Shown here piece after piece: positions 1 to 64,000 of a stretch of 64,000 nt of DNA. Position numbers and translations under genes: made by a program. This DNA is from Thermoleophilia bacterium. GTDB lineage: Bacteria; Actinomycetota; Thermoleophilia; Miltoncostaeales; Miltoncostaeaceae. The stretch covers positions 1 through 64,000 of the forward strand of contig SHVE01000001.1 in assembly GCA_009694365.1 (NCBI GenBank), in the 5' to 3' direction. A model generated the notes under the pieces. The model was not told the origin of the DNA and did not search any database. It saw nothing but the letters and a program-made list of their open reading frames with translations. Each line of letters opens with the position of its first letter. The first letter of the stretch is position 1.

Positions 1-202
1 CGATGCTCACCGCTCCCGCGGCGTGTTGAGCGGTGGTACAGGTGATGGCGGTCGGTGACACCACCACCACCGGCATGCACGCCACCCCGCCCACGCTCAC
101 CGTGGCGCCACTGGCGAACCCCGAACCGGTGATGGTGAGTGCGGTGCCGTCCGCGGCGGGGCCACCGGTGGGGCTGAGTGAGGTGATCGTCAACGCGCGC
201 AT
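1..202 (-). CDS. IPT/TIG-domain protein, N-terminal fragment running off the left edge
   Basis: Read on the minus strand the frame is open from about 316 to the window edge. From about 184 down to 1 it encodes a recognisable IPT/TIG immunoglobulin-like domain: SLSPTGGPAADGT, then ALTITGSGFASGATVSVGGV, then a VSPTAITCTT and HAAGAVSI strand pattern. Such domains are found in secreted or surface adhesion proteins. An ATG at 202 gives the shortest start and an ATG at 316 a longer one; neither supplies a signal peptide. The domain starts abruptly, as if cut from a longer multi-domain protein, and the opposite strand next to it carries a different domain remnant (177-332). The rest of the gene is outside the window. 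Confidence 0.5.
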   Translation of the reverse strand, partial: MRALTITSLSPTGGPAADGTALTITGSGFASGATVSVGGVACMPVVVVSPTAITCTTAQHAAGAVSI

Positions 203-332
203 CGCAGTTCGCACCGCCTCGCTCACCCCCCTGATCAGGACGTCGGTCCCGGTGGGTGCGCGTATCCGGGTACGGGCGGTCACCGCTGCGAGCGCGTCGC
301 CATTTTCCAATACCATTCGTCTGCGTCGCTGA
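177..332 (+). pseudogene. C-terminal Fn3-like tail remnant, paralogous to the end of the protease downstream
   Basis: The plus-strand frame ending at the TGA at 330-332 encodes about 50 residues that align with the last 48 residues of the S8 protease ending at 3013. Both share a VN pair, an I..R..S spacing, GA followed by a basic residue, VRA.T.A, then SP.SN and terminal arginines; by eye about 19 of 47 positions are identical. There is no matching upstream part: the same frame has a stop at 27-29, and the DNA left of about 180 codes for a TIG domain on the other strand. It therefore looks like a severed 3' end of a protease paralogue. That the segment is non-functional is an inference. Confidence 0.4.
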
Positions 333-433
333 CGTTCCGCGCATACGAAGTGCCTGTGACACCTTTGTACGAAAATCATGAATAGACGCCCTAAACTTCG
401 GTGCGACCACCGCGAGTTCGCAAGAGTTTCCGC

Positions 434-3013
434 ATGATCACCATCCCGCGCATCACCACACGTAGGGTCGCCACCGCACTTGTCGGCGGCGCAGCGCTGC
501 TCGGGGGGGTTGGGATGGCGTCCTCGGTACCGGCGGTTGCAATCGAGCAGCCAACCATCGTGCTGTTTGACCCGGCCTCGAGTCTCACCGCGAAGGTGCG
601 CGACGAGATCCGCCGCGGCAATGACGTGAACCACGTCTTCCGGTCGATCGGGGAGGGTTTCGTGGCCGATCTCGACTCCTCGGATCGCGCGCGGCTCGCC
701 AACGACCCGGATGTTCTGCTGATCGAGGTGGATCGCCCGGTCCACGCCATCGAGGGGATCCCTGCCGTGCAGGGTGGGCAGATGGGCCGCAGGGACGCTC
801 CGATCGGCAAGGCGATCGCACCCGCCAACGACTCGTTCGTGGGTGCTGACGTCGTCACCGGTGTGAGTGGCTCGGCGAATAGCACGACTGTTGACGCCAC
901 CCGTGAGGCCGGTGAGCCCGGGCACGGGGGTCTGGGCGCGAATGGATCGGTGTGGTATCGCTGGACGGCCCCGGCCTCCGGAATACTTCGCGTGACGACC
1001 CAGGGGTCTACCTTCGACACGTTGCTCGGTGTCTATTCGGGCGCCGCCGTGAACGCGCTCGCCGTCCTCGGTCACAACGACGACGCTGCGGGCGGTCTGT
1101 GGAGCACCGTGGCGATCCCGGTGACCGCCGGATCCACCTATCACCTTGCCGTTGACGGATACGGCGGCGGGCGTGGGTCCACCGTGATCAACTGGAACCT
1201 CGACGGTGCCACCCCGACACCTCCGGTCGTGGCCAACGACATGTTCGCCGACGCTGTCACGATCTCGGGTGTCACGGGTGGACAGGCGGGCTCCACGGTG
1301 GGCGCCGAGCGCGAGGTCGGCGAGCCCGACCACGGCGCGAATAGCGGCCGCGCATCGATCTGGTACCGCTGGATTGCCCCCGCATCCGGGATTGCCACGT
1401 TCAGCACCCAGGGCTCAGGCTACGACACGCTGCTGGCCGCCTATAGCGGAACCGCCCTCCTGGCCCTCGACCAGATCGCTGCCAACGACGACGCGGGCGG
1501 TGGCCTGTGGAGCAGAATCAGCCTTCCGGTCACCTCGGGTACGACCTACCGCATTGCCATTGACGGCTGGCGCGGGTACAGCGGCAGTACCACCCTCTCG
1601 TGGTCGATCGAGTCCGGGTCACCGGTCCCGACGCCGACGCCCACGCCGACGCCCACGCCGACGCCGACGCCGACGACACCCGGGCCCACCGATCGGACTG
1701 CGTCATCGTGGGGTCTCGATCGAATCGACCAATCGGCCCTCCCACTCGACGGGCACATTCGCGCGAGCCAGAACGGCTCCGGGGTGACGGTCTACATCAT
1801 CGACACGGGTATTCGGTCCGACCATTCGGAGTTCGGGGGGCGGGTAGGAGTCGGTTTCACCGCCGTCGGTGACGGCAATGGCACCAACGACTGCAACGGT
1901 CACGGTACGCATGTAGCCGGCACGGTGGCAGGCGGCGCCTACGGGGTGGCACCCGCTGCCACCATCATCCCCGTCCGGGTGCTCGGCTGCACCGGATCGG
2001 GGAGTATCTCCGGGGTCATCGCCGGCATCGACTTCGTCACGGCCAATCATCAGGCGGGCACTCCCGCCGTGGCCAACATGAGTCTGGGTGGTGAGTACTC
2101 CGCGGCCCTCAACGCGGCGGTGGCACGCAGCGTCGCCGACGGAGTTTCGTTCACGGTCGCCGCGGGCAATTCGTCCACCGACGCCTGCATGGGGTCGCCG
2201 GCATCGGAACCCACGGCTATCACCGTCGGGTCCACCACGTCGACTGACGCGCGGTCGTCCTTCTCGAGTTACGGGTCGTGCGTGGACGTGTTCGCCCCCG
2301 GATCCTCCATTCGCTCCGCGTACAACACGTCATCCACGGCCACGGCAACGTTGTCGGGAACCTCGATGGCCGCGCCACACGTCGCTGGTGCCGCGGCGCT
2401 GCTGCTGTCGGCATCGCCCACGGCTACGCCGGCGGCGATCCGCACCACCATGCTGAGCGGCGCGACCAGGGATCTCGTCACCGACCCAGGGTCGTCGTCG
2501 CCCAACGCATTGCTCCGACTCATATCGGCACTCCCGGCTCCGGTTCCGCCCGAGTCACCGGTTAGCGTCACGCCTCCGACTGCCCCGACCCCCGCCCCGA
2601 TCGCCCCGACCCCCGCCCCGATCGCCCCGACCCCCGCCCCGGTCGCACCTCCGACCGCCCCGGTCGCACCTCCGATCGCCCCGACCCCTGCCCCGGTTAC
2701 ACCCCCGCCCGGGTCGGGTGTCGTGCTCCCCCCGGGAACTCCGCACCGAGGTACCCCGAGGCGGTCGCGCGCGGTATCGGTGCCAAGTCGACCCACTCTG
2801 CTTTCCGCCACCCGCACCGCCCGCGGTCTGCGTGTCACCATCAACGGCACGGGTATCGGTTACCAAGTGTTCGTGAACGGGTTGATCGTCGGACGCATCA
2901 CATCGTCCAACGGCACCGTCAAGACCGCGGCCGCGCGGCCCGGTGCCAAGGTCACGGTTAGGGCCTTCACCCTCGCGGGTGTCTCCCCGGCCTCGAACGC
3001 GCGCCGGATCTAA
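434..3013 (+). CDS. secreted subtilisin-like (S8) serine protease with duplicated PPC-like domains
   Basis: A GTG at 401 is possible, but the ATG at 434 begins a clean signal peptide (two arginines, a hydrophobic stretch, then AVA) and has AAGAG upstream. The order is: signal peptide; an I9-like propeptide region around residues 40-110; two copies of a roughly 125-residue domain each beginning with AND and containing VWYRW or IWYRW (pre-peptidase C-terminal type); a Pro-Thr linker; the S8 catalytic domain with Asp457 (IIDTG), His490 (GHGTHVAG) and Ser644 (SGTSMAAPH); a Pro-Ala repeat linker; and a C-terminal Fn3-like domain. All catalytic residues are present, so the enzyme should be active outside the cell. 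The two internal domains differ enough not to be a recent duplication. The substrate is unknown. Confidence 0.93.
1627..1678 (+). repeat. short tandem repeat encoding a Pro-Thr linker
   Basis: A run of CCGACG and CCCACG hexamers encodes alternating Pro-Thr between the second PPC-like domain and the protease domain. Such simple repeats are prone to length variation by slippage. Confidence 0.8.
2585..2647 (+). repeat. three 21-bp tandem repeats encoding a PTPAPIA linker
   Basis: Three consecutive 21-bp units (2585-2605, 2606-2626, 2627-2647) encode the heptapeptide PTPAPIA or PTPAPVA, followed by looser PTAPVAPP copies to about 2700. They form the flexible spacer between the protease domain and the C-terminal domain. 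Confidence 0.8.
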
Positions 3014-3496
3014 GGGAGCGGCACCGGCACCCGTTTCGTTTCGGGGATACCCGTGACGTCACCGGGGTTGACGATGACGAGCGTCCGGTCAGTGGTGATA
3101 GGTGTCGCCACGAGGATGGTGTGACGACAGGCCATCACGGTCGTGCGACTCCGTCGCCCGATGTGATGCGAACATCCGCCCGACGACTCGTGGGCCTGCG
3201 GCATCCGTCGGCGCGCGGTGGCGGTCGGCATGGGGCAGCGAACCCGCCCCGAACGCCAGTCGCGACGACCACCACCATCGTGCCGCAGGCCCGGACGACG
3301 GTACCGAGCACCGCGGATCAACCCGGTGGGCTCCGCAGCGCCCACGACCGATGTGCCACCGCGACGACGGGGCCCGTTTCCATGGGCACGGTCGCCGCGC
3401 AATCGTCGTCACGCCGGAGCACACCGGTCGTACCATGGCCCATGTCGGTGCGGCCGCCACCGGTATCCGTGGGACCGTGATGGCGATGAATGGGAA
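3014..3496. other. region without a convincing gene
   Basis: Several open frames exist on both strands but give Arg/Pro/His-rich translations without family resemblance and overlap each other. On the minus strand the last 30 codons before a stop at 3010-3012 read like protein (a TLVIVNPGDVTGIPE stretch), but nothing upstream in that frame supports a whole gene. It may be a decayed 3' end. Confidence 0.5.
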
Positions 3497-3569
3497 TGCC
3501 CTCGGCAGGATTCGAACCTGCGACACCAGGTTTAGGAAACCTGTGCTCTATCCCCTGAGCTACGAGGGC
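3497..3569 (-). tRNA. tRNA-Arg(CCT)
   Basis: The minus strand folds as a 73-nt tRNA: acceptor GCCCTCG with CGAGGGC, discriminator A, D arm with AGCTCAGGGGATAGAGC, anticodon stem CAGGT/ACCTG with loop TTCCTAA (anticodon CCT), and a T arm with GGTTCGAATCC. CCA is not encoded. Confidence 0.95.
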
Positions 3570-3972
3570 GACATGCGGAGATGTACCGGGCGGTCTATCC
3601 GAGTCGATGATTCGCGAACGGCTCCTCCATCGCCTCGTGCAGTGTCCCGGTACGCGAGTGGGACCTTAGGCGCCCTGTGCGCGCCCCCGCAATGTAGCGC
3701 TGGTCCCCCGGTGCCCAAGAATGGACTGCCTCCGGCCATCCCCGCCCTCTGCACCTGTGAGTGCCGACGAAGCGGCGGCCACTATCGACACGATGACGAC
3801 CCCTGCGGAACATGGTGGCAGGGGTGGGGTGCACGGGACCCCGCTGGGGGTGGCGCACACCGTCCGGACGCGGGGTGAAACCCCCAGTGGGCTGCTCGCT
3901 ACCGGGACCGGGTAAAGTCGAGAACGCTACGCACCATCTCCCGACTCCTTGCAGTTCGGATGATTCCAAAGA
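3570..3972. other. intergenic region, no gene recognised
   Basis: About 400 bases between tRNA-Arg (transcribed leftward) and the small exported-protein gene. Open frames here are short or look like shadows. The region must hold the promoters of both flanking genes, but no confident -35/-10 pair is seen. Confidence 0.5.
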
Positions 3973-4460
3973 GTGCATGTGAAGGCTCGACTCCCGACGA
4001 CGGTTTTTGTCGTAACGGCGCTGGCCATCCCTACCGTCGCCCACGGAACCGTCGTCTCGGGGACGGTCAAGGGCGGCAAGGGTATGCGGATCGTCGCCAT
4101 CGGCTTCGACTGCGCGGCGACAACCGGATTAGTCAAGGGCAACGGCGCGTTTTCGCTGAAGGTGCCGGCCAATCGCGCGAAGAACGCCACGTTGCACCTC
4201 CTTTCGCGGAGCGGTGACTACGCCGGACCCATCGTGATCTCGCGCACGGGAACCACGGGCTACGTGCGTATAACCCCCAAGACGACCGCGCTCGGCTCCA
4301 TCACCCTGAAGGCCGGGTTCGCCCTCGTGGCAGCGGCTCGGACGGGATCGTTCTCCACGACCGGGTCCATCCGGGTGAACAAGACGACCGGGAAGCCCCT
4401 CGACGCGGGCCGGCTGGGCTTCATCCGGACGACATCGTCATCGAAGGAGAGGTCCCGTGA
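3973..4460 (+). CDS. small exported protein of unknown function, 3' end probably frameshifted
   Basis: The frame opens with a typical signal peptide (MHVKARLPTTVFVVTALAIP, cleavage likely after AHG). GTG at 3973 and GTG at 3979 are both possible; AAAGAG lies well for 3979. The mature part is rich in short beta-type segments such as GTVKGGKGMRIVAIGFDC and GSITLKAGFALVAAART. The same frame then continues to 4863, turning into low-complexity Gly/Arg/Ser sequence and overlapping the opposite-strand gene by about 310 bases. A shift near 4425 gives the sensible ending PDDIVIEGEVP and a stop at 4458-4460, just before a terminator-like hairpin. I give the end of that reading. Function unknown. Confidence 0.5.
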
Positions 4461-4505
4461 GATGCAGGGTGGCGGCCAGGGAGGTGGTGGCCGACTGACG
4501 AGAGT

Positions 4506-4541
4506 GCCACCGGGTCGGTCCCTCGGGCCCGTCCCGGTGGC
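4506..4541. terminator. candidate bidirectional terminator between convergent genes
   Basis: A perfect 9-bp inverted repeat (GCCACCGGG at 4506-4514 and CCCGGTGGC at 4533-4541) encloses an 18-nt GC-rich loop. It lies between the exported-protein gene on plus and the phosphatase gene on minus. There is no strong T run, so termination is inferred from position and structure. Confidence 0.45.
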
Positions 4542-4550
4542 GTGGTCGCT

Positions 4551-5132
4551 TTACGTTGGTGTGTTCCAACGGCGAATGGCGGCCCACTCGTGCTCGTGTC
4601 CGATGACGGAGATGGTGGCCGGGTCGAGTACGAGGCGGCGGCCCTCGATGGGCGCGAGGCCGAGGCGTACCGCAGCTAGGACGCGCAGTACGTGGCCATG
4701 GGCAACCAGTAATACGTCACCGCCCGTCGCATCGGCCCGCGCGAGCACGCGCGACACACGGACGGCCACATCGTCGAGCGACTCACCCCCCGAGCATGGG
4801 GCATCCCACACCGACCAACCGGGTTCCGTCAGGCGGATCGTCGCGGTCGTCACGCCGTCGTAGTCGCCGTAATCCCACTCGAGGAGGTCCGGGCATGGCT
4901 CAGCATCGGGGAAGCCGGCGAGCGTCGCCGTGTCGCGGGCCCGGGAGAGCGGGCTGGTGAGCACCGCCCGGAACGTCTGGTCCGCGATGGCGGGGGCCAG
5001 CCGACGGGCGCGTTCGCACCCCTCCGGCAGCAGCGGAACGTCGGTGCGACCGGTGTGGCGGCCATCACGGCTCCACTCGGTAGCGCCATGGCGGACCAGC
5101 CAGATGGTGGCAGGGGCGGGCACCACCGTCAC
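4551..5132 (-). CDS. histidine phosphatase family protein (phosphoglycerate mutase-like)
   Basis: The 193-residue product carries the RHG catalytic motif at residues 14-16 (IWLVRHGATEWS), the TSPLSRARDTA segment that contributes the second phosphate-binding arginine, and the distal VAHGHVLRVL motif with the second histidine. It is therefore a complete branch-1 histidine phosphatase of the GpmB/CobC/PhoE size class. The substrate cannot be read from sequence; cofactor-independent phosphatases, alpha-ribazole phosphatase and broad-specificity phosphatases share these motifs. It is the last gene of a leftward group with the HNH gene and pheA, with small gaps. Confidence 0.88.
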   Translation of the reverse strand: MTVVPAPATIWLVRHGATEWSRDGRHTGRTDVPLLPEGCERARRLAPAIADQTFRAVLTSPLSRARDTATLAGFPDAEPCPDLLEWDYGDYDGVTTATIRLTEPGWSVWDAPCSGGESLDDVAVRVSRVLARADATGGDVLLVAHGHVLRVLAAVRLGLAPIEGRRLVLDPATISVIGHEHEWAAIRRWNTPT

Positions 5133-5162
5133 GCTACCGGTCGAATGTTCGCAACACCGCCG

Positions 5163-5666
5163 TCAGGCGGCCATGAGGTACGGCGACCAGACATCGGGCC
5201 GTCGGGGGGCGGCCACATCGATGAACACATCGGCGCGCGGTGGCCGAGGGTTCTGTCGCGGGAACATCGCGATCTCGTGACACAGGGAGTCGCCCTTGCG
5301 CGCGTTGCACGGCCCACATGAGGTGACTACGTTCGACCACGACGAATCGCCACCTCGGCTGCGCGGCACCACGTGGTCCACGGTGAGCCGGGAACGGCTA
5401 CCGCAGTACTGGCATGCGTAGGCGTCGCGGGCGAACAGTGCCCGGCGGCTCATGCGCCGGGTCTCATAGCGCGGTACCTTCACGCGGTACTTCAGGCGGA
5501 TGACGTGCGGCGCGGGGAAGTCACGCGCGACCCCGCGAATCGGTCGGGGAGCATGCTCCAAGATCTCCGCCTTCTCCTTGAGCAGAAGGACGAGCGCACG
5601 CCTCATCGAGCACACATTGATGGGCTCGTACGACGCGTTGAGAACTAGGACGTGCTGTGGAACCAC
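5163..5666 (-). CDS. HNH endonuclease domain protein
   Basis: The product is 167 residues. After an N-terminal segment starting VLVLNASYEPINV, which is typical of a widespread actinobacterial/cyanobacterial HNH family, come the zinc pair CQYC, the catalytic DHVVPRSRGG with its histidine, and the second zinc pair CGPC followed by NARKG. All expected HNH residues are present. These stand-alone proteins are presumed DNA nucleases, but their cellular role is not established. The start with an upstream Val-Pro-Gln leader fits the family length. Confidence 0.9.
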   Translation of the reverse strand: MVPQHVLVLNASYEPINVCSMRRALVLLLKEKAEILEHAPRPIRGVARDFPAPHVIRLKYRVKVPRYETRRMSRRALFARDAYACQYCGSRSRLTVDHVVPRSRGGDSSWSNVVTSCGPCNARKGDSLCHEIAMFPRQNPRPPRADVFIDVAAPRRPDVWSPYLMAA

Positions 5667-5717
5667 CCCCTCGAAGCCGGAGTCGCCTATGGGGCAATAT
5701 AGCCCCGACCATCGGCG

Positions 5718-6578
5718 CTACGGGAGATTCGTCGCTCGGGGGTAACTGCCGAGCGACGTCACGCGCGCCACGCCCCCCGTGGCGATGGCCGTGAGCGCGG
5801 TCTGAAGGGGCAGATTGCGATGGCGATTTCCCTCGGCATCGATGAAGAAGACGTAGCGACCCAGACCTGTTCGGGCCGGGCGACTCTCGAGGCGCGTCAG
5901 GTTGATCGCCCGCAGCGCGAACTCCTGCAGGATCGACAGCAGGGCCCCGGGCCGGTCGGTGGTGATGCCGCACACGATGGATGTGGTCCAGACATCGCCT
6001 GCGGCGTCATCGCATTCCTCGGTACCGATGAGGGCGAAGCGTGTGCGGTTGCCGTCGGCATCCGCCACGTCCTCGGCCAGGATCTCTCCACCGTAGATCT
6101 GCGCCGCCCGGCGATTGCCGATGGCGGCCACTCCGTCGTCGTTCGATCGGGTGGCGTACCGCACCGCATCGGCGGTGGAGAGCGTGGGCTCTACGGTGGC
6201 CGACGGTAGATTGGCGCGGAGCCAGCGGTCGCACTGGGCGGTCGCATGCGGATGGCTGAGCACACGCGTGATCCCTGCGAGCGACTCGCCGGGGGCGGTG
6301 ATGAGGTGATGGTGGACCGGGTGGATGACCTCACCCCGGATCACCACGCGACCGGCGTGGGCAATGAGTTGGTCGAGGGTTTGGGTGACGCCACCCTCGA
6401 TGGCGTTCTCGATGGGCACGAGAGCCTCGCGCACGGCGCCGGACCCGACGGCGTCGAAGCAGGCTGCGATGCTCGGGTACGCCACTTCGAGGGCCACCTG
6501 ATCGGCTCCGAGGAGGGTGATGAGCGCTTCCTCGGAGTAGGTGCCTTGCGGGCCGAGATAGCCGTAGCGCCCGCTCAC
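5718..6578 (-). CDS. pheA: prephenate dehydratase
   Basis: The 286-residue monofunctional enzyme converts prephenate to phenylpyruvate in phenylalanine synthesis. It starts with YGYLGPQGTYSEEAL, a family hallmark; the periplasmic-binding-like catalytic domain spans about residues 1-180 and includes PIENAIEGGVTQTLD. A C-terminal ACT domain follows, with the ESRP signature (NLTRLESRP) that binds phenylalanine for feedback inhibition. No chorismate mutase domain is attached. It lies 7 bases after the end of the membrane-protein gene and is probably transcribed with it. Confidence 0.95.
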   Translation of the reverse strand: MSGRYGYLGPQGTYSEEALITLLGADQVALEVAYPSIAACFDAVGSGAVREALVPIENAIEGGVTQTLDQLIAHAGRVVIRGEVIHPVHHHLITAPGESLAGITRVLSHPHATAQCDRWLRANLPSATVEPTLSTADAVRYATRSNDDGVAAIGNRRAAQIYGGEILAEDVADADGNRTRFALIGTEECDDAAGDVWTTSIVCGITTDRPGALLSILQEFALRAINLTRLESRPARTGLGRYVFFIDAEGNRHRNLPLQTALTAIATGGVARVTSLGSYPRATNLP

Positions 6579-6585
6579 AGGAACC

Positions 6586-7872
6586 CTAGAAGACGATCTT
6601 GACGGGGTACTCAGCGTGGTTGTTGTCGGTCGTGGTCTCGCCCGTCACCGGCACCACCTCCACCTTGACGGTGGACGCCTCACCAAAGGTCGGGCTCTTC
6701 GGACCCGGCAGGGTCACCGATTGTTGGTCGCCGACCGCCAACGTGGGGATCTCCTTCTCCACCGTCTGGGCGTCGGAGGGCGATGCATCGCTCGCGAAGG
6801 TCACGCGCACCACCACGCGGGTCTCCGGGAAGTCACCCGCGTTCTTCACGGTCACCTGCCACTCGAGCCTGTCGGAGGCTTGGATTTCGGTGTCCTGTCC
6901 GGCCACCAGTTCTACGCCTTCGGGCAGTACTTGGAGGGACAGGAGGCTCATGCCGTGCAGTTTCGCTGTGGTGCCATCGGTGCCGTCTGTGCCACTGCCA
7001 TTCGTACGTTGAAGAGCAGGGACGAGTTGGCTTGCCCCCGTGGGCGATGCCTGATCGGCACGCACACCGGCGAGGAAGAACTGACGATCGGGAACCTGCA
7101 CGCCCGTTACGTCGGCGTCGGCGAGGACGCGCTTGGCGGGGCCGACGAACGAGTCCTGGTAGATGACATCGCTTGCAAGAAAACGTTGCATGGCACTGGC
7201 GAGCGTTGCCGACGAGTATGCGCGGTTCTTGGAGTCCACCACCGAGGGGAGTGAGTCCGCGAGCGCTCGCAGGCCCGTGACGCGGTACTGCAACGCGGTG
7301 ACCAGACTCTGGTTGGGCGCTGCCAGCGCGTCGGGTGCCGTCAAGGCCTCGGCCTGACCCACGAGACCCTGAGCCTTGGTGGCCAGATCGCGCACCTGCA
7401 CCTGCAACTCAGGGGCCTTCGCCCCATTCGTGTTCAGGAGGACCTCCTGGAGGGTGTCACCCTCCTTGCTCGACGCGGTGACCAGCGTGGTGACGTTGCC
7501 CATGTACGTCGCGTAGGAGTTCTCGAGCGCGGTGCGCTGACACCCCTGAATGATGAGGGTGAGGACGATGACGACCACGATGAGGCCGCCGATGCCCAGC
7601 CCGATGCGCGCGCCCGTCGACTGAAGGACGGAGCTGCCACCACCCGCGCGCCGCCGCTGCGGCCGACGGCGATCCCCGTCACCATCGCCATCGGAGGCAT
7701 TACGGGATGATCCGCGACCACGGCCACCACCTCTGGATCTCCCCCCGGACCCGCGACGCGAGGACGATTCACGATTCCGTGGGTGGGGCCCCTCCACGGG
7801 GGGCAGGGGGCCGCCCACGCCCGTGGGCTGGTCGTCGTTCCCGAAGCTGGTGCCGGTGTCGTCTGCACTCAC
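6586..7872 (-). CDS. single-pass membrane protein with CARDB-like C-terminal domain
   Basis: The 428-residue protein has a charged, Gly/Arg/Ser-rich disordered N-terminus (about residues 1-85), one transmembrane helix (IGLGIGGLIVVVIVLTLII), an extracytoplasmic helical region, and a C-terminal beta domain. The end (VEVVPVTGETTTDNNHAEYP) and the central QVTVKNAGDFPETRVVVRV resemble CARDB/adhesion-type domains. No enzymatic motif is seen. The arrangement suggests a surface-anchored structural or cell-wall-associated protein; the function is unknown. It precedes pheA on the same strand. Confidence 0.75.
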   Translation of the reverse strand: MSADDTGTSFGNDDQPTGVGGPLPPVEGPHPRNRESSSRRGSGGRSRGGGRGRGSSRNASDGDGDGDRRRPQRRRAGGGSSVLQSTGARIGLGIGGLIVVVIVLTLIIQGCQRTALENSYATYMGNVTTLVTASSKEGDTLQEVLLNTNGAKAPELQVQVRDLATKAQGLVGQAEALTAPDALAAPNQSLVTALQYRVTGLRALADSLPSVVDSKNRAYSSATLASAMQRFLASDVIYQDSFVGPAKRVLADADVTGVQVPDRQFFLAGVRADQASPTGASQLVPALQRTNGSGTDGTDGTTAKLHGMSLLSLQVLPEGVELVAGQDTEIQASDRLEWQVTVKNAGDFPETRVVVRVTFASDASPSDAQTVEKEIPTLAVGDQQSVTLPGPKSPTFGEASTVKVEVVPVTGETTTDNNHAEYPVKIVF

Positions 7873-7911
7873 GTCTGAAAGCCTCGCGCCGGTCGTGGCG
7901 CCGTGTCGTTA

Positions 7912-7995
<84 letters not shown>

Positions 7996-8149
7996 GGGCG
8001 CCGGCTCCGAGGCACAACGATGCTAGCGCACCCGACCTCACCGGAATCCCAACGGGTGATGTCTACGATCGGCTGTCCGTTCGGCGCCATCATCGGGATT
8101 CCTTCGGTACAAGGATTCCCCTGACGCTGGTGGAAGGCCACTTCGCCCA

Positions 8150-9838
8150 ATGCATACCACCGAATCACGCCCGTCAGCCCATCCCCGGCACGAACCCGTG
8201 CGCGTGCTCGGCCGCTACGACCTTCAGGAGGTCATCGGCCGCGGCGCGACATCGCGGGTTCACCGCGCCCTCGACCGGGCGACGGGACGTGCGGTGGCGG
8301 TGAAGGTAATCCCCGTTCATCTCGGCCTCGAGAAGCGGGTGGCGGCCGAGATCCGTGCGGCGGCGCGGCTCGAGCATCGCAGTGTGGTACGGATGCTCGA
8401 CTGGGGCGAGGACGCCGACTCTCTGTATTTGGTGTCCGAGTTGGTCGATGGCTCCTCTCTGGAGAGCGTGTACGCCGAGGCACCTCCCGGGGATCGCGCC
8501 ACGGCCGCGATGGCCGCCGACGTACTGGAGGCCCTTCAGCACGCGCACGAACGGGGAGTGGTGCACCGCGATATCAAGCCGGCCAACATCTTGGTGGGGC
8601 GCGATGGCCATGCTCGCGTCGCCGACCTCGGTGTGGCCCGGCTGTCGGGCGAGAGCGGAATGACCCAGACCGGTGGCGTGGTGGGCACCATGGCCTACAT
8701 GGCGCCCGAGCAGGCCACGGGCGAGGCCGTGACTGGTGCGTCCGACGTATGGGCTGCCACTCTGGTGCTCTACGAGGGCCTGACCGGCAGGAATCCCATA
8801 CTCGGTGCCGGTCCGGCCGATACGGCCCGGCGCGCCGCACTGGGTGAGGTTCCTCCCATTCGTCAGCTGCGTCCCGACCTGCCGGATCGCCTGACGCGCG
8901 CCATTGATGCAGGATTGTCTCCCCGGCCTGAGTCCCGCCCCCGGGCCGACGAACTCGCCCGCGTTATCCGCGAGTCGGCGCACGACCTCCCGGAGGGACG
9001 CGGGCGCCGTGCAATGGCTCTGCTTTCGGGGCCTCTGCCGCCGATTCTCACGGGGGTGGGGGTCGGTCTGCTCGGTGGCCTCATCGGCGCGCAGGGGATG
9101 GGCGCGGGCACCTTCGGCGCCGTCGGGATCGGCCTCGTTGCCGGTGGAATTGGGATGTGGCGCGCGCCCGTGGCTGCGCTGGCCCTCGTGCTGCTCGCCG
9201 CCGCCGCCATGGCCACGAGTGCACCGGCGCTCACCGGTGTCGCTGTCGCCGTCGCGCTCGTTCTCGTCATGACCGGAGGACGGTACGGACGCCTCATCCT
9301 GCTGCCGATCCTTGCCCCGGTGCTCGCGATGCTGGGTCTGTTGCCCGTCTATGCCCTCATGGCCGGATCGGTACGGACCATCCGAGGCCGCATCTGGACA
9401 ATCCTGGCGGGGATGGTCTCGCTCCTCATGTGGCAGATCATCGCCGGGACATCCCACTTCGTGTTCACCGGCTGGGAGGTTGCCTCGGCCTGGGACGTGC
9501 TTGAGGGCGTGCCGTCACCGATCACGGCGGGGGAGGTCCTGATCGCGCCAATTCAGGCCCATCCGGCTGCCATTACGGGGTGCGTCATCGTGGCCGTGGG
9601 GGCGTTCGTGTGGCCGTTGGTCATGCGACGCACCGGGACCACGCGTGTTGCCGGGTCCATCCTGTGGGCTGCGGGCATCACCATTGCGGTCGGAATGTTG
9701 GGCGGGGGAGACCTTGACGCTGTCGGTGCCGTCATCCCCTCGGCTATCCTCGCCATCGCATGGGCCACCCGGCCTTGGCGTGCGCTCCTGCGCGGCGACC
9801 CCGGGCGAGGCACCTCTCTCAGCAGGACGATTGGATGA
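8150..9838 (+). CDS. membrane-bound Ser/Thr protein kinase (first gene of the wall-growth operon)
   Basis: The 562-residue protein has a Hanks-type kinase domain over about residues 20-285: glycine loop IGRGATSRVHRA, ATP lysine 52 (VAVKV), catalytic HRDIKPANI with His139 and Asp141, DLG in place of DFG (DLGVARLSG), and the APE motif in MAPEQA. The C-terminal 250 residues form a series of about eight hydrophobic helices instead of the usual single helix and sensor domain. It heads an operon in which the next start overlaps its stop (ATG at 9835). In actinobacteria the equivalent place is often near PknA/PknB, but the polytopic tail is different. No PASTA domain is present. Confidence 0.9.
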   Translation: MHTTESRPSAHPRHEPVRVLGRYDLQEVIGRGATSRVHRALDRATGRAVAVKVIPVHLGLEKRVAAEIRAAARLEHRSVVRMLDWGEDADSLYLVSELVDGSSLESVYAEAPPGDRATAAMAADVLEALQHAHERGVVHRDIKPANILVGRDGHARVADLGVARLSGESGMTQTGGVVGTMAYMAPEQATGEAVTGASDVWAATLVLYEGLTGRNPILGAGPADTARRAALGEVPPIRQLRPDLPDRLTRAIDAGLSPRPESRPRADELARVIRESAHDLPEGRGRRAMALLSGPLPPILTGVGVGLLGGLIGAQGMGAGTFGAVGIGLVAGGIGMWRAPVAALALVLLAAAAMATSAPALTGVAVAVALVLVMTGGRYGRLILLPILAPVLAMLGLLPVYALMAGSVRTIRGRIWTILAGMVSLLMWQIIAGTSHFVFTGWEVASAWDVLEGVPSPITAGEVLIAPIQAHPAAITGCVIVAVGAFVWPLVMRRTGTTRVAGSILWAAGITIAVGMLGGGDLDAVGAVIPSAILAIAWATRPWRALLRGDPGRGTSLSRTIG

Positions 9839-10632
9839 TGGCACTTCGTAACATCGAGCAGAAGATCGAGGAAATGGTCGAAAAGACTTTCGGCCGGATG
9901 TTTCGTAGCACGCTTCAGCCCGTGGAACTCGCGCGGCGCCTTGCCCGTGAGATGGAGGATCACAAGACGGTGTCGGTGTCGCGCGTCTATGTGCCAAACC
10001 AGTACACGGTGTATCTCTCTTCCCCTGATCGCCGCCAGTTCTCGAGTTACGAGTCCGCGCTCGTCACCGAACTCGCCTCCTACCTCGAGGCGCACGCACG
10101 CAGTGAGGGCTTGTCGCTGCTCTCGATGCCCCGCATCCGCTTGGAGACCGACTCGGACCTGCGTCCGGGCGAGTTCGGCATCGCGTGTCGCATGGTGGAC
10201 CCGGGGAGGCCCGGCACCATGGCCGCCGCCGCCGACGAGACCCCGCCGTCCGAACACGAGGTTCCCATCGCGCCGTTGCCCAACGAGGCACTCGAGGCGG
10301 TGAGCGGTACCCAGGTGCTGTCGCCCGAGCAGGCGCGTGCCGCCGGGCTGGTGCGCGAACAAATGACCCTCTACGTGGGTGGTCAACTGTTCCGCGTGTC
10401 GCAGAAGGTCACCACCCTCGGTCGCAGCCGGGACTGCGACATCGTGGTGCCCGACTCCAACGTGAGTCGCGTGCATGCCGAGATACGCCACGAGGAGTTT
10501 GAGTACGTGCTGGTGGATCTCGGGTCCACCAACGGCGTCGAGGTGAACGGCCGTCGCGTGTTGCGCCATGTCCTGCGCGACGGCGACCGGGTGAGTCTGG
10601 GCGGTGCCGACGTGGTGGTGGAGCGTCGATGA
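9835..10632 (+). CDS. fhaA: FHA-domain protein, FhaA-like (DUF3662 + FHA)
   Basis: The start is ATG at 9835, overlapping the kinase stop (ATGATG), giving 265 residues; an earlier in-frame ATG lies deep inside the kinase gene. The N-terminal domain (NIEQKIEEMVEKTFGRMFRS, then VELARRLAREMEDHKTV) is the DUF3662 domain of actinobacterial FhaA. After a short linker the C-terminus holds an FHA domain with GRSRDCDIVVPDSNVSRVHA and DLGSTNGVEVNGRR, all key phosphothreonine-binding residues. In mycobacteria FhaA binds phosphorylated partners that control peptidoglycan precursor flux; the same role is inferred from the shared operon. Confidence 0.92.
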   Translation: MMALRNIEQKIEEMVEKTFGRMFRSTLQPVELARRLAREMEDHKTVSVSRVYVPNQYTVYLSSPDRRQFSSYESALVTELASYLEAHARSEGLSLLSMPRIRLETDSDLRPGEFGIACRMVDPGRPGTMAAAADETPPSEHEVPIAPLPNEALEAVSGTQVLSPEQARAAGLVREQMTLYVGGQLFRVSQKVTTLGRSRDCDIVVPDSNVSRVHAEIRHEEFEYVLVDLGSTNGVEVNGRRVLRHVLRDGDRVSLGGADVVVERR

Positions 10633-10677
10633 CGCGCACCTCCGGACTCAGGCCGTAAGGGTAACCGGGAGTACGCG

Positions 10678-11277
10678 GTGACCGAGACGGGGCTCATCAT
10701 CGGGCAGGCCGTCTTCCTCCTGCTCCTCTACTTGTTCATCGCCTTCGTGGTACGCGCATCCACGCGCGCCCTGAAGTCGGCCGAACTCGAGATCACCCCG
10801 CCCCGGCAGCCGGAGCCCGAGCCGTCGCGTCGATCGGGCATGGCGGCATCGCGCACCGAGGTGGTGGGCACGCCCGGGGTCCTCGCGGCGGCAGTTGTCG
10901 GTACCGGTGCCGCGAGCAGGGCGGGCACCGCACCCCCGCTGTCGGAGGCCGCGCGTCCCGAGGTGGTACGCGCCGCCGCCACGGCCGATCCGCATCTGGT
11001 GGTGACGCGCTCGTCGAGCCTCCCCGTGGACGCCGTCTACGACGTCGCGGGCGGGGTGACCATCGGACGTTCGCGAACGAGCCGGATCCCGGTCACCGAC
11101 CAGTTCATTTCACACACCCACGCCCGAGTGTTCCGACGGGGTCACTTCTGGTTCGTGGAGGACCTCGGGTCGCTCAACGGCACGTTCGTGAACGGGCGCC
11201 GTATTTCCGGCGAGCAGCAGTTGCACCTGCGCGATGAGATCCGCGCGGGTGAGACCGTCCTTCGGTGGGAGGAGTGA
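10678..11277 (+). CDS. fhaB: membrane-anchored FHA-domain protein, FhaB-like
   Basis: The 199-residue product starts at GTG 10678 and begins with a single transmembrane helix (FLLLLYLFIAFVVRA). A variable Ala/Pro/Arg-rich linker leads to a C-terminal FHA domain with GRSRTSRIPVTDQFISHTHA and DLGSLNGTFVNGRR. In other actinobacteria the small FhaB links Ser/Thr kinase signalling with FtsW/RodA and PBPs at the septum. The 45-base gap from fhaA is the widest in this operon. Confidence 0.9.
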   Translation: MTETGLIIGQAVFLLLLYLFIAFVVRASTRALKSAELEITPPRQPEPEPSRRSGMAASRTEVVGTPGVLAAAVVGTGAASRAGTAPPLSEAARPEVVRAAATADPHLVVTRSSSLPVDAVYDVAGGVTIGRSRTSRIPVTDQFISHTHARVFRRGHFWFVEDLGSLNGTFVNGRRISGEQQLHLRDEIRAGETVLRWEE

Positions 11278-12023
11278 CGATCCGTACGGACCTCGCGCTG
11301 GTCGAGATCGCGTCCGCATCTGACGTCGGACGGGTACGCACCGACAACCAGGACCTCGACTTGCTGGCACCGCCCCTGTTCGCCGTGGCCGACGGCATGG
11401 GCGGCCACCGGGGTGGAGCCACGGCGGCGCGGCTCGCCGTCGACGCACTACGGGCGGTGGGGGGAGCAGCGGCGCCGGAGGACTTGCTGGTGGCACTGCG
11501 GGACGCCAATCGCGATATCGCCCACGCGGCCGACGATGACCCCGAGCTGGCCGGTATGGGGACCACCGTCACGGCCGGCTTGCTGGACGGCGGCATCCTG
11601 TATCTCGTTCACGTCGGCGACTCCCGCGCATATCTCATTCGCGATCGACGGATCGTCCAGGTGACGGCCGACCACTCGGTGGTGGCCGAGATGGTGCGGC
11701 ACGGCACGCTGGCACCCGCGGATGCCGAGAGCCATCCGGCCCGGCACATGATCACTCGTGCCCTCGGTGTGGATTCCGATCTCCAGATCGACGCCCTCCG
11801 CGTGGACCTCACGCCGGGAGACGTCGTGCTGCTGTGTACCGATGGGCTCTCCGGCCCCGTGGCTGACGACGAAATCCTTGCGGTGGTGGACGGCACGACC
11901 ACTCTGGCGGCGGCCGCCTCGGGCCTGGTGGATCGCGCCAACGCGGCCGGTGGCCCGGACAACGTGACCGTGGTGCTCGCCCGCGTGGGTGCTGCCACGT
12001 CTGCGGCGACGACCGCGGCATGA
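11274..12023 (+). CDS. PP2C-type protein phosphatase, cytosolic copy
   Basis: The start chosen is GTG at 11274, overlapping the fhaB stop (GTGA); GTG 11265 would add three residues. The roughly 250-residue protein is a complete PP2C/PPM phosphatase: TDNQD (metal-binding Asp), VADGMGGH, GMGTTVTAGLL, HVGDSRAYLIRD, TADHSVVAEMV, LCTDGLSG and GPDNVTVVL. There is no membrane segment, unlike mycobacterial PstP. It should reverse phosphorylation by the operon's kinases. A second PP2C gene follows immediately, so this operon encodes two. Confidence 0.92.
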   Translation: MTIRTDLALVEIASASDVGRVRTDNQDLDLLAPPLFAVADGMGGHRGGATAARLAVDALRAVGGAAAPEDLLVALRDANRDIAHAADDDPELAGMGTTVTAGLLDGGILYLVHVGDSRAYLIRDRRIVQVTADHSVVAEMVRHGTLAPADAESHPARHMITRALGVDSDLQIDALRVDLTPGDVVLLCTDGLSGPVADDEILAVVDGTTTLAAAASGLVDRANAAGGPDNVTVVLARVGAATSAATTAA

Positions 12024-13246
12024 CCTCGCGCCTCGCCTGGGTCGAGTTGGCGCGGGCCACGGATGTGGGACGTGTTCGCGGCCACAACGAGGACCGCCAT
12101 CTCGTGCGCCCTCGGGTCATCGCGGTTGCCGACGGCATGGGGGGTGCGCAGGCCGGTGAGGTCGCTGCGGGAATGGCCATTCGAGCGCTCGACGGCCTGT
12201 CCGATCACCCGCGCCCGGCCGATCTACGGCGGGCGGTGGACCGCGCGAACACCGAAATCCGTACGGCGGCGGTGGGCAGTGCCGGCCGCGCCGGTATGGG
12301 TACCACGGTGACGGCGTGCCTGCTGGGCGATGACGGTCGCCTGTACGTGGTGCACGTGGGTGACTCGCGGGCCTACCTCATGCGTGACGGTGCGCTGCGG
12401 CGGCTGACCGACGATCACTCCGTGGTGGCCGAACTCGTGCGTGGAGGAGTGCTGACCGAGGAGCAGGCCGATCGACACCCCCAGCGGAACGTCATCACCC
12501 GGGCGCTCGGGGCATCGGACCGGGTCTCGTCCGACGCGTTCTACGTGGGCGTGGCGCCGGGTGACGTGATCCTGCTCTGCACCGACGGAGTCTCGGCCTC
12601 CATCGGCGATGCGGGCATCGCCGCCGCCGTGGGACCCAGCGGGAGCCTGGCGGATGCGGCCCATGCCCTCGTGGCCGCCGCCGATGCCTCCGGCGGTGAG
12701 GACAATGCGACGGTGGTGCTGGTGCGCGTGGGCACGGGCGAGGCCGCTGCCATGCCGGAGCCCGTCGTGTACGTCCCGCCGGTGCCGCGCGTGGCGACGC
12801 TGCCCCGTTCGATGGTGGAGCCAGGTCGCCGCACTCAGCGCGCCCCCGAGCCCGAGCGGGTTCTTGAGCGCGTGGCCACGGGGACCTCACGCATCCTCAT
12901 CACCGGCGCCGCGGTCCTCGTACTCGTGGGCCTGCTTATCGGTGGCGTGGCGTGGGCCGCGTCCCGATCGCATGTGGTCCAGGCCGATGACGATGGGCAG
13001 GTGCGCCTGTACGACGGGTTGCCCTATTCGCCCCTCGGTATCTCCCTCATGGACGATGGGCGGAACCTCGGTGTGTCGGCACGTGAGGTCGGGGCGGATG
13101 ATCCCTCCGCACTGGAGCAGGGGATCCAGGGCGAGGGCGAGGCAACCGCCCTCGCTGCGCGCGTGGTCTGGTACTACGGACTGCCCCAGAAGTGGACGGT
13201 GCCCGAGGGATCGTCGTCGTCCGCGCGGGCGCGTGGCCGCCGATGA
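12020..13246 (+). CDS. pstP: PP2C-type protein phosphatase with membrane anchor, PstP-like
   Basis: ATG at 12020 overlaps the previous stop. The 408-residue product has a full PP2C domain (residues about 1-240: HNEDRH, VADGMGGA, GMGTTVTACLL, HVGDSRAYLMRD, TDDHSVVAELV, LCTDGVSA, GEDNATVVL), a linker, one transmembrane helix (ILITGAAVLVLVGLLIGGVA) and about 85 extracytoplasmic residues. This architecture is that of PstP, the phosphatase partner of PknA/PknB. It is clearly related to the cytosolic copy upstream but not nearly identical, so the duplication is old. Confidence 0.93.
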   Translation: MTSRLAWVELARATDVGRVRGHNEDRHLVRPRVIAVADGMGGAQAGEVAAGMAIRALDGLSDHPRPADLRRAVDRANTEIRTAAVGSAGRAGMGTTVTACLLGDDGRLYVVHVGDSRAYLMRDGALRRLTDDHSVVAELVRGGVLTEEQADRHPQRNVITRALGASDRVSSDAFYVGVAPGDVILLCTDGVSASIGDAGIAAAVGPSGSLADAAHALVAAADASGGEDNATVVLVRVGTGEAAAMPEPVVYVPPVPRVATLPRSMVEPGRRTQRAPEPERVLERVATGTSRILITGAAVLVLVGLLIGGVAWAASRSHVVQADDDGQVRLYDGLPYSPLGISLMDDGRNLGVSAREVGADDPSALEQGIQGEGEATALAARVVWYYGLPQKWTVPEGSSSSARARGRR

Positions 13247-14553
13247 GCCTGCGTGCGCGTGAGATCGGGTTCCTCATCCCGGCTCTCATTCTGGGGCTCG
13301 TGGGCCTTGCGGCCGGTGCCTCGGCGAGGACCGACACTCTGCAGGCGGGGCCATGGCAGACCGGGCTCGGGGTGGCCCTGGTCTTCATGGTGATGCACAC
13401 CGTGCTGCGTCTGCGCGCCCCGCTGTCGGACCCCTATCTGATGCCGATCTGTGCTGCGCTTACTGGTATCGGGCTCGCGATGCTCTACCGCATCGATCCC
13501 GGGCTCGCGGGCGATCAGGCCATCTGGGTGACGCTCGGCGGAATCGTGTTCTGCGCGGTCATCGTCTTTCTTCCCGATCACCGGGTGTTGGAGCGCTACC
13601 GGTACGTGATCGGTCTCACGGCGGTGGCCCTGCTGCTGGTCACCATGGTGATCGGTACCGAGGTGAACGGGTCGCGTCTCTGGATCGAGATCGGTGGCGG
13701 ACAGCGAGTTCAGTTGGGTGAGGTGGCGAAAGTGCTCATGGTCATCTTCCTGGCCGGGTACCTGCGCGAGAAACGCGAGGTGCTGGCCATCCCCACCGAG
13801 CGCCGCTTTGGGATGGACCTGCCGGCCACGCGCCACCTCGCCCCGATCATGGTGTTCTGGGGCGCCGCGTTGCTCGCCGTCGTTTTCTTGAACGACTTCG
13901 GAACGGCGCTGCTGTTTTTTGGCGTATTCCTCGCCATGCTCTACTTGGCCACCGCGCGCACGCTGTACGTGGGGCTCGGACTCGGGTTCTTCGCGGCGGG
14001 ATCACTGGCCATCTGGGCCGCTGTACCCCGCATCGGGGCCCGAATCGACTCCTGGCTCCACCCCTTTAGCGACCCGCAGGGGACCGGCTACCAGATGGTG
14101 CAATCCCTCTACGCGCTGGCCGATGGCGGGGTGGTGGGTCCCGGCTTCGGCCGTGCCCTTCTGATGACAGGGGGTACCTCGCGTATTCCCGCGCTCGAGA
14201 CCGACTTCATCTTCAGCGCGGTGGCCAATGATCTCGGCTACGTGGGCGCCATCGGGGTCATGCTTCTCTACGTCCTGCTCATGGCACGGGGGTTCGCCAT
14301 CGCCACTGCTGCCCGTGACGGCTTTTCCAAGTTGCTCGCGGGCGGCCTCACGGCAGTGGTGGGCCTGCAAGCGTTCATCATCATCGGTGGGGTGGTTCGC
14401 CTCGTCCCACTCACGGGAGTGACGCTGCCCTTCATGTCGTACGGCGGTTCGAGCGTGGTGGTCAACTTCGCCATCGCGGCCTTGCTCTTGACGATCAGCC
14501 ACCGGTCCCGCCAGGGACTTGTGGAGGTTGTGCGAGGGCTTCCCGGCCCGTGA
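13243..14553 (+). CDS. RodA/FtsW/SpoVE family SEDS glycosyltransferase
   Basis: ATG at 13243 overlaps the pstP stop and gives 436 residues; the open frame extends 17 codons upstream inside pstP. The protein is highly hydrophobic with about 10-12 helices and carries SEDS family features such as GTEVNGSRLWIEIGG, VQLGEVAKVLMV, NDFGTALLFFGVF, GTGYQMVQSLYALADGG and LPFMSYGGSS. SEDS proteins polymerise lipid II into glycan strands with a class B PBP, which is the next gene. RodA rather than FtsW is likely from operon context, but sequence alone does not separate them. Confidence 0.93.
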   Translation: MSLRAREIGFLIPALILGLVGLAAGASARTDTLQAGPWQTGLGVALVFMVMHTVLRLRAPLSDPYLMPICAALTGIGLAMLYRIDPGLAGDQAIWVTLGGIVFCAVIVFLPDHRVLERYRYVIGLTAVALLLVTMVIGTEVNGSRLWIEIGGGQRVQLGEVAKVLMVIFLAGYLREKREVLAIPTERRFGMDLPATRHLAPIMVFWGAALLAVVFLNDFGTALLFFGVFLAMLYLATARTLYVGLGLGFFAAGSLAIWAAVPRIGARIDSWLHPFSDPQGTGYQMVQSLYALADGGVVGPGFGRALLMTGGTSRIPALETDFIFSAVANDLGYVGAIGVMLLYVLLMARGFAIATAARDGFSKLLAGGLTAVVGLQAFIIIGGVVRLVPLTGVTLPFMSYGGSSVVVNFAIAALLLTISHRSRQGLVEVVRGLPGP

Positions 14554-16004
14554 ACCGGTCGATCAGGACTCTCTACCTCTCCCTCGCCTGCGGATTCGCC
14601 GGGATCATTGTGGCGCTCGGTTACTGGCAGGTGATCGCCGCGCCCGGCTTGGACGAGCGCGCCGACAATCCGTACCACTATGAGATGCAGCGCCTCGTGA
14701 ATCGCGGACGGATCGTGTCGGCCGACAAGGTGGTGTTGGCCGAGAGCGTGGCGTACACCGAGAGGGGTCAGAGGTACTACCGGCGCTACTACCCGCAGGG
14801 ATCGCTTGCCGCGCAGGTGGTGGGCTACGCCACGGCGCGGGAGGGCGCCACGGGCCTCGAGCAGTTCTACAACCGCTACCTCGCCGGGAGCTATGGCACC
14901 GGGGCCATTTTGGACCGGATGCGTGAGGACCAGAAGCAGGGCGCCGACATCCGGCTGACTCTCGATACCCGGGTGCAGAAAGCGGCGGAGACCCTTCTGG
15001 CCGGCCGACGCGGCGCGGTGGTGGCCCTCGATCCATCGACCGGCAAGGTGCTCGCGATAGCATCGAACCCGACGTTCGACCTCAACCAGGTGTCCACCGA
15101 CTTTGCCTCGATCCGAATGACCACGGGGGCACCCCTCCTTAATCGCGGTGTCGGCGGTCTCTACCCGCCCGGTTCGACCTTCAAGGTGGTCACAGCGACC
15201 GCCGCGCTCACCAGCGGCAAGTGGACTCCCTCCTCGGTGTTCGATGACAAGGGTGTATATGTGGTGGATGGGAAGTCGATCTACAACGCGGGCAAGTTCA
15301 AGTTCGGCATCCACAACCTCACGGACGCGCTCACGTTGTCCATCAACACCACATTCGCCAAGGTTGGTGATCAGCTTGGCGGGCCGAAGCTCGGGGGCGA
15401 GATGACCCGCTTCGGATTCGCCCGTCCCATTGAGATCGACCTGCCGCATGGTGAGGTCGCGGTCTCGGGCCGGTACCGTAGGGGGACACTGCTTCCCAAC
15501 GACCAGCGCGACGAGGACTCATCCCGAATCGCGATCGGACAGGAGAACCTTCAGGTGACGCCTCTTCAGATGGCGATGGTGGCGGGCGCGATCGCCAATG
15601 GTGGTCGTATGCAGCGCCCGTACCTGATGCGCCGCGTGATCACCCGTGACGGCATCGTGGTGCACCAGCAGCGGCCGGAGGAGCTCGGTTCGGTGGCGAG
15701 TGCGTACATCGCGTCGCAGGTGGGCCGGATGATGCGGAACGTGGTGTCCGGGGGAACGGGTACCAGGGCGGGTCTCGTCGGCCTCTCCGTGGCGGGGAAG
15801 ACCGGTACCGCGGAGACCGGCGACCCCAAGCGCAATCAGGCGTGGTTCATCGGCTATGCGCCGGTGGAGCACCCCAAGGTGGCGGTCGCCGTCGTGATCG
15901 AAGACACATCGGGCAGCGGTGGTACCCACGCCGCACCCGTCGCGGGTGGGGTCATGCGCACCGCGCTCTCAATCCGCCCCGTCCCGGGAGAGCCCGCACC
16001 GTGA
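14550..16004 (+). CDS. pbpA: class B penicillin-binding protein (transpeptidase), PbpA-like
   Basis: GTG at 14550 overlaps the previous stop. The 484-residue protein has an N-terminal membrane anchor (about residues 5-28), a PBP dimerisation region containing RGRIVSADKVVLAES, and a transpeptidase domain with SxxK at Ser209-Lys212 (PPGSTFK), the SxN motif in SINTTF and KTG at 417-419 (AGKTGTAE). It crosslinks peptidoglycan together with the SEDS protein encoded just upstream. All catalytic motifs are intact. Confidence 0.94.
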   Translation: MNRSIRTLYLSLACGFAGIIVALGYWQVIAAPGLDERADNPYHYEMQRLVNRGRIVSADKVVLAESVAYTERGQRYYRRYYPQGSLAAQVVGYATAREGATGLEQFYNRYLAGSYGTGAILDRMREDQKQGADIRLTLDTRVQKAAETLLAGRRGAVVALDPSTGKVLAIASNPTFDLNQVSTDFASIRMTTGAPLLNRGVGGLYPPGSTFKVVTATAALTSGKWTPSSVFDDKGVYVVDGKSIYNAGKFKFGIHNLTDALTLSINTTFAKVGDQLGGPKLGGEMTRFGFARPIEIDLPHGEVAVSGRYRRGTLLPNDQRDEDSSRIAIGQENLQVTPLQMAMVAGAIANGGRMQRPYLMRRVITRDGIVVHQQRPEELGSVASAYIASQVGRMMRNVVSGGTGTRAGLVGLSVAGKTGTAETGDPKRNQAWFIGYAPVEHPKVAVAVVIEDTSGSGGTHAAPVAGGVMRTALSIRPVPGEPAP

Positions 16005-17986
16005 CCATCCAGCCAGGAACAGAGCTCGGTGGTCGTTACGAACTCGGTCACCAGATCGGCAGTGGCGGTATGGCGACGGTGTACCTCGCGTACGACACCG
16101 TCCTCGATCGCGAGGTGGCCGTCAAGGTGCTGGCCGAGCGGTTCGCCGCCGATGAGGCGTTCGTGGAGCGGTTCCGCCGCGAGGCGTCCGCCGCCGCCGG
16201 TCTGAACCACCCCAACATCGTCTCCGTGTACGACCGCGGCGAGGCGGAGAGCACGTATTACATCGTTATGGAGTATCTGTCGGGACCCGACCTCAAGAAG
16301 GTCATTCGCGACCAAGGACCGCTCGACCCGGGCGTCGCCGTGGACAACGCCCTGCAGATTCTCTCGGCACTCGCGGCCGCGCACGCCGCGGGCATCGTGC
16401 ATCGGGACATCAAGCCGCAGAACGTGATGGTGGGTGAGGACGGCCGCCTCCGCGTCGCCGACTTCGGCATCGCGCGCGCGGACGCCGACCAGCAGATGAC
16501 CGAGGCCGGATCGGTCATCGGCACCGCCCAGTACCTCTCACCCGAGCAAGCCCAGGGAGAGGAGACCACCGCTGCCAGCGACACGTACGCCGTGGGAATC
16601 GTTTTGTACGAGATGCTCACCGGGCGCGTGCCATTCGACGGGGATCGCCCGGTGACCGTCGCGATGAAGCAGATCAACGAGCCACCCGTCCCCCCCCGCG
16701 TGTTCCAGGGCGGAATCCCACCCGAACTCGACGCCGTGGTGATGACGGCGCTCGCGAAGCGACCGGCGGACCGCTACGAGACCGCCGAGGAGTTCAGCAC
16801 TGCGCTCCTCGATGTACGAGCGGACATGTCGGGCGGCCAGCAGTCCACCCTTATCCTCACCGCTCCGGTGGTTTCCGCCGGGGTGATGGCGGCAACGACG
16901 GAGACTCAGGCGATGGATTATTCGAGATCAAGTGGCAGCGGCGGCCGCAGGGGTGGCCGCCGAGGCGGACGCCGGGGTGGCCGCCCGCCAGGGAGGAGCC
17001 GACCCGCCATCTGGGGCATCATCGCGGTGCTCGTCACGGCCCTCGTGGTGGCCCTCGCCCTTGCGCTCACGCGTGGTGGGTCCGACATGGTCGTGGTTCC
17101 CGTGGTGGCCGGATACGACGTGGCGACCGCCACGAGAGCCCTGACCGAAATCGGCCTCACGCCCACGCAGATCACCCAGGCTAGTGACACCGTTCTGATC
17201 GGCATCGTCATCGGATCGCAGCCGGATGCGGGCACCGAAGTGGCCACCGACTCCGCTGTGGTCATCCTCGTCTCGTCCGGACCCGCCGTGGTCACGGTGC
17301 CCAACGTGGTGGGCAAGACGGTGGCGCAGGCGCAGGCGGAACTCGAACAGGCGGGCTTCGTCGTCATCACCACCGATGTGAGCAGTGATCAGGAGGTCGG
17401 CATCGTGGTCTCCCAGAATCCCACGGCCGGAAGCCGGGCCGGATCGGGTGACACCGTCGCGCTCGGAGTGAGCGGGGGCATCACCAAGGTCACCGTTCCC
17501 GATGTCACGGGCAGCGATGTCGATTCCGCGACGTCAGAGATCGCGGCGGCCGGGCTCGAGGTGGGCAGTGTGTCCGAGGACGACGGCAGTTCGGGCCAGA
17601 CCCCCGGGACCGTGGTGGATCAGAGCCCGAGCGGCGGAACCTCGGTGGCCACGGGGTCGTCCGTGGATCTCGTCGTCGCTGCCGATGACGGATCGACGGT
17701 TCCCGACGTGACCGGTAGCGACTCGGCGACCGCGCGCGCCAAGCTCGAGAGTCTCGGGTTCAAGGTCGTATCGTCCAAAGTGGAGTCGACGCAGCCCGTG
17801 GGCACCGTCATCGATCAAGATCCGCAGCCGGGCGCGAGCGAGCCCTCCGGGTCCACGGTCACCATCATCGTGGCGTCGGCCGCGAGCGGCACCACCACCA
17901 AGTCGGGCGGCTCACAGCCCCCGGCGCCCTCGGCACGCGGTGTGAGATCGGGCGGAGGCACGCAGGTCCCGGCATCCAGTTGGTGA
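16001..17986 (+). CDS. pknB: Ser/Thr protein kinase with four PASTA domains
   Basis: The start is GTG at 16001, overlapping the pbpA stop; an upstream ATG at 15842 in the same frame lies inside pbpA. The 661-residue protein has a Hanks kinase domain (Lys42 in VAVKVLAERF, HRDIKPQNV with His134 and Asp136, DFGIARA), a juxtamembrane Gly/Arg-rich tract, one helix at about 336-356, and four extracellular PASTA repeats (beginning VVPVVAGYD, VPNVVGKTV, VPDVTGSDV, VPDVTGSDS). PASTA domains sense muropeptides or lipid II; the kinase phosphorylates regulators of growth and division. The C-terminal tail is Ser/Pro/Gly-rich. Confidence 0.96.
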   Translation: MTIQPGTELGGRYELGHQIGSGGMATVYLAYDTVLDREVAVKVLAERFAADEAFVERFRREASAAAGLNHPNIVSVYDRGEAESTYYIVMEYLSGPDLKKVIRDQGPLDPGVAVDNALQILSALAAAHAAGIVHRDIKPQNVMVGEDGRLRVADFGIARADADQQMTEAGSVIGTAQYLSPEQAQGEETTAASDTYAVGIVLYEMLTGRVPFDGDRPVTVAMKQINEPPVPPRVFQGGIPPELDAVVMTALAKRPADRYETAEEFSTALLDVRADMSGGQQSTLILTAPVVSAGVMAATTETQAMDYSRSSGSGGRRGGRRGGRRGGRPPGRSRPAIWGIIAVLVTALVVALALALTRGGSDMVVVPVVAGYDVATATRALTEIGLTPTQITQASDTVLIGIVIGSQPDAGTEVATDSAVVILVSSGPAVVTVPNVVGKTVAQAQAELEQAGFVVITTDVSSDQEVGIVVSQNPTAGSRAGSGDTVALGVSGGITKVTVPDVTGSDVDSATSEIAAAGLEVGSVSEDDGSSGQTPGTVVDQSPSGGTSVATGSSVDLVVAADDGSTVPDVTGSDSATARAKLESLGFKVVSSKVESTQPVGTVIDQDPQPGASEPSGSTVTIIVASAASGTTTKSGGSQPPAPSARGVRSGGGTQVPASSW

Positions 17987-19002
17987 GGGTCGTCGTCCTC
18001 GGGGGCGGCCGGAGCAGCGAGCACGACGTCTCGATGGAGTCCGCGGCGTCCGTCGCTGCGGCCATCGATCGTGATTCCTATGAGGTGATTGAGGTCACCA
18101 TCTCCCGCGATGGGGAGTGGACCCGTGATGCCAACCCCGTCGCCCTGGTCCCGGCCCGCGGTGATCATGCGCGCCTCATCGACCGGAACGGTGGTGGCAT
18201 CGACGTGGACATCGTGTTCCCCGCGCTGCATGGGCCATGGGGAGAGGACGGCACGGTGCAGGGCCTCTGTGAGACCGTCGGGGTCCCCTACGTGGGCGCT
18301 GACGTCGTGGCGAGTGCGGTCGGCATGGACAAGGCGATATTCCACGTGTTGGCCACGGCGGCGGGCCTCCCCCGTCTGCCGATGGTGGTCATCCACCACG
18401 CGGACTGGATCGCGAGCCCGGGCGAGGTGCGTGAGCGCGTGGCGGCGGTCACCGGGTACCCCGCGTTCGCAAAGCCCGCGCGCCTGGGCTCGAGCTTCGG
18501 CATCAGTCCGGTGCCCACCGAAGCGGATCTCGACGCCGCGCTCGATTTCGCCTTCACCTTTGACGACAAGGCACTTGTGGAGCGCCGTGCGATCGGGCGC
18601 GAGGTCGAGGTGGGCCTGCTCGGCGGAGCCGACCCCCACGCATCCCCCCTCGGTGAGATTCTCCATGACTCCGACTGGTACGACCACGAGGCCAAGTACC
18701 AACCCGGCGGTATGCGCTTGCAGGTGCCGGCCGACGTTCCTGCCCACGTGCAGGACCGGGCGCGGGCCCTCGCGGTGGGTGCCTGGACGGCAATCGGGTG
18801 CCACGGCCTCGCGCGGGTGGACTTCTTTCTGGAGGGCGACGACCTGTACGTCTCGGAGATCAACACCATCCCGGGTTTCACGTCCACCAGCGTGTGGGGA
18901 CGCCTGATGGCTGGCGACGGCTACGAGTACCCCGATCTGGTGCAGCGTCTGCTCGATCTTGCGGTGGAACGTCATGCCGCGAGGGCCGCGTACTGCGGGT
19001 AA
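17983..19002 (+). CDS. ddl: D-alanine--D-alanine ligase
   Basis: GTG at 17983 overlaps the pknB stop (GTGA); a TTG three bases earlier is also possible. The 339-residue ATP-grasp enzyme joins two D-alanines for the peptidoglycan stem. It shows the N-terminal GGGRSSEHDVS loop, the catalytic HGPWGEDGTVQG segment, GVPYVGADVVASAVGMDK, KPARLGSSFGIS, and the metal-binding ARVDFFL and SEINTIPGFT. Being the last gene of the kinase-PBP operon links precursor supply to the signalling genes. Length and motifs are normal for the family. Confidence 0.95.
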   Translation: MRVVVLGGGRSSEHDVSMESAASVAAAIDRDSYEVIEVTISRDGEWTRDANPVALVPARGDHARLIDRNGGGIDVDIVFPALHGPWGEDGTVQGLCETVGVPYVGADVVASAVGMDKAIFHVLATAAGLPRLPMVVIHHADWIASPGEVRERVAAVTGYPAFAKPARLGSSFGISPVPTEADLDAALDFAFTFDDKALVERRAIGREVEVGLLGGADPHASPLGEILHDSDWYDHEAKYQPGGMRLQVPADVPAHVQDRARALAVGAWTAIGCHGLARVDFFLEGDDLYVSEINTIPGFTSTSVWGRLMAGDGYEYPDLVQRLLDLAVERHAARAAYCG

Positions 19003-19060
19003 CGCGGGAGCGGCGCTCCTGCTCGCGTCTGCGCGGGGACGTGTGCGTGGATGAGACCGA

Positions 19061-19167
19061 GGTGTCAGACACCGTGGGACGTCTGGGACGTTCGGTGTCA
19101 GATCGAGATGTCAGATACCAGCCCGGTGTCAGACAGCGTGGGGACCGTGGCCACGGTGTCTGACACC
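19061..19167. repeat. cluster of five GTGTCAGACAC-type palindromes
   Basis: Within 107 bases there are two perfect 13-mers with 6-bp arms (GGTGTCAGACACC at 19061-19073 and GGTGTCTGACACC at 19155-19167), and three degenerate copies near 19094, 19108 and 19125. The same core occurs in the large inverted repeat at 38335-38386. Lying between ddl and the phosphoesterase, they may be a small REP-like element or operators; part of the array is inside the possible 5' end of the phosphoesterase frame. Confidence 0.6.
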
Positions 19168-19812
19168 GGGGAACGGCGACGTGGCGAGTACCGGGTGGGC
19201 GTCGTCGCCGACACGCATGTCGGGGAGTTCCTCGATCGACTTCCGTCCGCCGTGTTCCGTGCGCTTGAGGGGTGCGATCTCATCCTGCACGCGGGGGATC
19301 TCTCGGATGACACGGTTATTCCCGCGCTCGAGCGCATCGCGCCGGTGGTGGCGGTACGCGGTGATCACGACCTGCCGAGCGCGTTGCCGTTGGCGTCGCG
19401 GGCCGTGGTCGTGGTTGCGGGATGTCGCATCGGCGTCATCCACGGACAGCGGCGTGCCACGGACGCGGTGGTCGTGGTCGCGCATGCCATCGCCGGCCGC
19501 CGCATTCCGTTCGATGCGGGTCGGATACGCGCAATGGCCCGGGCGTTCGACGATGTGGACGCCGTGGTGTTCGGCCACTGGCACGAGCCCGTGATCGCGT
19601 CGGTCGATGGGGTGCTGGTGTTCTCACCCGGCGCGGTGTGTCCGTGGGGAAGCCTCGAGGGGGGTCGTGGGCCACGGCCGGGGCGTGCGGGGGTGGCCGA
19701 CCGTGTGGTGCGACGCTACCGGCGCCAACTGGGAGAGGATGCCCTGCGCCGATCGGTGGGGATCCTGACCATCCGTGACGGTGAGATCACGGCCGAGGTG
19801 CGGGTTCTCTAG
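19108..19812 (+). CDS. metallophosphoesterase, YfcE/MJ0936-like
   Basis: The calcineurin-like fold is shown by VGVVADTHVG (first metal Asp-His), HAGDLSDDTV, VRGDHDLPS, VIHGQR and FGHWHEPV. It is a small single-domain phosphodiesterase or phosphatase, probably cytosolic; substrate unknown. The start is uncertain: the frame is open from 19051, ATG 19108 is used here, and GTG 19138 or 19195 are alternatives. The longer versions translate the GTGTCAGACAC repeats, giving SDT-rich residues that are unlikely to belong to the fold, so 19195 may be closest to the truth. The stop TAG shares CTAG with the convergent recombinase gene. Confidence 0.8.
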   Translation: MSDTSPVSDSVGTVATVSDTGERRRGEYRVGVVADTHVGEFLDRLPSAVFRALEGCDLILHAGDLSDDTVIPALERIAPVVAVRGDHDLPSALPLASRAVVVVAGCRIGVIHGQRRATDAVVVVAHAIAGRRIPFDAGRIRAMARAFDDVDAVVFGHWHEPVIASVDGVLVFSPGAVCPWGSLEGGRGPRPGRAGVADRVVRRYRRQLGEDALRRSVGILTIRDGEITAEVRVL

Positions 19813-20843
19813 GGAGCGCGACGCGCACGCGGGTGCGCTCGGTCGAAGTCGTCCCTCAGATGCGACGCGGTGATGTGGGTGTACACCTCGGTGGTCACCG
19901 GGCTCGCATGACCGAGATGGGCCTGCACGTACCGGATGTCCACTCCCGCCTGCACCAGATGCGTTCCACATGAGTGGCGCAGTGCGTGGGGAAACACACG
20001 TACCCCCTCAGACACCAGTCCGGCCACGTCGGCCACCCGGTGGACCTCGCGCCACACGTCCGATCGTCCGATGCGTCGGCCACGGGCACCGAGGAAGACC
20101 GCATCGGCGTCCCGGTGCGTCGCCTGCCCGGACCGGGGTGTCACGTCGCGTCCCCGCAGATCCGGACGTCCGGCGGTGAGGTACCGCATGAGCACGTTGC
20201 GCGCGACCACCGGTACGGCGACGGCGCGGTGCCGGTCGCCCTTGCCCCGTACGACCACATACGGGTCGGTGGGGTCATCCAGGTGGAGGGCCGACATCCC
20301 GAGACTCGCCGCCTCAGTGGCGCGCAGACCGCACCCGTAGAGAACCTCGATGAGCGCGTGAGTGCGCATGCCGAGCGGCCCCGGCATGCCCTCGGCGGCA
20401 TCGCAGAGTCGGCGCATCTGGCCGGGGGTGAGCGCGGATACCTCGCGTGCGAGGCTCTCCTGGGTACGCGCCGCCGATACGGGCGGACGCAGGTCGGCCA
20501 CGGGGTTGGGTAGCTCGAGAGCCCGCGACCACCATCGGCAAAAGGCCCGCACGGCCGCTACTCGCCGTGCACGACTCGCGGGTCGCCCTTCCAGTGCGTC
20601 GCGCCACCCCTGCCACCACGATGGTGGGATGAGCGACATCGCCTCCGCGGCGCGGCGTGCTGCGGGGTCGTCCTCGATCCCGAAGCCGGGCCCCGTGTCG
20701 CCGCCGGCTGGCACGTGAAGGGCCTGTCCGAGGATCAGCAGGTCACGTGCGTACGCCGCTCGCGTATTGGCGCTCCCCCGCGTGGCCACGAACGCCGCAG
20801 CGAGGGCACGGTACCCCGCGCAGTCCACGCCCCCGTCGGTCAT
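19809..20843 (-). CDS. tyrosine recombinase, XerD-like
   Basis: The start is ATG at 20843 (MTDGGVDCAGYRAL), overlapping the stop of the upstream recombinase gene; the frame is open 121 codons further but those translate to Arg/Pro-rich nonsense. The 344-residue protein has the N-terminal SAM-like core-binding domain and a catalytic domain with the first Arg in YGCGLRATEAA, the Lys region VVRGKGDRHRAVAV, HALRHSCGTHL with His and Arg, the GHAS box, and the nucleophile in VTTEVYTH. Catalytically it looks complete. A paired recombinase directly upstream suggests a heterodimer such as XerCD or a mobile-element pair. Confidence 0.9.
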   Translation of the reverse strand: MTDGGVDCAGYRALAAAFVATRGSANTRAAYARDLLILGQALHVPAGGDTGPGFGIEDDPAARRAAEAMSLIPPSWWQGWRDALEGRPASRARRVAAVRAFCRWWSRALELPNPVADLRPPVSAARTQESLAREVSALTPGQMRRLCDAAEGMPGPLGMRTHALIEVLYGCGLRATEAASLGMSALHLDDPTDPYVVVRGKGDRHRAVAVPVVARNVLMRYLTAGRPDLRGRDVTPRSGQATHRDADAVFLGARGRRIGRSDVWREVHRVADVAGLVSEGVRVFPHALRHSCGTHLVQAGVDIRYVQAHLGHASPVTTEVYTHITASHLRDDFDRAHPRARRAP

Positions 20844-21793
20844 CCGCGCGGGTGGGCGCGTCGCAGGGTCTCCTGCAGCGCCTTGGTCGTGACGCCGGTG
20901 TAGCGCTCGGTGGTGGCGATGCTCGCGTGCCCAAGGAACTCCTGGACGACGCGGAGGTGGGCACCGGCTGCGCCCCGAGGGCCTTCCAGCAGGTGGGTGG
21001 CCGCCGCGTGGCGCAGTAGGTGGGGACCGCCGGTCCGACCGAGTGCGGTGAGCGACCGGTTGACCACCCGGTACACCGTGGCCCCATCGAGCGGGCCACC
21101 GGACCGGGACAGAAACACCCGGGCCCGCGACGCGGCGGTGAGCTCGGCCATCGCGGCCAGACGCGGGCGTCCCTCGGCGAGCCAATCGCGAAGCGCGTCC
21201 ACGCACGGCTCGGTCATGGGCACCGTGCGCGAATGGCCGCCTTTCCCCACGACCGACAGGGTCTCGTGCTCGAAGTCGAGGGACGACAATACGAGGTCGC
21301 AGGCCTCCTGCCGACGAAGGCCGCTTCCGTAGAGAACCTCGAGAACCGCGCGGTCGCGAATGGCGAGTGCCCGAGCCGTCGAATGCGGTGGCGCCGCACC
21401 GATGAGCGCGGTCGCGTTATCGATCAGGGCGGCGGCGTCATCTTGGGACAGCCGGGGTACCGGCATGCGGTGGGCACGCGGCGTGTCAACGAGGGCGGCC
21501 GGTGATCGACCGCGGTCGAACAGTGGCGCGAGCCACTCCTGCAAAGCCGTGAGTGCCCGCCGCTGGGTGGCTGCGGCCCAGCCGAGATCGCGGAAGGCAG
21601 CCTCGATCATGGATGGCGTGATGTGAGATGGTCCGGCCACCCCTCGCTCGGCCAGCCACTCGGCCAGCCGACGGCAGTCGCGGACGTAACCGGCGCGGGA
21701 TGCCGGGGCGAGGGCGCGCGAGCGCCCCCCCTGGCATGACAGGCGGTCGTCCAGTTCGCGTAGCGAGTCGTCCCATGCGGTGGCGGCGGCCAT
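20840..21793 (-). CDS. tyrosine recombinase, XerC-like
   Basis: The 317-residue protein has an N-terminal core-binding domain (SRAGYVRDCRRLAEWLAERG) and a catalytic domain with YGSGLRRQEACDL, VVGKGGHSRTVPM, HLLRHAAATHL, FLGHAS and the tyrosine in IATTERYTGV, so all Arg-Lys-His-Arg-His-Tyr positions are covered. A small insertion EGPRGAAGAHL sits between the HxxR box and the GHAS box. Its stop overlaps the start of the second recombinase gene. Classical XerC and XerD are usually encoded apart, so the tandem arrangement is notable. No dif-like site was recognised nearby. Confidence 0.9.
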   Translation of the reverse strand: MAAATAWDDSLRELDDRLSCQGGRSRALAPASRAGYVRDCRRLAEWLAERGVAGPSHITPSMIEAAFRDLGWAAATQRRALTALQEWLAPLFDRGRSPAALVDTPRAHRMPVPRLSQDDAAALIDNATALIGAAPPHSTARALAIRDRAVLEVLYGSGLRRQEACDLVLSSLDFEHETLSVVGKGGHSRTVPMTEPCVDALRDWLAEGRPRLAAMAELTAASRARVFLSRSGGPLDGATVYRVVNRSLTALGRTGGPHLLRHAAATHLLEGPRGAAGAHLRVVQEFLGHASIATTERYTGVTTKALQETLRRAHPRG

Positions 21794-21993
21794 AGGGCCT
21801 CTTTCGCCGCGCTCCCGGGGGCGCCTTCCACTCCGTTCTTCGCGCCGTGGGCTCCGCCACCCTCGCTCGCGACGTTCGGGGGCAGGTTGGTGACCCGCAG
21901 CGTGTAGGTGGATGCCGGGGCACCGGCCTCCCGGTCCACCTCATAACGACCCGTCCCACCGGCCGTCGGTCCGATGACGGCCGCCCACCACAT
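21790..21993 (-). other. coding-like open segment upstream of the recombinase genes
   Basis: From ATG at 21993 the minus strand reads MWWAAVIGPTAGGTG, then RYEVDREAGAPASTYTLRVT and LPPNVASEGGG, with almost every third codon position G or C, as in real genes here. The frame does not stop until 21607, 187 bases inside the XerC-like gene. It may be a small gene whose end was lost, or a remnant frameshifted against the recombinase. No family recognised. Confidence 0.3.
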
Positions 21994-22078
21994 CCGGTCC
22001 CACCCACCTCCCGGCCTTGGTGACCTCCGCCCGTTACATCCCGCTCCACCCCGTTCCGGGCACTGGTACGGTCGCTCC

Positions 22079-22789
22079 ATGGCGATGCACACCATCCTCA
22101 TCGTCGAGGACGACGCGGCCATCGCGGACTCGGTGGCGTATCACCTCGGGCGCGCGGGCTACCGCACCCTGCAGGCGTCCGACGGGGCGACGGGGCTGCG
22201 CCTGTTCAAGCGGGAGCGGCCCGATCTCGTGGTCCTCGACCTCATGCTGCCGCAACTCGACGGCTGGCGATTGACCGGGGAGATCCGCCTTGACGATCCC
22301 GACGTGCCCGTGATCATGTGCAGCGCTCGCACGAGCGAGCACGATCGCGTGCACGGCCTGCAGATCGGTGCTGACGACTACATGACCAAGCCCTTCTCGA
22401 TGAAGGAGCTTGTGGCGCGCGTGGCTGCCCACCTGCGCCGGCGCGATAAAGAGCGCCTGCGGGGCGAGGAGGGACCGATCGAGGTGGCGGGCCTCGTCAT
22501 CGATGCCGAGCAGGTGCAGGCGTTCACCGACGGCCGTAGCGTGGGCCTGACCCCGCGTGAGTTCCAGGTCCTCCTCGTGCTCGCCCGGGCGCAGGGCAAG
22601 CCCCTCGGGCGCAACCGCATCTATCGGGACGTGTGGGGCTACGAGATGAACAGCGGCGATCGCTCGGTGGACGTGTTCGTTCGGAAGGTGCGCCAGAAAC
22701 TGAAGGTCGCGGTCCCGGACACGGACTTTGTGGTGACCCATTACGGCGTGGGTTATCGCTTCGACCCCAGGAGCACCGGAGGGGAGTAG
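22079..22789 (+). CDS. OmpR/PhoB-type response regulator, orphan
   Basis: The start is ATG at 22079 (MAMHTILIVEDDAAI). The 236-residue protein has a receiver domain with the acidic pair EDD, phosphoacceptor Asp in LVVLDLMLPQLDGW, a conserved Ser/Thr-type position in MCSARTS and Lys in MTKPFSMKEL, followed by a winged-helix DNA-binding domain with LTPREFQVLLVLA, DVWGYEMNSGDRSVDVFVRK and THYGVGYRF. It should bind DNA as a phosphorylation-controlled dimer. No histidine kinase gene is next to it, so its partner is encoded elsewhere. Confidence 0.93.
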   Translation: MAMHTILIVEDDAAIADSVAYHLGRAGYRTLQASDGATGLRLFKRERPDLVVLDLMLPQLDGWRLTGEIRLDDPDVPVIMCSARTSEHDRVHGLQIGADDYMTKPFSMKELVARVAAHLRRRDKERLRGEEGPIEVAGLVIDAEQVQAFTDGRSVGLTPREFQVLLVLARAQGKPLGRNRIYRDVWGYEMNSGDRSVDVFVRKVRQKLKVAVPDTDFVVTHYGVGYRFDPRSTGGE

Positions 22790-22964
22790 CCCGCACCGAG
22801 GTCCCGGCACGGAGCGCACGACCATCTGGCTGCGCGATGTGGGACGCACCCCGCCGGGTCCGCGTGACGGCGCGAGCGCCGCCGGGGACCTCCCTCGGGA
22901 ACGATCGCCCCAGCCGTGTCGGTCTCCGTCGCGGCAGCGGACCCATCCTTCGCGCGGTACGTCG

Positions 22965-22994
22965 TTGAGCCCGGTGTCTCCGCTCCGCTAAGGT
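22965..22994 (+). promoter_or_regulatory. candidate promoter for tRNA-Tyr
   Basis: TTGAGC (22965-22970) and TAAGGT (22989-22994) are separated by 18 bases and lie 13 bases upstream of the tRNA start, the expected distance for a sigma-70-type promoter. The -35 matches four of six consensus bases. Confidence 0.4.
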
Positions 22995-23007
22995 GCCGCA
23001 GCCGTAT

Positions 23008-23089
23008 GGCGGGGTGCCCGAGTGGTCAAAGGGAACGGTCTGTAAAACCGTCGGCTCTGCCTACGAAGGTTCAAATCCTTCTCCCGCCA
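23008..23089 (+). tRNA. tRNA-Tyr(GTA)
   Basis: An 82-nt class II tRNA: acceptor GGCGGGG with TCCCGCC (terminal G-U), discriminator A, D arm with GCCCGAGTGGTCAAAGGG, anticodon stem ACGGT/ACCGT with loop CTGTAAA (anticodon GTA), a variable arm GTCGGCTCTGCCTAC, and T arm GAAGGTTCAAATCCTTC. CCA is not encoded. Confidence 0.95.
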
Positions 23090-23098
23090 TCTGGAACC

Positions 23099-23123
23099 GG
23101 AGCCCGGCCTCGCGCCGGGCTCC
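23099..23123 (+). terminator. hairpin terminator after tRNA-Tyr
   Basis: A perfect 10-bp stem (GGAGCCCGGC at 23099-23108 and GCCGGGCTCC at 23114-23123) with a 5-nt loop begins 9 bases after the tRNA. Only a short T-containing tail follows, as is common in GC-rich actinobacterial terminators. Confidence 0.6.
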
Positions 23124-23173
23124 GTCGTCTCCGGGTCCGGAACGAGGCCGCCAGGTGTCGGACCCGACGACGA

Positions 23174-24625
23174 TCACTGGTCGCCGATGCGGACGATCAC
23201 CAGTTTGGGCCGTGTCATCTCCATCGCCGCTGAGGCCGGACCCTCGCGCGCATCGCCCGACCCGCGCACCCCGCCGTACGGCATGTGGTCGGCGCGGAAC
23301 GCGGGAGTCTCGTTGATGACCACCGCTCCGTAGTCGAGGTGGCGTGCCCAGCCGAGGGCGCGGTCCACCTGAGCGGTGAAGATGCCGGCCTGCAGGCCGA
23401 GGGGGCTGGCGTTGGCCATGGCGATGGCATCGGGGATGTGGTCGTACACCGCGATCGCGATGACCGGGCCGAAGATCTCATCGCGCATGACACGGGTGGA
23501 CGGGGCCACGCCGTCCAGAACGGTTGGCGGCACCATCGTCGCCCCTCCGGCATGCCAACCGCCGCGGAGCAGGCGGGCACCCGCCGCGACGGCATCGCCC
23601 ACCCACGCACGGATGCGATCGGCCGACGCCTCATCGATCACGGGTCCGACGTCGGTGGCCTCATCCAGGGGGTCCCCCACCACCAGCGCATCCACAAGGG
23701 GCAACAGGGCCGCGACGAGGGAGTCGTGGACCTCTCGGTGTACGAGGATCCGCTGGGCCGAGATACACGACTGCCCAGCGTGGGTGAAGGCCGATTCCGC
23801 GATGGCCCGCGCTGCACGCGGAATGTCGGCGTCCGCATGCACGATGACCGGGGTTGCGTTGCCCAACTCCAGCGCCACCCGGATGTCGGGACGGGCGCGC
23901 CGGATGTCGAAGCCCACGGCGCTGCTGCCGGTAAACGAGATCATGGCGATGTCGGGGTGGGCTACCAGCGGTTCCCCGGCCTCCCGGTCCCCGACGACGG
24001 TGGTGAGCAGGGCTCCCGGCAGCCCGCACTCAACGAGGATTGCGGCGAGCGCGAGGCCCGCCAGCGGTGCGCGTCCGGCAGGCTTGAGCACCATCGGTGC
24101 ACCCACGGCGACGGCGGGTCCCACCTTGTGGGCCACCAGATTGAGCGGGAAGTTGAACGGGGTGATGGCGGCGATGACCCCGACGGGTTCGCGCACCGTG
24201 TACCCCAGGAGACCGGCGCCGGAGTCGGCGGCGTCCATGGGGATGACCTCACCGCTCAGCGTGCGCGCCACGGCGGCGCTGAATGCAAGGGTATCCATGC
24301 ACCGGGCAACCTCAACGCGCGCTTGGCGGATCGGTTTGCCGGCCTCGCCGGCGATCACCCACGCCAGTTCCTCCGCGCGATCTCGCACCATGGCGGATGC
24401 GCGATCGAGTATTCGCGCACGCTCCGCGGCGATGGGTGCGTGCCCGAGCGCGGACCGGGCCACCGCCACGGCACGCAGGACGGCCGCCTCGCCACCCACT
24501 CCCACGCGCGCGATCTCCGCGCCGTCGAACGGGGAGCGTACGACGGATTCGCCGGTGACCGGCAGCATCTCGCCGTCCGCGAGTCCGGTGAGGGGGATCC
24601 AATCGGGCACGGTGATGGACGCCAT
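23174..24625 (-). CDS. NAD(P)-dependent aldehyde dehydrogenase
   Basis: The start chosen is ATG at 24625 (MASITVPDWIPLTG), giving 483 residues; the open frame continues 47 codons upstream into Arg-rich sequence. The protein is a complete ALDH: ITPFNFPLNLVAHKVGPA (cofactor and oxyanion segment), FTGSSAVG, catalytic Glu in LELGNATPVIV and the nucleophilic Cys in THAGQSCISAQR, then DEIFGPV and the C-terminal MPYGGVRGSG. LGN replaces the usual LGG. It resembles glyceraldehyde/phosphonoacetaldehyde-type ALDHs, but the substrate cannot be assigned. It lies convergent with tRNA-Tyr and divergent from the cobalamin riboswitch. Confidence 0.92.
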   Translation of the reverse strand: MASITVPDWIPLTGLADGEMLPVTGESVVRSPFDGAEIARVGVGGEAAVLRAVAVARSALGHAPIAAERARILDRASAMVRDRAEELAWVIAGEAGKPIRQARVEVARCMDTLAFSAAVARTLSGEVIPMDAADSGAGLLGYTVREPVGVIAAITPFNFPLNLVAHKVGPAVAVGAPMVLKPAGRAPLAGLALAAILVECGLPGALLTTVVGDREAGEPLVAHPDIAMISFTGSSAVGFDIRRARPDIRVALELGNATPVIVHADADIPRAARAIAESAFTHAGQSCISAQRILVHREVHDSLVAALLPLVDALVVGDPLDEATDVGPVIDEASADRIRAWVGDAVAAGARLLRGGWHAGGATMVPPTVLDGVAPSTRVMRDEIFGPVIAIAVYDHIPDAIAMANASPLGLQAGIFTAQVDRALGWARHLDYGAVVINETPAFRADHMPYGGVRGSGDAREGPASAAMEMTRPKLVIVRIGDQ

Positions 24626-24892
24626 GGCCGCAGGGTACCGGCGTGGGGCCGGGCGATCCCGGGATCGTCGGTGGCGGCCGTGACCCCCCCACATCCACCT
24701 CGGTGCCCGCCGCAACTCGTCGGCGCGGCTCGCCGCGGTATCGGTCACCCGGTGCCCTGAGTCCACCGTCCCGTCACCGGTCTCCCGGTTGGCCGAACGG
24801 AGGCCGCCGTTCGACCACCGGCCGTGGGTTGGTATCTCGTGCCGGGTGTGAGGTTCGCGTCATAGTGGCGGACCCCGACCGCTAGGCTCTTC

Positions 24893-25050
24893 GTCACATT
24901 GCCCATGGGCGGCGGCGGGGAAGTCGGTGCGAATCCGACGCGGTCCCGCCACTGTCACCGTGAGCGTCACCGCATGGCGAGAGCCAACCACTGGGATTCC
25001 CCGGGAAGGTGCGGCGGCGTGACGACCGGAAGCCAGGAGACCTGCCTCCG
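24893..25050 (+). ncRNA. cobalamin (AdoCbl) riboswitch
   Basis: The conserved elements appear in order: GGCGGGGAAGTCGGTGCGAA followed by TCCGACGCGGTCCCGCCACTGT (core J-regions, 24911-24954), a variable stem, GGGAAGGTG, and the B12 box AGCCAGGAGACCTGCC at 25031-25046. It ends about 30 bases before the GTG of the ECF ATPase gene. Binding of cobalamin is expected to lower expression of the transport genes. The outer boundaries are approximate. Confidence 0.93.
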
Positions 25051-25080
25051 CCCTCGGCACCACTGACCTTCGAGGACGAG

Positions 25081-26547
25081 GTGACGGTGCACAGGGATCC
25101 CCACGGGACCCCATCGACGCAGTTTCGGGTTCCCGGTCGCGATGTGCTGGCGCGGGTGCGTGGCCTGGTGTTCGCCTATGGCGAGTCGGGGCACCGCGCG
25201 CTCGACAACGTGGACCTCGACGTTCGCGCGGGCGAGGTGCTCGTTCTCGAAGGACCGTCCGGTGGTGGCAAATCCACCCTGCTGCGCGCGTTGGCGGGCC
25301 TCATCCCCGACTTCCACGGTGGGGCCGTGGCTGGGTCGGTGCTAATCGGTGAGCACGACGCCCTTCAGGTGACCCCCGCCGTGCTCGGTGGGTCGGTGGG
25401 GATCGTGTTCCAGGACCCGGAGGCCCAGGCCGTCCTCGGCACCGTCGACCGGGACGTGGCCTTCGGACCATCGAACGCCGGGTTCTCCACCGTTGAGATT
25501 CTCGGGCGCGTGGACCGCGCCCTCGCGGATGCCGGTGTCACGCACCTCGCGGGCCGGCGGATCGAGACGCTGTCGTCGGGAGAGAGACAGCGCGTGGCGA
25601 TCGCCGGTGTGCTCGCCCGGACGCCGCGCATCGTGTTGCTCGATGAGCCCACGTCGCAGCTCGATGCGGCGGCGGCCGAGGCTCTGGTCATGACCCTCCG
25701 GCACCTCGCCGATCGCGGTGCCGCGGTGGTGGTGGCCGAGCACCGGGCCGAGCGCGTGAGACCCATCGCCGACCGCGTGCTGCGGGTGGCCGATGGACGC
25801 ATCGGTGATGCCGATCCGCCGGCCCCGGTCGGTACGGCCCCGCCGGCCGCTCCTGCGATGGGGCCGCCCGCCGCGCGCGCGGAGATGATTCGTGCGGGGC
25901 ACGGTGGGCGCGCGGTTCTGAGCGCGGCGTCCATCGCACTCGTGCCGGGTCGCGTCACCGTCCTCGTGGGACCCAACGGCAGTGGCAAGAGCACGCTTCT
26001 CCGCGTGCTCGCGGGTCTCCATCGCCCCGACGGGGGTCGGGTGTTGCTCGACGACGAGGACGTGTCGGCACTGCCACCGGAGCGCAGGTTCCCCCGCCTG
26101 GGGATGCTGCCGCAGGACCCCGGGCGGCACCTGCTCACCGAGACGGTCGCCGACGAGATCGGCGTTGCGCTCACCAGTTTGGGTGTGACGGGTGATGAGC
26201 GCGACCAGTGCATCGCCATGATCGGTGCCGAGATGGGGCTGGGCGACATGATGGGTCGTCACCCCCTCGATCTGAGCGTGGGCGAACGGGAGCGTGTCGC
26301 CCTTGCGGCGATTCTCGTGGCGGCCCCCGGCGTTCTGATACTCGACGAGCCCACTCGCGGTATGGACCCGGCCTGCAAGCGGGCGCTCGCAGACCTCATC
26401 CGTTCCCGCGCCGCCGGTGGCGTGGCCGTTCTGGTGGCGACGCACGACGGACCCTTCGCCGTAGCCGTGGCGGACGAGGTGCTCGAGATGCGGGCGGGGG
26501 ATGCCGTACCCATGAGCCATCCACTGACCGCGCCGCTCACCGCATGA
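25081..26547 (+). CDS. ECF transporter ATPase, two fused EcfA domains (probable B12/cobalt uptake)
   Basis: The start is taken as GTG at 25081 behind GAGGACGAG; the open frame from 25009 would overlap the riboswitch. The 488-residue protein carries two ABC domains. Domain 1 has Walker A GPSGGGKSTLL, signature LSSGERQRVAIAG and Walker B IVLLDEPTSQLD. Domain 2 has GPNGSGKSTLL, LSVGERERVALAA and VLILDEPTRGMD. Two ATPase domains in one chain match a fused EcfA-EcfA' pair, which normally couples to a T component and an S component. The upstream riboswitch and downstream S-component gene point to cobalamin or a precursor as the substrate. Confidence 0.92.
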   Translation: MTVHRDPHGTPSTQFRVPGRDVLARVRGLVFAYGESGHRALDNVDLDVRAGEVLVLEGPSGGGKSTLLRALAGLIPDFHGGAVAGSVLIGEHDALQVTPAVLGGSVGIVFQDPEAQAVLGTVDRDVAFGPSNAGFSTVEILGRVDRALADAGVTHLAGRRIETLSSGERQRVAIAGVLARTPRIVLLDEPTSQLDAAAAEALVMTLRHLADRGAAVVVAEHRAERVRPIADRVLRVADGRIGDADPPAPVGTAPPAAPAMGPPAARAEMIRAGHGGRAVLSAASIALVPGRVTVLVGPNGSGKSTLLRVLAGLHRPDGGRVLLDDEDVSALPPERRFPRLGMLPQDPGRHLLTETVADEIGVALTSLGVTGDERDQCIAMIGAEMGLGDMMGRHPLDLSVGERERVALAAILVAAPGVLILDEPTRGMDPACKRALADLIRSRAAGGVAVLVATHDGPFAVAVADEVLEMRAGDAVPMSHPLTAPLTA

Positions 26548-27161
26548 GTGCGGCAGCCATCGTCGTGCTCTTCGGTATTGCCATCCTGTTGGTCGGGTGG
26601 GCATCCTTCGAACGCGGACCCGGCGGTCCGAAGATGATCGCCCTCACTGCCACGCTTGGCGCGGCCATCGCCGCGGGCCGCGTGTTGTTCGTGGCCATCC
26701 CGTCCGTGAAGCCGGTCACGACGATGTGCCTCGTGGCCGGGGCGGCCCTCGGTGCTCGGGTCGGCATGGCGGTGGGCGCACTCGCCGCCCTCATCTCCAA
26801 CGCGTTCCTCGGGCAGGGCCCCTGGACACCCGCGCAGATGGTCCTGTGGGGGGCCGTGGGCGCAAGCGGTGCCCTGCTGCGTCCCGCAACTCGCACCCGT
26901 TCCGGGCTCGCCATCATCGCCGGCATTTGGGGGTTCGTCTTCGGCTGGGCCATGAACGTGTGGTTCCTCGCCACGTTCGGCCCTGAGGTGTCGTGGGCGG
27001 CGGTCATCACGGTGAGCGTCGCCAGCGCGTGGTTCGATATTGCCCATTCGGTGGGCAACGTGGTGTTCGCGCTGCTCATCGGCCCCGCGCTCTACCGCCT
27101 GCTCCGCCGCTATGCCGCTCGGGTGCGGATGAACACGGCGGGGGTTCCCGACCCGGGCTAA
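26544..27161 (+). CDS. ECF transporter S component (substrate-binding membrane subunit)
   Basis: The start is ATG at 26544, overlapping the ATPase stop; the frame is open further upstream inside that gene. The 205-residue protein has about six hydrophobic helices and the ECF S-component look: TLGAAIAAGRVLF, VKPVTTMCLVAGAALGARVG, ALISNAFLGQGPWTPAQMV and WGFVFGWAMN. The S component binds the vitamin and topples to deliver it. Cobalamin, cobinamide or cobalt are likely from the riboswitch, not from binding residues. No T-component gene follows: the next gene is convergent argH, whose stop starts at the next base. Confidence 0.85.
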   Translation: MSAAAIVVLFGIAILLVGWASFERGPGGPKMIALTATLGAAIAAGRVLFVAIPSVKPVTTMCLVAGAALGARVGMAVGALAALISNAFLGQGPWTPAQMVLWGAVGASGALLRPATRTRSGLAIIAGIWGFVFGWAMNVWFLATFGPEVSWAAVITVSVASAWFDIAHSVGNVVFALLIGPALYRLLRRYAARVRMNTAGVPDPG

Positions 27162-28664
27162 CTAGCTCTCTGCCAGCGCCCGGGCACGTATACGAAGGGC
27201 CTCGTGGGCGGTCGTGGCCCGCGCCGTCGCCTCGTCGCTCCACGTACGCGCGGACGTGATCGCCTCCCGGCAGGCCGCCACCATCGCCTCGGTCTCCCCG
27301 GGGGCGGACGAGCCCGACTGAAGACGGGTGTCGGCCGCGGAGTCCGGGTCGAGCGCCTCGGCGACGAGGGCCTCGTCCACCACCAACTCAATACCGTCGC
27401 TCGCCAGTGCGGCCGTGGCGAGCACCGCTGCGGTGAGCGCCGACTCGTCGTGGCCGGAGTCCACCAGCATCTTCACCGCGCGCCCCACCACGTGGTGGGC
27501 GGTGCGGTAGTCGAGCCCCGCGCTCTGGGCCAGTACGTCGGCCAGATCGGCGGCGGTGATGAAGCCCCGGCGGGCGGCTTCACCGGCGCGCGTGGCGTTG
27601 AGGGTCATGCGCGCGACGACCGCGGCCATGAGGCGGGTGGAGGCGACGACCTCCTCGAGCATCCGGGGGATGACGCCGTTCAGGACGTGGAAGTGGTCGG
27701 TGCGGGCGGACCCGGTGTGCAGGGTCACGAGCATCCCGGTGAGGTCGCCCGCCACGGTCCCCGCCGTGGCACGCACCACCGCGAGCGCGTACGGATTCCT
27801 CTTCTGAGGCATCAGTGCGCTCGCCCGGCTGTGCTCATCGGCGAGGGTCGCGATACCGAACTCCTGGCTCGCGAGGATCTCGAGGTCCTGTGCCATCTCG
27901 CTCTGGTGCGCAGCCGTGGTGGCGGCCGCCGCGGCCAGAGTCACGTAGGCGTCCCACTGCCATATAGCGTCCTTGGCATGCGGAACGACGCCGACGGCAC
28001 CGAGGAGCCCCGCGAGCACCGTACGGTCGAGTGGCCAGCGTGACCCGGCACTGCCGCCCGCACCCGCCACCGACGAATCGAGCACGTCGTGCACGCCATG
28101 CAGTCGTTCGGCGTCCCGGAGGAGCGGATAGGCATACGCCAGCACCAGATGTCCCAGACGCGTGGGCTGGGCCGGCTGCAGGTAGGTGTAATCCGCCGCG
28201 AGGTCGGTGGCGTGGCGGTCGGCCACATCGACCACCGCCGAGGCGAGAGCGATGCAGGCGTCATGAAGGTCACGCGTGCCGTCCCTCGCCACCAGCCGGA
28301 GCGCCACGCGAAACGCCTCCCGTCGTGGGCGACCGGCGGAGAGCCACCCGGCGGCCTCGGCACCGGCGATGCGTGCGAGTTCGGCCTCGCGTGAGTTGAA
28401 GGCGTCACCCAGCGCGGGGTTCCACGGAAACACGTCTCCGGGGATCGCATCGAGCTCAAGCAACGCGGCCAAAAGGGCCCGTGCCTGATCGGCGGGGATC
28501 GCCTCGGCCTCGGTCAGCGCCACGACATGTGCGATGTCCGACGTCGAGAGCCCGTGGGCGAGACGCGGCCCCGCCGCCGTCTCGTACCGGTACCCCGCGT
28601 CGATCAGTTCGCGCGCCGGTCCGCCGTCGAGGCGGCCGCCGCTTCCCAGGTAGGCCTCGGACAC
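27162..28664 (-). CDS. argH: argininosuccinate lyase-like protein (fumarase/ASL superfamily)
   Basis: The 500-residue protein shows ASL superfamily regions: YTYLQPAQPTRLGHLVLAYA (conserved region 1 with Thr-His-Gln equivalent), SVAGAGGSAGSRWPLDR, and the signature loop SRASALMPQKRNPYA. The last differs from the standard GSS-x-MPQK: the Ser three before Met is kept but the Gly before it and the second Ser are Ala. That retains the catalytic Ser position. The best family match is ArgH, which releases fumarate from argininosuccinate, but no other arginine gene is nearby and the altered loop leaves room for another lyase reaction. It is 9 bases after copA's end, in the same direction. Confidence 0.8.
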   Translation of the reverse strand: MSEAYLGSGGRLDGGPARELIDAGYRYETAAGPRLAHGLSTSDIAHVVALTEAEAIPADQARALLAALLELDAIPGDVFPWNPALGDAFNSREAELARIAGAEAAGWLSAGRPRREAFRVALRLVARDGTRDLHDACIALASAVVDVADRHATDLAADYTYLQPAQPTRLGHLVLAYAYPLLRDAERLHGVHDVLDSSVAGAGGSAGSRWPLDRTVLAGLLGAVGVVPHAKDAIWQWDAYVTLAAAAATTAAHQSEMAQDLEILASQEFGIATLADEHSRASALMPQKRNPYALAVVRATAGTVAGDLTGMLVTLHTGSARTDHFHVLNGVIPRMLEEVVASTRLMAAVVARMTLNATRAGEAARRGFITAADLADVLAQSAGLDYRTAHHVVGRAVKMLVDSGHDESALTAAVLATAALASDGIELVVDEALVAEALDPDSAADTRLQSGSSAPGETEAMVAACREAITSARTWSDEATARATTAHEALRIRARALAES

Positions 28665-28673
28665 GGGGTGAGC

Positions 28674-30893
28674 CTACCCGCGAGCCACCCGGAAGCGTCG
28701 TAGCCGGAGCGAGTTGGTCACCACGAAGATGCTCGACAGCCCCATCGCCGCCACCGCGATGAGCGGATTTAAGAATCCCAGCATGGCGAGGGGGATGGCG
28801 GCGACGTTGTAGCCGAAGGCCCAGATGAGATTGCCCTGGATGATCCGGAGCGTGCGGCGTGACAGGCGGATGGCGTCGGCGATGGCACGGGGATCGGACG
28901 ACATCAGGGTGATGTCGGCGGTTTCCGCGGCCACGTCGGTGCCCGTCCCGATCGCGATGCCGAGGTTGGCGCGCGCCAGCGCGGGAGCGTCGTTCACGCC
29001 GTCACCCACCATCGCCACGATCTCGCCAGCGGCCATGAGATCACGCACGATGCGCTCCTTGTCCTCGGGCAGGACGCCGCTCATCACCTCGCCGATGCCG
29101 ACGGCATCGGCCACCGCGCGTGCCGGAGCGGCGGCGTCGCCCGTGACCATGATGGGGCGGATGCCCAACTCCCTGAGCATCGCGACGGCGTCCGCGCTGT
29201 GCGGCCGCACGATGTCGGACACCGCGATGGCCCCCGCATAGGCACCGTCGATGACGACGCCCACGACGGTGCGGCCCTCTCGGCGCTCATCGTCGCGGAT
29301 CCGGGCCAGCGCGTCCGTGGCCCCGTCACTGCGGCCCACCACGACGGACCGCGACCCCACCTGGGCGGTTACGCCGATGCCGGCCCGCGAGCGGAACTCG
29401 ATGACGGCCGCGAGTGGCCCCGCCGCCGCCGCTGCCTCGGCAATGGCCCGGCCGATGGGGTGTTCGCTCCCGGCCTCGGCGGCACCGGCGAGCGCCAACA
29501 CCTCCGCGGCCGTCTGCCCCGGTGCGGGCATGACGTCGGCGACGCGCATGACTCCCTCGGTGAGGGTGCCGGTCTTGTCGAGTACCGCGACGGTTACTCG
29601 GCGCGTGCTTTCGAGCACCCCTGGCCCCCGGATGAGGATTCCAAGATCGGCACCGCGGCCCGTACCCACCATGAGGGCGACGGGGGTTGCGAGACCGAGA
29701 GCGCAGGGGCACGAGATGACCAGTACGGCGACGGCCGCCGTCATTGCCTCGCCCGCGGGGTACCCCGCGGCGATCCACCCGACGAGGGTGGCGAGGGCGA
29801 GGAGAATGACCACGGGAACGAACACACCGGACACGCGGTCGGCGAGGCGCTGTACCGGGGCCGTGTCGGCCTGCGCGGCCTCGACGAGGGCGGCCACGCG
29901 ACGCACGGCGGTATCGGCGCCCACTCGGGTCGCCCGTACGACGAGCCGCCCGCCCGTGTTGAGGGCACCACCGTCCACGAGGTCGCCGGGACCCACCTCC
30001 ACGGGCATGCTCTCACCGGTGAGCAGGGCACGGTTCACGGTGGATTCACCCGACTCCACCTCGCCGTCCACGGGGATGGAGCCTCCGGGGCGCACGACCA
30101 CGTGGTCGCCCACCACCACGTCATCCGTCCGCACCGACACCTCGGACGTGCCCCGCAGCACCACCGCCGTCGTGGGCGAGAGCGTGAGCAGATTCCGGAT
30201 CGCCTGTCCGGCGCTGTGACGCGCGCGGGCCTCGAGAAACCGGCCGAGTAGCACGAGGGCCACGATCCCCGCAGCGACCTCGAAGTAGACCGCGGCCCCG
30301 GAGTCATGGGGCGGAAGCAGTGACATGTCCATCGTCATGCCGATCTCACCGGCTCCAAGCGCGACGAGGGCCACCACCGACCACGTCCAGGCCACCACCG
30401 ACCCCAGTGACACGAGGCTGTCCATCGAGAACCCGCGATGGCGGAGCGCACGCCACGCCCCCCGGTGGAAGGTCCCCCCGGCCCACCACACGACGGGCGT
30501 GGCGAGGGCCCCCGACGCCCACTGCCAACCGGGGAACTGCGCGGGCGGGATCATCGCGAGGATCACCACCGGGATGGTCAGGGCGATTGCCCAGATCAGG
30601 CGTACCCGGATGGCGGCGGCCATGCTCGTGGAGTCATCATTATCGACGACGGTCCCCGCTGCGGACCGCGCCTCATATCCGGCCTGGCGCACGATCTCGA
30701 TGAGCACCTGGTCATCGATTCTTGCGGGCGCGACCACATGAATGCGTTCGGTCGCGAGGTTGCCCGTTGCGGTGACCCCATCAACCGTGTTCAGCGCCGT
30801 CTCGACACGGGCCACGCAGGCCCCACACGTCATTCCCTGAATGGCGAGATCGGCCTCGCGGGTGGCCACGGGGGACGGTATGCCGCTAGACAT
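28674..30893 (-). CDS. copA: copper-translocating P-type ATPase
   Basis: The start is ATG at 30893, which overlaps the stop of the small upstream gene (ATGTCTAG); an ATG nine codons earlier is less likely. The 739-residue P1B-1 ATPase has an N-terminal heavy-metal domain with GMTCGACVARVE, two leading helices, the TGES actuator motif (LLTGESMPVE), the CPC metal site (ISCPCALGLATPVA), the phosphorylated DKTGTLTEG, the HP dipeptide (SEHPIGRAI), and GDGVNDAPAL. It exports Cu(I) from the cytoplasm. No copper-responsive regulator is visible nearby. Confidence 0.95.
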   Translation of the reverse strand: MSSGIPSPVATREADLAIQGMTCGACVARVETALNTVDGVTATGNLATERIHVVAPARIDDQVLIEIVRQAGYEARSAAGTVVDNDDSTSMAAAIRVRLIWAIALTIPVVILAMIPPAQFPGWQWASGALATPVVWWAGGTFHRGAWRALRHRGFSMDSLVSLGSVVAWTWSVVALVALGAGEIGMTMDMSLLPPHDSGAAVYFEVAAGIVALVLLGRFLEARARHSAGQAIRNLLTLSPTTAVVLRGTSEVSVRTDDVVVGDHVVVRPGGSIPVDGEVESGESTVNRALLTGESMPVEVGPGDLVDGGALNTGGRLVVRATRVGADTAVRRVAALVEAAQADTAPVQRLADRVSGVFVPVVILLALATLVGWIAAGYPAGEAMTAAVAVLVISCPCALGLATPVALMVGTGRGADLGILIRGPGVLESTRRVTVAVLDKTGTLTEGVMRVADVMPAPGQTAAEVLALAGAAEAGSEHPIGRAIAEAAAAAGPLAAVIEFRSRAGIGVTAQVGSRSVVVGRSDGATDALARIRDDERREGRTVVGVVIDGAYAGAIAVSDIVRPHSADAVAMLRELGIRPIMVTGDAAAPARAVADAVGIGEVMSGVLPEDKERIVRDLMAAGEIVAMVGDGVNDAPALARANLGIAIGTGTDVAAETADITLMSSDPRAIADAIRLSRRTLRIIQGNLIWAFGYNVAAIPLAMLGFLNPLIAVAAMGLSSIFVVTNSLRLRRFRVARG

Positions 30894-31068
30894 CGGCGAG
30901 GCCCCCCGTTCGGAGCCCACCCCGCGTCAACGGGGCGTCGGGGTCGGTGTCCACCCCCACCAGTCCGGCCCGCCGTGCGGAGGCGGCGTTGGCCGGACCG
31001 ATCTCAGCGGTCACGGACCGCCCGCACTCGTCTGAGACCATCTGGCTCACCGAGGGCACGCTGATCAT
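30886..31068 (-). CDS. small HMA/CopZ-like protein lacking the CxxC metal site
   Basis: A 60-codon frame with nearly complete G/C at third positions ends inside the copA start (ATGTCTAG), the usual signature of translational coupling. The product MISVPSVSQMVSDECGRSVT continues into AEIGPANAASARRAG, then VGVDTDPDA, which follows the pattern of copper chaperones (VP.M-C..C..SVT..I, then V.VD). The metal loop has been replaced: only one Cys remains, after an apparent SDE insertion. If expressed it may be a degenerate CopZ. The identification rests on weak similarity and position. Confidence 0.5.
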   Translation of the reverse strand: MISVPSVSQMVSDECGRSVTAEIGPANAASARRAGLVGVDTDPDAPLTRGGLRTGGLADV

Positions 31069-31109
31069 GCCCCGATGCTAACCCCCCGTTGACGTCGCGT
31101 GGGCACCGC

Positions 31110-31451
31110 TCAGGCGGTCGGGAGATCCTCGGCCTCAACGAGGACGGCAGCCACACCGGAGATGGTGAGGAGGCGACGTACCGCCTCGGAGGGGGCGTGG
31201 ATGCGAATGGGGGCCGCACCCTCGCGCGCCCGCTCGTTGGCGGCGATGAGGGCGCCGAGCCCGCGGCTGTCCATGAACGAGACACTCGAGAGATCCAGGT
31301 AGACCAGCCGACCGTCGCGCTGGGCATCGGTGAGCGCGAGGGACACCTCGGTAACCGTGCTGGCGTCAACGACGCCCCGGACGACGACGACGATTCCCGA
31401 GGGTCGTTCGTCCGTGGTGACGCTGACCGGTGGAGTGATGGGTTCCGTCAT
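31110..31451 (-). CDS. STAS-domain protein, anti-sigma factor antagonist-like
   Basis: The start is ATG at 31451 (MTEPITPPVSVTTDE), giving 113 residues; the frame stays open upstream but in unconvincing sequence. The STAS fold is shown by IVVVVRGVVDASTVTEVSLAL, then LVYLDLSSVSFMDSRGLGAL, where the Ser after Asp is the phosphorylation site used by SpoIIAA/RsbV-type switches, and a C-terminal LLTISGV. Such proteins bind anti-sigma kinases; no partner RsbW-like gene is in the window. Confidence 0.88.
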   Translation of the reverse strand: MTEPITPPVSVTTDERPSGIVVVVRGVVDASTVTEVSLALTDAQRDGRLVYLDLSSVSFMDSRGLGALIAANERAREGAAPIRIHAPSEAVRRLLTISGVAAVLVEAEDLPTA

Positions 31452-31533
31452 GGCGGCCGGGGAGACTACCCTCCGAACTCGTAATATGGACGCTGTGCCC
31501 CGAACGGGGTGTGGCACGGCGCGAGAGGTGTTC

Positions 31534-31704
31534 GTGAAGCGGCTTCCGATCTGGATTGTCACCGTCCTCCTCGGCCTCGGGGTCCTCATGACGTGGGCGG
31601 GGTGGTATGACCACCACGAGGCGGGTTACATCCCGTTCGCCCTCGGAATCCTGTGGGTCCTCTTTGCGCTTGGCGCTTCTCTCCGGGTGTTCGCCGACGA
31701 CTGA
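31534..31704 (+). CDS. small two-helix membrane protein
   Basis: The GTG at 31534 has GAGAGG six bases upstream and starts MKRLPIWIVTVLLGLGVLM. The 56-residue product contains two hydrophobic helices (residues about 6-22 and 33-50) separated by WAGWYDHHEAGY, and ends RVFADD. No family recognised; it is probably an integral membrane protein. It overlaps the 5' end of the phosphotransferase gene and is likely co-expressed with it. Confidence 0.6.
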   Translation: MKRLPIWIVTVLLGLGVLMTWAGWYDHHEAGYIPFALGILWVLFALGASLRVFADD

Positions 31705-32461
31705 GGTCCCTCCGGGGGGTGGGCGCTTCAGGCTCTCGCGCCCGGATGGATCCATCGCGCTTATCCGCAAGGATGGCGCCCCGCCCGTGATCGCACGTGA
31801 GGCGCGCGGGGCGCGAATCGCCGGTGTGCCGATTGCCCCCCGTGTCGTGCGCGTGCACGCCGGATCGCTGACCAGCGAATTGGTGCCGGGGCGATCCCGG
31901 GTGCTTGGGCGACTCGATGCGGCGCGCGCGCAGGTCCTCGGTGCACTGCTGCGTCGGGTCCACGATTCCCGCACCACGGCGACCGGCGGGCTCCCCGGGT
32001 GGCCATCCCGTCCCCGCACCCTGCGGGGGTACGCGACCGCGCGTGCGCAGGGTGCCCAGTCGCGCGCGCGGACCCCGGCCGAGCGCGACCTCGTCACCCG
32101 GGCACGGGGAATCGTCGAGGCCGCAGGTGACGGTGACGACCGGGGTTTCCGTTTCCTCCACGGTGACCTCATGCACCACAACATCGTGTGGTCCCCCACC
32201 GGACCGGTGCTGGTGGATTGGGAGTTCTGGCGCATGGGCGACGCGGCCGAGGACCTCGCGTATCTCGCGGTGATGAACGGTATTCCGGGCACCGTCATGC
32301 GCCAGATACTCACCGGCTACCGGGCGACGCCCGCGCTGGCGGCTCGCGCCCGCGCCTGGGGACCCTTGGTCCTCATCGACGCGGCGCTGTGGCACCGGGC
32401 CCACGGCGATGCCTCTCTCTCGTCGAGGATTCTCGCTCGCGCCCGCGCGGAGATCGACTGA
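31664..32461 (+). CDS. aminoglycoside phosphotransferase-like (APH/choline kinase fold) protein
   Basis: The C-terminal part carries the fold's catalytic loop and metal site: FLHGDLMHHNIVW (His, Asp, Asn) followed by PVLVDWEFWRMGDAAEDLAYL (the DFG-equivalent Asp). The N-lobe is short, from about GGGRFRLSRPDGSIALI. The substrate is unknown; homologues phosphorylate antibiotics, choline, sugars or amino acids. The start is uncertain: TTG at 31664 or 31670 is possible, and an ATG at 31607 would overlap the small membrane-protein gene by almost 100 bases. The catalytic residues are intact. Confidence 0.75.
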   Translation: MRLALLSGCSPTTEVPPGGGRFRLSRPDGSIALIRKDGAPPVIAREARGARIAGVPIAPRVVRVHAGSLTSELVPGRSRVLGRLDAARAQVLGALLRRVHDSRTTATGGLPGWPSRPRTLRGYATARAQGAQSRARTPAERDLVTRARGIVEAAGDGDDRGFRFLHGDLMHHNIVWSPTGPVLVDWEFWRMGDAAEDLAYLAVMNGIPGTVMRQILTGYRATPALAARARAWGPLVLIDAALWHRAHGDASLSSRILARARAEID

Positions 32462-32967
32462 CGCCACCCACGGGTCCGGATCGTGTGTTCGTGCCGGTCG
32501 CTGGCGTGGAGCCGGTCCCCGCCGCCGCGGCCCCTGATCGACCGCTCGCGCACGACCGTACGGCGGTCGGGGATGTACCGTCCTTCTCCCGCGCCGCGCG
32601 GTGCGGTCACGCCCAGCGTGCTGCCGCTACTCCCCCCCGTCCCGGGTATCGCGACCGGCACGTCCCCGCCGCAGGCCGGTCATGCCGAGGCGCGGCGCGT
32701 CGGTGCCCACCGCCACCCCGCTCGGCACCGCGGGATTGGAGGAGCCGGAGCGCGGCGTGGAGCGACGACCGCTGCGGGGATGAGCGGCCAGACGGATTGG
32801 CGCGCCGGGTGGCGGCGGGCGCAGCTCCGACCGGATGCTCGTTCGTCCCAGTGTGGGGTGCTGCGGCGATCGGCGTGAGCGCGTACCCTGGCCCTAGGCC
32901 ATCCCCCTTCCCCGTGGTGTTGTCACCTCGCGGATCCGGACGCACGTGCACGCGCTACCGTCGTGCC
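32462..32967. other. region without an intact gene, possibly decayed coding sequence
   Basis: About 500 bases in which protein-like stretches appear in different plus-strand frames one after another (VFVPVAGVEPVPAAAAPDRP, then TPSVLPLLPPVPGIATGTSP, then ASVPTATPLGTAGLEEPERG), as if frameshifts had broken a gene. No family is recognisable and no start is convincing. The right end must hold the promoter of the ArsC-type gene. Confidence 0.35.
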
Positions 32968-33381
32968 ATGACCGGTGGCACCCCGATCGTGCTGTTCGTA
33001 TGCGTGCAGAACGCGGGCCGGTCGCAGATGGCGGCCGCGCTGTTCCAGCGGGCCGTGGGCGACCGCGCCGTGGCGGTGTCGGCCGGCACGCGCCCGGCCG
33101 CCGCCGTGCACTCTGCGGTGGTGTCCGCGATGGATGAGATCGGCATCGACCTCTCGGCGGCCGTGCCACGTGAACTCACCGACGACCTCCAGCGGTCCGC
33201 CGACCACGCGGTAACCATGGGGTGCGGGGACGCCTGCCCACTGGTGCAGGCGTCCGTGACGGCCTGGAGCGTTGAGGACCCCTATGGGCGGCCCATGGAT
33301 GAAGTCCGGCGAATCCGCGATTTCATCGTGGGCCTCACCGAGACGCTCGTGCGCGATCTGGGTCTGGCCTCGCGGACCTAG
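32968..33381 (+). CDS. low-molecular-weight phosphatase / arsenate reductase family protein
   Basis: The start is ATG at 32968 (MTGGTPIVLFVCVQNAGRSQ), giving 137 residues. The P-loop C-x5-R motif is CVQNAGRS, and the distal catalytic Asp-Pro is in WSVEDPYGRPMDEVRRIRDF. The protein matches the ArsC (thioredoxin/mycothiol-coupled) branch of the LMW-PTP fold, with MGCGDACPL supplying further Cys residues usual in arsenate reductases. Arsenate reductase is the best guess; no ars operon is present. Its TAG stop overlaps that of the convergent ymdB gene at CTAG. Confidence 0.85.
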   Translation: MTGGTPIVLFVCVQNAGRSQMAAALFQRAVGDRAVAVSAGTRPAAAVHSAVVSAMDEIGIDLSAAVPRELTDDLQRSADHAVTMGCGDACPLVQASVTAWSVEDPYGRPMDEVRRIRDFIVGLTETLVRDLGLASRT

Positions 33382-34172
33382 GCGGGTAGATCGAACCGTT
33401 CGATCGCGACCGCCCGTCCGGTGGGGTCGGCCTCGATGAACACGCCCTGCACCCGTACGTCGCCCGTGGCGGGTTCGAAACGGGCGGGCATGCCGGTGAG
33501 GAACGTGCGCAGCACTGCCTCACGCTTCACTCCGATGACCGAGTCGTGCGGGCCGGTCATGCCGAGATCGGAGATGTACGCCGTACCCCCTGTGAGCACT
33601 CGCTCATCGGCCGTGGGCACGTGCGTGTGCGTTCCCACCACGGCGGTGACTCGTCCATCGAGGTGATGACCCATGGCCACCTTCTCGCTGGTGGCCTCGG
33701 CATGGATGTCGATGAAGATCAGCGGGGTGTCGCGCCGCATCCGGTCGACGAGGTCATCGACCACGGCGAAGGGACTTTGGGCCGCGTTGATGAATACCGA
33801 TCCAATGAGGTTGATCACTCCCACCCGGAAGCCTCCGCGGGCGTCCACCACGACGGTGCCCGACCCCGGTCCGCGCGTCGTGAGGTTGGCGGGTCGCAGC
33901 ACACGCGGGTCGGTCTCGAGCGTGCTGATGAACTCCGGTCGGCGGAACGTGTGATTGCCACCGGTCAGCACATCGGCGCCGGCGGCGAACAGCGACGTCG
34001 CCTGTGTGGGCGTGGTCCCCGAGCCGGCAGCAGCGTTTTCGGCGTTCACCACGACGATATGCGGCTGGTAGCGGTCTTTGAGGCCGGGGAGTGCGGCCTC
34101 GATAGCCCGCATGCCCACGGCGCCGAAGATGTCACCCACCATGATCGCCCGGACGTTGCGCTCGTTTCGCAC
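33378..34172 (-). CDS. ymdB: YmdB-family metallophosphoesterase (2',3'-cyclic nucleotide phosphodiesterase)
   Basis: The 264-residue protein starts at a GTG next to the stop of the upstream gene. It has the YmdB metal ligands: VGDIFGAVG, NAENAAAG, GGNHTF, IDIHAEATSEK and GTHTHVPTADER. In Bacillus YmdB hydrolyses cyclic nucleotides and affects biofilm/motility decisions. It is often found with rny; here its neighbour is a degenerate M23-like gene instead. The assignment is firm at family level, while the biological role here is open. Confidence 0.92.
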   Translation of the reverse strand: MRNERNVRAIMVGDIFGAVGMRAIEAALPGLKDRYQPHIVVVNAENAAAGSGTTPTQATSLFAAGADVLTGGNHTFRRPEFISTLETDPRVLRPANLTTRGPGSGTVVVDARGGFRVGVINLIGSVFINAAQSPFAVVDDLVDRMRRDTPLIFIDIHAEATSEKVAMGHHLDGRVTAVVGTHTHVPTADERVLTGGTAYISDLGMTGPHDSVIGVKREAVLRTFLTGMPARFEPATGDVRVQGVFIEADPTGRAVAIERFDLPA

Positions 34173-34934
34173 TCAGGTACCCGGCCCGGTGGTCTGTCTA
34201 AGGACCTCCACCTGCACGTTGTTACCGGCGTCGTTGGTGAACTGCGCGATGTCGAACTCCGCCACGCCGGAAAGGTCGCGCACGCGTCCGATGATCGTGC
34301 GCCCGGCACCCACCGCGCTGCCGATGCGGGGCACGAGCCCGTCGGGCGCGGGCTCCACACGAGTCACCCGCACTGCGGCGTCGGGCACACCGCTCGGTGT
34401 GATGATGATCTCGAGTCCTTCCGACCGACCGAAGACACGGTGCGGAACCACGGCGGTGATCACGCCATCCACGGGGCTGTACACGGGCGTGCCCGCGAGC
34501 GCACCGACATCCACCCCGGCGGTTCCCTGCCCGCCTCCGGTGTCCGACGCGACCTCAAATGCGAGTCCGGTCGCGGGGACCATGTTGATCGCGCCGGGCT
34601 CGGCAACGGGGTGGAAGTAGATGGCCGTCACATGCTGCTCGGCGACGGGGAGGACCACCTCGACCTGTCCCGCCCGGCCGATAACCACCCGTTGGGGTGC
34701 CGGTGCTCCGACCACGGAGGAAGGGGGTACCGGCGAGGCCACGGACGCGGCGGGGGCGGCACCCTCGGGCGCACCACGGAAGGCCAACACCACAGCGACG
34801 ATGACCACCACTACGAGCACGGCAGGTCCAACGACCGTGGTGAGGACGCGGCTGCTTCGGTAGCGGTCGGCCTGCCGCCGTACGGCGCGGCGCGACCTCA
34901 GCTCATCGCGGGTGAGAGGCGACATGGACCCCAT
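34173..34934 (-). CDS. membrane-anchored protein with degenerate M23-like domain
   Basis: The 253-residue protein has a basic N-terminus, one helix at about residues 30-52 (VLTTVVGPAVLVVVVIVAVV) and an extracytoplasmic domain. The segment TAGVDVGALAGTPVYSPVDG with VITAVVPHRVFG follows the LytM/M23 core, but the metal-binding HxxxD and HxH residues are absent (TAGVD occupies the place of HxGxD). It is therefore probably a non-catalytic regulator or scaffold of wall hydrolysis, or simply a beta-barrel of similar shape. It is directly upstream of ymdB with no gap. Confidence 0.7.
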   Translation of the reverse strand: MGSMSPLTRDELRSRRAVRRQADRYRSSRVLTTVVGPAVLVVVVIVAVVLAFRGAPEGAAPAASVASPVPPSSVVGAPAPQRVVIGRAGQVEVVLPVAEQHVTAIYFHPVAEPGAINMVPATGLAFEVASDTGGGQGTAGVDVGALAGTPVYSPVDGVITAVVPHRVFGRSEGLEIIITPSGVPDAAVRVTRVEPAPDGLVPRIGSAVGAGRTIIGRVRDLSGVAEFDIAQFTNDAGNNVQVEVLRQTTGPGT

Positions 34935-34984
34935 AAGGCTAGACCAGCCCCGCAGGTGACCGATCCGGTGGGGCTCGCGATACG

Positions 34985-36217
34985 ATGCCGTCCATGATCG
35001 ACCGTCAGGCCACGACGCCGATGTGGGCGTGGATTGCGGCGGCGGCGTCCCTCGTGGTGATCGTCTGGATCACTGGCCAGACGCTGGGACGCGTGCTGTT
35101 CGTGTTCCTCGTATCCATTGTCGTCGCGCTCATCCTGAACCCACTCGTGCGCCTGCTCCGGCGAGCCCGGGTGCCGCGCGGACTCGCGGTGGGAACCGTG
35201 TTTATTGGGTTCCTGGCCGCCATCACGGGCGCGCTCATCCTGCTGGTGCCCGTGATCCAAGGACAGATCACGGCCATCCGGGCCAACCTGCCGCTCTACA
35301 CCGACCAGGCCCAGCGGCAGGTCCAGCATCTGCAGTCGTTCTTCGATAGTAACGGCCTCGACATCAACGTGCAGCAGAAGGCCGACGCCGTCTTGCAGGC
35401 GATCCGCGACTGGGCCGGAGGCATCTCCGGAAACGCGGTGGACTACTCGCTTCGTGGCCTCGGAATTCTCGTCATCACGATCTTCGTCATCGTGGCGGCG
35501 ATCTACATGCTGCTCGACGCCCCGCGCATCGCGGGATTCGCACGCCGGATTGGTGGCCCGTCGGCCGCCCAATTCCTCCGTCGTACCGAGCACAGCCTCG
35601 TGCAGTACGTCAAGGCCCAGACCTTGGTCTCGCTCATCATCGGCGTGAGCGTCGGGCTCACACTCTGGACCCTCGGTGTCACCGGCGTCTTCCCGCCCGG
35701 TGCCACGTATGCCGCCCTGTTCGCGGCGTGGGTCGCCCTGATGGAGTTCATCCCCTATCTCGGACCAATCCTCGGTGCCATCCCACCGGTGCTGCTCGCC
35801 CTCTTCATCTCGCCCTGGACCGCGCTCTGGGTGCTCATCGCATTCGTCGCCATCCATCAGTTCGAGGGGCACGTGGTGGTTCCGCAGATCATGAGCGGCG
35901 CCGTGGGTGTCCACCCGCTCGTGGTCATCTTCGGGGTATTGATCGGCGATGAGCTTTACGGTATCCCCGGAATCATCTTGGCCATCCCGGTCGTGGTCAT
36001 CATCAAGGAGACCGTCGTGTACATGAGCGAGCGCATGGGGTGGTTCGGGATGACGGAGGTCACCGTCGGGGTTCCCCGGATGACGGACCCGGGGGTGACC
36101 GCAGGTTTCGCATCACCACAGCGGCGAATGCCCGCATCACCGGGGGACACCGACACGCTGGATGCTCAAACGGGCATCATCGATCCGCTGCCGTCGCGCC
36201 CGACCGGCGCCGAGTGA
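34985..36217 (+). CDS. AI-2E family (TqsA/PerM-like) transporter
   Basis: The 410-residue membrane protein has about eight helices and the family pattern: VVIVWITGQTLGRVLFVFLV near the N-terminus, a long extracytoplasmic segment (residues about 85-150), LGPILGAIPPVLLALF and the C-terminal HQFEGHVVVPQIMSGAVGVH, which is the most diagnostic motif. Members export autoinducer-2, act as Na+/H+ antiporters or are uncharacterised permeases. The hydrophilic C-terminal tail of about 50 residues is unremarkable. ATG 34985 is used; ATG 34994 is an alternative. Confidence 0.88.
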   Translation: MPSMIDRQATTPMWAWIAAAASLVVIVWITGQTLGRVLFVFLVSIVVALILNPLVRLLRRARVPRGLAVGTVFIGFLAAITGALILLVPVIQGQITAIRANLPLYTDQAQRQVQHLQSFFDSNGLDINVQQKADAVLQAIRDWAGGISGNAVDYSLRGLGILVITIFVIVAAIYMLLDAPRIAGFARRIGGPSAAQFLRRTEHSLVQYVKAQTLVSLIIGVSVGLTLWTLGVTGVFPPGATYAALFAAWVALMEFIPYLGPILGAIPPVLLALFISPWTALWVLIAFVAIHQFEGHVVVPQIMSGAVGVHPLVVIFGVLIGDELYGIPGIILAIPVVVIIKETVVYMSERMGWFGMTEVTVGVPRMTDPGVTAGFASPQRRMPASPGDTDTLDAQTGIIDPLPSRPTGAE

Positions 36218-36224
36218 CGTAGGA

Positions 36225-36950
36225 ATGGCCACCGGCGCTTTGCTTGAGGCACGGGGCATCTCCCGGCGGTTCGGCGCCGTGGAGGCCCTCGCACCCATGG
36301 ACCTCGCCATCGCGGCGGGGGAGTGCATCGCGCTCACGGGACCCAACGGAGCGGGGAAGACGACGCTGCTCTCGCTCCTCGCGGGCGTGGGCGTACCGGA
36401 CCACGGGGAGATCACGTGGGCCGATGGTCGCAGGCGTCGCGTGGGGTGGGTGCCGCAGCGACCGGCGCTGTACCCGCGCCTGTCCACCCGCGAGAACCTG
36501 CGGTTGTTCGCGGCCCTCGAGGGTGCGGAGGACCCCGCGGGAATGGCCGGGGTCCTCATCCACCGCGCCGACCTTGGTGAGGTGGCCGAGCGCCGAGCGA
36601 GCGAGCTCTCCACGGGAACGCTGCAGCGCCTCAACCTCGCCATCGCGCTTGCGGGGTCGCCTCGCCTCCTGTTGCTCGACGAGCCCACGGGTACCCTGAG
36701 CCCCGACCAGCGACACCGGCTCTGGGAGTGGCTCGGTGGGCTCACTGCGGAGGGCGGCATGGCCCTCGTCTTCTCCACGCAGTCGGTGGAGGAGGCGGCG
36801 CGACATGCCGACCGCGTGCTAGTGCTCACGGGGGGGCGCCTGGTCCATGACGGGTCCACCGACGACATGGTGCGTCGTGCCGGACTGGACCCCACCGCCC
36901 CCGGTGCGCATGAGGATGCCTTCATCGCACTCCTTGAGGCGTCGGCATGA
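36225..36950 (+). CDS. ABC transporter ATP-binding protein
   Basis: The start is ATG at 36225 (MATGALLEARGISRRFGAVE), 241 residues, closely preceded by TAGGA. It has Walker A GPNGAGKTTLL, the signature in ASELSTGTLQRLNLAIAL (STG in place of SGG), Walker B LLLLDEPTGTLS and an H-loop region where Ser-Thr-Gln stands in for the usual His (VFSTQSVEEAA). The missing switch histidine is also seen in some exporter ATPases. It pairs with the ABC-2 permease whose start overlaps its stop; together they form an export system of unknown substrate. Confidence 0.9.
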   Translation: MATGALLEARGISRRFGAVEALAPMDLAIAAGECIALTGPNGAGKTTLLSLLAGVGVPDHGEITWADGRRRRVGWVPQRPALYPRLSTRENLRLFAALEGAEDPAGMAGVLIHRADLGEVAERRASELSTGTLQRLNLAIALAGSPRLLLLDEPTGTLSPDQRHRLWEWLGGLTAEGGMALVFSTQSVEEAARHADRVLVLTGGRLVHDGSTDDMVRRAGLDPTAPGAHEDAFIALLEASA

Positions 36951-38299
36951 GGATGCTGCGTGGCGGGTGGCTGCTGCTCGGCAAGGATCTGCGCGTGCTC
37001 GGTCGCAGCCGTGGGTTGCTCGCCATCCTCATCGGGTACCCGATCGTCATCGCCGTCCTTCTCTCGATCGCGCTCTCGGGTGGCGATCGCCGCCCATCGG
37101 TGGCGTTCGTCAATCTCGACGCGACCTCGGGTCGCACGGTGCAGGTGGGCGAGGAGCGTCTGTCGGTCGAGGACTACGCGAAGCGCATCGAGGAGGATGT
37201 CGATCTGGTACGGCTCACCCCGGACCAGGCCGTGAGCGCGCTCGATGACGGCAAGGTGAGCGCCGTTCTCACAATTCCCAAGGGCTTCGTGGCGGATCTC
37301 CAGACCGGTATCCGCTCACCTGTGCTCAAGTTGCGCACCAATCCGCGTTCGCCCATCGAGGCGCAGGCCATCGAACGCAACATGGAGAGCGCCGTCTTCC
37401 GCCTCAACCAGGCGCTGGCCAGCGCCTACGTGGAGCAAGTGCTGAAACTCGTGGACCTCATCCAGAACGGTGGCACGGTGGCGGTGTTTGGCAGGTCCGG
37501 CGATCTCGTGGGCCTCAAGAAGAGCGAGGTCACCCTTCGGCAGGTGCAGGTACAACTGCGTGCGCTCGAGCGTCCGGACCTCGCGAACAAGTTGGAGCCC
37601 CTGCGCAACTACATCAACGGCGTGGGCACCAATCTCGATCTGGCGAAGCCCGCCGCACAAGCCATCGCGAGCCCTATCCGCCTCGATATCCAAGCGGGGC
37701 CGCCCGGCCGCGAGCCCCTCTCGGCGCTCGGCATCGCCGGGGCCCTCGTGGTGGGTCTGGGCCTCGTGGGCGTGCTGCTGGCCGCCGCTCTGCTGTCGGC
37801 CGAGCGGGAGGAGGGCGCCCTGTCACGCCTCGGCCGCGGTCTCGTGAGTCCCGGCACCATCATCGGGCAGAAGGCGCTGTTGGCGGCGGGCGTCTGCACC
37901 ACGATCGGCCTCGCGCTGCTCGGCGTGGTGGCGATGGCTACAACCGTCTCGGTGGGCAGGTGGCTTGTGTGGATCCCCGTGTTGCTGGTGGCCGGGTGCG
38001 CTTTCGGTGGGTTCGGCCTCCTGGTGGGCGCGCTGGCGCGCGAGACCCGTACGGCTCTGCTCGCCGGGCTCATGATCGCCCTTCCGCTGGCGGTCATCTC
38101 GCTGATCCCGGGTAGCGACGTGGGGTACTGGGCCAGCGCAGTGGCGGGCTTCGGGCCGGCTGCGCGCAACTTCCAGTCGCTGCTCGTGGACCCGGAGGTC
38201 CCAAAGTCTCTTTGGTGGGGCGTGGGGCTCCTCGCCCTCATCGCTCTGGCATACGGCGTGGCGGCGCGAATGGTTCTCGCCCGTCGGATGCACTCGTAA
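36947..38299 (+). CDS. ABC-2 type transporter permease
   Basis: The 450-residue permease starts at ATG 36947 in an ATGA overlap with the ATPase gene. It has one N-terminal helix (LLAILIGYPIVIAVLLSIAL), a large extracytoplasmic domain of about 200 residues, then five to six helices including ALVVGLGLVGVLLAAALLSA and a short EREEGALSRL coupling helix typical of ABC-2/NatB permeases. The half with the long external loop is like YhgE/Pip-type exporters. The substrate is unknown; efflux of a lipid, polysaccharide or drug is possible. Confidence 0.88.
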   Translation: MRMLRGGWLLLGKDLRVLGRSRGLLAILIGYPIVIAVLLSIALSGGDRRPSVAFVNLDATSGRTVQVGEERLSVEDYAKRIEEDVDLVRLTPDQAVSALDDGKVSAVLTIPKGFVADLQTGIRSPVLKLRTNPRSPIEAQAIERNMESAVFRLNQALASAYVEQVLKLVDLIQNGGTVAVFGRSGDLVGLKKSEVTLRQVQVQLRALERPDLANKLEPLRNYINGVGTNLDLAKPAAQAIASPIRLDIQAGPPGREPLSALGIAGALVVGLGLVGVLLAAALLSAEREEGALSRLGRGLVSPGTIIGQKALLAAGVCTTIGLALLGVVAMATTVSVGRWLVWIPVLLVAGCAFGGFGLLVGALARETRTALLAGLMIALPLAVISLIPGSDVGYWASAVAGFGPAARNFQSLLVDPEVPKSLWWGVGLLALIALAYGVAARMVLARRMHS

Positions 38300-38334
38300 C
38301 CGCCCGACCCACAGACGGTGTGAACATCTGAGGT

Positions 38335-38386
38335 GACCCTCGGTGTCTGACACTTAACATTTGTTAAGTGTCAGACACCGAGGGTC
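38335..38386. terminator. 25-bp perfect inverted repeat, likely bidirectional terminator
   Basis: The arms at 38335-38359 and 38362-38386 are perfectly complementary over 25 bp with only TT between them, giving an extremely stable hairpin. The centre is AT-rich (TTAACATTTGTTAA) and the arms contain GGTGTCTGACAC, the palindrome also found at 19061-19167. It sits between two convergent genes, and the aat stop codon with its last codons lies in the right arm. T-rich and A-rich tracts at the tip are unusual for this genome. Confidence 0.7.
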
Positions 38387-39023
38387 GTGGGAGCTCTCCG
38401 AGGGCGTGCGCCATACGTCGTTCGAACTCGGCCGCGGGGATCTCGCGCGCACCGAACCGGATGACGTGGGGCGAGGACATCTGCACGTCGATGAGTTCCC
38501 CGCCGCTGGCGTTCGCGATCTCGATGAGCGCCACGATCACCGCGCTACCGGCATCCGGTGCCCGGTGGAACATGCTCTCCGCGCTCATGAACTGCCCGAT
38601 GGTCACCCCGAAGAGGCCACCCACCAGTACGTCGCCGTCCCAGGCCTCGACGCTGTGTGCGAGGCCGACGGCATGCAGCGCGTCGTACCCGTGTGCGAGA
38701 CGCTCGGTGAGCCAGACCCCATCGCGATCCCGGGCGCACTCCCGCACCACCTTCCCGAACGCGGTGTCCACGCGTACCTCGTACCCTCGGCGGCGCAGCA
38801 TGCGGGCCACCGTGCGGGGGGTCCGGGCGTCAGCGGGCAGGATCACGGCGCGTGGATCGCACACGAACCATTCGACCGGGCCGGTGGCACCCTCGGCGTC
38901 CATGGGGAAGGCTCCCGCCCGGTACCCGGCCAGCATGTGCCCGGGCGTGATGCCGGCCGCGAGGAGCGCAGGGTCGTCCGACCCCGTCTGAGCGAGGTCG
39001 CGTGGGTCACGGCCGTACGCCAC
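38364..39023 (-). CDS. aat: leucyl/phenylalanyl-tRNA--protein transferase
   Basis: The start is GTG at 39023 (MAYGRDPRDLAQTGSDDPAL), giving 219 residues; the frame is open 136 codons upstream but that part lies over hemB on the other strand. Family segments are AAGITPGHMLAGYRAGAFPM, VEWFVCDPRAVILP, GVWLTERLAHGYDALHAVGLAHSVEAW and GGLFGVTIGQFMSAESMFH. The enzyme adds Leu or Phe to N-terminal Arg/Lys of proteins, marking them for ClpAP/S degradation. The C-terminal residues SVSDT are encoded by the inverted repeat, so the end is shaped by that element. Confidence 0.92.
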   Translation of the reverse strand: MAYGRDPRDLAQTGSDDPALLAAGITPGHMLAGYRAGAFPMDAEGATGPVEWFVCDPRAVILPADARTPRTVARMLRRRGYEVRVDTAFGKVVRECARDRDGVWLTERLAHGYDALHAVGLAHSVEAWDGDVLVGGLFGVTIGQFMSAESMFHRAPDAGSAVIVALIEIANASGGELIDVQMSSPHVIRFGAREIPAAEFERRMAHALGELPRPSVSDT

Positions 39024-39048
39024 GATACCGACGATACACTCGGGAACA

Positions 39049-40068
39049 GTGCACGAACCGCGTACCCACATCGCCGCCGCCGGGGGGTTCCCGGCGATGC
39101 GCCACCGCCGTCTCCGCCGTTCGGAGGGAATCCGACGGTTGGTACGCGAGGTCGGCCTGCGCCCGTCGCAGTTGATCCTGCCGCTCTTCGCCGTCCACGG
39201 TGAGGGAGTGCACGAGCCGGTGGACTCCCTCCCGGGCGTCGCGCGCATGTCGCCCGACCTCCTTGCCGACGAGGCCCGCCGCGCCCATGCCGCGGGAATC
39301 GGCGGCGTCCTGCTGTTTGGGGTTACGGACCAGACCGACACCCTCGCCACGTCCGCGCACGCTGCGGGTGGTGTGGTGCAGACCGCGGTGCGGGCCATCA
39401 AGACCGCCGTTCCCGATCTTGTCGTAGTCACCGACGTCTGTCTGTGCGCCTACACCGACCACGGCCACTGTGGTCTCCTCGACGACGCCGGTGAGGTCGC
39501 CAACGATCCATCGCTCGACGTACTCGCGCGCGTGGCCGTGAGCCATGCGGATGCCGGGGCTGACATCGTGGCGCCCAGCGACATGATGGACGGGCGCGTG
39601 GCGGCGATCCGATCCGGGCTCGACGTCGCGGGCCACGAGGCCGTGTCCATCATGGCGTACTCGGCCAAGTACGCGTCCGCGTTCTACGGGCCTTTTCGGG
39701 ATGCGGCGGGCTCCGCCCCCGCGCATGGTGACCGCCGCGGATACCAGATGGACCCGCCCAACATCCGCGAGGCGCTGCGCGAGGTCCGCGCCGATGAGGC
39801 CGAGGGTGCCGACATGGTGATGGTCAAGCCCGCCGCCACCTATCTCGACGTGATTCACGCCGTGCGCGGTGCAACCGATCTGCCCGTGGCCGCCTACCAC
39901 GTGAGTGGGGAGTACGCGATGATCAAGGCCGCGGCCGACCGCGGATGGCTCGACGGGCAGAGCGCCATGATGGAGACGCTCACGGCCATCGCCCGAGCGG
40001 GCGCCGACATCATCATCACCTACGCCGCGCTCGACGTTGCTGCATGGCTCCGGGAGGACGAAGTATGA
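39049..40068 (+). CDS. hemB: porphobilinogen synthase (delta-aminolevulinic acid dehydratase)
   Basis: The 339-residue enzyme condenses two 5-aminolevulinates to porphobilinogen. The zinc site is DVCLCAYTDHGHCG with three Cys; the two Schiff-base lysines are in AYSAKYASAFYGPFRDA and MVMVKPAATYLD; YHVSGEYAMIKAAA completes the active site. GTG at 39049 is the likely start. It heads an operon on plus, its promoter shared with the divergent aat gene in a 25-base gap. The following gene overlaps by ATGA. Confidence 0.96.
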   Translation: MHEPRTHIAAAGGFPAMRHRRLRRSEGIRRLVREVGLRPSQLILPLFAVHGEGVHEPVDSLPGVARMSPDLLADEARRAHAAGIGGVLLFGVTDQTDTLATSAHAAGGVVQTAVRAIKTAVPDLVVVTDVCLCAYTDHGHCGLLDDAGEVANDPSLDVLARVAVSHADAGADIVAPSDMMDGRVAAIRSGLDVAGHEAVSIMAYSAKYASAFYGPFRDAAGSAPAHGDRRGYQMDPPNIREALREVRADEAEGADMVMVKPAATYLDVIHAVRGATDLPVAAYHVSGEYAMIKAAADRGWLDGQSAMMETLTAIARAGADIIITYAALDVAAWLREDEV

Positions 40069-41147
40069 GCACTACCGAGGCCACGCCGGTGCGGCACACG
40101 CCCGACGACGTGGACCAGCGACTGCTCAACGCTCTGCAGGCGGGCATCAGTTTTGACCGGCGTCCGTTTCTCCCCATCGCCACGGCCGTGGGCATTGACG
40201 AGGACGAGGTGCTTGCGCGCATGCGCGTGCTGAAGGACGCCAAGATCATCCGGCAGGTCTCCGCCATCTTCGACACTCGCGCCCTCGGTTACGAGAGCAC
40301 TCTGGTGGCCGCCAGTTACCCGGATGACCGTCTGTTCGATGCGGCCGCGATTATCAACGGGCACCCCGGTGTGAGCCACAACTACCGTCGTACCCACGAC
40401 TTCAACATGTGGTTCACGTTGGCCGTGGAGCCCGGCGCCCGTCTGTCGCTCGAGGACACCCTCGCGATTTTGGCCCGTGAGACCGGTGCGACCTCAATGC
40501 GCATCCTCCCCACGCTCACGCTCTACAAGATCAACGTTCAGCTGGACATGACGGGCGTGTCCGGCAACGTCGCCCGCGCGGAGCCGGTGGCACCACCGCG
40601 CCGCGGGGACGGCAAGCCGCCCAGTGACGATGACCGCGCCGCCATCCTCATCCTGCAGAACGACCTGCCCCTCGTCCCCGCGCCGTTTGACGTGTGGGCC
40701 GACGAGGCCGGCATACCGGTCGCCGCCCTCCTCACCGCCGCGCGGGATCTTCAGGACCGCACCCTCATGCGCCGCTTCGCCGCCGTGCTCAACCACCGCA
40801 AGGCGGGCTTCGGTGCCAACGGCATGGCCGTGTGGCGGGTGCCCGTGGACCGAGTGGATGAGTTCGGCAGCCGCATGGCCACGTTCACGTCGGTGAGCCA
40901 CTGCTATCGCCGCCCGGTGTATGACGACTGGCCGTACAACCTCTTCACCATGGTGCACGCACGGTCGAAGGAGGCCTGCGAGGAGACCATCACGGCACTC
41001 GGAGAGGAGGTCGGGCTCGGGGCCGACGACTACGCCGTGCTCTACTCGACGTTCGAGTTCAAGAAGATCCGCCTCCGCTACTACTCGCCCGACTACCGGG
41101 AGTGGGAGGACCTCGCCCGTGCGGGGTCGCCTCTCCCCACGGCCTGA
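40065..41147 (+). CDS. fused siroheme decarboxylase-like protein (AhbA-AhbB / NirDLGH family)
   Basis: The start is ATG at 40065, overlapping the hemB stop, for 360 residues. It is two related halves: each has an Lrp/AsnC-type winged helix (residues about 15-70 and 195-250) and a ligand domain. The first half has SHNYRRTHDFNMWFTL with His105 and Tyr107, and the second SHCYRRPVYDDWPYNLFTMV. These match NirD/L/G/H and AhbA/B, which decarboxylate siroheme in heme d1 synthesis or the siroheme-dependent heme route. A fused pair between hemB and hemL suggests a role in tetrapyrrole synthesis. The alternative is a heme-sensing regulator of the AsnC type. Confidence 0.82.
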   Translation: MSTTEATPVRHTPDDVDQRLLNALQAGISFDRRPFLPIATAVGIDEDEVLARMRVLKDAKIIRQVSAIFDTRALGYESTLVAASYPDDRLFDAAAIINGHPGVSHNYRRTHDFNMWFTLAVEPGARLSLEDTLAILARETGATSMRILPTLTLYKINVQLDMTGVSGNVARAEPVAPPRRGDGKPPSDDDRAAILILQNDLPLVPAPFDVWADEAGIPVAALLTAARDLQDRTLMRRFAAVLNHRKAGFGANGMAVWRVPVDRVDEFGSRMATFTSVSHCYRRPVYDDWPYNLFTMVHARSKEACEETITALGEEVGLGADDYAVLYSTFEFKKIRLRYYSPDYREWEDLARAGSPLPTA

Positions 41148-41151
41148 TCTC

Positions 41152-42426
41152 GTGACGAGTACCCCCGGCGAGCGCCGCAGCACCGCGCTCTTCGCGCGTG
41201 CCCAGACGGTGCTCGTGGGCGGCGTCAACTCACCGGTGCGTGCGATGCGGGGCATCGGTCGTGATCCGCTCTTCATCGATCGGGCGGAGGGCGTGCACGT
41301 GTGGGACGCCGACGGAAATCGGTACATCGACTATCTCGCCTCGTGGGGCCCGGCCATCACCGGGCACGCCGACCCGCTGGTGATCGGTGACGTGCGCGCG
41401 GCGCTCGGCCGGGGAACGTCCTACGGCGCACCCACCGAAGCGGAGGTGGTGTTCGCCGAAGCGATCGTCGCGGCGTTCCCGTCGATCGAGCGGCTCCGCA
41501 TGACGTCATCGGGCAGTGAGGCCGTCATGGGCGCGGTGCGCCTGGCCCGGGCCGCCACGGGCCGTGAGGTCATCGTCAAGACCGAGGGCGGCTACCACGG
41601 CGCCATCGACGGTCTGCTTGCGCAGGCGGGGAGCGGCGCCACCACCCTCGGCGTGCCGACGAGCCCGGGCGTCACGCGAGGTGCGACCGCGGCGACGCGC
41701 CTCGTGCCCTACAACGACCTCCCGGCGGCCGAGGCCGCGCTTCAGGGCGCCGCCGCCATCATCATCGAGCCCGTCGCGGGCAACATGGGTGTGGTGCCCC
41801 CCGCCCCCGGGTATTTGGAGGGCCTTCGCACGGCCTGCGATGCCACCGGGGCCCTGTTGATCCTCGACGAGGTCATCACCGGGTTCCGTGTGGCCCGTGG
41901 CGGCGCGCAGGAGTTGTTCGGTGTGCGTGCCGACCTCACGTGTCTCGGCAAGATCATCGGCGGCGGCCTGCCGGTGGGCGCCTTCGGCGGCCGGGTCGAC
42001 GTGATGCGCGAACTCGCACCCGAGGGCCCCTGTTATCAGGCGGGAACCCTCTCCGGAAATCCGTTGGCGACCGCCGCCGGGCTCGCGGTGATGCGCCGCC
42101 TCGCGGAGCCCGGTACCTACGACCTTCTCGAGCAGAGCGGCGCATTGCTCGAGCAGATCTTCGTCGACAGTGGTGCTCCGGTCATCGTCAACCGGGTGGG
42201 CTCGATGCTCACGCCGTTTTTCACCGCCACGCCCGTCACCGATTATGCGGGTGCGACCGCGTGCGACACGGACCGCTACGGGCGGGTGGCACGCGGGCTA
42301 CTACGCCGGGGCGTGTACCCACCACCGTCGCAGTTCGAGGCGTGGTTCGTCGGTACCCTGCATAGCGCAGATGAGTTCCGCGCCACGGCCGACGCGCTGG
42401 CGGGCGCCCTGGAGGACGCTTCGTGA
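41152..42426 (+). CDS. hemL: glutamate-1-semialdehyde 2,1-aminomutase
   Basis: The start is GTG at 41152 (MTSTPGERRSTALFARAQTV), 424 residues; the frame is open earlier inside the previous gene. It shows VGGVNSPVRAMRGIGRDPLF, the PLP-phosphate GSEAVMGAVRLAR segment, LILDEVITGFRVARGGAQE with the PLP-contacting Asp, and the Schiff-base Lys in LTCLGKIIGGGLPVGAFGG. It converts GSA to 5-aminolevulinate in the C5 pathway. It starts only 4 bases after the Ahb-like gene and its stop overlaps the following gene. Confidence 0.96.
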   Translation: MTSTPGERRSTALFARAQTVLVGGVNSPVRAMRGIGRDPLFIDRAEGVHVWDADGNRYIDYLASWGPAITGHADPLVIGDVRAALGRGTSYGAPTEAEVVFAEAIVAAFPSIERLRMTSSGSEAVMGAVRLARAATGREVIVKTEGGYHGAIDGLLAQAGSGATTLGVPTSPGVTRGATAATRLVPYNDLPAAEAALQGAAAIIIEPVAGNMGVVPPAPGYLEGLRTACDATGALLILDEVITGFRVARGGAQELFGVRADLTCLGKIIGGGLPVGAFGGRVDVMRELAPEGPCYQAGTLSGNPLATAAGLAVMRRLAEPGTYDLLEQSGALLEQIFVDSGAPVIVNRVGSMLTPFFTATPVTDYAGATACDTDRYGRVARGLLRRGVYPPPSQFEAWFVGTLHSADEFRATADALAGALEDAS

Positions 42427-42944
42427 TCCAATTCACCGAGGACGTAGGGACGGTGCTCGCCACCCAGCCCGCCCTCGCGGGCCGCATCATCCCGGCGGAG
42501 GAGGTGGCCCTGCCGCTTGTGAGCCCGCCGCTGTCGCGCGAGCATGCGCTGGGGTTCGAACTGATTCTCGAAGGCTTCCTGCTGCATCGCGTCATGCCAC
42601 GGTATGTGGACCGGGTGGAGATGGGCCCGGCCGTGCTCGCCGGTGACTACTGCTATGCGCAGGGGTTGGTGCGCATCGCGGCCACCGGCGACCTCGCCAT
42701 GGTCGAGGCGCTCGCCGACCTCGTGGCGCTTTCCGCGGTCGCCGTGGCCGAGGGGCGCGAGGAGGATCTGGCTCCGCTCTGGCGCACCACCGCCGCCGCG
42801 CTCTCCGGGGAGCAGGGACCCGGTACGGCCGACGCCGTGCGGATGGCCCGCGCCGCCCTCAGGGCCGGCGTGTCCGCACCCATCCACGACCTCGCCACCA
42901 CCCTGTCCCCGGCGCCGGCCCTCGCGGAGGCGCTCGCACGATGA
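42423..42944 (+). CDS. small protein resembling the non-catalytic subunit of polyprenyl diphosphate synthase
   Basis: GTG at 42423 overlaps the hemL stop. The 173-residue, largely helical protein contains VLAGDYCYAQGLVRIAATGD, then MVEALADLVALSAVAVAEG, a pattern found in trans-isoprenyl diphosphate synthases around the second helix set (GDYLYARA...). The catalytic DDxxD motifs are absent. HepS/HepPP-synthase component I-type partners have these features, so it may assist the catalytic subunit at 48370-49341. The assignment is by pattern only. Its stop overlaps the ubiD start. Confidence 0.55.
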   Translation: MIQFTEDVGTVLATQPALAGRIIPAEEVALPLVSPPLSREHALGFELILEGFLLHRVMPRYVDRVEMGPAVLAGDYCYAQGLVRIAATGDLAMVEALADLVALSAVAVAEGREEDLAPLWRTTAAALSGEQGPGTADAVRMARAALRAGVSAPIHDLATTLSPAPALAEALAR

Positions 42945-44386
42945 AGGACATCCGCGAGTGGATGGCCGCCCTCCGCGACATCGGCGAGCTCGTCGAGGTG
43001 CACGCCGAGGTGGACCCCCACCTCGAGATCACCGAGATCGCCGACCGGGTGATGAAGGCCCACGGGCCCGCCCTGCTCTTTCGCAACGTCACGGGATCGA
43101 ACCTGCCGGTGCTCATCAACCAGTTCGGCTCGGAGCGTCGCATGGCCATGGCCCTGGGCGGCGAGAGTCTCAACCAGATCGCCGGGCGCATCGCCAAGAT
43201 CGCCGAGATGCAGCCGCCCAGTGGCGTGATGGAGAAGGTCAAGGCTCTCGGCACGCTCAAGGACCTGGCTTCGCTCGGCACCAAGCGCGTGAAGTCGGGG
43301 CCCTGCCAAGACGTGGTGCTCACCGGCGACGACGTGGATCTTGATCTCATCCCCATCCTCACCTGCTGGCCCGGGGACGGGGGGCCGTACGTCACGCTTC
43401 CGTTGGTGTTCAGCCACGACCCGATTACCCGCACCCGCAACTGCGGCATGTACCGGGTGCAGAAGATCGACCGAAACACCTGCATGATGCACTGGCAGAT
43501 CCACAAGGACGGGCGGCAGCACCTGCTCGACTCAGACGGCCGTGTGCCCGTCGCGGTGGTCATCGGCACCGACCCCGCCGTTACCTACAGCGCCACCGCC
43601 CCGCTTCCGCCCGCGCTGGACGAGATGATGTTCGCGGGCTTCCTGCGGGGCAAGCCGGTGGAGATGGTGCGGGCGGTCACCCAAGACATCGAGGTTCCGG
43701 CCCACGCGGAGATCGTGCTCGAGGGCTACGTGGACGCGGGCGACATCCGCGACGAGGGACCGTTCGGTGACCACACCGGATTTTACACGCCGGTTGACCA
43801 GTACCCGGCCTTCCACATCACGGGCATGACGATGCGTCGTGACGCCATCTACTCCACGACCATCGTCGGCATGCCCCCGATGGAGGATTTCTGGCTCGGC
43901 AAGGCCACCGAGCGCCTGTTCTTGCCACTCATCACGATGACCGTTCCCGATCTCGTGGACATGAACCTGCCGCTCGAAGGTGTGTTTCACAACTGCGCCA
44001 TCGTGTCGGTGAAGAAGCGCTACCCCGGGCACGCGAAGAAACTCATCAACGCCGTGTGGGGCCTCGGGCTGCTGTCGCTCACACGCTGCGTGATCGTGGT
44101 GGATCACGACGTCGATGTGCACGACGTGTCCGCCGTGGCGTTCCGGGCCTTCTCAAACGTGGACGCCGGCCGCGACATGCTGCTGATGGAGGGCCCGGTG
44201 GACGCTCTGGACCACGCGGCGCCCTACGCCGCGTACGGCGCCAAGATCGGGTTCGATGCCACTGCCAAGTGGGAGGGCGAGGGCCTCGTGCGGCCGTGGC
44301 CGGCCGAGATCCGTATGGACCTCGCCGTGCAGGATCGCGTGTCCGCGCGGTGGGCCGAGCTCGGCATCCACCTGCCGGACGACTGA
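42941..44386 (+). CDS. ubiD: UbiD-family decarboxylase (menaquinone branch)
   Basis: ATG at 42941 overlaps the previous gene. The 481-residue protein has the UbiD features: GPALLFRNVTGSNLPVLIN, MYRVQKIDRNTCMMHWQIHKD cut here into its two parts MYRVQKIDRN and MMHWQIHKD, catalytic DEGPFGDHTGFYTP with the key Glu, and SVKKRYPGHAKK. UbiD enzymes need prenylated FMN made by UbiX, which is encoded at 47058 in the same cluster. In futalosine pathways UbiD/UbiX-type enzymes remove the carboxylate of the naphthoate ring, which is the likely role here. Last gene before a 131-base gap. Confidence 0.93.
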   Translation: MKDIREWMAALRDIGELVEVHAEVDPHLEITEIADRVMKAHGPALLFRNVTGSNLPVLINQFGSERRMAMALGGESLNQIAGRIAKIAEMQPPSGVMEKVKALGTLKDLASLGTKRVKSGPCQDVVLTGDDVDLDLIPILTCWPGDGGPYVTLPLVFSHDPITRTRNCGMYRVQKIDRNTCMMHWQIHKDGRQHLLDSDGRVPVAVVIGTDPAVTYSATAPLPPALDEMMFAGFLRGKPVEMVRAVTQDIEVPAHAEIVLEGYVDAGDIRDEGPFGDHTGFYTPVDQYPAFHITGMTMRRDAIYSTTIVGMPPMEDFWLGKATERLFLPLITMTVPDLVDMNLPLEGVFHNCAIVSVKKRYPGHAKKLINAVWGLGLLSLTRCVIVVDHDVDVHDVSAVAFRAFSNVDAGRDMLLMEGPVDALDHAAPYAAYGAKIGFDATAKWEGEGLVRPWPAEIRMDLAVQDRVSARWAELGIHLPDD

Positions 44387-44440
44387 GACCCGCCGGGCCG
44401 TCCCCGACCCCGAGGGGACAACCGGCCCGATTTCCGTCCG

Positions 44441-44484
44441 CGGCACGGGGACCCCGTGGCAGAGTGCCGTCGCTCCGTTAGTCT
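44441..44484 (+). promoter_or_regulatory. hairpin and possible -10 element before the Rieske gene
   Basis: CACGGGG and CCCCGTG (44444-44458) form a tight palindrome in the only sizeable gap of the cluster, followed by TAGTCT at 44479-44484 about 34 bases before the GTG of the Rieske gene. It may end the heme/ubiD transcript and restart it. GGAGG is placed at about 44507 as ribosome-binding site. Confidence 0.3.
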
Positions 44485-44517
44485 CGTGGGGACGAGTCAA
44501 CAGTTGCGGAGGTTGGA

Positions 44518-45387
44518 GTGGCGAAGGACGAGCCGAATCGCGGCACGCCCGATGTGCAGAGTGGTCCCTACGCGGGTCCCCGCGCGGTGGACGGCACCCC
44601 GGACCCGGACCATTCCGACGACCCGGGGTACATGACCCGTACGCGGTTTCTGTCCACCGTCGCCATCGCCGGCGGTGGCGTGCTCACCGCCGCCATCTTG
44701 GTTCCTGTCATCGGATTCGCCGTCGCAAGTCCGCTCAAGGGTGAGGAGTTCCGGTGGGTTGACGTCGGTCCCGCCTCCGACTTCCTCACCAATCCGCCGC
44801 CGTATCGCAACGCCACTCCGTCGACCAAGATCGGCCAGGTCTCGTCCCTCGCCGTCTCCGGGCCGGATCCGGAGGCCGACCGGCGTGTGTTCATCGTCTA
44901 CGGCCTCATCGACCCCACGGCCAAGCCGACCCCGACGCAGGGGGAGGCCAGCGCGGCGTTCGACGCCCGCTTCCGTACGTGGGCGTCGGGTCTCACCGCC
45001 CGTGACTTCGACCTGTTGGTCATCTGGAACCGCTGCGCCCACTTGGGTTGCCCCGTTGCGTATTCACCGGGCAGCGCTGGATACGTATGTCCGTGCCACG
45101 GAGGTGCGTACGACTCCCGTGGCCTCGTAACCGGTGGTCCGCCGCCCCGCCCGCTCGACCGTCTCGATGTGAAGGTGGTTGACCCGTCGACCACGTACAC
45201 CCCCGAGCAGACCGCCCGGGGCGAGGATCGTGTCCCCCTCCACGTGGCCGTGACGGGGAGAAACCCGAAGCTCCGGGTGCTCGTTGGCAAGCCCTACTCG
45301 ATCGACCAGGAGCAGACGCCCGTCTCGCTCGCAGGACCAGGCCAGCCCGTCTCCGGCGCCCTCTCCCACCTCTACCCGTTCCACTAG
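44518..45387 (+). CDS. qcrA: Rieske iron-sulfur subunit of the quinol:cytochrome c oxidoreductase
   Basis: The 289-residue protein starts at GTG 44518 behind GGAGG. One membrane helix (FLSTVAIAGGGVLTAAILVP) is preceded by RTRF, a twin-Arg-poor but Tat-like anchor region. The 2Fe-2S cluster ligands are in CAHLGCPV and CPCHGGAYD, with GPPPRPL after them, the classical Rieske fold. It accepts electrons from menaquinol in the membrane complex with the two cytochrome b/c genes that follow. Compared with b6f Rieske proteins it carries a long insertion (residues about 90-150). Confidence 0.95.
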   Translation: MAKDEPNRGTPDVQSGPYAGPRAVDGTPDPDHSDDPGYMTRTRFLSTVAIAGGGVLTAAILVPVIGFAVASPLKGEEFRWVDVGPASDFLTNPPPYRNATPSTKIGQVSSLAVSGPDPEADRRVFIVYGLIDPTAKPTPTQGEASAAFDARFRTWASGLTARDFDLLVIWNRCAHLGCPVAYSPGSAGYVCPCHGGAYDSRGLVTGGPPPRPLDRLDVKVVDPSTTYTPEQTARGEDRVPLHVAVTGRNPKLRVLVGKPYSIDQEQTPVSLAGPGQPVSGALSHLYPFH

Positions 45388-45396
45388 GAGTCGTCG

Positions 45397-46230
45397 GTGA
45401 CCACCAAGGACATCGGACCCAAGAACCCCGTCCAGAAGTCGGCCGAAGTGGCGCTCGACTTCGTGGACGAGCGGTCGGGGGTCAAAGCCGGCTCACGGTG
45501 GTTCCTGTTCCGGAACATTCCGGCGGGTACCAGTTGGTTCCAGACGCTCGGGTTCACCGCCATGGCCGTCTTCGGAATGCAGGCCATCACCGGCATCATC
45601 TTGGCGATGTTCTACGTGCCGGACTCCCGGGGCGGCGCCTACGAGAGCATTCAGCGCATCACCGACGAGGTGACGTGGGGCTGGCTGGTCCGCGGCATGC
45701 ACAAGTGGGGCGCCTCGGTGATGATCATCGTGGTGTTCCTGCACATGGCCCGCGTATTCATCTGGGGGTCGTACAAGTACCCCCGGGAGCTCACGTGGGT
45801 CACCGGGGCCATCCTGCTCATGATGACGATGATGATGGGACTCACCGGGTACCTGCTGGTGTGGGACCAGAAGGCCTACTGGGCCACGGTGGTCGCGGTC
45901 AACATCTTCGCCAGCGCACCCATTCTCGGTCCGTACATCGGCGACATCCTGCGCGCGGGTCCCGAGTTCGGGCCTCAGACTCTGTCGCGTTTCTATTCGA
46001 TCCATATGTTGCTGATACCCGGCGGAATCGCCACCTTCATTGGGTTACACCTCTACTTCATCATGCGCCTGGGCATTTCCGAGCCCCCATGGGCCAAGCG
46101 CCGCCTGATGATTGAGCGTGACGAGGAGGATGCCCGTAGAGCGGCGGCACGCGCCCACGCCACGGGCCGTCCGGGCGGCGTCGGCCATCCCACCACCTCG
46201 CCTCCGACCGCAGGGAAGGCCCCCGAATGA
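45397..46230 (+). CDS. qcrB: cytochrome b, N-terminal (b6-like) subunit
   Basis: The 277-residue membrane protein starts 9 bases after the Rieske gene. It has four helices with heme-ligand histidines in WLVRGMHKWGASVMIIVVFL and IPGGIATFIGLHLYFIM, and the Qo-site region GYLLVWDQKAYW. It corresponds to cytochrome b6 or the first half of mitochondrial cytochrome b and binds two b hemes. The C-terminus is a charged Arg/Ala tail. The second half of cytochrome b is encoded separately downstream with an ATGA overlap. Confidence 0.94.
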   Translation: MTTKDIGPKNPVQKSAEVALDFVDERSGVKAGSRWFLFRNIPAGTSWFQTLGFTAMAVFGMQAITGIILAMFYVPDSRGGAYESIQRITDEVTWGWLVRGMHKWGASVMIIVVFLHMARVFIWGSYKYPRELTWVTGAILLMMTMMMGLTGYLLVWDQKAYWATVVAVNIFASAPILGPYIGDILRAGPEFGPQTLSRFYSIHMLLIPGGIATFIGLHLYFIMRLGISEPPWAKRRLMIERDEEDARRAAARAHATGRPGGVGHPTTSPPTAGKAPE

Positions 46231-46967
46231 AGTCACCCGACAAGCGGGCGTACGACCGTGACTACGCGGCCTCGAAGAAGGACGGCAAGCCGTTCTTCCC
46301 GTACGCGATTTACAAGGACACGATCGTCGCGGGCCTCGCGATGCTCGGGATCATCATCCTGGCGATCACGGTGCGCGTCGAGGTCGGCGACCCGGTCAAC
46401 CCGGCCACCACCGACTTCGTGCCGCGCCCCGAGTGGTACTTCTACTTCGCCTTCGAACTTCTCAAGATCTTCAAGAATCAGGACGCGCTCACCCCCATCA
46501 TCATGGCCACCTTCATGGTGCCGAACATCCTCATCATGCTGTTGGTGGTGTGGCCGTTCATCGACCGGGGTCCGGAGCGCCGCATCTGGCGGCGCCCGTT
46601 CGCCATGGGCCTCACGGTCATCGTGACGAGCCTGCTGTGCTACCTGACCTGGGTGGGGGCCAACTCGCCCTCCGGCGTGGCCTCCGGCGCCGCTTTCCCC
46701 CTGAGCGGCCTCGACGAGACGGCGACAAAGGGCGCGACGCTGTTCGTCGCGAACGGCTGTACCAGTTGCCACCTCATCGGGACGATCGGTGCACCGGGTC
46801 CCGGGCCGGACCTCACCAACGAGGGAGCGAAGGGCTGGGACAACGCGAAGATGACGGCGTGGCTCAAGGCCCCGAAGCCGCCGATGCCGTCGTATGCGTC
46901 GCTCACGCCTCAGCAACTCGACGACCTCTCCACCTTTCTCACCGGACTGGGCACGAAGTACAAGTAG
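46227..46967 (+). CDS. cytochrome b C-terminal (subunit IV-like) domain fused to cytochrome c
   Basis: The 246-residue protein has three helices (residues about 32-50, 90-112, 125-143) with DFVPRPEWYFYFAFELLK, the PEWY Qo-site motif of subunit IV. A linker leads to a cytochrome c domain with a CTSCH heme site (Cys178, Cys181, His182) and PKPPMPSYASLT supplying the Met ligand. Electrons would pass from the Rieske protein to this covalently bound heme c. The same split-b plus fused-c layout occurs in Firmicutes b6c complexes and in some actinobacteria. Confidence 0.93.
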   Translation: MKSPDKRAYDRDYAASKKDGKPFFPYAIYKDTIVAGLAMLGIIILAITVRVEVGDPVNPATTDFVPRPEWYFYFAFELLKIFKNQDALTPIIMATFMVPNILIMLLVVWPFIDRGPERRIWRRPFAMGLTVIVTSLLCYLTWVGANSPSGVASGAAFPLSGLDETATKGATLFVANGCTSCHLIGTIGAPGPGPDLTNEGAKGWDNAKMTAWLKAPKPPMPSYASLTPQQLDDLSTFLTGLGTKYK

Positions 46968-47057
46968 GCCGCCGTTTCCCCTCACACGTCCGAACCAGGG
47001 TTCCGCATGCGTGATACCCGGTCGGGCGCCTGCGTGTCGGGGTCTACGATCCGGGCC

Positions 47058-47678
47058 ATGCGGATCTTCCTCGGAATCACCGGTGCCAGCGGTGCCTTGT
47101 ACGGCGGACGCGCGCTCACCGCACTCACCGCCGCCGGTCATCACGTGGGGGTGTGCGTGTCGGACGCCGGGGCCCGCGTCATCAGCCACGAGATCCTCGG
47201 GGGCGGCCCCCGGCCGGATTCGCCGCACGAGGTGACCGCCCAATTCGTGGATCGCTTCGCGGACCCCGCCGGGGCTGTCGACCTCCTCGCACCCGACGAC
47301 ATCGCGTGCGCGTTCGCATCCGGGTCATCCGGCGCCCGTGCCGCACTTATCGCACCGTGTTCCACGTCCACCCTTGGGCGCATCGCACAGGGAACCGGCG
47401 ACAACCTCATCCACCGCGTGGCCGAGGTCATGCTCAAGGAGCGGGGGGCCTTGGTGCTCATCCCCCGGGAGACGCCCGTGTCGCTCATCCAGTTGCGCAA
47501 CATGGTCGCCGTCACCGAGGCGGGCGGAGTGGTGGTCCCGGCATCCCCGGGCTTCTACACCCTCCCCACCACGGTTGAGCAGATGGTGGACTTCGTGGTG
47601 GGCAAGGCCCTCGATGTGCTGCGTATCGACCACACGCTGTTCCCGCGCTGGGGCGAGGTCGGGCGGCCCGAGGCGTGA
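47058..47678 (+). CDS. ubiX: flavin prenyltransferase
   Basis: The start is ATG at 47058 (MRIFLGITGASGALYGGRAL), 206 residues; the frame is open 17 codons earlier. UbiX features are the GITGASG FMN loop, APCSTSTLGRIAQGTGDNLIHRVAEV as two parts APCSTSTLGRIA and GTGDNLIHR, ERGALVLIPRETPVSLIQLR with the phosphate-binding Arg, and PGFYTLP. It attaches dimethylallyl to FMN, making the cofactor for UbiD at 42941. UbiX and UbiD in one cluster form a functional pair. Confidence 0.95.
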   Translation: MRIFLGITGASGALYGGRALTALTAAGHHVGVCVSDAGARVISHEILGGGPRPDSPHEVTAQFVDRFADPAGAVDLLAPDDIACAFASGSSGARAALIAPCSTSTLGRIAQGTGDNLIHRVAEVMLKERGALVLIPRETPVSLIQLRNMVAVTEAGGVVVPASPGFYTLPTTVEQMVDFVVGKALDVLRIDHTLFPRWGEVGRPEA

Positions 47679-48373
47679 TCACCGATGCCGCCACCGTCGA
47701 CCGCGAGGCGTACGACCGCATCGCACCGCGGTACGACGTGGTGAGCGGCGTCATGACCTTCGGCATCGGCGATCGGTGGCGCCGGGCGCTGGCGGAGGCC
47801 GCCGACGTGTCGGCGTCATCCCGCGTGCTCGACGCCTACACCGGCACCGGGGACGTGGCGCTGCTTCTGGCCGACCGGGTGACCCGGCGCGGGGAGGTGA
47901 TCGGCGTGGACCACTCCGTGGCGATGATCGGGCGCGCGCGGGTGAAGGCCGCCGCCGCCAACTCCGGATGTCGGTTCGAGGTGGGTGACTGCACCCAACT
48001 GACGTATCCCAACGACTACTTCGACGCCGCGACGGCCTGCGGAGGGCTCCGCAGTCTCGAAGACCCTGCCACGGGCATCGCCGAACTCGTGCGTGTCGTG
48101 CGACCGGGTGGTCGCGTGGCGATCCTCGAGATCACCCCGCCGTCACGCCTGCGGGCACTCCACTCGCGCGCCCTCCGCGTGGCCATGCCCATGATCGGCG
48201 GACTTCTCGGCGGTGACCGCGAGGCCCTCGCGCACCTCGCGGAAACCGTCGGTCACATGCCGTCCCCGGTGGCGGTGGCGCAGATTATGTCCACGGCCGG
48301 CCTCCGTGACATTCGCTGGCGGTCGTTCGCCGGTGGCATGGCCACGCTGCACGACGGCACGGTGGGGGCGTGA
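47675..48373 (+). CDS. menG: demethylmenaquinone methyltransferase (UbiE/MenG)
   Basis: GTG at 47675 overlaps the ubiX stop. The 232-residue SAM methyltransferase has YDRIAPRYDVVSGVMTFGIG, a family N-terminus, the SAM-binding VLDAYTGTGDVALLLADRV and GVDHSVAMIGRA, ACGGLRSLEDPATGIAELVR and VRPGGRVAILE. The SAM motif 1 has DAYTGTGD instead of the common DVACGTGD. It methylates demethylmenaquinone in the final step. Its stop overlaps the next gene. Confidence 0.93.
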   Translation: MITDAATVDREAYDRIAPRYDVVSGVMTFGIGDRWRRALAEAADVSASSRVLDAYTGTGDVALLLADRVTRRGEVIGVDHSVAMIGRARVKAAAANSGCRFEVGDCTQLTYPNDYFDAATACGGLRSLEDPATGIAELVRVVRPGGRVAILEITPPSRLRALHSRALRVAMPMIGGLLGGDREALAHLAETVGHMPSPVAVAQIMSTAGLRDIRWRSFAGGMATLHDGTVGA

Positions 48374-49341
48374 TCACGACTGCGCCCATCCCCGGTTTCG
48401 TTCTATCGCTGCGCCCGTGGATGGACGAGTGTGAGGCACTGCTCGCGGAGGTCGTGGGAGGCCATGCGCCCTCGGTCACCGACCCCGCCATCGCCACGCT
48501 CGCCGCCGGAGGCAAGCGCGTGCGCCCCATGCTCGTGTTCTGCGCGGCGTCGCGACGCGATGACGACCGCGCCGCCCTCGTCTCGGCCGCCGCCGCCGTG
48601 GAACTGGTGCACATGGCGACGCTCGTGCACGACGATCTCATCGACGGTGCAACCACCCGGCGCGGCAACCCCACGGTGGCCCGTGCCCACGGCGCCGCCG
48701 CTGCCGTCAACGTGGGCGACTTTCTCTTCGCGCGGGCCTTCGCTGAGTTAGCGGCCGCGGGGTCCGCCCCTGCGGTGAGCGCGCTGGCCGCCGCCGCTCT
48801 CGACCTCGCCGTCGGTGAGATGGACCAGCAGCGTGCCAGCGGCGACCTCGCCCTCACGGTCGACGCGTACATGTCGCGGTGCCGGAAAAAGACCGGCGCT
48901 CTGTTCGCCGTGGCGTGCCGCGTTGGCGCCATGCTCTCCGGCAGTTCGCACGAGGCGCAGGTACGCCTCGCCGCGTTCGGTGAGCACGTGGGTGTGGCCT
49001 TCCAGATCCTCGACGACATTCTCGACCTCGCGGGATCCCCCGCTGACACGGGCAAGCGGCGTGGCACCGACATCCTGAGTGGCACGGTCACCCTGCCCGT
49101 CATCCTCGCCATGGCCCGCGAGCCCGGCCTCGCGGCCGACATCGCGGGCGTTGCGGCCGGACACGGAGACCTCGAGGCCATGTGTAACCGGTTGGCGACC
49201 CACTCCGGTGTCATCGCCGCCCGGGCGGTCGCGCTGGACGAGGTGGCCCTCGCGATTCAATCGCTCGACGAGGACATCGGCGGTGCCGACGCCGACGCCC
49301 TCCAAGTGATCGCGTCGGGCGTGGTGGACCGGTTCGCATGA
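48370..49341 (+). CDS. polyprenyl diphosphate synthase
   Basis: The 323-residue trans-isoprenyl diphosphate synthase starts at GTG 48370 in an overlap. It has GGKRVRPML, the first Asp-rich motif LVHDDLIDGATTRRG, KKTGALF and the second Asp-rich motif FQILDDILDLAG, with GKRRGTDILSG afterwards. It should make the C35-C50 side chain of menaquinone. A HepT-like small protein at 42423 may act with it. The next gene overlaps by ATGA. Confidence 0.94.
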   Translation: MITTAPIPGFVLSLRPWMDECEALLAEVVGGHAPSVTDPAIATLAAGGKRVRPMLVFCAASRRDDDRAALVSAAAAVELVHMATLVHDDLIDGATTRRGNPTVARAHGAAAAVNVGDFLFARAFAELAAAGSAPAVSALAAAALDLAVGEMDQQRASGDLALTVDAYMSRCRKKTGALFAVACRVGAMLSGSSHEAQVRLAAFGEHVGVAFQILDDILDLAGSPADTGKRRGTDILSGTVTLPVILAMAREPGLAADIAGVAAGHGDLEAMCNRLATHSGVIAARAVALDEVALAIQSLDEDIGGADADALQVIASGVVDRFA

Positions 49342-49796
49342 CCCGCGCCGAGATCATCGCCCTCCTTGGCAGCCGTGATCCCATTGCGGCCGCCGACGGC
49401 ATCATCGCTCCGCCCCGGACGATTACGTGGTGTCGCGATGCCGGCGAGGGCGAGCAGGTGCTGCGCTACGGGGTCGGTACGACGCACGACAGGGTCGCCG
49501 ACCGACTCCTCGACCTCACGGGGCAGGACGACCTGTGTGCGGTGCGCCTAGTGCCCGAACCCGACTCAGACGAGCGCCCCGGGTCGTGGGGGGTGGAGGA
49601 CATGTTGGTGACCGCCGTCGCACGGCGGGTGCTGCCCGCCCACGTGGCCATCCGCCTCGATTGGGACCTGCTCGGCGCACCGGCGTGCCAGGTGGCCACG
49701 GCGTTCGGCGCCACCGAGTGGGTCATCCCCGAGGGTGACGACACCGACCCGGACCACCTTGCCGATGCCGTGGGTGCGCGCGCGGTGAGGATATGA
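49338..49796 (+). CDS. radical-SAM C-terminal homologue lacking the Fe-S half, in the futalosine operon
   Basis: ATG at 49338 overlaps the previous stop and the 152-residue product overlaps mqnA. The segment GVEDMLVTAVARRVLPAHVA, then DWDLLGAPACQVATAFGATEW, aligns with the end of MqnE/MqnC-type radical SAM enzymes (ARLLLP, then the ALQFGADDLDG region). The N-terminal half has no CxxxCxxC cluster site. It may be a truncated paralogue, a regulatory partner of MqnC or an unrelated new component of menaquinone synthesis. Codon use is like its neighbours, so it is probably expressed. Confidence 0.6.
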   Translation: MTRAEIIALLGSRDPIAAADGIIAPPRTITWCRDAGEGEQVLRYGVGTTHDRVADRLLDLTGQDDLCAVRLVPEPDSDERPGSWGVEDMLVTAVARRVLPAHVAIRLDWDLLGAPACQVATAFGATEWVIPEGDDTDPDHLADAVGARAVRI

Positions 49797-50608
49797 GCGA
49801 CCTCCGGGTGGGGCGCATCAGCGCCCTCAACATGTTCCCGATCTATCACCATCTCGAGACGGTGGCGATGCCCGGCGTTACGTTCACCGACGGGCTCCCC
49901 GCGCTCCTCAACGCGGGTGTCGTGGGCGGCACTCTCGACGTGTCGGCCATGTCGAGCATCGCGTACGCGCGAAACGCCGACCGGCTCGTGCTCATGCCCG
50001 TGGGCTGCGTCGCGTGCGAGGGGGCGATCGATTCGATCCGGGTGCTCAGCCCCGTGCCACTGGCCGACGTGTCGCGCGTGGCCGTCACCCCTCACAGCGC
50101 GAGCAGCGTCACGCTGCTGCGCGTGCTGCTCGGCCCGGACGTGCCGTTCCGCGTTATGGGCGATCACGAGGACCCCGCAGCCGCCATCGCCGGCGGTGAG
50201 GCCGTACTGCTCATCGCCGATCAGGCCCTCATTGCCCATCGCGACGCACTCGCCCCGTACTCCATCGACCTCGGCGATCTCTGGCAGCGGCGCACCGGCC
50301 TGCCCATGGTGTTCGCCGTCTGGGCGGTGCGTGCCGACGTGCAGCGTGCGCAGGCGGATGCCGTGGCCGCACTGGGCCGCGCCATCGCCGAGGCCCCTGC
50401 GGCGTACCACGCCGACCCCGCTGCGGTGGACCGGGCGGCGGCGGAACGCTTCCCGTTCTCACAGAACTTCATCCACGAGTACCTCGGTCGCCTGAGCTTC
50501 GCGTTCGGCGAGCGCGAGCGCGCGGGTCTGGCCCGGTTCCTCACGATGGCCCGTGACGGGGACGAACTCGACGACGTCCCCGCGGTGACCGTGCCGGTGG
50601 CCGCATGA
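49793..50608 (+). CDS. mqnA: chorismate dehydratase
   Basis: The 271-residue enzyme makes 3-enolpyruvyl-benzoate from chorismate, the first step of the futalosine route. It has the MqnA/MqnD periplasmic-binding-like fold with LRVGRISALNMFPIYHHLE, the substrate-site GTLDVSAMSSIAYARN and VTPHSASSVTLLRVLL. Its C-terminus SQNFIHEYLGRLSFAFGE is typical. Overlap with genes on both sides puts it in one transcript with mqnC. Confidence 0.94.
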   Translation: MSDLRVGRISALNMFPIYHHLETVAMPGVTFTDGLPALLNAGVVGGTLDVSAMSSIAYARNADRLVLMPVGCVACEGAIDSIRVLSPVPLADVSRVAVTPHSASSVTLLRVLLGPDVPFRVMGDHEDPAAAIAGGEAVLLIADQALIAHRDALAPYSIDLGDLWQRRTGLPMVFAVWAVRADVQRAQADAVAALGRAIAEAPAAYHADPAAVDRAAAERFPFSQNFIHEYLGRLSFAFGERERAGLARFLTMARDGDELDDVPAVTVPVAA

Positions 50609-51711
50609 GTACCACCACTCCGGCCCACCACCGCGACGTGATCGAGCGCCTCGATTCCGGGGTACGTCTCACCGATGACGACGCCCGCGTCCTTATCGAG
50701 TCGCGCGACATCGTGGCGGTGGCCGCTGCCGCGCGCCGTGCTCGCGACCGGGTGACCGACCCCGACGAGGTCACATTCATCATCGATCGCAACGTCAACT
50801 ACACCAACTTCTGTGTGACCGACTGTGACTTCTGCGCCTTCTATCGCCGGCCCCGCGATCCCGGCGGGTACGTCCTCAGTAAGCCCGTGATGTTCCGGAA
50901 GATCGAGGAGACCCTCGACCTCGGGGGAACGGCGCTCTTGCTGCAGGGTGGCCACCACCCCAACCTGCGCATCGAGTGGTACGAGGATCTGTTCACCGAC
51001 ATCAAGTGCCGGTATCCCATCCACCTGCACGCGCTTTCCCCCAGCGAGTTGCTTCACATCGGCAGCTGCTCACGTATCCCGCTGGACGAAGTGCTCGACC
51101 GGCTCATCGCGGCGGGGCTCGACTCGGTACCCGGTGGTGGCGCGGAGATCTTGGTGGACCGTGTGCGTGACGTCATCGCACCGCGCAAGACCACCACGGC
51201 CGAATGGCTCGGAGTCATGCGCGAGGCACACCTGAGGGGCCTCTCCACCTCCGCCACGATGATGTACGGCACGGTGGACTCGGTGGCCGATCGCATTGAG
51301 CACCTGCGCGTGTTACGCGACCTCCAGGATGAGACCGGCGGATTCCGCGCCTTCGTGTGCTGGTCGTACCAGTCGGGCGGCGGCTCGGCGCGCGGGGACG
51401 ACCACCTGCACACCACTGCCGCCGACTACCTCATGATGGCGGCGGTGTCACGCCTCTACCTCGACAACATCACCCACATGCAGTCGTCGTGGGTCACCCA
51501 GGGGCTGCGCGTGGGTCAGCTGGCGCTCGAGGCCGGCTGCGACGACATGGGGTCCACCATGATCGAGGAGAACGTGGTGCGGGCGGCCGGAACCGCCTTC
51601 ACGCTCGACACGCCCCGCATGGTCGCGGCGATCGAGGCCACGGGCCGCCGTGCCGTGCAGCGCGACACGCTGTACCGGGTGGTCCGGCGATTCCCGGCGG
51701 GTGCTGTGTGA
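50605..51711 (+). CDS. mqnC: cyclic dehypoxanthine futalosine synthase (radical SAM)
   Basis: The 368-residue enzyme has the radical SAM Cys triad at Cys70, Cys74 and Cys77 (NFCVTDCDFCAFY), LLQGGHHPNLRIEWYEDL, HALSPSELLHI and PGGGAEILVDRVRD, the family-specific motifs of MqnC. It closes the naphthoate ring by making cyclic dehypoxanthine futalosine. It starts in an ATGA overlap with mqnA. MqnB, MqnE and MqnD are not visible in the window. Confidence 0.95.
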   Translation: MSTTTPAHHRDVIERLDSGVRLTDDDARVLIESRDIVAVAAAARRARDRVTDPDEVTFIIDRNVNYTNFCVTDCDFCAFYRRPRDPGGYVLSKPVMFRKIEETLDLGGTALLLQGGHHPNLRIEWYEDLFTDIKCRYPIHLHALSPSELLHIGSCSRIPLDEVLDRLIAAGLDSVPGGGAEILVDRVRDVIAPRKTTTAEWLGVMREAHLRGLSTSATMMYGTVDSVADRIEHLRVLRDLQDETGGFRAFVCWSYQSGGGSARGDDHLHTTAADYLMMAAVSRLYLDNITHMQSSWVTQGLRVGQLALEAGCDDMGSTMIEENVVRAAGTAFTLDTPRMVAAIEATGRRAVQRDTLYRVVRRFPAGAV

Positions 51712-51806
51712 GCGTGCCGTCCCCGGGTGCCCGCCGCCCCATGATCGCCGCGGTCGCGACCCTGCTCGGCGACGGCCTCGTGGTGCTGTTCGTCGTCGCG
51801 ATGTAG
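51708..51806 (+). CDS. possible 32-residue single-helix membrane peptide
   Basis: GTG at 51708 is the last sense codon of mqnC (GTGTGA), so ribosomes could restart there. The frame encodes MSVPSPGARRPMIAAVATLL, then GDGLVVLFVVAM, a basic N-terminus and one hydrophobic helix, with G/C third positions. It ends just before the convergent rhodanese gene. Too short for a family match; it could be chance. Confidence 0.35.
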   Translation: MSVPSPGARRPMIAAVATLLGDGLVVLFVVAM

Positions 51807-51846
51807 AGGGCAACGGGCGGATCACGCCACCGACAGGGCCGGTCGG

Positions 51847-52164
51847 TTAGGCCGAACCCTCGACCGGTAGTCCGCTCTGGTGCCACGCGGTGATGCCGCC
51901 CTCGAGGTTGACGAGGCCCCTGAAGCCCTCGTTCTCTTCCAAGTAGAGGCACACGGTCTCGGATCGCCCGCCCGAGTGGCAACTGACGATGACGGTGCGC
52001 TCGCGGGGAACCTCCGCCAGCCGGGAGAGCAACTCGCTCATGGGGATGAGGGTGGCACCGGGGATGCGGGTCTGCGCCGTCTCCTCGGGCTCGCGCACGT
52101 CGATGATGATTGCGGTGCCCGCCCTTGCTGCGGCGTCGGCTTGCGTCGGAGTCATGAGTTCCAT
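51847..52164 (-). CDS. single-domain rhodanese-like sulfurtransferase
   Basis: The 105-residue protein is one rhodanese domain: IIIDVREPEETAQTRIPGA at the start, the catalytic Cys loop VSCHSGGRSETVC and the ending NLEGGITAWHQSGLPV. The CHSGGRS loop is of active sulfurtransferases like GlpE. It is 9 bases after the end of lipA on the same strand; a role in sulfur delivery to lipoyl or Fe-S enzymes is possible but is inferred from position alone. Confidence 0.9.
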   Translation of the reverse strand: MELMTPTQADAAARAGTAIIIDVREPEETAQTRIPGATLIPMSELLSRLAEVPRERTVIVSCHSGGRSETVCLYLEENEGFRGLVNLEGGITAWHQSGLPVEGSA

Positions 52165-52173
52165 GGCGTGAGG

Positions 52174-53385
52174 CTAGATGACGCCCGCGCCGACTTCGTC
52201 GGCAACCCGGTCGGCCTCAAACGACGATCGCACGAGCGGGCCAGCCTCGACATGCGTGAGCCCCAGCGACCGCCCGAGCAGCGTGAGTGCCGGATACTCG
52301 GCCGGCGCGTAGAACCGTGCCACCGGGAGGTGCCGGGGGCCACCGGGGCTGAGGTACTGGCCCACCGTCACTACATCCGTGCCCGTGGCGGCGAGGTCGG
52401 CGAACACCGTGGCGATCTCGGGCAGGGTCTCACCGAGCCCCACCATGATTCCGCTCTTGGTGGGCAGGCCCGCCGCGGCCGACCGCGTCAGCAGTTCGAG
52501 CGTGCGCTCGTACTGGGCGCCGGGTCGCACCTGCCGGTAGAGCCGCGGCACCGTCTCGGTGTTGTGGTTGAGCACGTCGGGCCCAGCGTCGATGACCTGA
52601 CTCAGGGCGTCCCAGTTGCCGCGGAAGTCGGGGATGAGCACCTCCACCCGGGTCCCCGGAACCCGTTCGCGGAGAGCCGCGATGACGGCCGCGAAGTGCC
52701 CGGCGCCACCGTCGGGCCGGTCGTCGCGCGCCACGGCGGTCACCACCACGTAGCGCAGGCCCATGGCGGCCACGGCATCGGCAAGGCGACCGGGCTCCGC
52801 CGGATCGGGCGGCAGCATGGGCTTCCCTGTTGCCACGTCGCAGAAGCGGCAGCCACGCGTACAGGTGTCGCCGGAGATCATGAAGGTGGCCGTGCCACGG
52901 GTCCAGCAGCGCTGGATGTTGGGGCACGAGGCCTCCTCGCAGACGGTCACCAGGCTCTCCTGGCGCATGAGCGATTTCAGGTGAACGTAGCCCGGCCCGA
53001 ACGACCCCTTCTCCACGACCCAGCGCGGCAGGCGACCGCCGTCCACTAGTTGGCGCAACTCATCCGGCGCCACATCGACCACGTCGAGCGCGTCCACGGG
53101 CCCGGGTCCCACGAGAACGTCGCCAACCACCACATCGGGCACGGCACCACGGTCGTGGGCGGCGCGTACGCGGGCTAAGAGGTCGTCAGTCGGGGGAGTG
53201 TCCACGCGGAACGCCCGCTGCCCGGTCACCGGGAGCGCGCCCGGGGGCATCCCGTACTCGGAGCTGTCCACATCGAACGCCCGGTGCCCCACCACCACGG
53301 CGCCTCCGTCATCGCCGTCGACGGGTGGGCTGTCCACGCGGAACGGCCGCTGCCCCACCACCGTCTCCTCGGTATCCCCACTCAC
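52174..53385 (-). CDS. lipA: lipoyl synthase with repeat-bearing N-terminal extension
   Basis: The 403-residue protein contains a complete LipA core from about residue 120: auxiliary cluster Cys in CEEASCPNIQRCW, radical SAM triad in CTRGCRFCDV, VTAVARDDRPDGGAGHFAAV, NTETVPRLYRQVRP and the C-terminal RSSF (VRSSFEADRV) that binds the auxiliary cluster. LipA is normally about 300 residues. The extra N-terminus has three copies of a V-[VT]-G-[QH]-R-x-F-x-VD decamer at residues 9-18, 31-40 and 53-62, exactly 22 residues apart, then an Asp/Val-rich stretch. The role of the extension is unknown. No lipB or gcvH is in the window. Confidence 0.94.
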   Translation of the reverse strand: MSGDTEETVVGQRPFRVDSPPVDGDDGGAVVVGHRAFDVDSSEYGMPPGALPVTGQRAFRVDTPPTDDLLARVRAAHDRGAVPDVVVGDVLVGPGPVDALDVVDVAPDELRQLVDGGRLPRWVVEKGSFGPGYVHLKSLMRQESLVTVCEEASCPNIQRCWTRGTATFMISGDTCTRGCRFCDVATGKPMLPPDPAEPGRLADAVAAMGLRYVVVTAVARDDRPDGGAGHFAAVIAALRERVPGTRVEVLIPDFRGNWDALSQVIDAGPDVLNHNTETVPRLYRQVRPGAQYERTLELLTRSAAAGLPTKSGIMVGLGETLPEIATVFADLAATGTDVVTVGQYLSPGGPRHLPVARFYAPAEYPALTLLGRSLGLTHVEAGPLVRSSFEADRVADEVGAGVI

Positions 53386-53444
53386 GCCCCTGAGGCTAGC
53401 CCAGCCCGCGATGTCCGGGCGGGCATCGGGTAGCGTGCCCGCCC

Positions 53445-53996
53445 ATGGTCCTGTCCGATCGAACGATCCGCGAGGAGATCGCCGCCGGGCGCCTCGTCAT
53501 CGACCCGTTCGACGACGCGCTCGTCCAGCCCTCGTCAATCGACTTGCGCGTGTCCGGGGATTTCCGGGTGTTTCGCAATCACACTCAAGAGGTCATCGAC
53601 CCGCGCGAGCCCGACGGCAACCTCACCGAACTGGTCACGGTCACCGACGAGCAGCCCTTCGTGCTGCACCCCGGCGAGTTCGTGCTCGGGTCCACTCTGG
53701 AGCGGGTGGGGATCCCCGACAATCTGGTGGCCCGGCTGGAGGGCAAGTCGAGCCTCGGTCGCCTAGGTCTGCTCATTCACTCGACGGCGGGCTACATCGA
53801 CCCGGGCTTCGAGGGCACCATCACCCTCGAGTTCTCGAACGTGGCGACCCTTCCCATTCTCATCCGCCCGGGCATGCGTATCGGGCAGATTTCGTTCCTC
53901 CAGATGACCACCCCGGTGGATACACCGTACCGTGGCAAGTATCAGGGGCAGGCCGGTCCGACCTCGAGCCGCTCGCACCGCGACTTCGCGCCCTAG
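53445..53996 (+). CDS. dcd: dCTP deaminase
   Basis: The 183-residue enzyme shows the Dcd start [49 protein letters not shown] as two parts [10 protein letters not shown] and [13 protein letters not shown], and the C-terminal [20 protein letters not shown] and [11 protein letters not shown] are the catalytic motifs of Dcd. Some members also hydrolyse dUTP (bifunctional dCTP deaminase/dUTPase); this sequence does not decide which. Its TAG stop is shared at CTAG with the convergent membrane-protein gene. Confidence 0.94.
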
Positions 53997-54373
53997 TACC
54001 GCCGTCGGATCCGGCGACCGCCGTAACGCCGATCGGCGGTGAGCCCGCCGACGATGGCGGCGAGCAACGACACCGCCGCGATCAGGAGTGACACGCGGTC
54101 GGTGCCCGGGGCGAACTCGGGCTCGGTGGGTCCACCCGCCGCGTTGACCACGACGAGGACCAGGTCGATGACGGCCCAGAGCAGCCAGCCCGTCACCCAT
54201 GCTGCGGTCGCGTTGAACACCCGGTGGTCGAGAGTGCGCACCCCTGCGAGAAATCCCACGATGATGAACGCCACGATGATGATGAGCGCGTGCATCCACA
54301 GGGTCGCACCGGCCGATGCCGCGAGGGCGATCGTGCCGACCAAACCACCCCACCCCACGGCCATGGGCTCCAA
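53993..54373 (-). CDS. small four-helix membrane protein of unknown function
   Basis: The 126-residue product has about four hydrophobic helices ([73 protein letters not shown]) and an Arg/Tyr-rich C-terminus ([12 protein letters not shown]). No family recognised. The basic tail would be cytoplasmic. It is convergent with dcd and divergent from tatA, with a promoter region of about 100 bases between. Confidence 0.7.
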
Positions 54374-54475
54374 CTTTATGTCACCACCCCCTCACCAATC
54401 GCCTCCGGACAGACCCATGCTAACGTCGAACCGATCGGTTGCCCCTCCGGGGACCGCACGACGACGAGGTTTCCC

Positions 54476-54706
54476 ATGCCCTTCGGCATTGGCCCGCTCG
54501 AACTCATCATCATCTTGGCCATCATCCTGCTGGCCTTCGGTGCCAAGCGCCTGCCCGAGATCGGCAGGAGTCTCGGTGGCGGCATGCGTGAGTTCAAGAA
54601 GGGCGTGATGGGCGAGAAGTCCGACCCGGACGAGCAGGTGACGGCCTCCGTGGCATCCGACCCGGCGCTGCCCGCCAAGACCGACGAGACGACCCCCGCC
54701 GCCTAG
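54476..54706 (+). CDS. tatA: Tat translocase subunit TatA/TatE
   Basis: The start is ATG at 54476 with GAGG nine bases upstream; the frame is open earlier but Arg-rich. The 76-residue protein has the short membrane helix (ELIIILAIILLAFGAKRLPE), the FGxxKLPE-type hinge as FGAKRLPEIGRSLGGGMREF and an acidic C-terminal tail. It forms the pore of the twin-arginine export system used, for example, by Rieske proteins. TatB/TatC are not adjacent. Confidence 0.94.
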   Translation: MPFGIGPLELIIILAIILLAFGAKRLPEIGRSLGGGMREFKKGVMGEKSDPDEQVTASVASDPALPAKTDETTPAA

Positions 54707-54779
54707 CGCGACCGGGTCCGCTCTCCTCCGGGCGGCTTGGATCGTCCCGGTCCTCGCTCCGCCCATCCGTGGCGGCGAG

Positions 54780-56057
54780 GTGCTCATACGCGACGGCGTC
54801 ATCGTCGCCGTCGGTTCGCCGCTGCCACCGGAGCAGGTGGTGGGCGTGCGGGTCATCGACCTCGGCGACCTCATCCTCTCACCCGGGTTCGTCGACGCCC
54901 ACTGCCACCTGGAGTGGGGCCTCATGGACGGCCTCGTCCCCGACGCCCCGTTCGGCGACTGGTTCGGGAGCTTCGTGCATCGGACCCTGCGGGTGACCCC
55001 GCGGGTGCGGGAGCGATCGGCACGCTGGGCGGCCATGACCGCGCTCCGTAACGGCACCACCACGCTCGCCGACTCCGGGCCGTCCGGTTTCGGGGTGGCC
55101 GCGGTGGGGGCCACGGGCATCCGCGGAGTGGTGCACCTCGAGATCTTCGGGCGCGAGCGGGGCCGGGAGGCCCGTGAGAAGGTCAAGACGCACGCCGAGG
55201 CCGTTCTGGCGGCCCGCGACATCGCCGGGCACCGCGTGGAGGTGGGCGTGTCGCCCCACGCGCCCTACACCGTGGGCCCGCACCTGTGGTACGCCGTGCT
55301 CGAGAACGACGTGCTCGGCGACGCCGCCCTCGCGACCCACATCGCCGAGTCGCCCGACGAGGTGCAACTGCTCGACCAGCAGACTGGTCGTCTGGTGGAC
55401 GCCATCCGCTCTCTTGAACGCGTGCCCGCGCGGTGGGATGGCGGCGGTCCAGGCGTGGTGTCGCGCCTCGCGGCGGCCGAGGTGCTGCGCGAGGGGCTGC
55501 TGGCCGCCCACTGCGTGCAGGTGAACCGTGAGGACGCGCTCATGCTCGCCCAGTTGGGCGTACGGATGGTCCACTGCCCCACGTCCAACGCGCGTCTGCT
55601 CTCGGGGGACTCCCCGATCGAACTCCTCACCGCGTGCGGTGTAACTGTGGGCCTCGGTACCGACAGCCCCGCGAGCGCCGGCGCCTTCGACATGGCCGCC
55701 GAGGCGCGGGCCGCGTATCAGGCTGCCCTCCGGCGTGGCGCGCGCCCGGGGGCCGCCGACATGCTGGCGATGGCCACCATCGGATCGGCGCGCGCGCTGG
55801 GCATCGACGACGACGTCGGGGCCATCACCCCCGGCCGCCGCGCCGACCTCATCGCCACCCGGGCCGGTCACGGAGTTGACGTGGCACTCGACCCCGTGGC
55901 CTCGGTGCTGGATGCCCGGTCCCGCGTGGTCGTCGCGTGGGTGGACGGTGAGGTGGTGCTCGACGGCGGGTTCCCCCGGCGTCTCGATCCCGAGGGAATC
56001 GAACGTGACGCCCGCGTGGCGCGAGATGAGATGGCGACACCACCCACCGAGCAGTGA
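54780..56057 (+). CDS. amidohydrolase, probable aminodeoxyfutalosine deaminase
   Basis: The 425-residue metal-dependent amidohydrolase has the HxH site (FVDAHCHLEW), HAPYTVGPHLW, AHCVQVNREDAL, the zinc-ligand His in VHCPTSNARLL and the catalytic Asp in LGTDSPASAG. Members include SsnA, guanine deaminase, MtaD and MqnX. Since a futalosine cluster is 3 kb away, the MqnX deamination of aminodeoxyfutalosine is the leading guess. The GTG at 54780 is the only usual start, but the frame continues upstream to 54642 with a typical family N-terminus (LLRAAWIVPVLAPPIRGGEV) and no ATG/GTG/TTG; the true start may be non-canonical. Confidence 0.85.
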   Translation: MLIRDGVIVAVGSPLPPEQVVGVRVIDLGDLILSPGFVDAHCHLEWGLMDGLVPDAPFGDWFGSFVHRTLRVTPRVRERSARWAAMTALRNGTTTLADSGPSGFGVAAVGATGIRGVVHLEIFGRERGREAREKVKTHAEAVLAARDIAGHRVEVGVSPHAPYTVGPHLWYAVLENDVLGDAALATHIAESPDEVQLLDQQTGRLVDAIRSLERVPARWDGGGPGVVSRLAAAEVLREGLLAAHCVQVNREDALMLAQLGVRMVHCPTSNARLLSGDSPIELLTACGVTVGLGTDSPASAGAFDMAAEARAAYQAALRRGARPGAADMLAMATIGSARALGIDDDVGAITPGRRADLIATRAGHGVDVALDPVASVLDARSRVVVAWVDGEVVLDGGFPRRLDPEGIERDARVARDEMATPPTEQ

Positions 56058-56081
56058 AGTCCCCTCTGGTAGCGTCGTCGC

Positions 56082-56723
56082 GTGCTTTTCGACGAGAAGC
56101 GGAACAAGATACTGGTGCGGGTCATCGCCATCATCGCGATCACCGCGTTCGCCGGCTTCGGCCTCGTTGCGGGCGGCCTCGCCATGGGTGATGGCTGCTC
56201 CGCGTCGCCCGTTGAGCAGGCCGTGGCGGACGCCGAGTCCGTCCTCGTCGATGCCCAGCACGCGGAGGACGCCGCCAGCAAGACCGTTCTGGCCGCGCCG
56301 GACCGCGCGGCGGCCGTGATGGATCTCATTGAGGCCAAGAAAGACATCGCTAAGGCGCAGGCCAATCTCGCGCAGGCCCGCGCGGCGCTCGACCCGAACG
56401 ACCCCGAAGCCATCACCGCCGCTCAGGCGGCAGTGACCGGGGATCCCGACGACTTCGACCTGGTGCTCAACCTCGCCACCATCGCCACCGGGCAGAACAA
56501 CCCCTCCGTCGTTCTACCGGCGCTGGCGGCCTACACGGCGAGGCACCCCGACGACGCGCAGGCCTTCGCCTACTGGGGCCAACTCGCCGAGCAGGCAGGC
56601 CAACTACAGCAAGCCATCCTCGCGTACCAGCGGTTCCTCGAACTGGCACCCGACGACACCATCGCGCCGGACATCCGCACCCACCTCAACGAGATGGTTG
56701 AGGCGCAGACGACCACCAACTGA
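56082..56723 (+). CDS. membrane-anchored TPR protein
   Basis: GTG at 56082, 213 residues. One helix (IAIIAITAFAGFGLVAGGLA) near the N-terminus, a helical region rich in Ala/Asp/Gln (residues about 45-110, coiled-coil-like), then two to three tetratricopeptide repeats including AYWGQLAEQAGQLQQAILAY and LELAPDD. TPR domains bind other proteins; the membrane anchor suggests a periplasmic assembly or protein-interaction role. The partner is unknown. Its last 8 codons are part of a 67-bp periodic repeat that continues downstream. Confidence 0.8.
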   Translation: MLFDEKRNKILVRVIAIIAITAFAGFGLVAGGLAMGDGCSASPVEQAVADAESVLVDAQHAEDAASKTVLAAPDRAAAVMDLIEAKKDIAKAQANLAQARAALDPNDPEAITAAQAAVTGDPDDFDLVLNLATIATGQNNPSVVLPALAAYTARHPDDAQAFAYWGQLAEQAGQLQQAILAYQRFLELAPDDTIAPDIRTHLNEMVEAQTTTN

Positions 56724-56870
56724 GGCCCCAGATCACCGAGACGTGCGGTGCCACGCCGTGCGTGTGCAGGCGTAGACGGCCACCACCTGAGGCCCCGGAC
56801 CACCCCTTGTCGGCGGCCTTGAGCCAGAGACCAACGGCGCAAACGACCACGAACTGACGCCCCGAACCAC
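56700..56870 (+). repeat. three imperfect copies with 67-bp period, the first spanning the TPR gene's stop
   Basis: The GGCG of each copy falls at 56702, 56769 and 56836. Each copy holds GGCG-A-ACG-CCAC-AC-TGA followed by GGCCCC- or CGCCCC-type bases and ACC, with about 30 of 38 positions matching between copies. The spacers differ. The last copy sits next to the tRNA-Lys gene, over its expected -35 region. The array looks like a triplicated gene end that has since diverged. Confidence 0.6.
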
Positions 56871-56897
56871 CACGGTGCCGCTGCTAGGCTCCCTCCG

Positions 56898-56970
56898 GGG
56901 CCGTTAGCTCAGCTGGTAGAGCAGGGGACTCTTAATCCCAAGGTCGAAGGTTCGATCCCTTCACGGCCCA
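56898..56970 (+). tRNA. tRNA-Lys(CTT)
   Basis: A 73-nt tRNA: acceptor GGGCCGT/ACGGCCC with discriminator A, D arm GCTCAGCTGGTAGAGC, anticodon loop CTCTTAA (anticodon CTT), T arm GAAGGTTCGATCCCTTC. The outermost pair of the anticodon stem (G-A) is mismatched. CCA is not encoded. Confidence 0.93.
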
Positions 56971-57551
56971 TGCCCACTTCCCCCGGCTCCGGTTTCGGAG
57001 TGATCTCGCCCATCGCCTCGTGCGGCGGTAATCCACTCGGCACGAACCGATTGGGCTGCGGTGCTTCGCCCCTCGTGGCCACTCGCCCAACATGCGGATG
57101 GGAATGCCCCCCCGGACGCACGGAGAGATGTTCGAGGCCGCAGGGTCTCGTGCACGCGGCTACGACGTGGCACCGGTGGTGAGTCCACGCCGTGTCCTCG
57201 CTACTGGTGGCGTCACAACGGGGGCCTCCATCGGAGGGTCTGTCAGGCGCATCTGCGTTGGTCTCGGCGCCGGACACGGTCATGGGGCATTTCGCACCCG
57301 ACCCTTCGCCCCGGAGCGAGTTGGCCTACCCACAGACGTTGTGAACGCTGCAGGGAGGGCGTCGGTCCGAGGCATGGGAGAGCCGCGGGCATCCACTGTG
57401 GAGGGTCGAACCGTGCGCTGGCGGACGCCACACGGTGAGGAACTCCTGTGTAACGAGTGACGCGAGAGAGGCATATTTACCCGGTCAGCGCGTATTTCCG
57501 CGCTGGTTACCCATCGTAATGGGATGAAATACGACCCGAGGGCAGCGGGAC
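56971..57551. other. long intergenic region, no gene recognised
   Basis: About 580 bases. The open frames here are shadows or Arg/Ser/Pro-rich noise; a minus-strand frame ending at 56909 is the usual tRNA shadow. It includes an 18-base sequence (57329-57346) repeated with one mismatch at 38308-38325, and two small hairpins just before the exported-protein gene. Confidence 0.5.
57486..57523 (+). promoter_or_regulatory. two adjacent hairpins in the leader of the RlpA-like gene
   Basis: CAGCGCG/CGCGCTG (57486-57492 and 57499-57505, 6-nt loop) is followed by CCCAT/ATGGG (57510-57514 and 57519-57523, 4-nt loop), about 30 bases before the start codon. Cell-wall hydrolase-type genes in actinobacteria are sometimes riboswitch-controlled; no known riboswitch consensus was recognised here. 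Confidence 0.3.
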
Positions 57552-58235
57552 ATGGCTATGGTGGCCGTCCGATTGACAACAGGGTCCGCGTGCGGACGGT
57601 GGCTCCGCAGGTGGTGCCGCTCTCCGCGTCGTGGTCAGATCACCGGCTTGATTCCGGTGGATGACCACCGGACTGACACCGCGACAGGGAGTAACCCCCT
57701 GCTGCAGCGCATCGCCATCGCCGCTGGAATCGCCGTCCTCCTCGGAGGGACGCTGATCGCTGGTGCAGCGATGGGGTCGATGCCCCGGGGAATACCCGGC
57801 CTCTACGTGTCGGCGTCACCCGGTGCCAAGGTGGGCATGGCAGTCACCCCGCAGAGCCCGAGGGGCCCGACGGCGACACCCCGGCGCAAACCCACCCGGG
57901 TGACGTTGTCCTCGGCGTACGACGCTTCGGCCGGTGGCAACGCCTGTTCGGGGTTTCCGCAGACGCGTAAGGGCGACCTGACGATGGCCACTGATCTGGT
58001 GCCCTGCGGCGCCAGGATTCGCATCTTCCTGATGGACGGCTCAAAGTCCGTCGTCGTCCAGCGCCGCGACTGGGGTCCGTTGAAGGGCGGGCGCCAGGTC
58101 GATTTGAACCTTGGCGCGGTGGTGGCACTCGGCTATTCGTCGCTGTACCAGTTTGGCGTTCGCCAGGTGCGGTGGGAGCCCGTCGCGGCCCCTCGGCGCT
58201 TACGCTCCGCCCGGTCGGCGAGCGCCGCCCGCTAA
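57552..58235 (+). CDS. exported protein with RlpA-like double-psi beta-barrel
   Basis: The 227-residue protein has a long basic N-terminal region, a hydrophobic helix at about 52-72 (IAIAAGIAVLLGGTLIAGAA) acting as signal or anchor, and a C-terminal domain like the DPBB of RlpA: SSAYDASAGGNACSGF, then LTMATDLVPCGARIRIFL, then VVQRRDWGPLKGGRQVDLNL with Asp-Trp-Gly-Pro where RlpA has Asp-Arg-Gly-Pro. RlpA proteins cleave or bind denuded glycan strands. The Arg-to-Trp change may alter activity. Start ATG 57552; ATG 57558 is also possible. Confidence 0.75.
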   Translation: MAMVAVRLTTGSACGRWLRRWCRSPRRGQITGLIPVDDHRTDTATGSNPLLQRIAIAAGIAVLLGGTLIAGAAMGSMPRGIPGLYVSASPGAKVGMAVTPQSPRGPTATPRRKPTRVTLSSAYDASAGGNACSGFPQTRKGDLTMATDLVPCGARIRIFLMDGSKSVVVQRRDWGPLKGGRQVDLNLGAVVALGYSSLYQFGVRQVRWEPVAAPRRLRSARSASAAR

Positions 58236-58410
58236 CCCCCAAGCTTGCAGCCCCCCGGAGGCAGGTGGCTGGCGGAGTGCATGAGTGTCTGTGGGCGGGA
58301 GTCTGGTGATGGCGGGTACCGGATGGCCCTCGGTCGGTGCCGGGCCTCATCGCTCCGCGACGATGAACGCATGCCGTTCCGTTGCCGGGTATACGACGAA
58401 CCGGTCCCGG

Positions 58411-59853
58411 TCAGTCCACCGCGAGCGGCGGCGGGGTGATGCGACGGGGAGCGAGTAGCGCGATCAGGCTTCCGACAAAGAGCACCAGCGCACCCACCAG
58501 CACGGCGGGGTTGAGGCCCGCCACAAACGTCTGGCCGCTGGCGTAGGAGCCCGACCCGGTGAAGATGGCGGTCATCACCGCGATGCCGAGCGCGCCACTC
58601 ACCTCGCGCACGGTATTATTGGTGCCCGAGGTCTTGGCGATGTCCTGGTCGCGTACGGACCCCACCACCATGTTGGCCACTGGCGCGAACACCAGCGCCA
58701 TCCCGAAGCCGGCGAGGGTGAACGCCAGAGCCAGCGGCAGGTAGTCGATCGCGGGGCTGATGACGAGGCCCATCCACACGAACGAGAGGGCCATGCAGAG
58801 GAGACCCGCGGCCATGAGCGGGCGGGCACCGACGCGGTCACTCATCGCACCGGCGAGCGGGGCGATGAACATGGGCATGATCGTCCAGGGGAGCACCTTG
58901 AGACCCGCCTCAAACGCGCTATCGCCTTGGACGGTCTGCAGGAACTGGGCGAGGAAGAAGACCGCTCCGAACATGCCGAAGTAGAGGCACCCCGAGACGG
59001 CGTTGGCGACGGCGACTCCGCGGATGCGGAGCAGTCGGAGCGGCAACATCGGGAACGTGGCCCGGGACTCCCACCAGACGAACACGGCGAGGAAGGCCAG
59101 ACCCGCGATGAGGGTGGTGAGGATCTCGGGGGATGTCCACCCGGCCTCATTGCCACGCACGATGCCGTACACCAGCCCGAACAGGCCCACGGCCACGAAC
59201 ACCAGGCCGGGGAGGTCGAGGTGGGTGTCGGGCCCGAACGACTCCCGAAGTTTCGCCATCGCGACCGGTGCTGCGATGAGACCGATGGGCACGTTGATCC
59301 AGAAGATCCAATGCTACGAGATGCCGTCCACCAGCGCTCCGCCCACCAGTGGTCCGACGGCGACGGCCAGGTCGCTGTTGCCCGACCAGATGTCGATGGC
59401 AAATCTGCGCTTGCCCGGTGGGAACGCGTCGGCGCGCAGGGTGAGGGAGAGCGGCATGACGGCGGCCGCACCCAGCCCCTAGAGCGCGCGAAAGGCGATG
59501 AGCCACTCAATGTTGGGGGCGAGCGCTGCCCCGGCGGACGCCAGGGCGAAGATCGTCATCCCGATGGCGAAGACCCTGCGCCGCCCGAACCGGTCACCCA
59601 GCGCGGCGCCCGTGAGCAGCAGTGCAGTGAACGCCAGGGTGTAGGCGTTGACCACCCACCCGAGCGCGGCGACGGACGTGTCGAGTTCGCGGCGGATGCT
59701 CGGCAGCGCGGTGGTGACCACGAGATTGTCGAGCACCACCATGAACAGCGCGATGCCGGTGATGACAAGCGCCCAGATGCGTCTCCGTCGTGACGCGGGC
59801 GTCGGTGAGTCGGTGGTGTGGGGGTCGGCAGGCATGCGGGGCACTGTCGGCAC
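58411..59853 (-). pseudogene. DHA2-type MFS transporter interrupted by two in-frame TAG codons
   Basis: One continuous minus-strand frame of 480 codons from ATG 59853 to TGA 58411 encodes a 14-helix drug:H+ antiporter-like protein (WALVITGIALFMVVLDNLVV, GDRFGRRRVFAIG, then LDLPGLVFVAVGLFGLVYGI). It is broken by TAG at 59479-59481 (codon 125) and at 59314-59316 (codon 180). The first falls where homologues have Gln (RAL-stop-GLGAAAVMPLSL), the second where they have Trp (GIS-stop-HWIFWINVPIG). Both differ from CAG and TGG by one transition. No frameshift is present. Read-through or very recent decay are the alternatives. Confidence 0.85.
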
Positions 59854-60224
59854 TGCCCGATAACCTCAGGGCCGGTGACGATGGGAGCCCCATGCATGAC
59901 GGCAGGGGATCGTTGGGTGGTGATTCTGGACGCAGTGGTCCTGAGGCCCATCCACACGGGGTGCGCGGCCACCGACTCAATCGCGTCGGTGCCGCACAGA
60001 CTTGACCCCGTCGTCGGTCATCCGAATGGCCGGCACGACGGTGGCCGCGAATCCGTTGGGTACTCGCGCGTTCGTGGCAGGGGGGATGCCTGCGTTGCCC
60101 GGTGTGGACCAGCGCCGCGCCTCCGACGGGTTGTAGTGTCGCCGCCGACCTCACGGACGGTAGATGCGTGTGGGCCACCAACGTCCCCGACACCGGTCGG
60201 GGCGAATCCCGACGGAGGAATGAC
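59854..60224. other. region without an intact gene, with a coding-like remnant on minus
   Basis: Between about 59970 and 60130 the minus strand encodes YNPSEARRWSTPGNAGIPPA, then TNARVPNGFAATVVPAIRMT and DDGVKSVRHRRD before a stop, protein-like and with good codon use but no start and an upstream in-frame TGA. It may be the tail of a lost gene. Upstream of the CDGSH gene, CCCCGAC/GTCGGGG (60185-60191, 60196-60202) form a 7-bp hairpin. Confidence 0.4.
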
Positions 60225-60422
60225 ATGGCCGATAGAGCACACATCGCGATGAAGGCGAACGGTCCCGCCGTGGTGAGTGGTGAGTTCACCATCACTGGTG
60301 CGGATGGAGAGATCCTCACCGACCTCAACCCGATTGTGGCGATCTGCCGCTGTGGCCAGAGTGCGAACAAGCCATTCTGCGACGGTACGCACTCGCAGGT
60401 GGGGTGGCAGTCGAACGACTAG
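60225..60422 (+). CDS. CDGSH-type iron-sulfur protein
   Basis: The start is ATG at 60225 behind a strong GGAGGAA. The 65-residue protein has the CDGSH motif ICRCGQSANKPFCDGTHSQV, with three Cys and one His that hold a 2Fe-2S cluster. Members of this small family (mitoNEET-like in eukaryotes) serve in redox or Fe-S transfer. No partner gene is adjacent. It is a complete single-domain member. Confidence 0.92.
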   Translation: MADRAHIAMKANGPAVVSGEFTITGADGEILTDLNPIVAICRCGQSANKPFCDGTHSQVGWQSND

Positions 60423-60756
60423 ATGGGCCAGCGGGTGTCGGGTGCCCACGGTGAGGTGGGCGACGCCGCAGCCGCCTGTGGCGGCCAGTGTGACCGCCAC
60501 AGGCGGCGTGCGAAGATCCGCCGCAGTCTTCCGGTGGAGCACGCCCCTCACGGCCGATGCACCGGTGGGGGTGCCAGTCGGAAATCGCATCCCCTGGACT
60601 CCGTAAGGACCTGGTCGTCGGTGACGGGGTCGTGGTGGTCTCCGTGCGGGTTGGTGAGCATTTGGGCCCGGCGGTACACCGGGGGGCGGGGGATCGGTGG
60701 TGGTCGGCGCACGCGTGATCGGCCGGTTGCCGGACGGGCGCGGGTAAGGTGCCCGC
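60423..60756. other. intergenic region with a strong hairpin
   Basis: About 330 bases without a convincing gene. The only clear structure is the 14-bp hairpin at 60471-60507. The promoter of the aldo/keto reductase gene must lie in the right part, but no clear -35/-10 is seen. Confidence 0.5.
60471..60507. terminator. 14-bp perfect inverted repeat, likely terminator of the CDGSH gene
   Basis: GCCGCCTGTGGCGG (60471-60484) and CCGCCACAGGCGGC (60494-60507) pair fully around a 9-nt loop, 49 bases after the CDGSH stop. No T run follows. Confidence 0.5.
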
Positions 60757-61713
60757 ATGGCAACTCGACGTACTTTCGGCAGCACCGACCTTGAGGTCTC
60801 GCCCGTGTGCCTCGGCGGCAACGTGTTCGGGTGGACCTGTGACGAGGCGGCCTCGTTCGCGGTGCTCGATGCGTACGTCGCAGCCGGCGGTAACTTTATC
60901 GACACCGCCACCGTGTACTCCACGTGGGTACCGGGCAACGTTGGTGGCGAGTCCGAGGCGATCATCGGCCGGTGGCTCGCCGCCCTCGGCAATCGCGACC
61001 AGGTGGTCATCGCCACCAAGGTGGGCTTCCCCGGCGACCCCCACATGCGCGGCGGTATGGACCGCGAGAACATTCGCGCCGGCATCGAGGGTTCGCTCTC
61101 CCGCCTCGGCATCGAGACCGTGGACCTCTACTACGCGCACAAGGATGATCCGAGCACGCCGCTCGAGGAGACGATGACCGAACTCGATGCTCTGGTGGAT
61201 GAGGGCAAGGTGCGGTATCTCGCGGCGTCCAACTATTCGGCCGGACGGCTGGCCGAGGCGCTTGCTGTGAGCGACCAGCACGGGCTCGAGCGCTTTCAGG
61301 GCTTTCAGCCCCACTTCAACCTGCTCGAGCGGGCCGACTATGAGGGCGACGCCGAGGCGGTCTGTGTTGCCGAGGGGTTGGGCGTGGCCCCGTACTTCAC
61401 GCTCGCCCGCGGGTTTCTCACCGGTAAGTACCGGCCGGGGCAGGACCTGCCCACCACGCCGCGTGCGGCCGGCATCTCCCGGGAGTATCTCAACGATCGC
61501 GGGTGGGCCATGCTCGCCGCCGTGGACGACGTGGCCGCGGCCCACGGGTGCACGCCCGCCCAGGTGTCCCTGGCGTGGCTCATGCGCTATCCGGGCGTGG
61601 TGAGCCCGGTGGCCAGCGCGACGTCACCCGATCAACTGAGGGACATCATGGGCGCCATCGACCTCGCCCTCACCGATGAGGAGTTCGCGGTACTCAGCGC
61701 CACGGGGCGGTGA
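60757..61713 (+). CDS. aldo/keto reductase
   Basis: The 318-residue TIM-barrel oxidoreductase has the catalytic tetrad regions: NFIDTATVYSTW (Asp, Tyr), VIATKVGFPGD (Lys) and YYAHKDDPSTPLEETM (His), with LARGFLTGKYRPG and the NADPH-binding SPVASATSPDQL near the end. It is of the plant-type potassium channel beta/YajO-like group acting on aldehydes or sugars with NADPH. The substrate is unknown. It is a stand-alone gene. Confidence 0.92.
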   Translation: MATRRTFGSTDLEVSPVCLGGNVFGWTCDEAASFAVLDAYVAAGGNFIDTATVYSTWVPGNVGGESEAIIGRWLAALGNRDQVVIATKVGFPGDPHMRGGMDRENIRAGIEGSLSRLGIETVDLYYAHKDDPSTPLEETMTELDALVDEGKVRYLAASNYSAGRLAEALAVSDQHGLERFQGFQPHFNLLERADYEGDAEAVCVAEGLGVAPYFTLARGFLTGKYRPGQDLPTTPRAAGISREYLNDRGWAMLAAVDDVAAAHGCTPAQVSLAWLMRYPGVVSPVASATSPDQLRDIMGAIDLALTDEEFAVLSATGR

Positions 61714-62093
61714 TTCCCGACCTCGTCGGACGGTCGCGTTCCGTCGTGGGGAGGGCGCTGGCTGGGCCTTCTCCCTGCGGTCGGCAGGCGTGGCGGGCGG
61801 TCGCGTCCGGGTGTTCGGGGACCACCGGCCGAGCGAGTGGTCGGTCCGTATCGGGTCCGATGCGCGTCATCTGATCGCTCGGGCGTTGACGGGGCTCTCG
61901 GAGTCATGTACCAATCCCCAGTCTTCCGGCATGGGGTGCTCTCTGATACCCGCCGGAACTGTGTGTGACGCGTCTATGCCCCACCGCCCGACATCCATCC
62001 CGACAACTCACCATGGCGAGGTACTCGCCGTGCGAATCCCGGTGTCGCGCGCCTAGCGGCGCGACCGGGTAGCGGGACCGATCGGAGACCACG
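61714..62093. other. intergenic region upstream of the transhydrogenase operon
   Basis: About 380 bases without a gene. TTGACG (61886-61891) and TACCAA (61909-61914) are 17 bases apart and could be the promoter, with a leader of about 170 bases. The end of the region carries GCGGGACCGATCGGAG as ribosome-binding region for pntAA. Confidence 0.4.
61886..61914 (+). promoter_or_regulatory. candidate promoter of the pnt operon
   Basis: A -35 of TTGACG at 61886-61891, a 17-base spacer and a -10 of TACCAA at 61909-61914. The -35 is good, the -10 weak. It is the best pair seen in this gap. Confidence 0.3.
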
Positions 62094-63332
62094 ATGGCTG
62101 ACACCGACACGCGACGCATTGTCATTGGTGTGCCTCGTGAGGAGCGGGCCGGCGAGAGCCGGGTCGCGCTCTCACCCACGGCGCTGCCCCAGTTGACCAA
62201 GGCGGGCTTTGATGTGGTCGTGGAGTCCGGGGCCGGTGACGCCGCCGGATACCCCGACTCCACCTTCACCGACCGTGGGGCCCGCATCGGAACCCGCGAC
62301 GACGTGTTCGCGGCCGACGTGGTGGTCCAGGTCAACGTCCTTGGCGGCGATCCCGCGAGCACCGACCTCGCCCGGGTACGGCCGGGTCAGGTTGTGGTGG
62401 GGGCCGTGGCGCCGTTCGCCCGTCCCGAACTGGTGAAGGCGCTCGCCGGTACTGGCGTCACGCTGTACGCGCTGGAGCTCGTTCCGCGCAGCACCCGTGC
62501 CCAGTCGATGGACATCCTGTCCTCCCAGGCCGCGGTGGCGGGGTACAAGGCCGTGCTCCTCGCCGCCAACGAACTCCCCAAGATGTTCCCGTTGCTCACG
62601 ACGGCGGCGGGGACCATCGCCCCGGCCAAGGTTTTCATCGTCGGTGCGGGCGTTGCCGGACTGGCGGCGATCGCCAACGCACGTCGGCTCGGTGCCCTCG
62701 TTGAGGCGTACGACGTGCGCCCGGCCGCCCGCGAGGAGGTTGAGAGCCTCGGCGCCCGGTTCGTGGAGCTTCCGTTGGAGACCGGTCAGGATGGCGGTTC
62801 CGGTGGGTATGCCACTGCGCTCTCCGCCGAAATGATCACGAGGCAGCAGGAGCTCATGGCCAAGACGGTCGCCGCCAGCGATGTCATCATCACGACCGCG
62901 CAGGTTCAGGGCACCCGGGCCCCCGAGATCATCACCACCGCGATGATCAGGGGTATGGCCGCCGGATCCGTGGTGGTGGACCTCGCTGCCGAGCAGGGCG
63001 GCAACTGTGAGCCCACCGTGGCCGGTGAGACCGTTCTCGTGGACGGTGTCAAGGTCATCGGTGCGGTCAATCTGCCCGGTGAGATCCCCGTCCACGCAAG
63101 CCAACTGTTCGGAAAGAACGTGGCAAACTTCCTCAGCCTCATGGTGGTCGATGGGAAGCTCGACATCGATGTGGATGACGACGTCATCCGGCAGAGCGTC
63201 GTCGCCCGGGGCGGCGACGTGGTGAACAATCGCGTGCGCGAGGCTCTGGGTCTCGTGCCGCTTCCGGACCCGGAGCCCGAGGTACCGGACCCCGCGCCCG
63301 AATCCCCATTCGCTGAGGAGACTGCGAAGTGA
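62094..63332 (+). CDS. pntAA: NAD(P) transhydrogenase subunit alpha, part 1 (soluble NAD(H)-binding)
   Basis: The 412-residue protein starts VIGVPREERAGESRVALSPT, the PntA/alanine dehydrogenase N-terminus, with the Rossmann site VFIVGAGVAGLAAIANARRL and LPGEIPVHASQLFGKNVANF. It hydride-transfers between NAD(H) and NADP(H) together with the membrane parts, coupled to proton flow. The C-terminal tail is Pro/Glu-rich and links to the membrane domain. The gene for part 2 overlaps its stop by 4 bases. Confidence 0.95.
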   Translation: MADTDTRRIVIGVPREERAGESRVALSPTALPQLTKAGFDVVVESGAGDAAGYPDSTFTDRGARIGTRDDVFAADVVVQVNVLGGDPASTDLARVRPGQVVVGAVAPFARPELVKALAGTGVTLYALELVPRSTRAQSMDILSSQAAVAGYKAVLLAANELPKMFPLLTTAAGTIAPAKVFIVGAGVAGLAAIANARRLGALVEAYDVRPAAREEVESLGARFVELPLETGQDGGSGGYATALSAEMITRQQELMAKTVAASDVIITTAQVQGTRAPEIITTAMIRGMAAGSVVVDLAAEQGGNCEPTVAGETVLVDGVKVIGAVNLPGEIPVHASQLFGKNVANFLSLMVVDGKLDIDVDDDVIRQSVVARGGDVVNNRVREALGLVPLPDPEPEVPDPAPESPFAEETAK

Positions 63333-63664
63333 ACGTCAGTACCGAGTTCATCATCACGGGGCTCTTCGTGTTCGCCCTCGCGGGCTTTCTGGGCTTCGAG
63401 ACCATTCGCCGGGTGCCGCGTCTGCTGCACACGCCGCTCATGGCCCTCACCAACGCACTGTCGGCTGTCTCGCTCGTCGGGTCGCTGGTGGTGCTGGGTC
63501 GTCAGTACTCCGCCTACGCGACCATCCTCGGCTTCGTTGCCGTGGTCGCGTCCACCATCAACGTGGTGGGCGGGTTTCTGATCACCGACAAGATGCTCCG
63601 GATGTTCAAGCCGCGGAAAAAGACACCGGAGACGGCTGACCTCGAGGCCGAGTCCGCATCGTGA
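63329..63664 (+). CDS. pntAB: NAD(P) transhydrogenase subunit alpha, part 2 (membrane)
   Basis: The 111-residue protein has an opening GTG/ATG overlap with pntAA and three helices (ITGLFVFALAGFLGFETIRR, TPLMALTNALSAVSLVGSLV, ILGFVAVVASTINVVGGFLI). It ends with the GGFLITDKMLRMFK sequence typical of PntAB. It forms part of the proton channel with PntB. The next gene overlaps by GTGA. Confidence 0.94.
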   Translation: MNVSTEFIITGLFVFALAGFLGFETIRRVPRLLHTPLMALTNALSAVSLVGSLVVLGRQYSAYATILGFVAVVASTINVVGGFLITDKMLRMFKPRKKTPETADLEAESAS

Positions 63665-64000
63665 GTGAGACCCTTACGCACTTCCTCGACCCGGACAGCG
63701 CTCGCGCCGTGCTGATCGGCGTCCTCTACTTGGTCGGTGCCATCGGGTTCGTGCTGTCGCTCAAGTGGATGGCCGATGCGAAGACCGCGCGTCGGGGGAT
63801 CTTCGCCGGAGAGATCGGCTTCGTGCTCGCGATCGTCGGCACGCTGTTGATGCCCGGAATCACCAGCACCGGCTACATCTATATCGCGGTGGCTCTGCTC
63901 ATCGGTGCCGCCATCGGGGTTCCGCTCGGCCTTTTGGTACCCATGACTGCGATGCCACAGCGCATTGCGCTGTCGCACGCGTTCGGTGCCCTCGCCGCGG
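63661..64000 (+). CDS. pntB: NAD(P) transhydrogenase subunit beta, N-terminal part (cut by window edge)
   Basis: A GTG at 63661 overlaps the pntAB stop, and the frame runs to the end of the window. The 113 residues visible start MSETLTHFLDPDSARAVLIG and contain several helices, including FVLSLKWMADAKTARRG, IFAGEIGFVLAIVGTLL and IGAAIGVPLGLLVPMTAMPQ. The last segment, MPQRIALSHAFGALAA, is the conserved PntB motif with the proton-channel His. The NADP-binding domain lies outside the window. Confidence 0.93.
   Translation, partial: MSETLTHFLDPDSARAVLIGVLYLVGAIGFVLSLKWMADAKTARRGIFAGEIGFVLAIVGTLLMPGITSTGYIYIAVALLIGAAIGVPLGLLVPMTAMPQRIALSHAFGALAA

Follow-up and report, generated by a model that had tools for sequence, protein, structure and literature searches.

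Human lipoyl synthase (LIAS) has a belt, made up of residues 66–110, at its interface with the H protein (PMC12246082). The published LIAS structures contain a truncated protein (residues 65–372) from which the upstream part is absent, indicating that an upstream extension is dispensable at least in human LIAS. To our knowledge, both the delivery of the carrier to LipA and the rebuilding of the sacrificed auxiliary cluster are largely open beyond a few studied organisms. A folded, order-specific domain lying just before the carrier-gripping segment, as predicted here for LipA of the order Miltoncostaeales (Thermoleophilia), offers a concrete candidate contact site.

The window, that is, the whole 64,000-nt stretch of DNA analyzed, comes from an uncultured actinobacterium and encodes a LipA of this kind (Table 1). 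The product scores 344.8 bits against the curated equivalog TIGR00510 (cut-off 310.25), with the match running from residue 117 onward, and VIA-align aligns it with solved LipA and LIAS structures at a Z of approximately 32. The auxiliary-cluster motif CX4CX5C (C149, C154, and C160), the radical-SAM motif CX3CX2C (C175, C179, and C182), and the RSS motif (R386-S387-S388) were all identified in the core and are invariant across the aligned LipA sequences (alignment A1). The pN/pS of the core within the genus is 0.15. On sequence grounds, this ORF is a lipoyl synthase with predicted catalytic activity. Aligning human C106 with C149 places LIAS residues 66–110 at residues 109–153 of the window protein.

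Table 1. Positions in the window of the lipA gene, its predicted parts, and its neighbors
Feature	Coordinates	Strand	Remarks
lipA, lipoyl synthase	52174..53385	(-)	403 aa, GTG start; TIGR00510 score and fold match
Catalytic core, residues 117–403	52177..53037	(-)	both cysteine motifs and RSS motif
Order-specific accessory domain, residues 53–116	53038..53229	(-)	strand-helix-three strands-helix, ~64 residues (predicted)
N-terminal tail, residues 1–52, with copies 1 and 2	53230..53385	(-)	predicted disordered
Decamer copy 1, residues 9–18	53332..53361	(-)	species-specific extra copy
Decamer copy 2, residues 31–40	53266..53295	(-)	species-specific
Decamer copy 3, residues 53–62	53200..53229	(-)	ancestral; aligns with the single copy of relatives
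TAGCCT -10-like element	53393..53398	(-)	7 nt before the GTG start, leaderless-type
Rhodanese-domain protein	51847..52164	(-)	9 nt downstream of lipA
dcd, dCTP deaminase	53445..53996	(+)	TIGR02274, 222.7 bits; divergent from lipA over 59 nt

Upstream of the core, residues 53–116 are predicted to fold into a small domain. This domain has a pLDDT of 79–97 (in blocks of ten residues) in the AlphaFold2 model of the full protein, and 82–94 over most of its length when modeled in isolation as 68 residues. Nine positions in this region are invariant across the order (alignment A2), including an arginine that belongs to a decamer described below. Across the genus, pN/pS is 0.37 for the domain and 0.29 for the decamer; the domain is thus under purifying selection in the genus. 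When the domain profile was searched against 149 genomes of the class, convincing matches were found in family f1 only; matches in other families reached only E-values of 0.001–0.01 and were judged to be chance. The extension had no significant match in sequence searches of Pfam, NCBIfam, and PDB, and Foldseek and VIA searches with the domain model gave no convincing PDB match, the rows shown all being weak. Two identities were rejected: the PPR matches to the domain profile add up many copies that individually fall below threshold, and the BRCT rows (Z 2.2–2.4) are too weak for use. An order-specific accessory domain on LipA, with no Pfam or NCBIfam family, is the most durable result of this analysis. 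The first-pass annotation had described an extension of about 110 residues that is not needed for catalysis. This extension indeed lies outside the catalytic core, but about 64 of its residues make up the conserved domain and only residues 1–52 are new to the species.

The three decamers, VVGQRPFRVD (from residue 9), VVGHRAFDVD (from residue 31), and VTGQRAFRVD (from residue 53), all retain R-x-F-x-VD. The earlier description of these repeats as real and exactly periodic stands: their summed pairwise identity at a period of exactly 22 residues is 22/30, and 400 shuffled versions of the N-terminal region gave at most 14. In the predicted domain, copy 3 forms the first strand (E56–61).

A LipA match was found in 38 of 42 sampled Miltoncostaeales genomes, the window included. 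A few residues past the start, each of the other 37 N-termini carries one segment of the RAFRVD type, in some cases degenerate, and in the alignment this single copy falls on the third decamer of the window protein. Copies 1 and 2 were found only in the window species (one genome, compared with the 37 other LipA of the order), and copy 1 sits at the same offset from the start codon as the sole copy in the genus relatives. The upstream match of L032/L060 to residue 13 was rejected, as it sits ahead of their start codon. In the LipA tree, the window sequence groups with L035, L036, and L037 (96/90 support) and is closest to L036 and L037. These three neighbors are single-copy, which places the origin of the two extra copies in the window lineage. 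The repeats, which the first-pass annotation had suggested looking for in other LipA, are by this comparison not a general LipA feature. Other Miltoncostaeales LipA otherwise resemble that of the window in their N-terminal domain, leaderless-type start, dcd neighbor (nearly all), and rhodanese gene (most), but have one decamer rather than three. One genus (L026/L048 and L029/L052) has lost the decamer pattern, with ALERALSC replacing RAFRVD and the rest of the N-terminal domain kept. Separately, public MAG records titled Bifidobacterium breve or Acidobacteria (L039, L063, and L038) contain the LipA and gene order of the window's Miltoncostaeales genus and appear to be misnamed.

The start of lipA is preceded by a conserved element. 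All 16 aligned sequences of the genus share TA(G/C)CCT, followed by 7 nt and then GTG or ATG, at one position, and outside the genus a TA-N3-T element lies just before the start in most family members. TASCCT-N7-RTG has 1 match in the window against 0.41 expected. Judging from this arrangement, lipA looks like a leaderless transcript starting at 53385, and conservation makes its start codon well supported. The first-pass annotation had considered that the true start might lie after the repeats; this fails, as the genus starts are all at one place. The tail is free of stops and has a coding-like GC content by codon position (0.81/0.50/0.88). The conserved start, the -10-like element, and the coding-type GC together indicate that the repeats are most likely translated. 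The divergent dcd gene (pair at 53385–53445) is apparently leaderless too, with TAGCGT 8 nt before its ATG, and most of the order has kept TA-N3-T a few nucleotides ahead of the start (loci L005–L019 and L035–L065). In the AlphaFold2 model, residues 1–50 have a pLDDT below 50, with copies 1 and 2 at 27–38. The tail varies in length and sequence within the genus and thus tolerates insertions.

Comparison of the copies at the DNA level gives an indication of their origin. The decamers share 23–26 of 30 nt and the spacers 7–11 of 30; the likeness spans about 33 nt in each copy and does not extend into the 33-nt spacers, which are unrelated. Tandem Repeats Finder detected no array. The six residues common to the three decamers use the same codon in every copy. 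Between copies, pN/pS is approximately 0.8–1.4 on small codon counts, compared with 0.29 for the decamer across the genus, and silent divergence is lower than that between species of the genus. Shared codons, pN/pS near 1, and low silent divergence point to a duplication younger than the species split, under little constraint. Two marks of a selected array were looked for: a conserved copy number, which is contradicted by at most one copy in 37/37 order relatives, and an excess of silent over amino-acid changes between copies, which these pN/pS values, from small numbers, do not show. Searching the genome with the repeat DNA gave no significant match elsewhere, and a dispersed DNA element was rejected.

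The triplicate strand most likely reflects a recent duplication at the DNA level, and not an array selected for multivalent docking. We propose that Miltoncostaeales LipA would carry a small, folded domain at its N-terminus, with (E/Q)RAFRVD as the first strand. In the window species, the DNA of this strand would have been duplicated twice, the new copies lying after the start codon and ahead of the domain. These duplicates would be translated into a disordered tail as surplus strand sequences, without structure and with little function of their own. We put the probability of this reading, an order-specific domain with recent and mostly functionless copies of its first strand, at about 0.72. 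Copies 1 and 2 would accordingly evolve nearly neutrally. As a counter-point, R-x-F-x-VD is kept amid unrelated spacers; selection on the motif could likewise account for this pattern, and copies 1 and 2 may have a role. The locus illustrates clearly how a repeat that is striking and regular in a single sequence turns ordinary on alignment with its relatives.

An edge-strand exchange seems unlikely. Copies 1 and 2 would compete with copy 3 for the place of strand 1, within or between molecules, and produce an alternative register or domain-swapped oligomers. Such competition would suit the assignment of copy 3 to strand 1 and the hydrophobic F-x-V pattern and invariant arginine that the copies retain. 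However, AlphaFold leaves copies 1 and 2 unplaced in the low-confidence tail, and the changes at P14 and D38 are unusual for strand 1.

The first-pass annotation had interpreted the decamers as linear motifs for multivalent docking, binding several copies of a partner such as a lipoyl domain, an Fe-S donor, or the rhodanese. We consider this quite unlikely, even though the decamers are real, translated, and regularly spaced and the genome has several domains of the lipoyl/biotinyl type, including two that share an open frame. The rhodanese gene adjoins lipA and is mostly syntenic, being found 3' of lipA in the majority of relatives with a flank long enough to include it, so a rhodanese-LipA partnership is plausible from gene order. 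Single-copy relatives also have the rhodanese, however, and the synteny therefore gives the repeats no support. Copy 3 is predicted as a strand within a folded domain and not as a free motif, no purifying signal is seen between the copies, and the R-to-D change of copy 2 and the A-to-P change of copy 1 are absent at these positions in the aligned relatives. With no relative exceeding one copy, the extras in a tail predicted to be disordered, and no codon-level sign that the protein sequence is conserved, binding of multiple partner copies is not supported; a single-copy accessory domain may contact a partner. The proposed search for the repeat in other proteins of the genome found none in which the motif forms an N-terminal element. 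The DNA contains four other R-[A/P]-F-x-V-D matches, which were rejected: they lie in frames that are short or due to chance, or within a long protein that by eye resembles pyruvate phosphate dikinase. One of them is inside lipB but on the other strand; lipB is located elsewhere in the genome, apart from lipA.

The arrangement around lipA varies somewhat across the order. In the window genus, the rhodanese gene directly follows lipA, while most other genera with a downstream copy have a gap of approximately 600–1100 nt. L049 has the rhodanese on the other side of lipA. In L053 (2090–2785), the gap between lipA and the rhodanese may hold a putative small protein with a zinc-ribbon-like C-x2-C pattern. 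The dcd gene adjoins lipA in nearly all relatives, with a gap of approximately 60 nt in the genus.

A resemblance to glutaredoxin was also noted. In a comparison picked after weak PDB matches, the domain profile scored 21.8 in hhalign over 46 columns against the C-terminal half of glutaredoxins from the same genomes, with VP-x-V and VG-type positions aligning, and four decoy families scored 12–15. This score was reached by 1 of 850 column-shuffled profiles, and the hhalign probability was only 18%. Glutaredoxins are absent from the Foldseek and VIA rows shown for the 68-residue model, all of which are weak. Unlike glutaredoxin, the domain lacks the CxxC half, no CxxC/CxxS active site is present, and residues 1–116 contain no cysteine. 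The resemblance is a weak lead only. It is highly improbable that the domain is a cysteine-free thioredoxin/glutaredoxin-type half-domain docking a rebuilder of the auxiliary Fe-S cluster, with the binding strand multiplied in the window species.

A mis-called start, in which copies 1 and 2 would be leader DNA and translation would begin at V53, the GTG of copy 3, deserves equally little credence: V53 is followed by T-G-(E/Q)-R, as at the starts of L035 and L061, but it has no obvious Shine-Dalgarno sequence ahead, and it conflicts with the genus-wide start site and the coding-like, stop-free residues 1–52.

With the recent duplication preferred, what survives of the docking idea is the single accessory domain. 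It lies directly ahead of the segment equivalent to the LIAS belt, and the most economical guess from this position is that it may help to bring either the lipoyl carrier protein or an Fe-S supplier into position at the active site. Compared with canonical LipA (Thermosynechococcus elongatus 4u0p and Mycobacterium tuberculosis 5exk) and human LIAS (9c19 and 8v0j), the window protein differs at its N-terminus: most alignments to the solved proteins start at residue 110 or later and offer no counterpart to the domain, and the solved proteins lack the disordered tail with its two further strand copies. The core (residues 117–403), the cysteine motifs, and RSS are common to all of them, and the alignments reach Z 31–32 over 259–286 residues with 36–48% identity.
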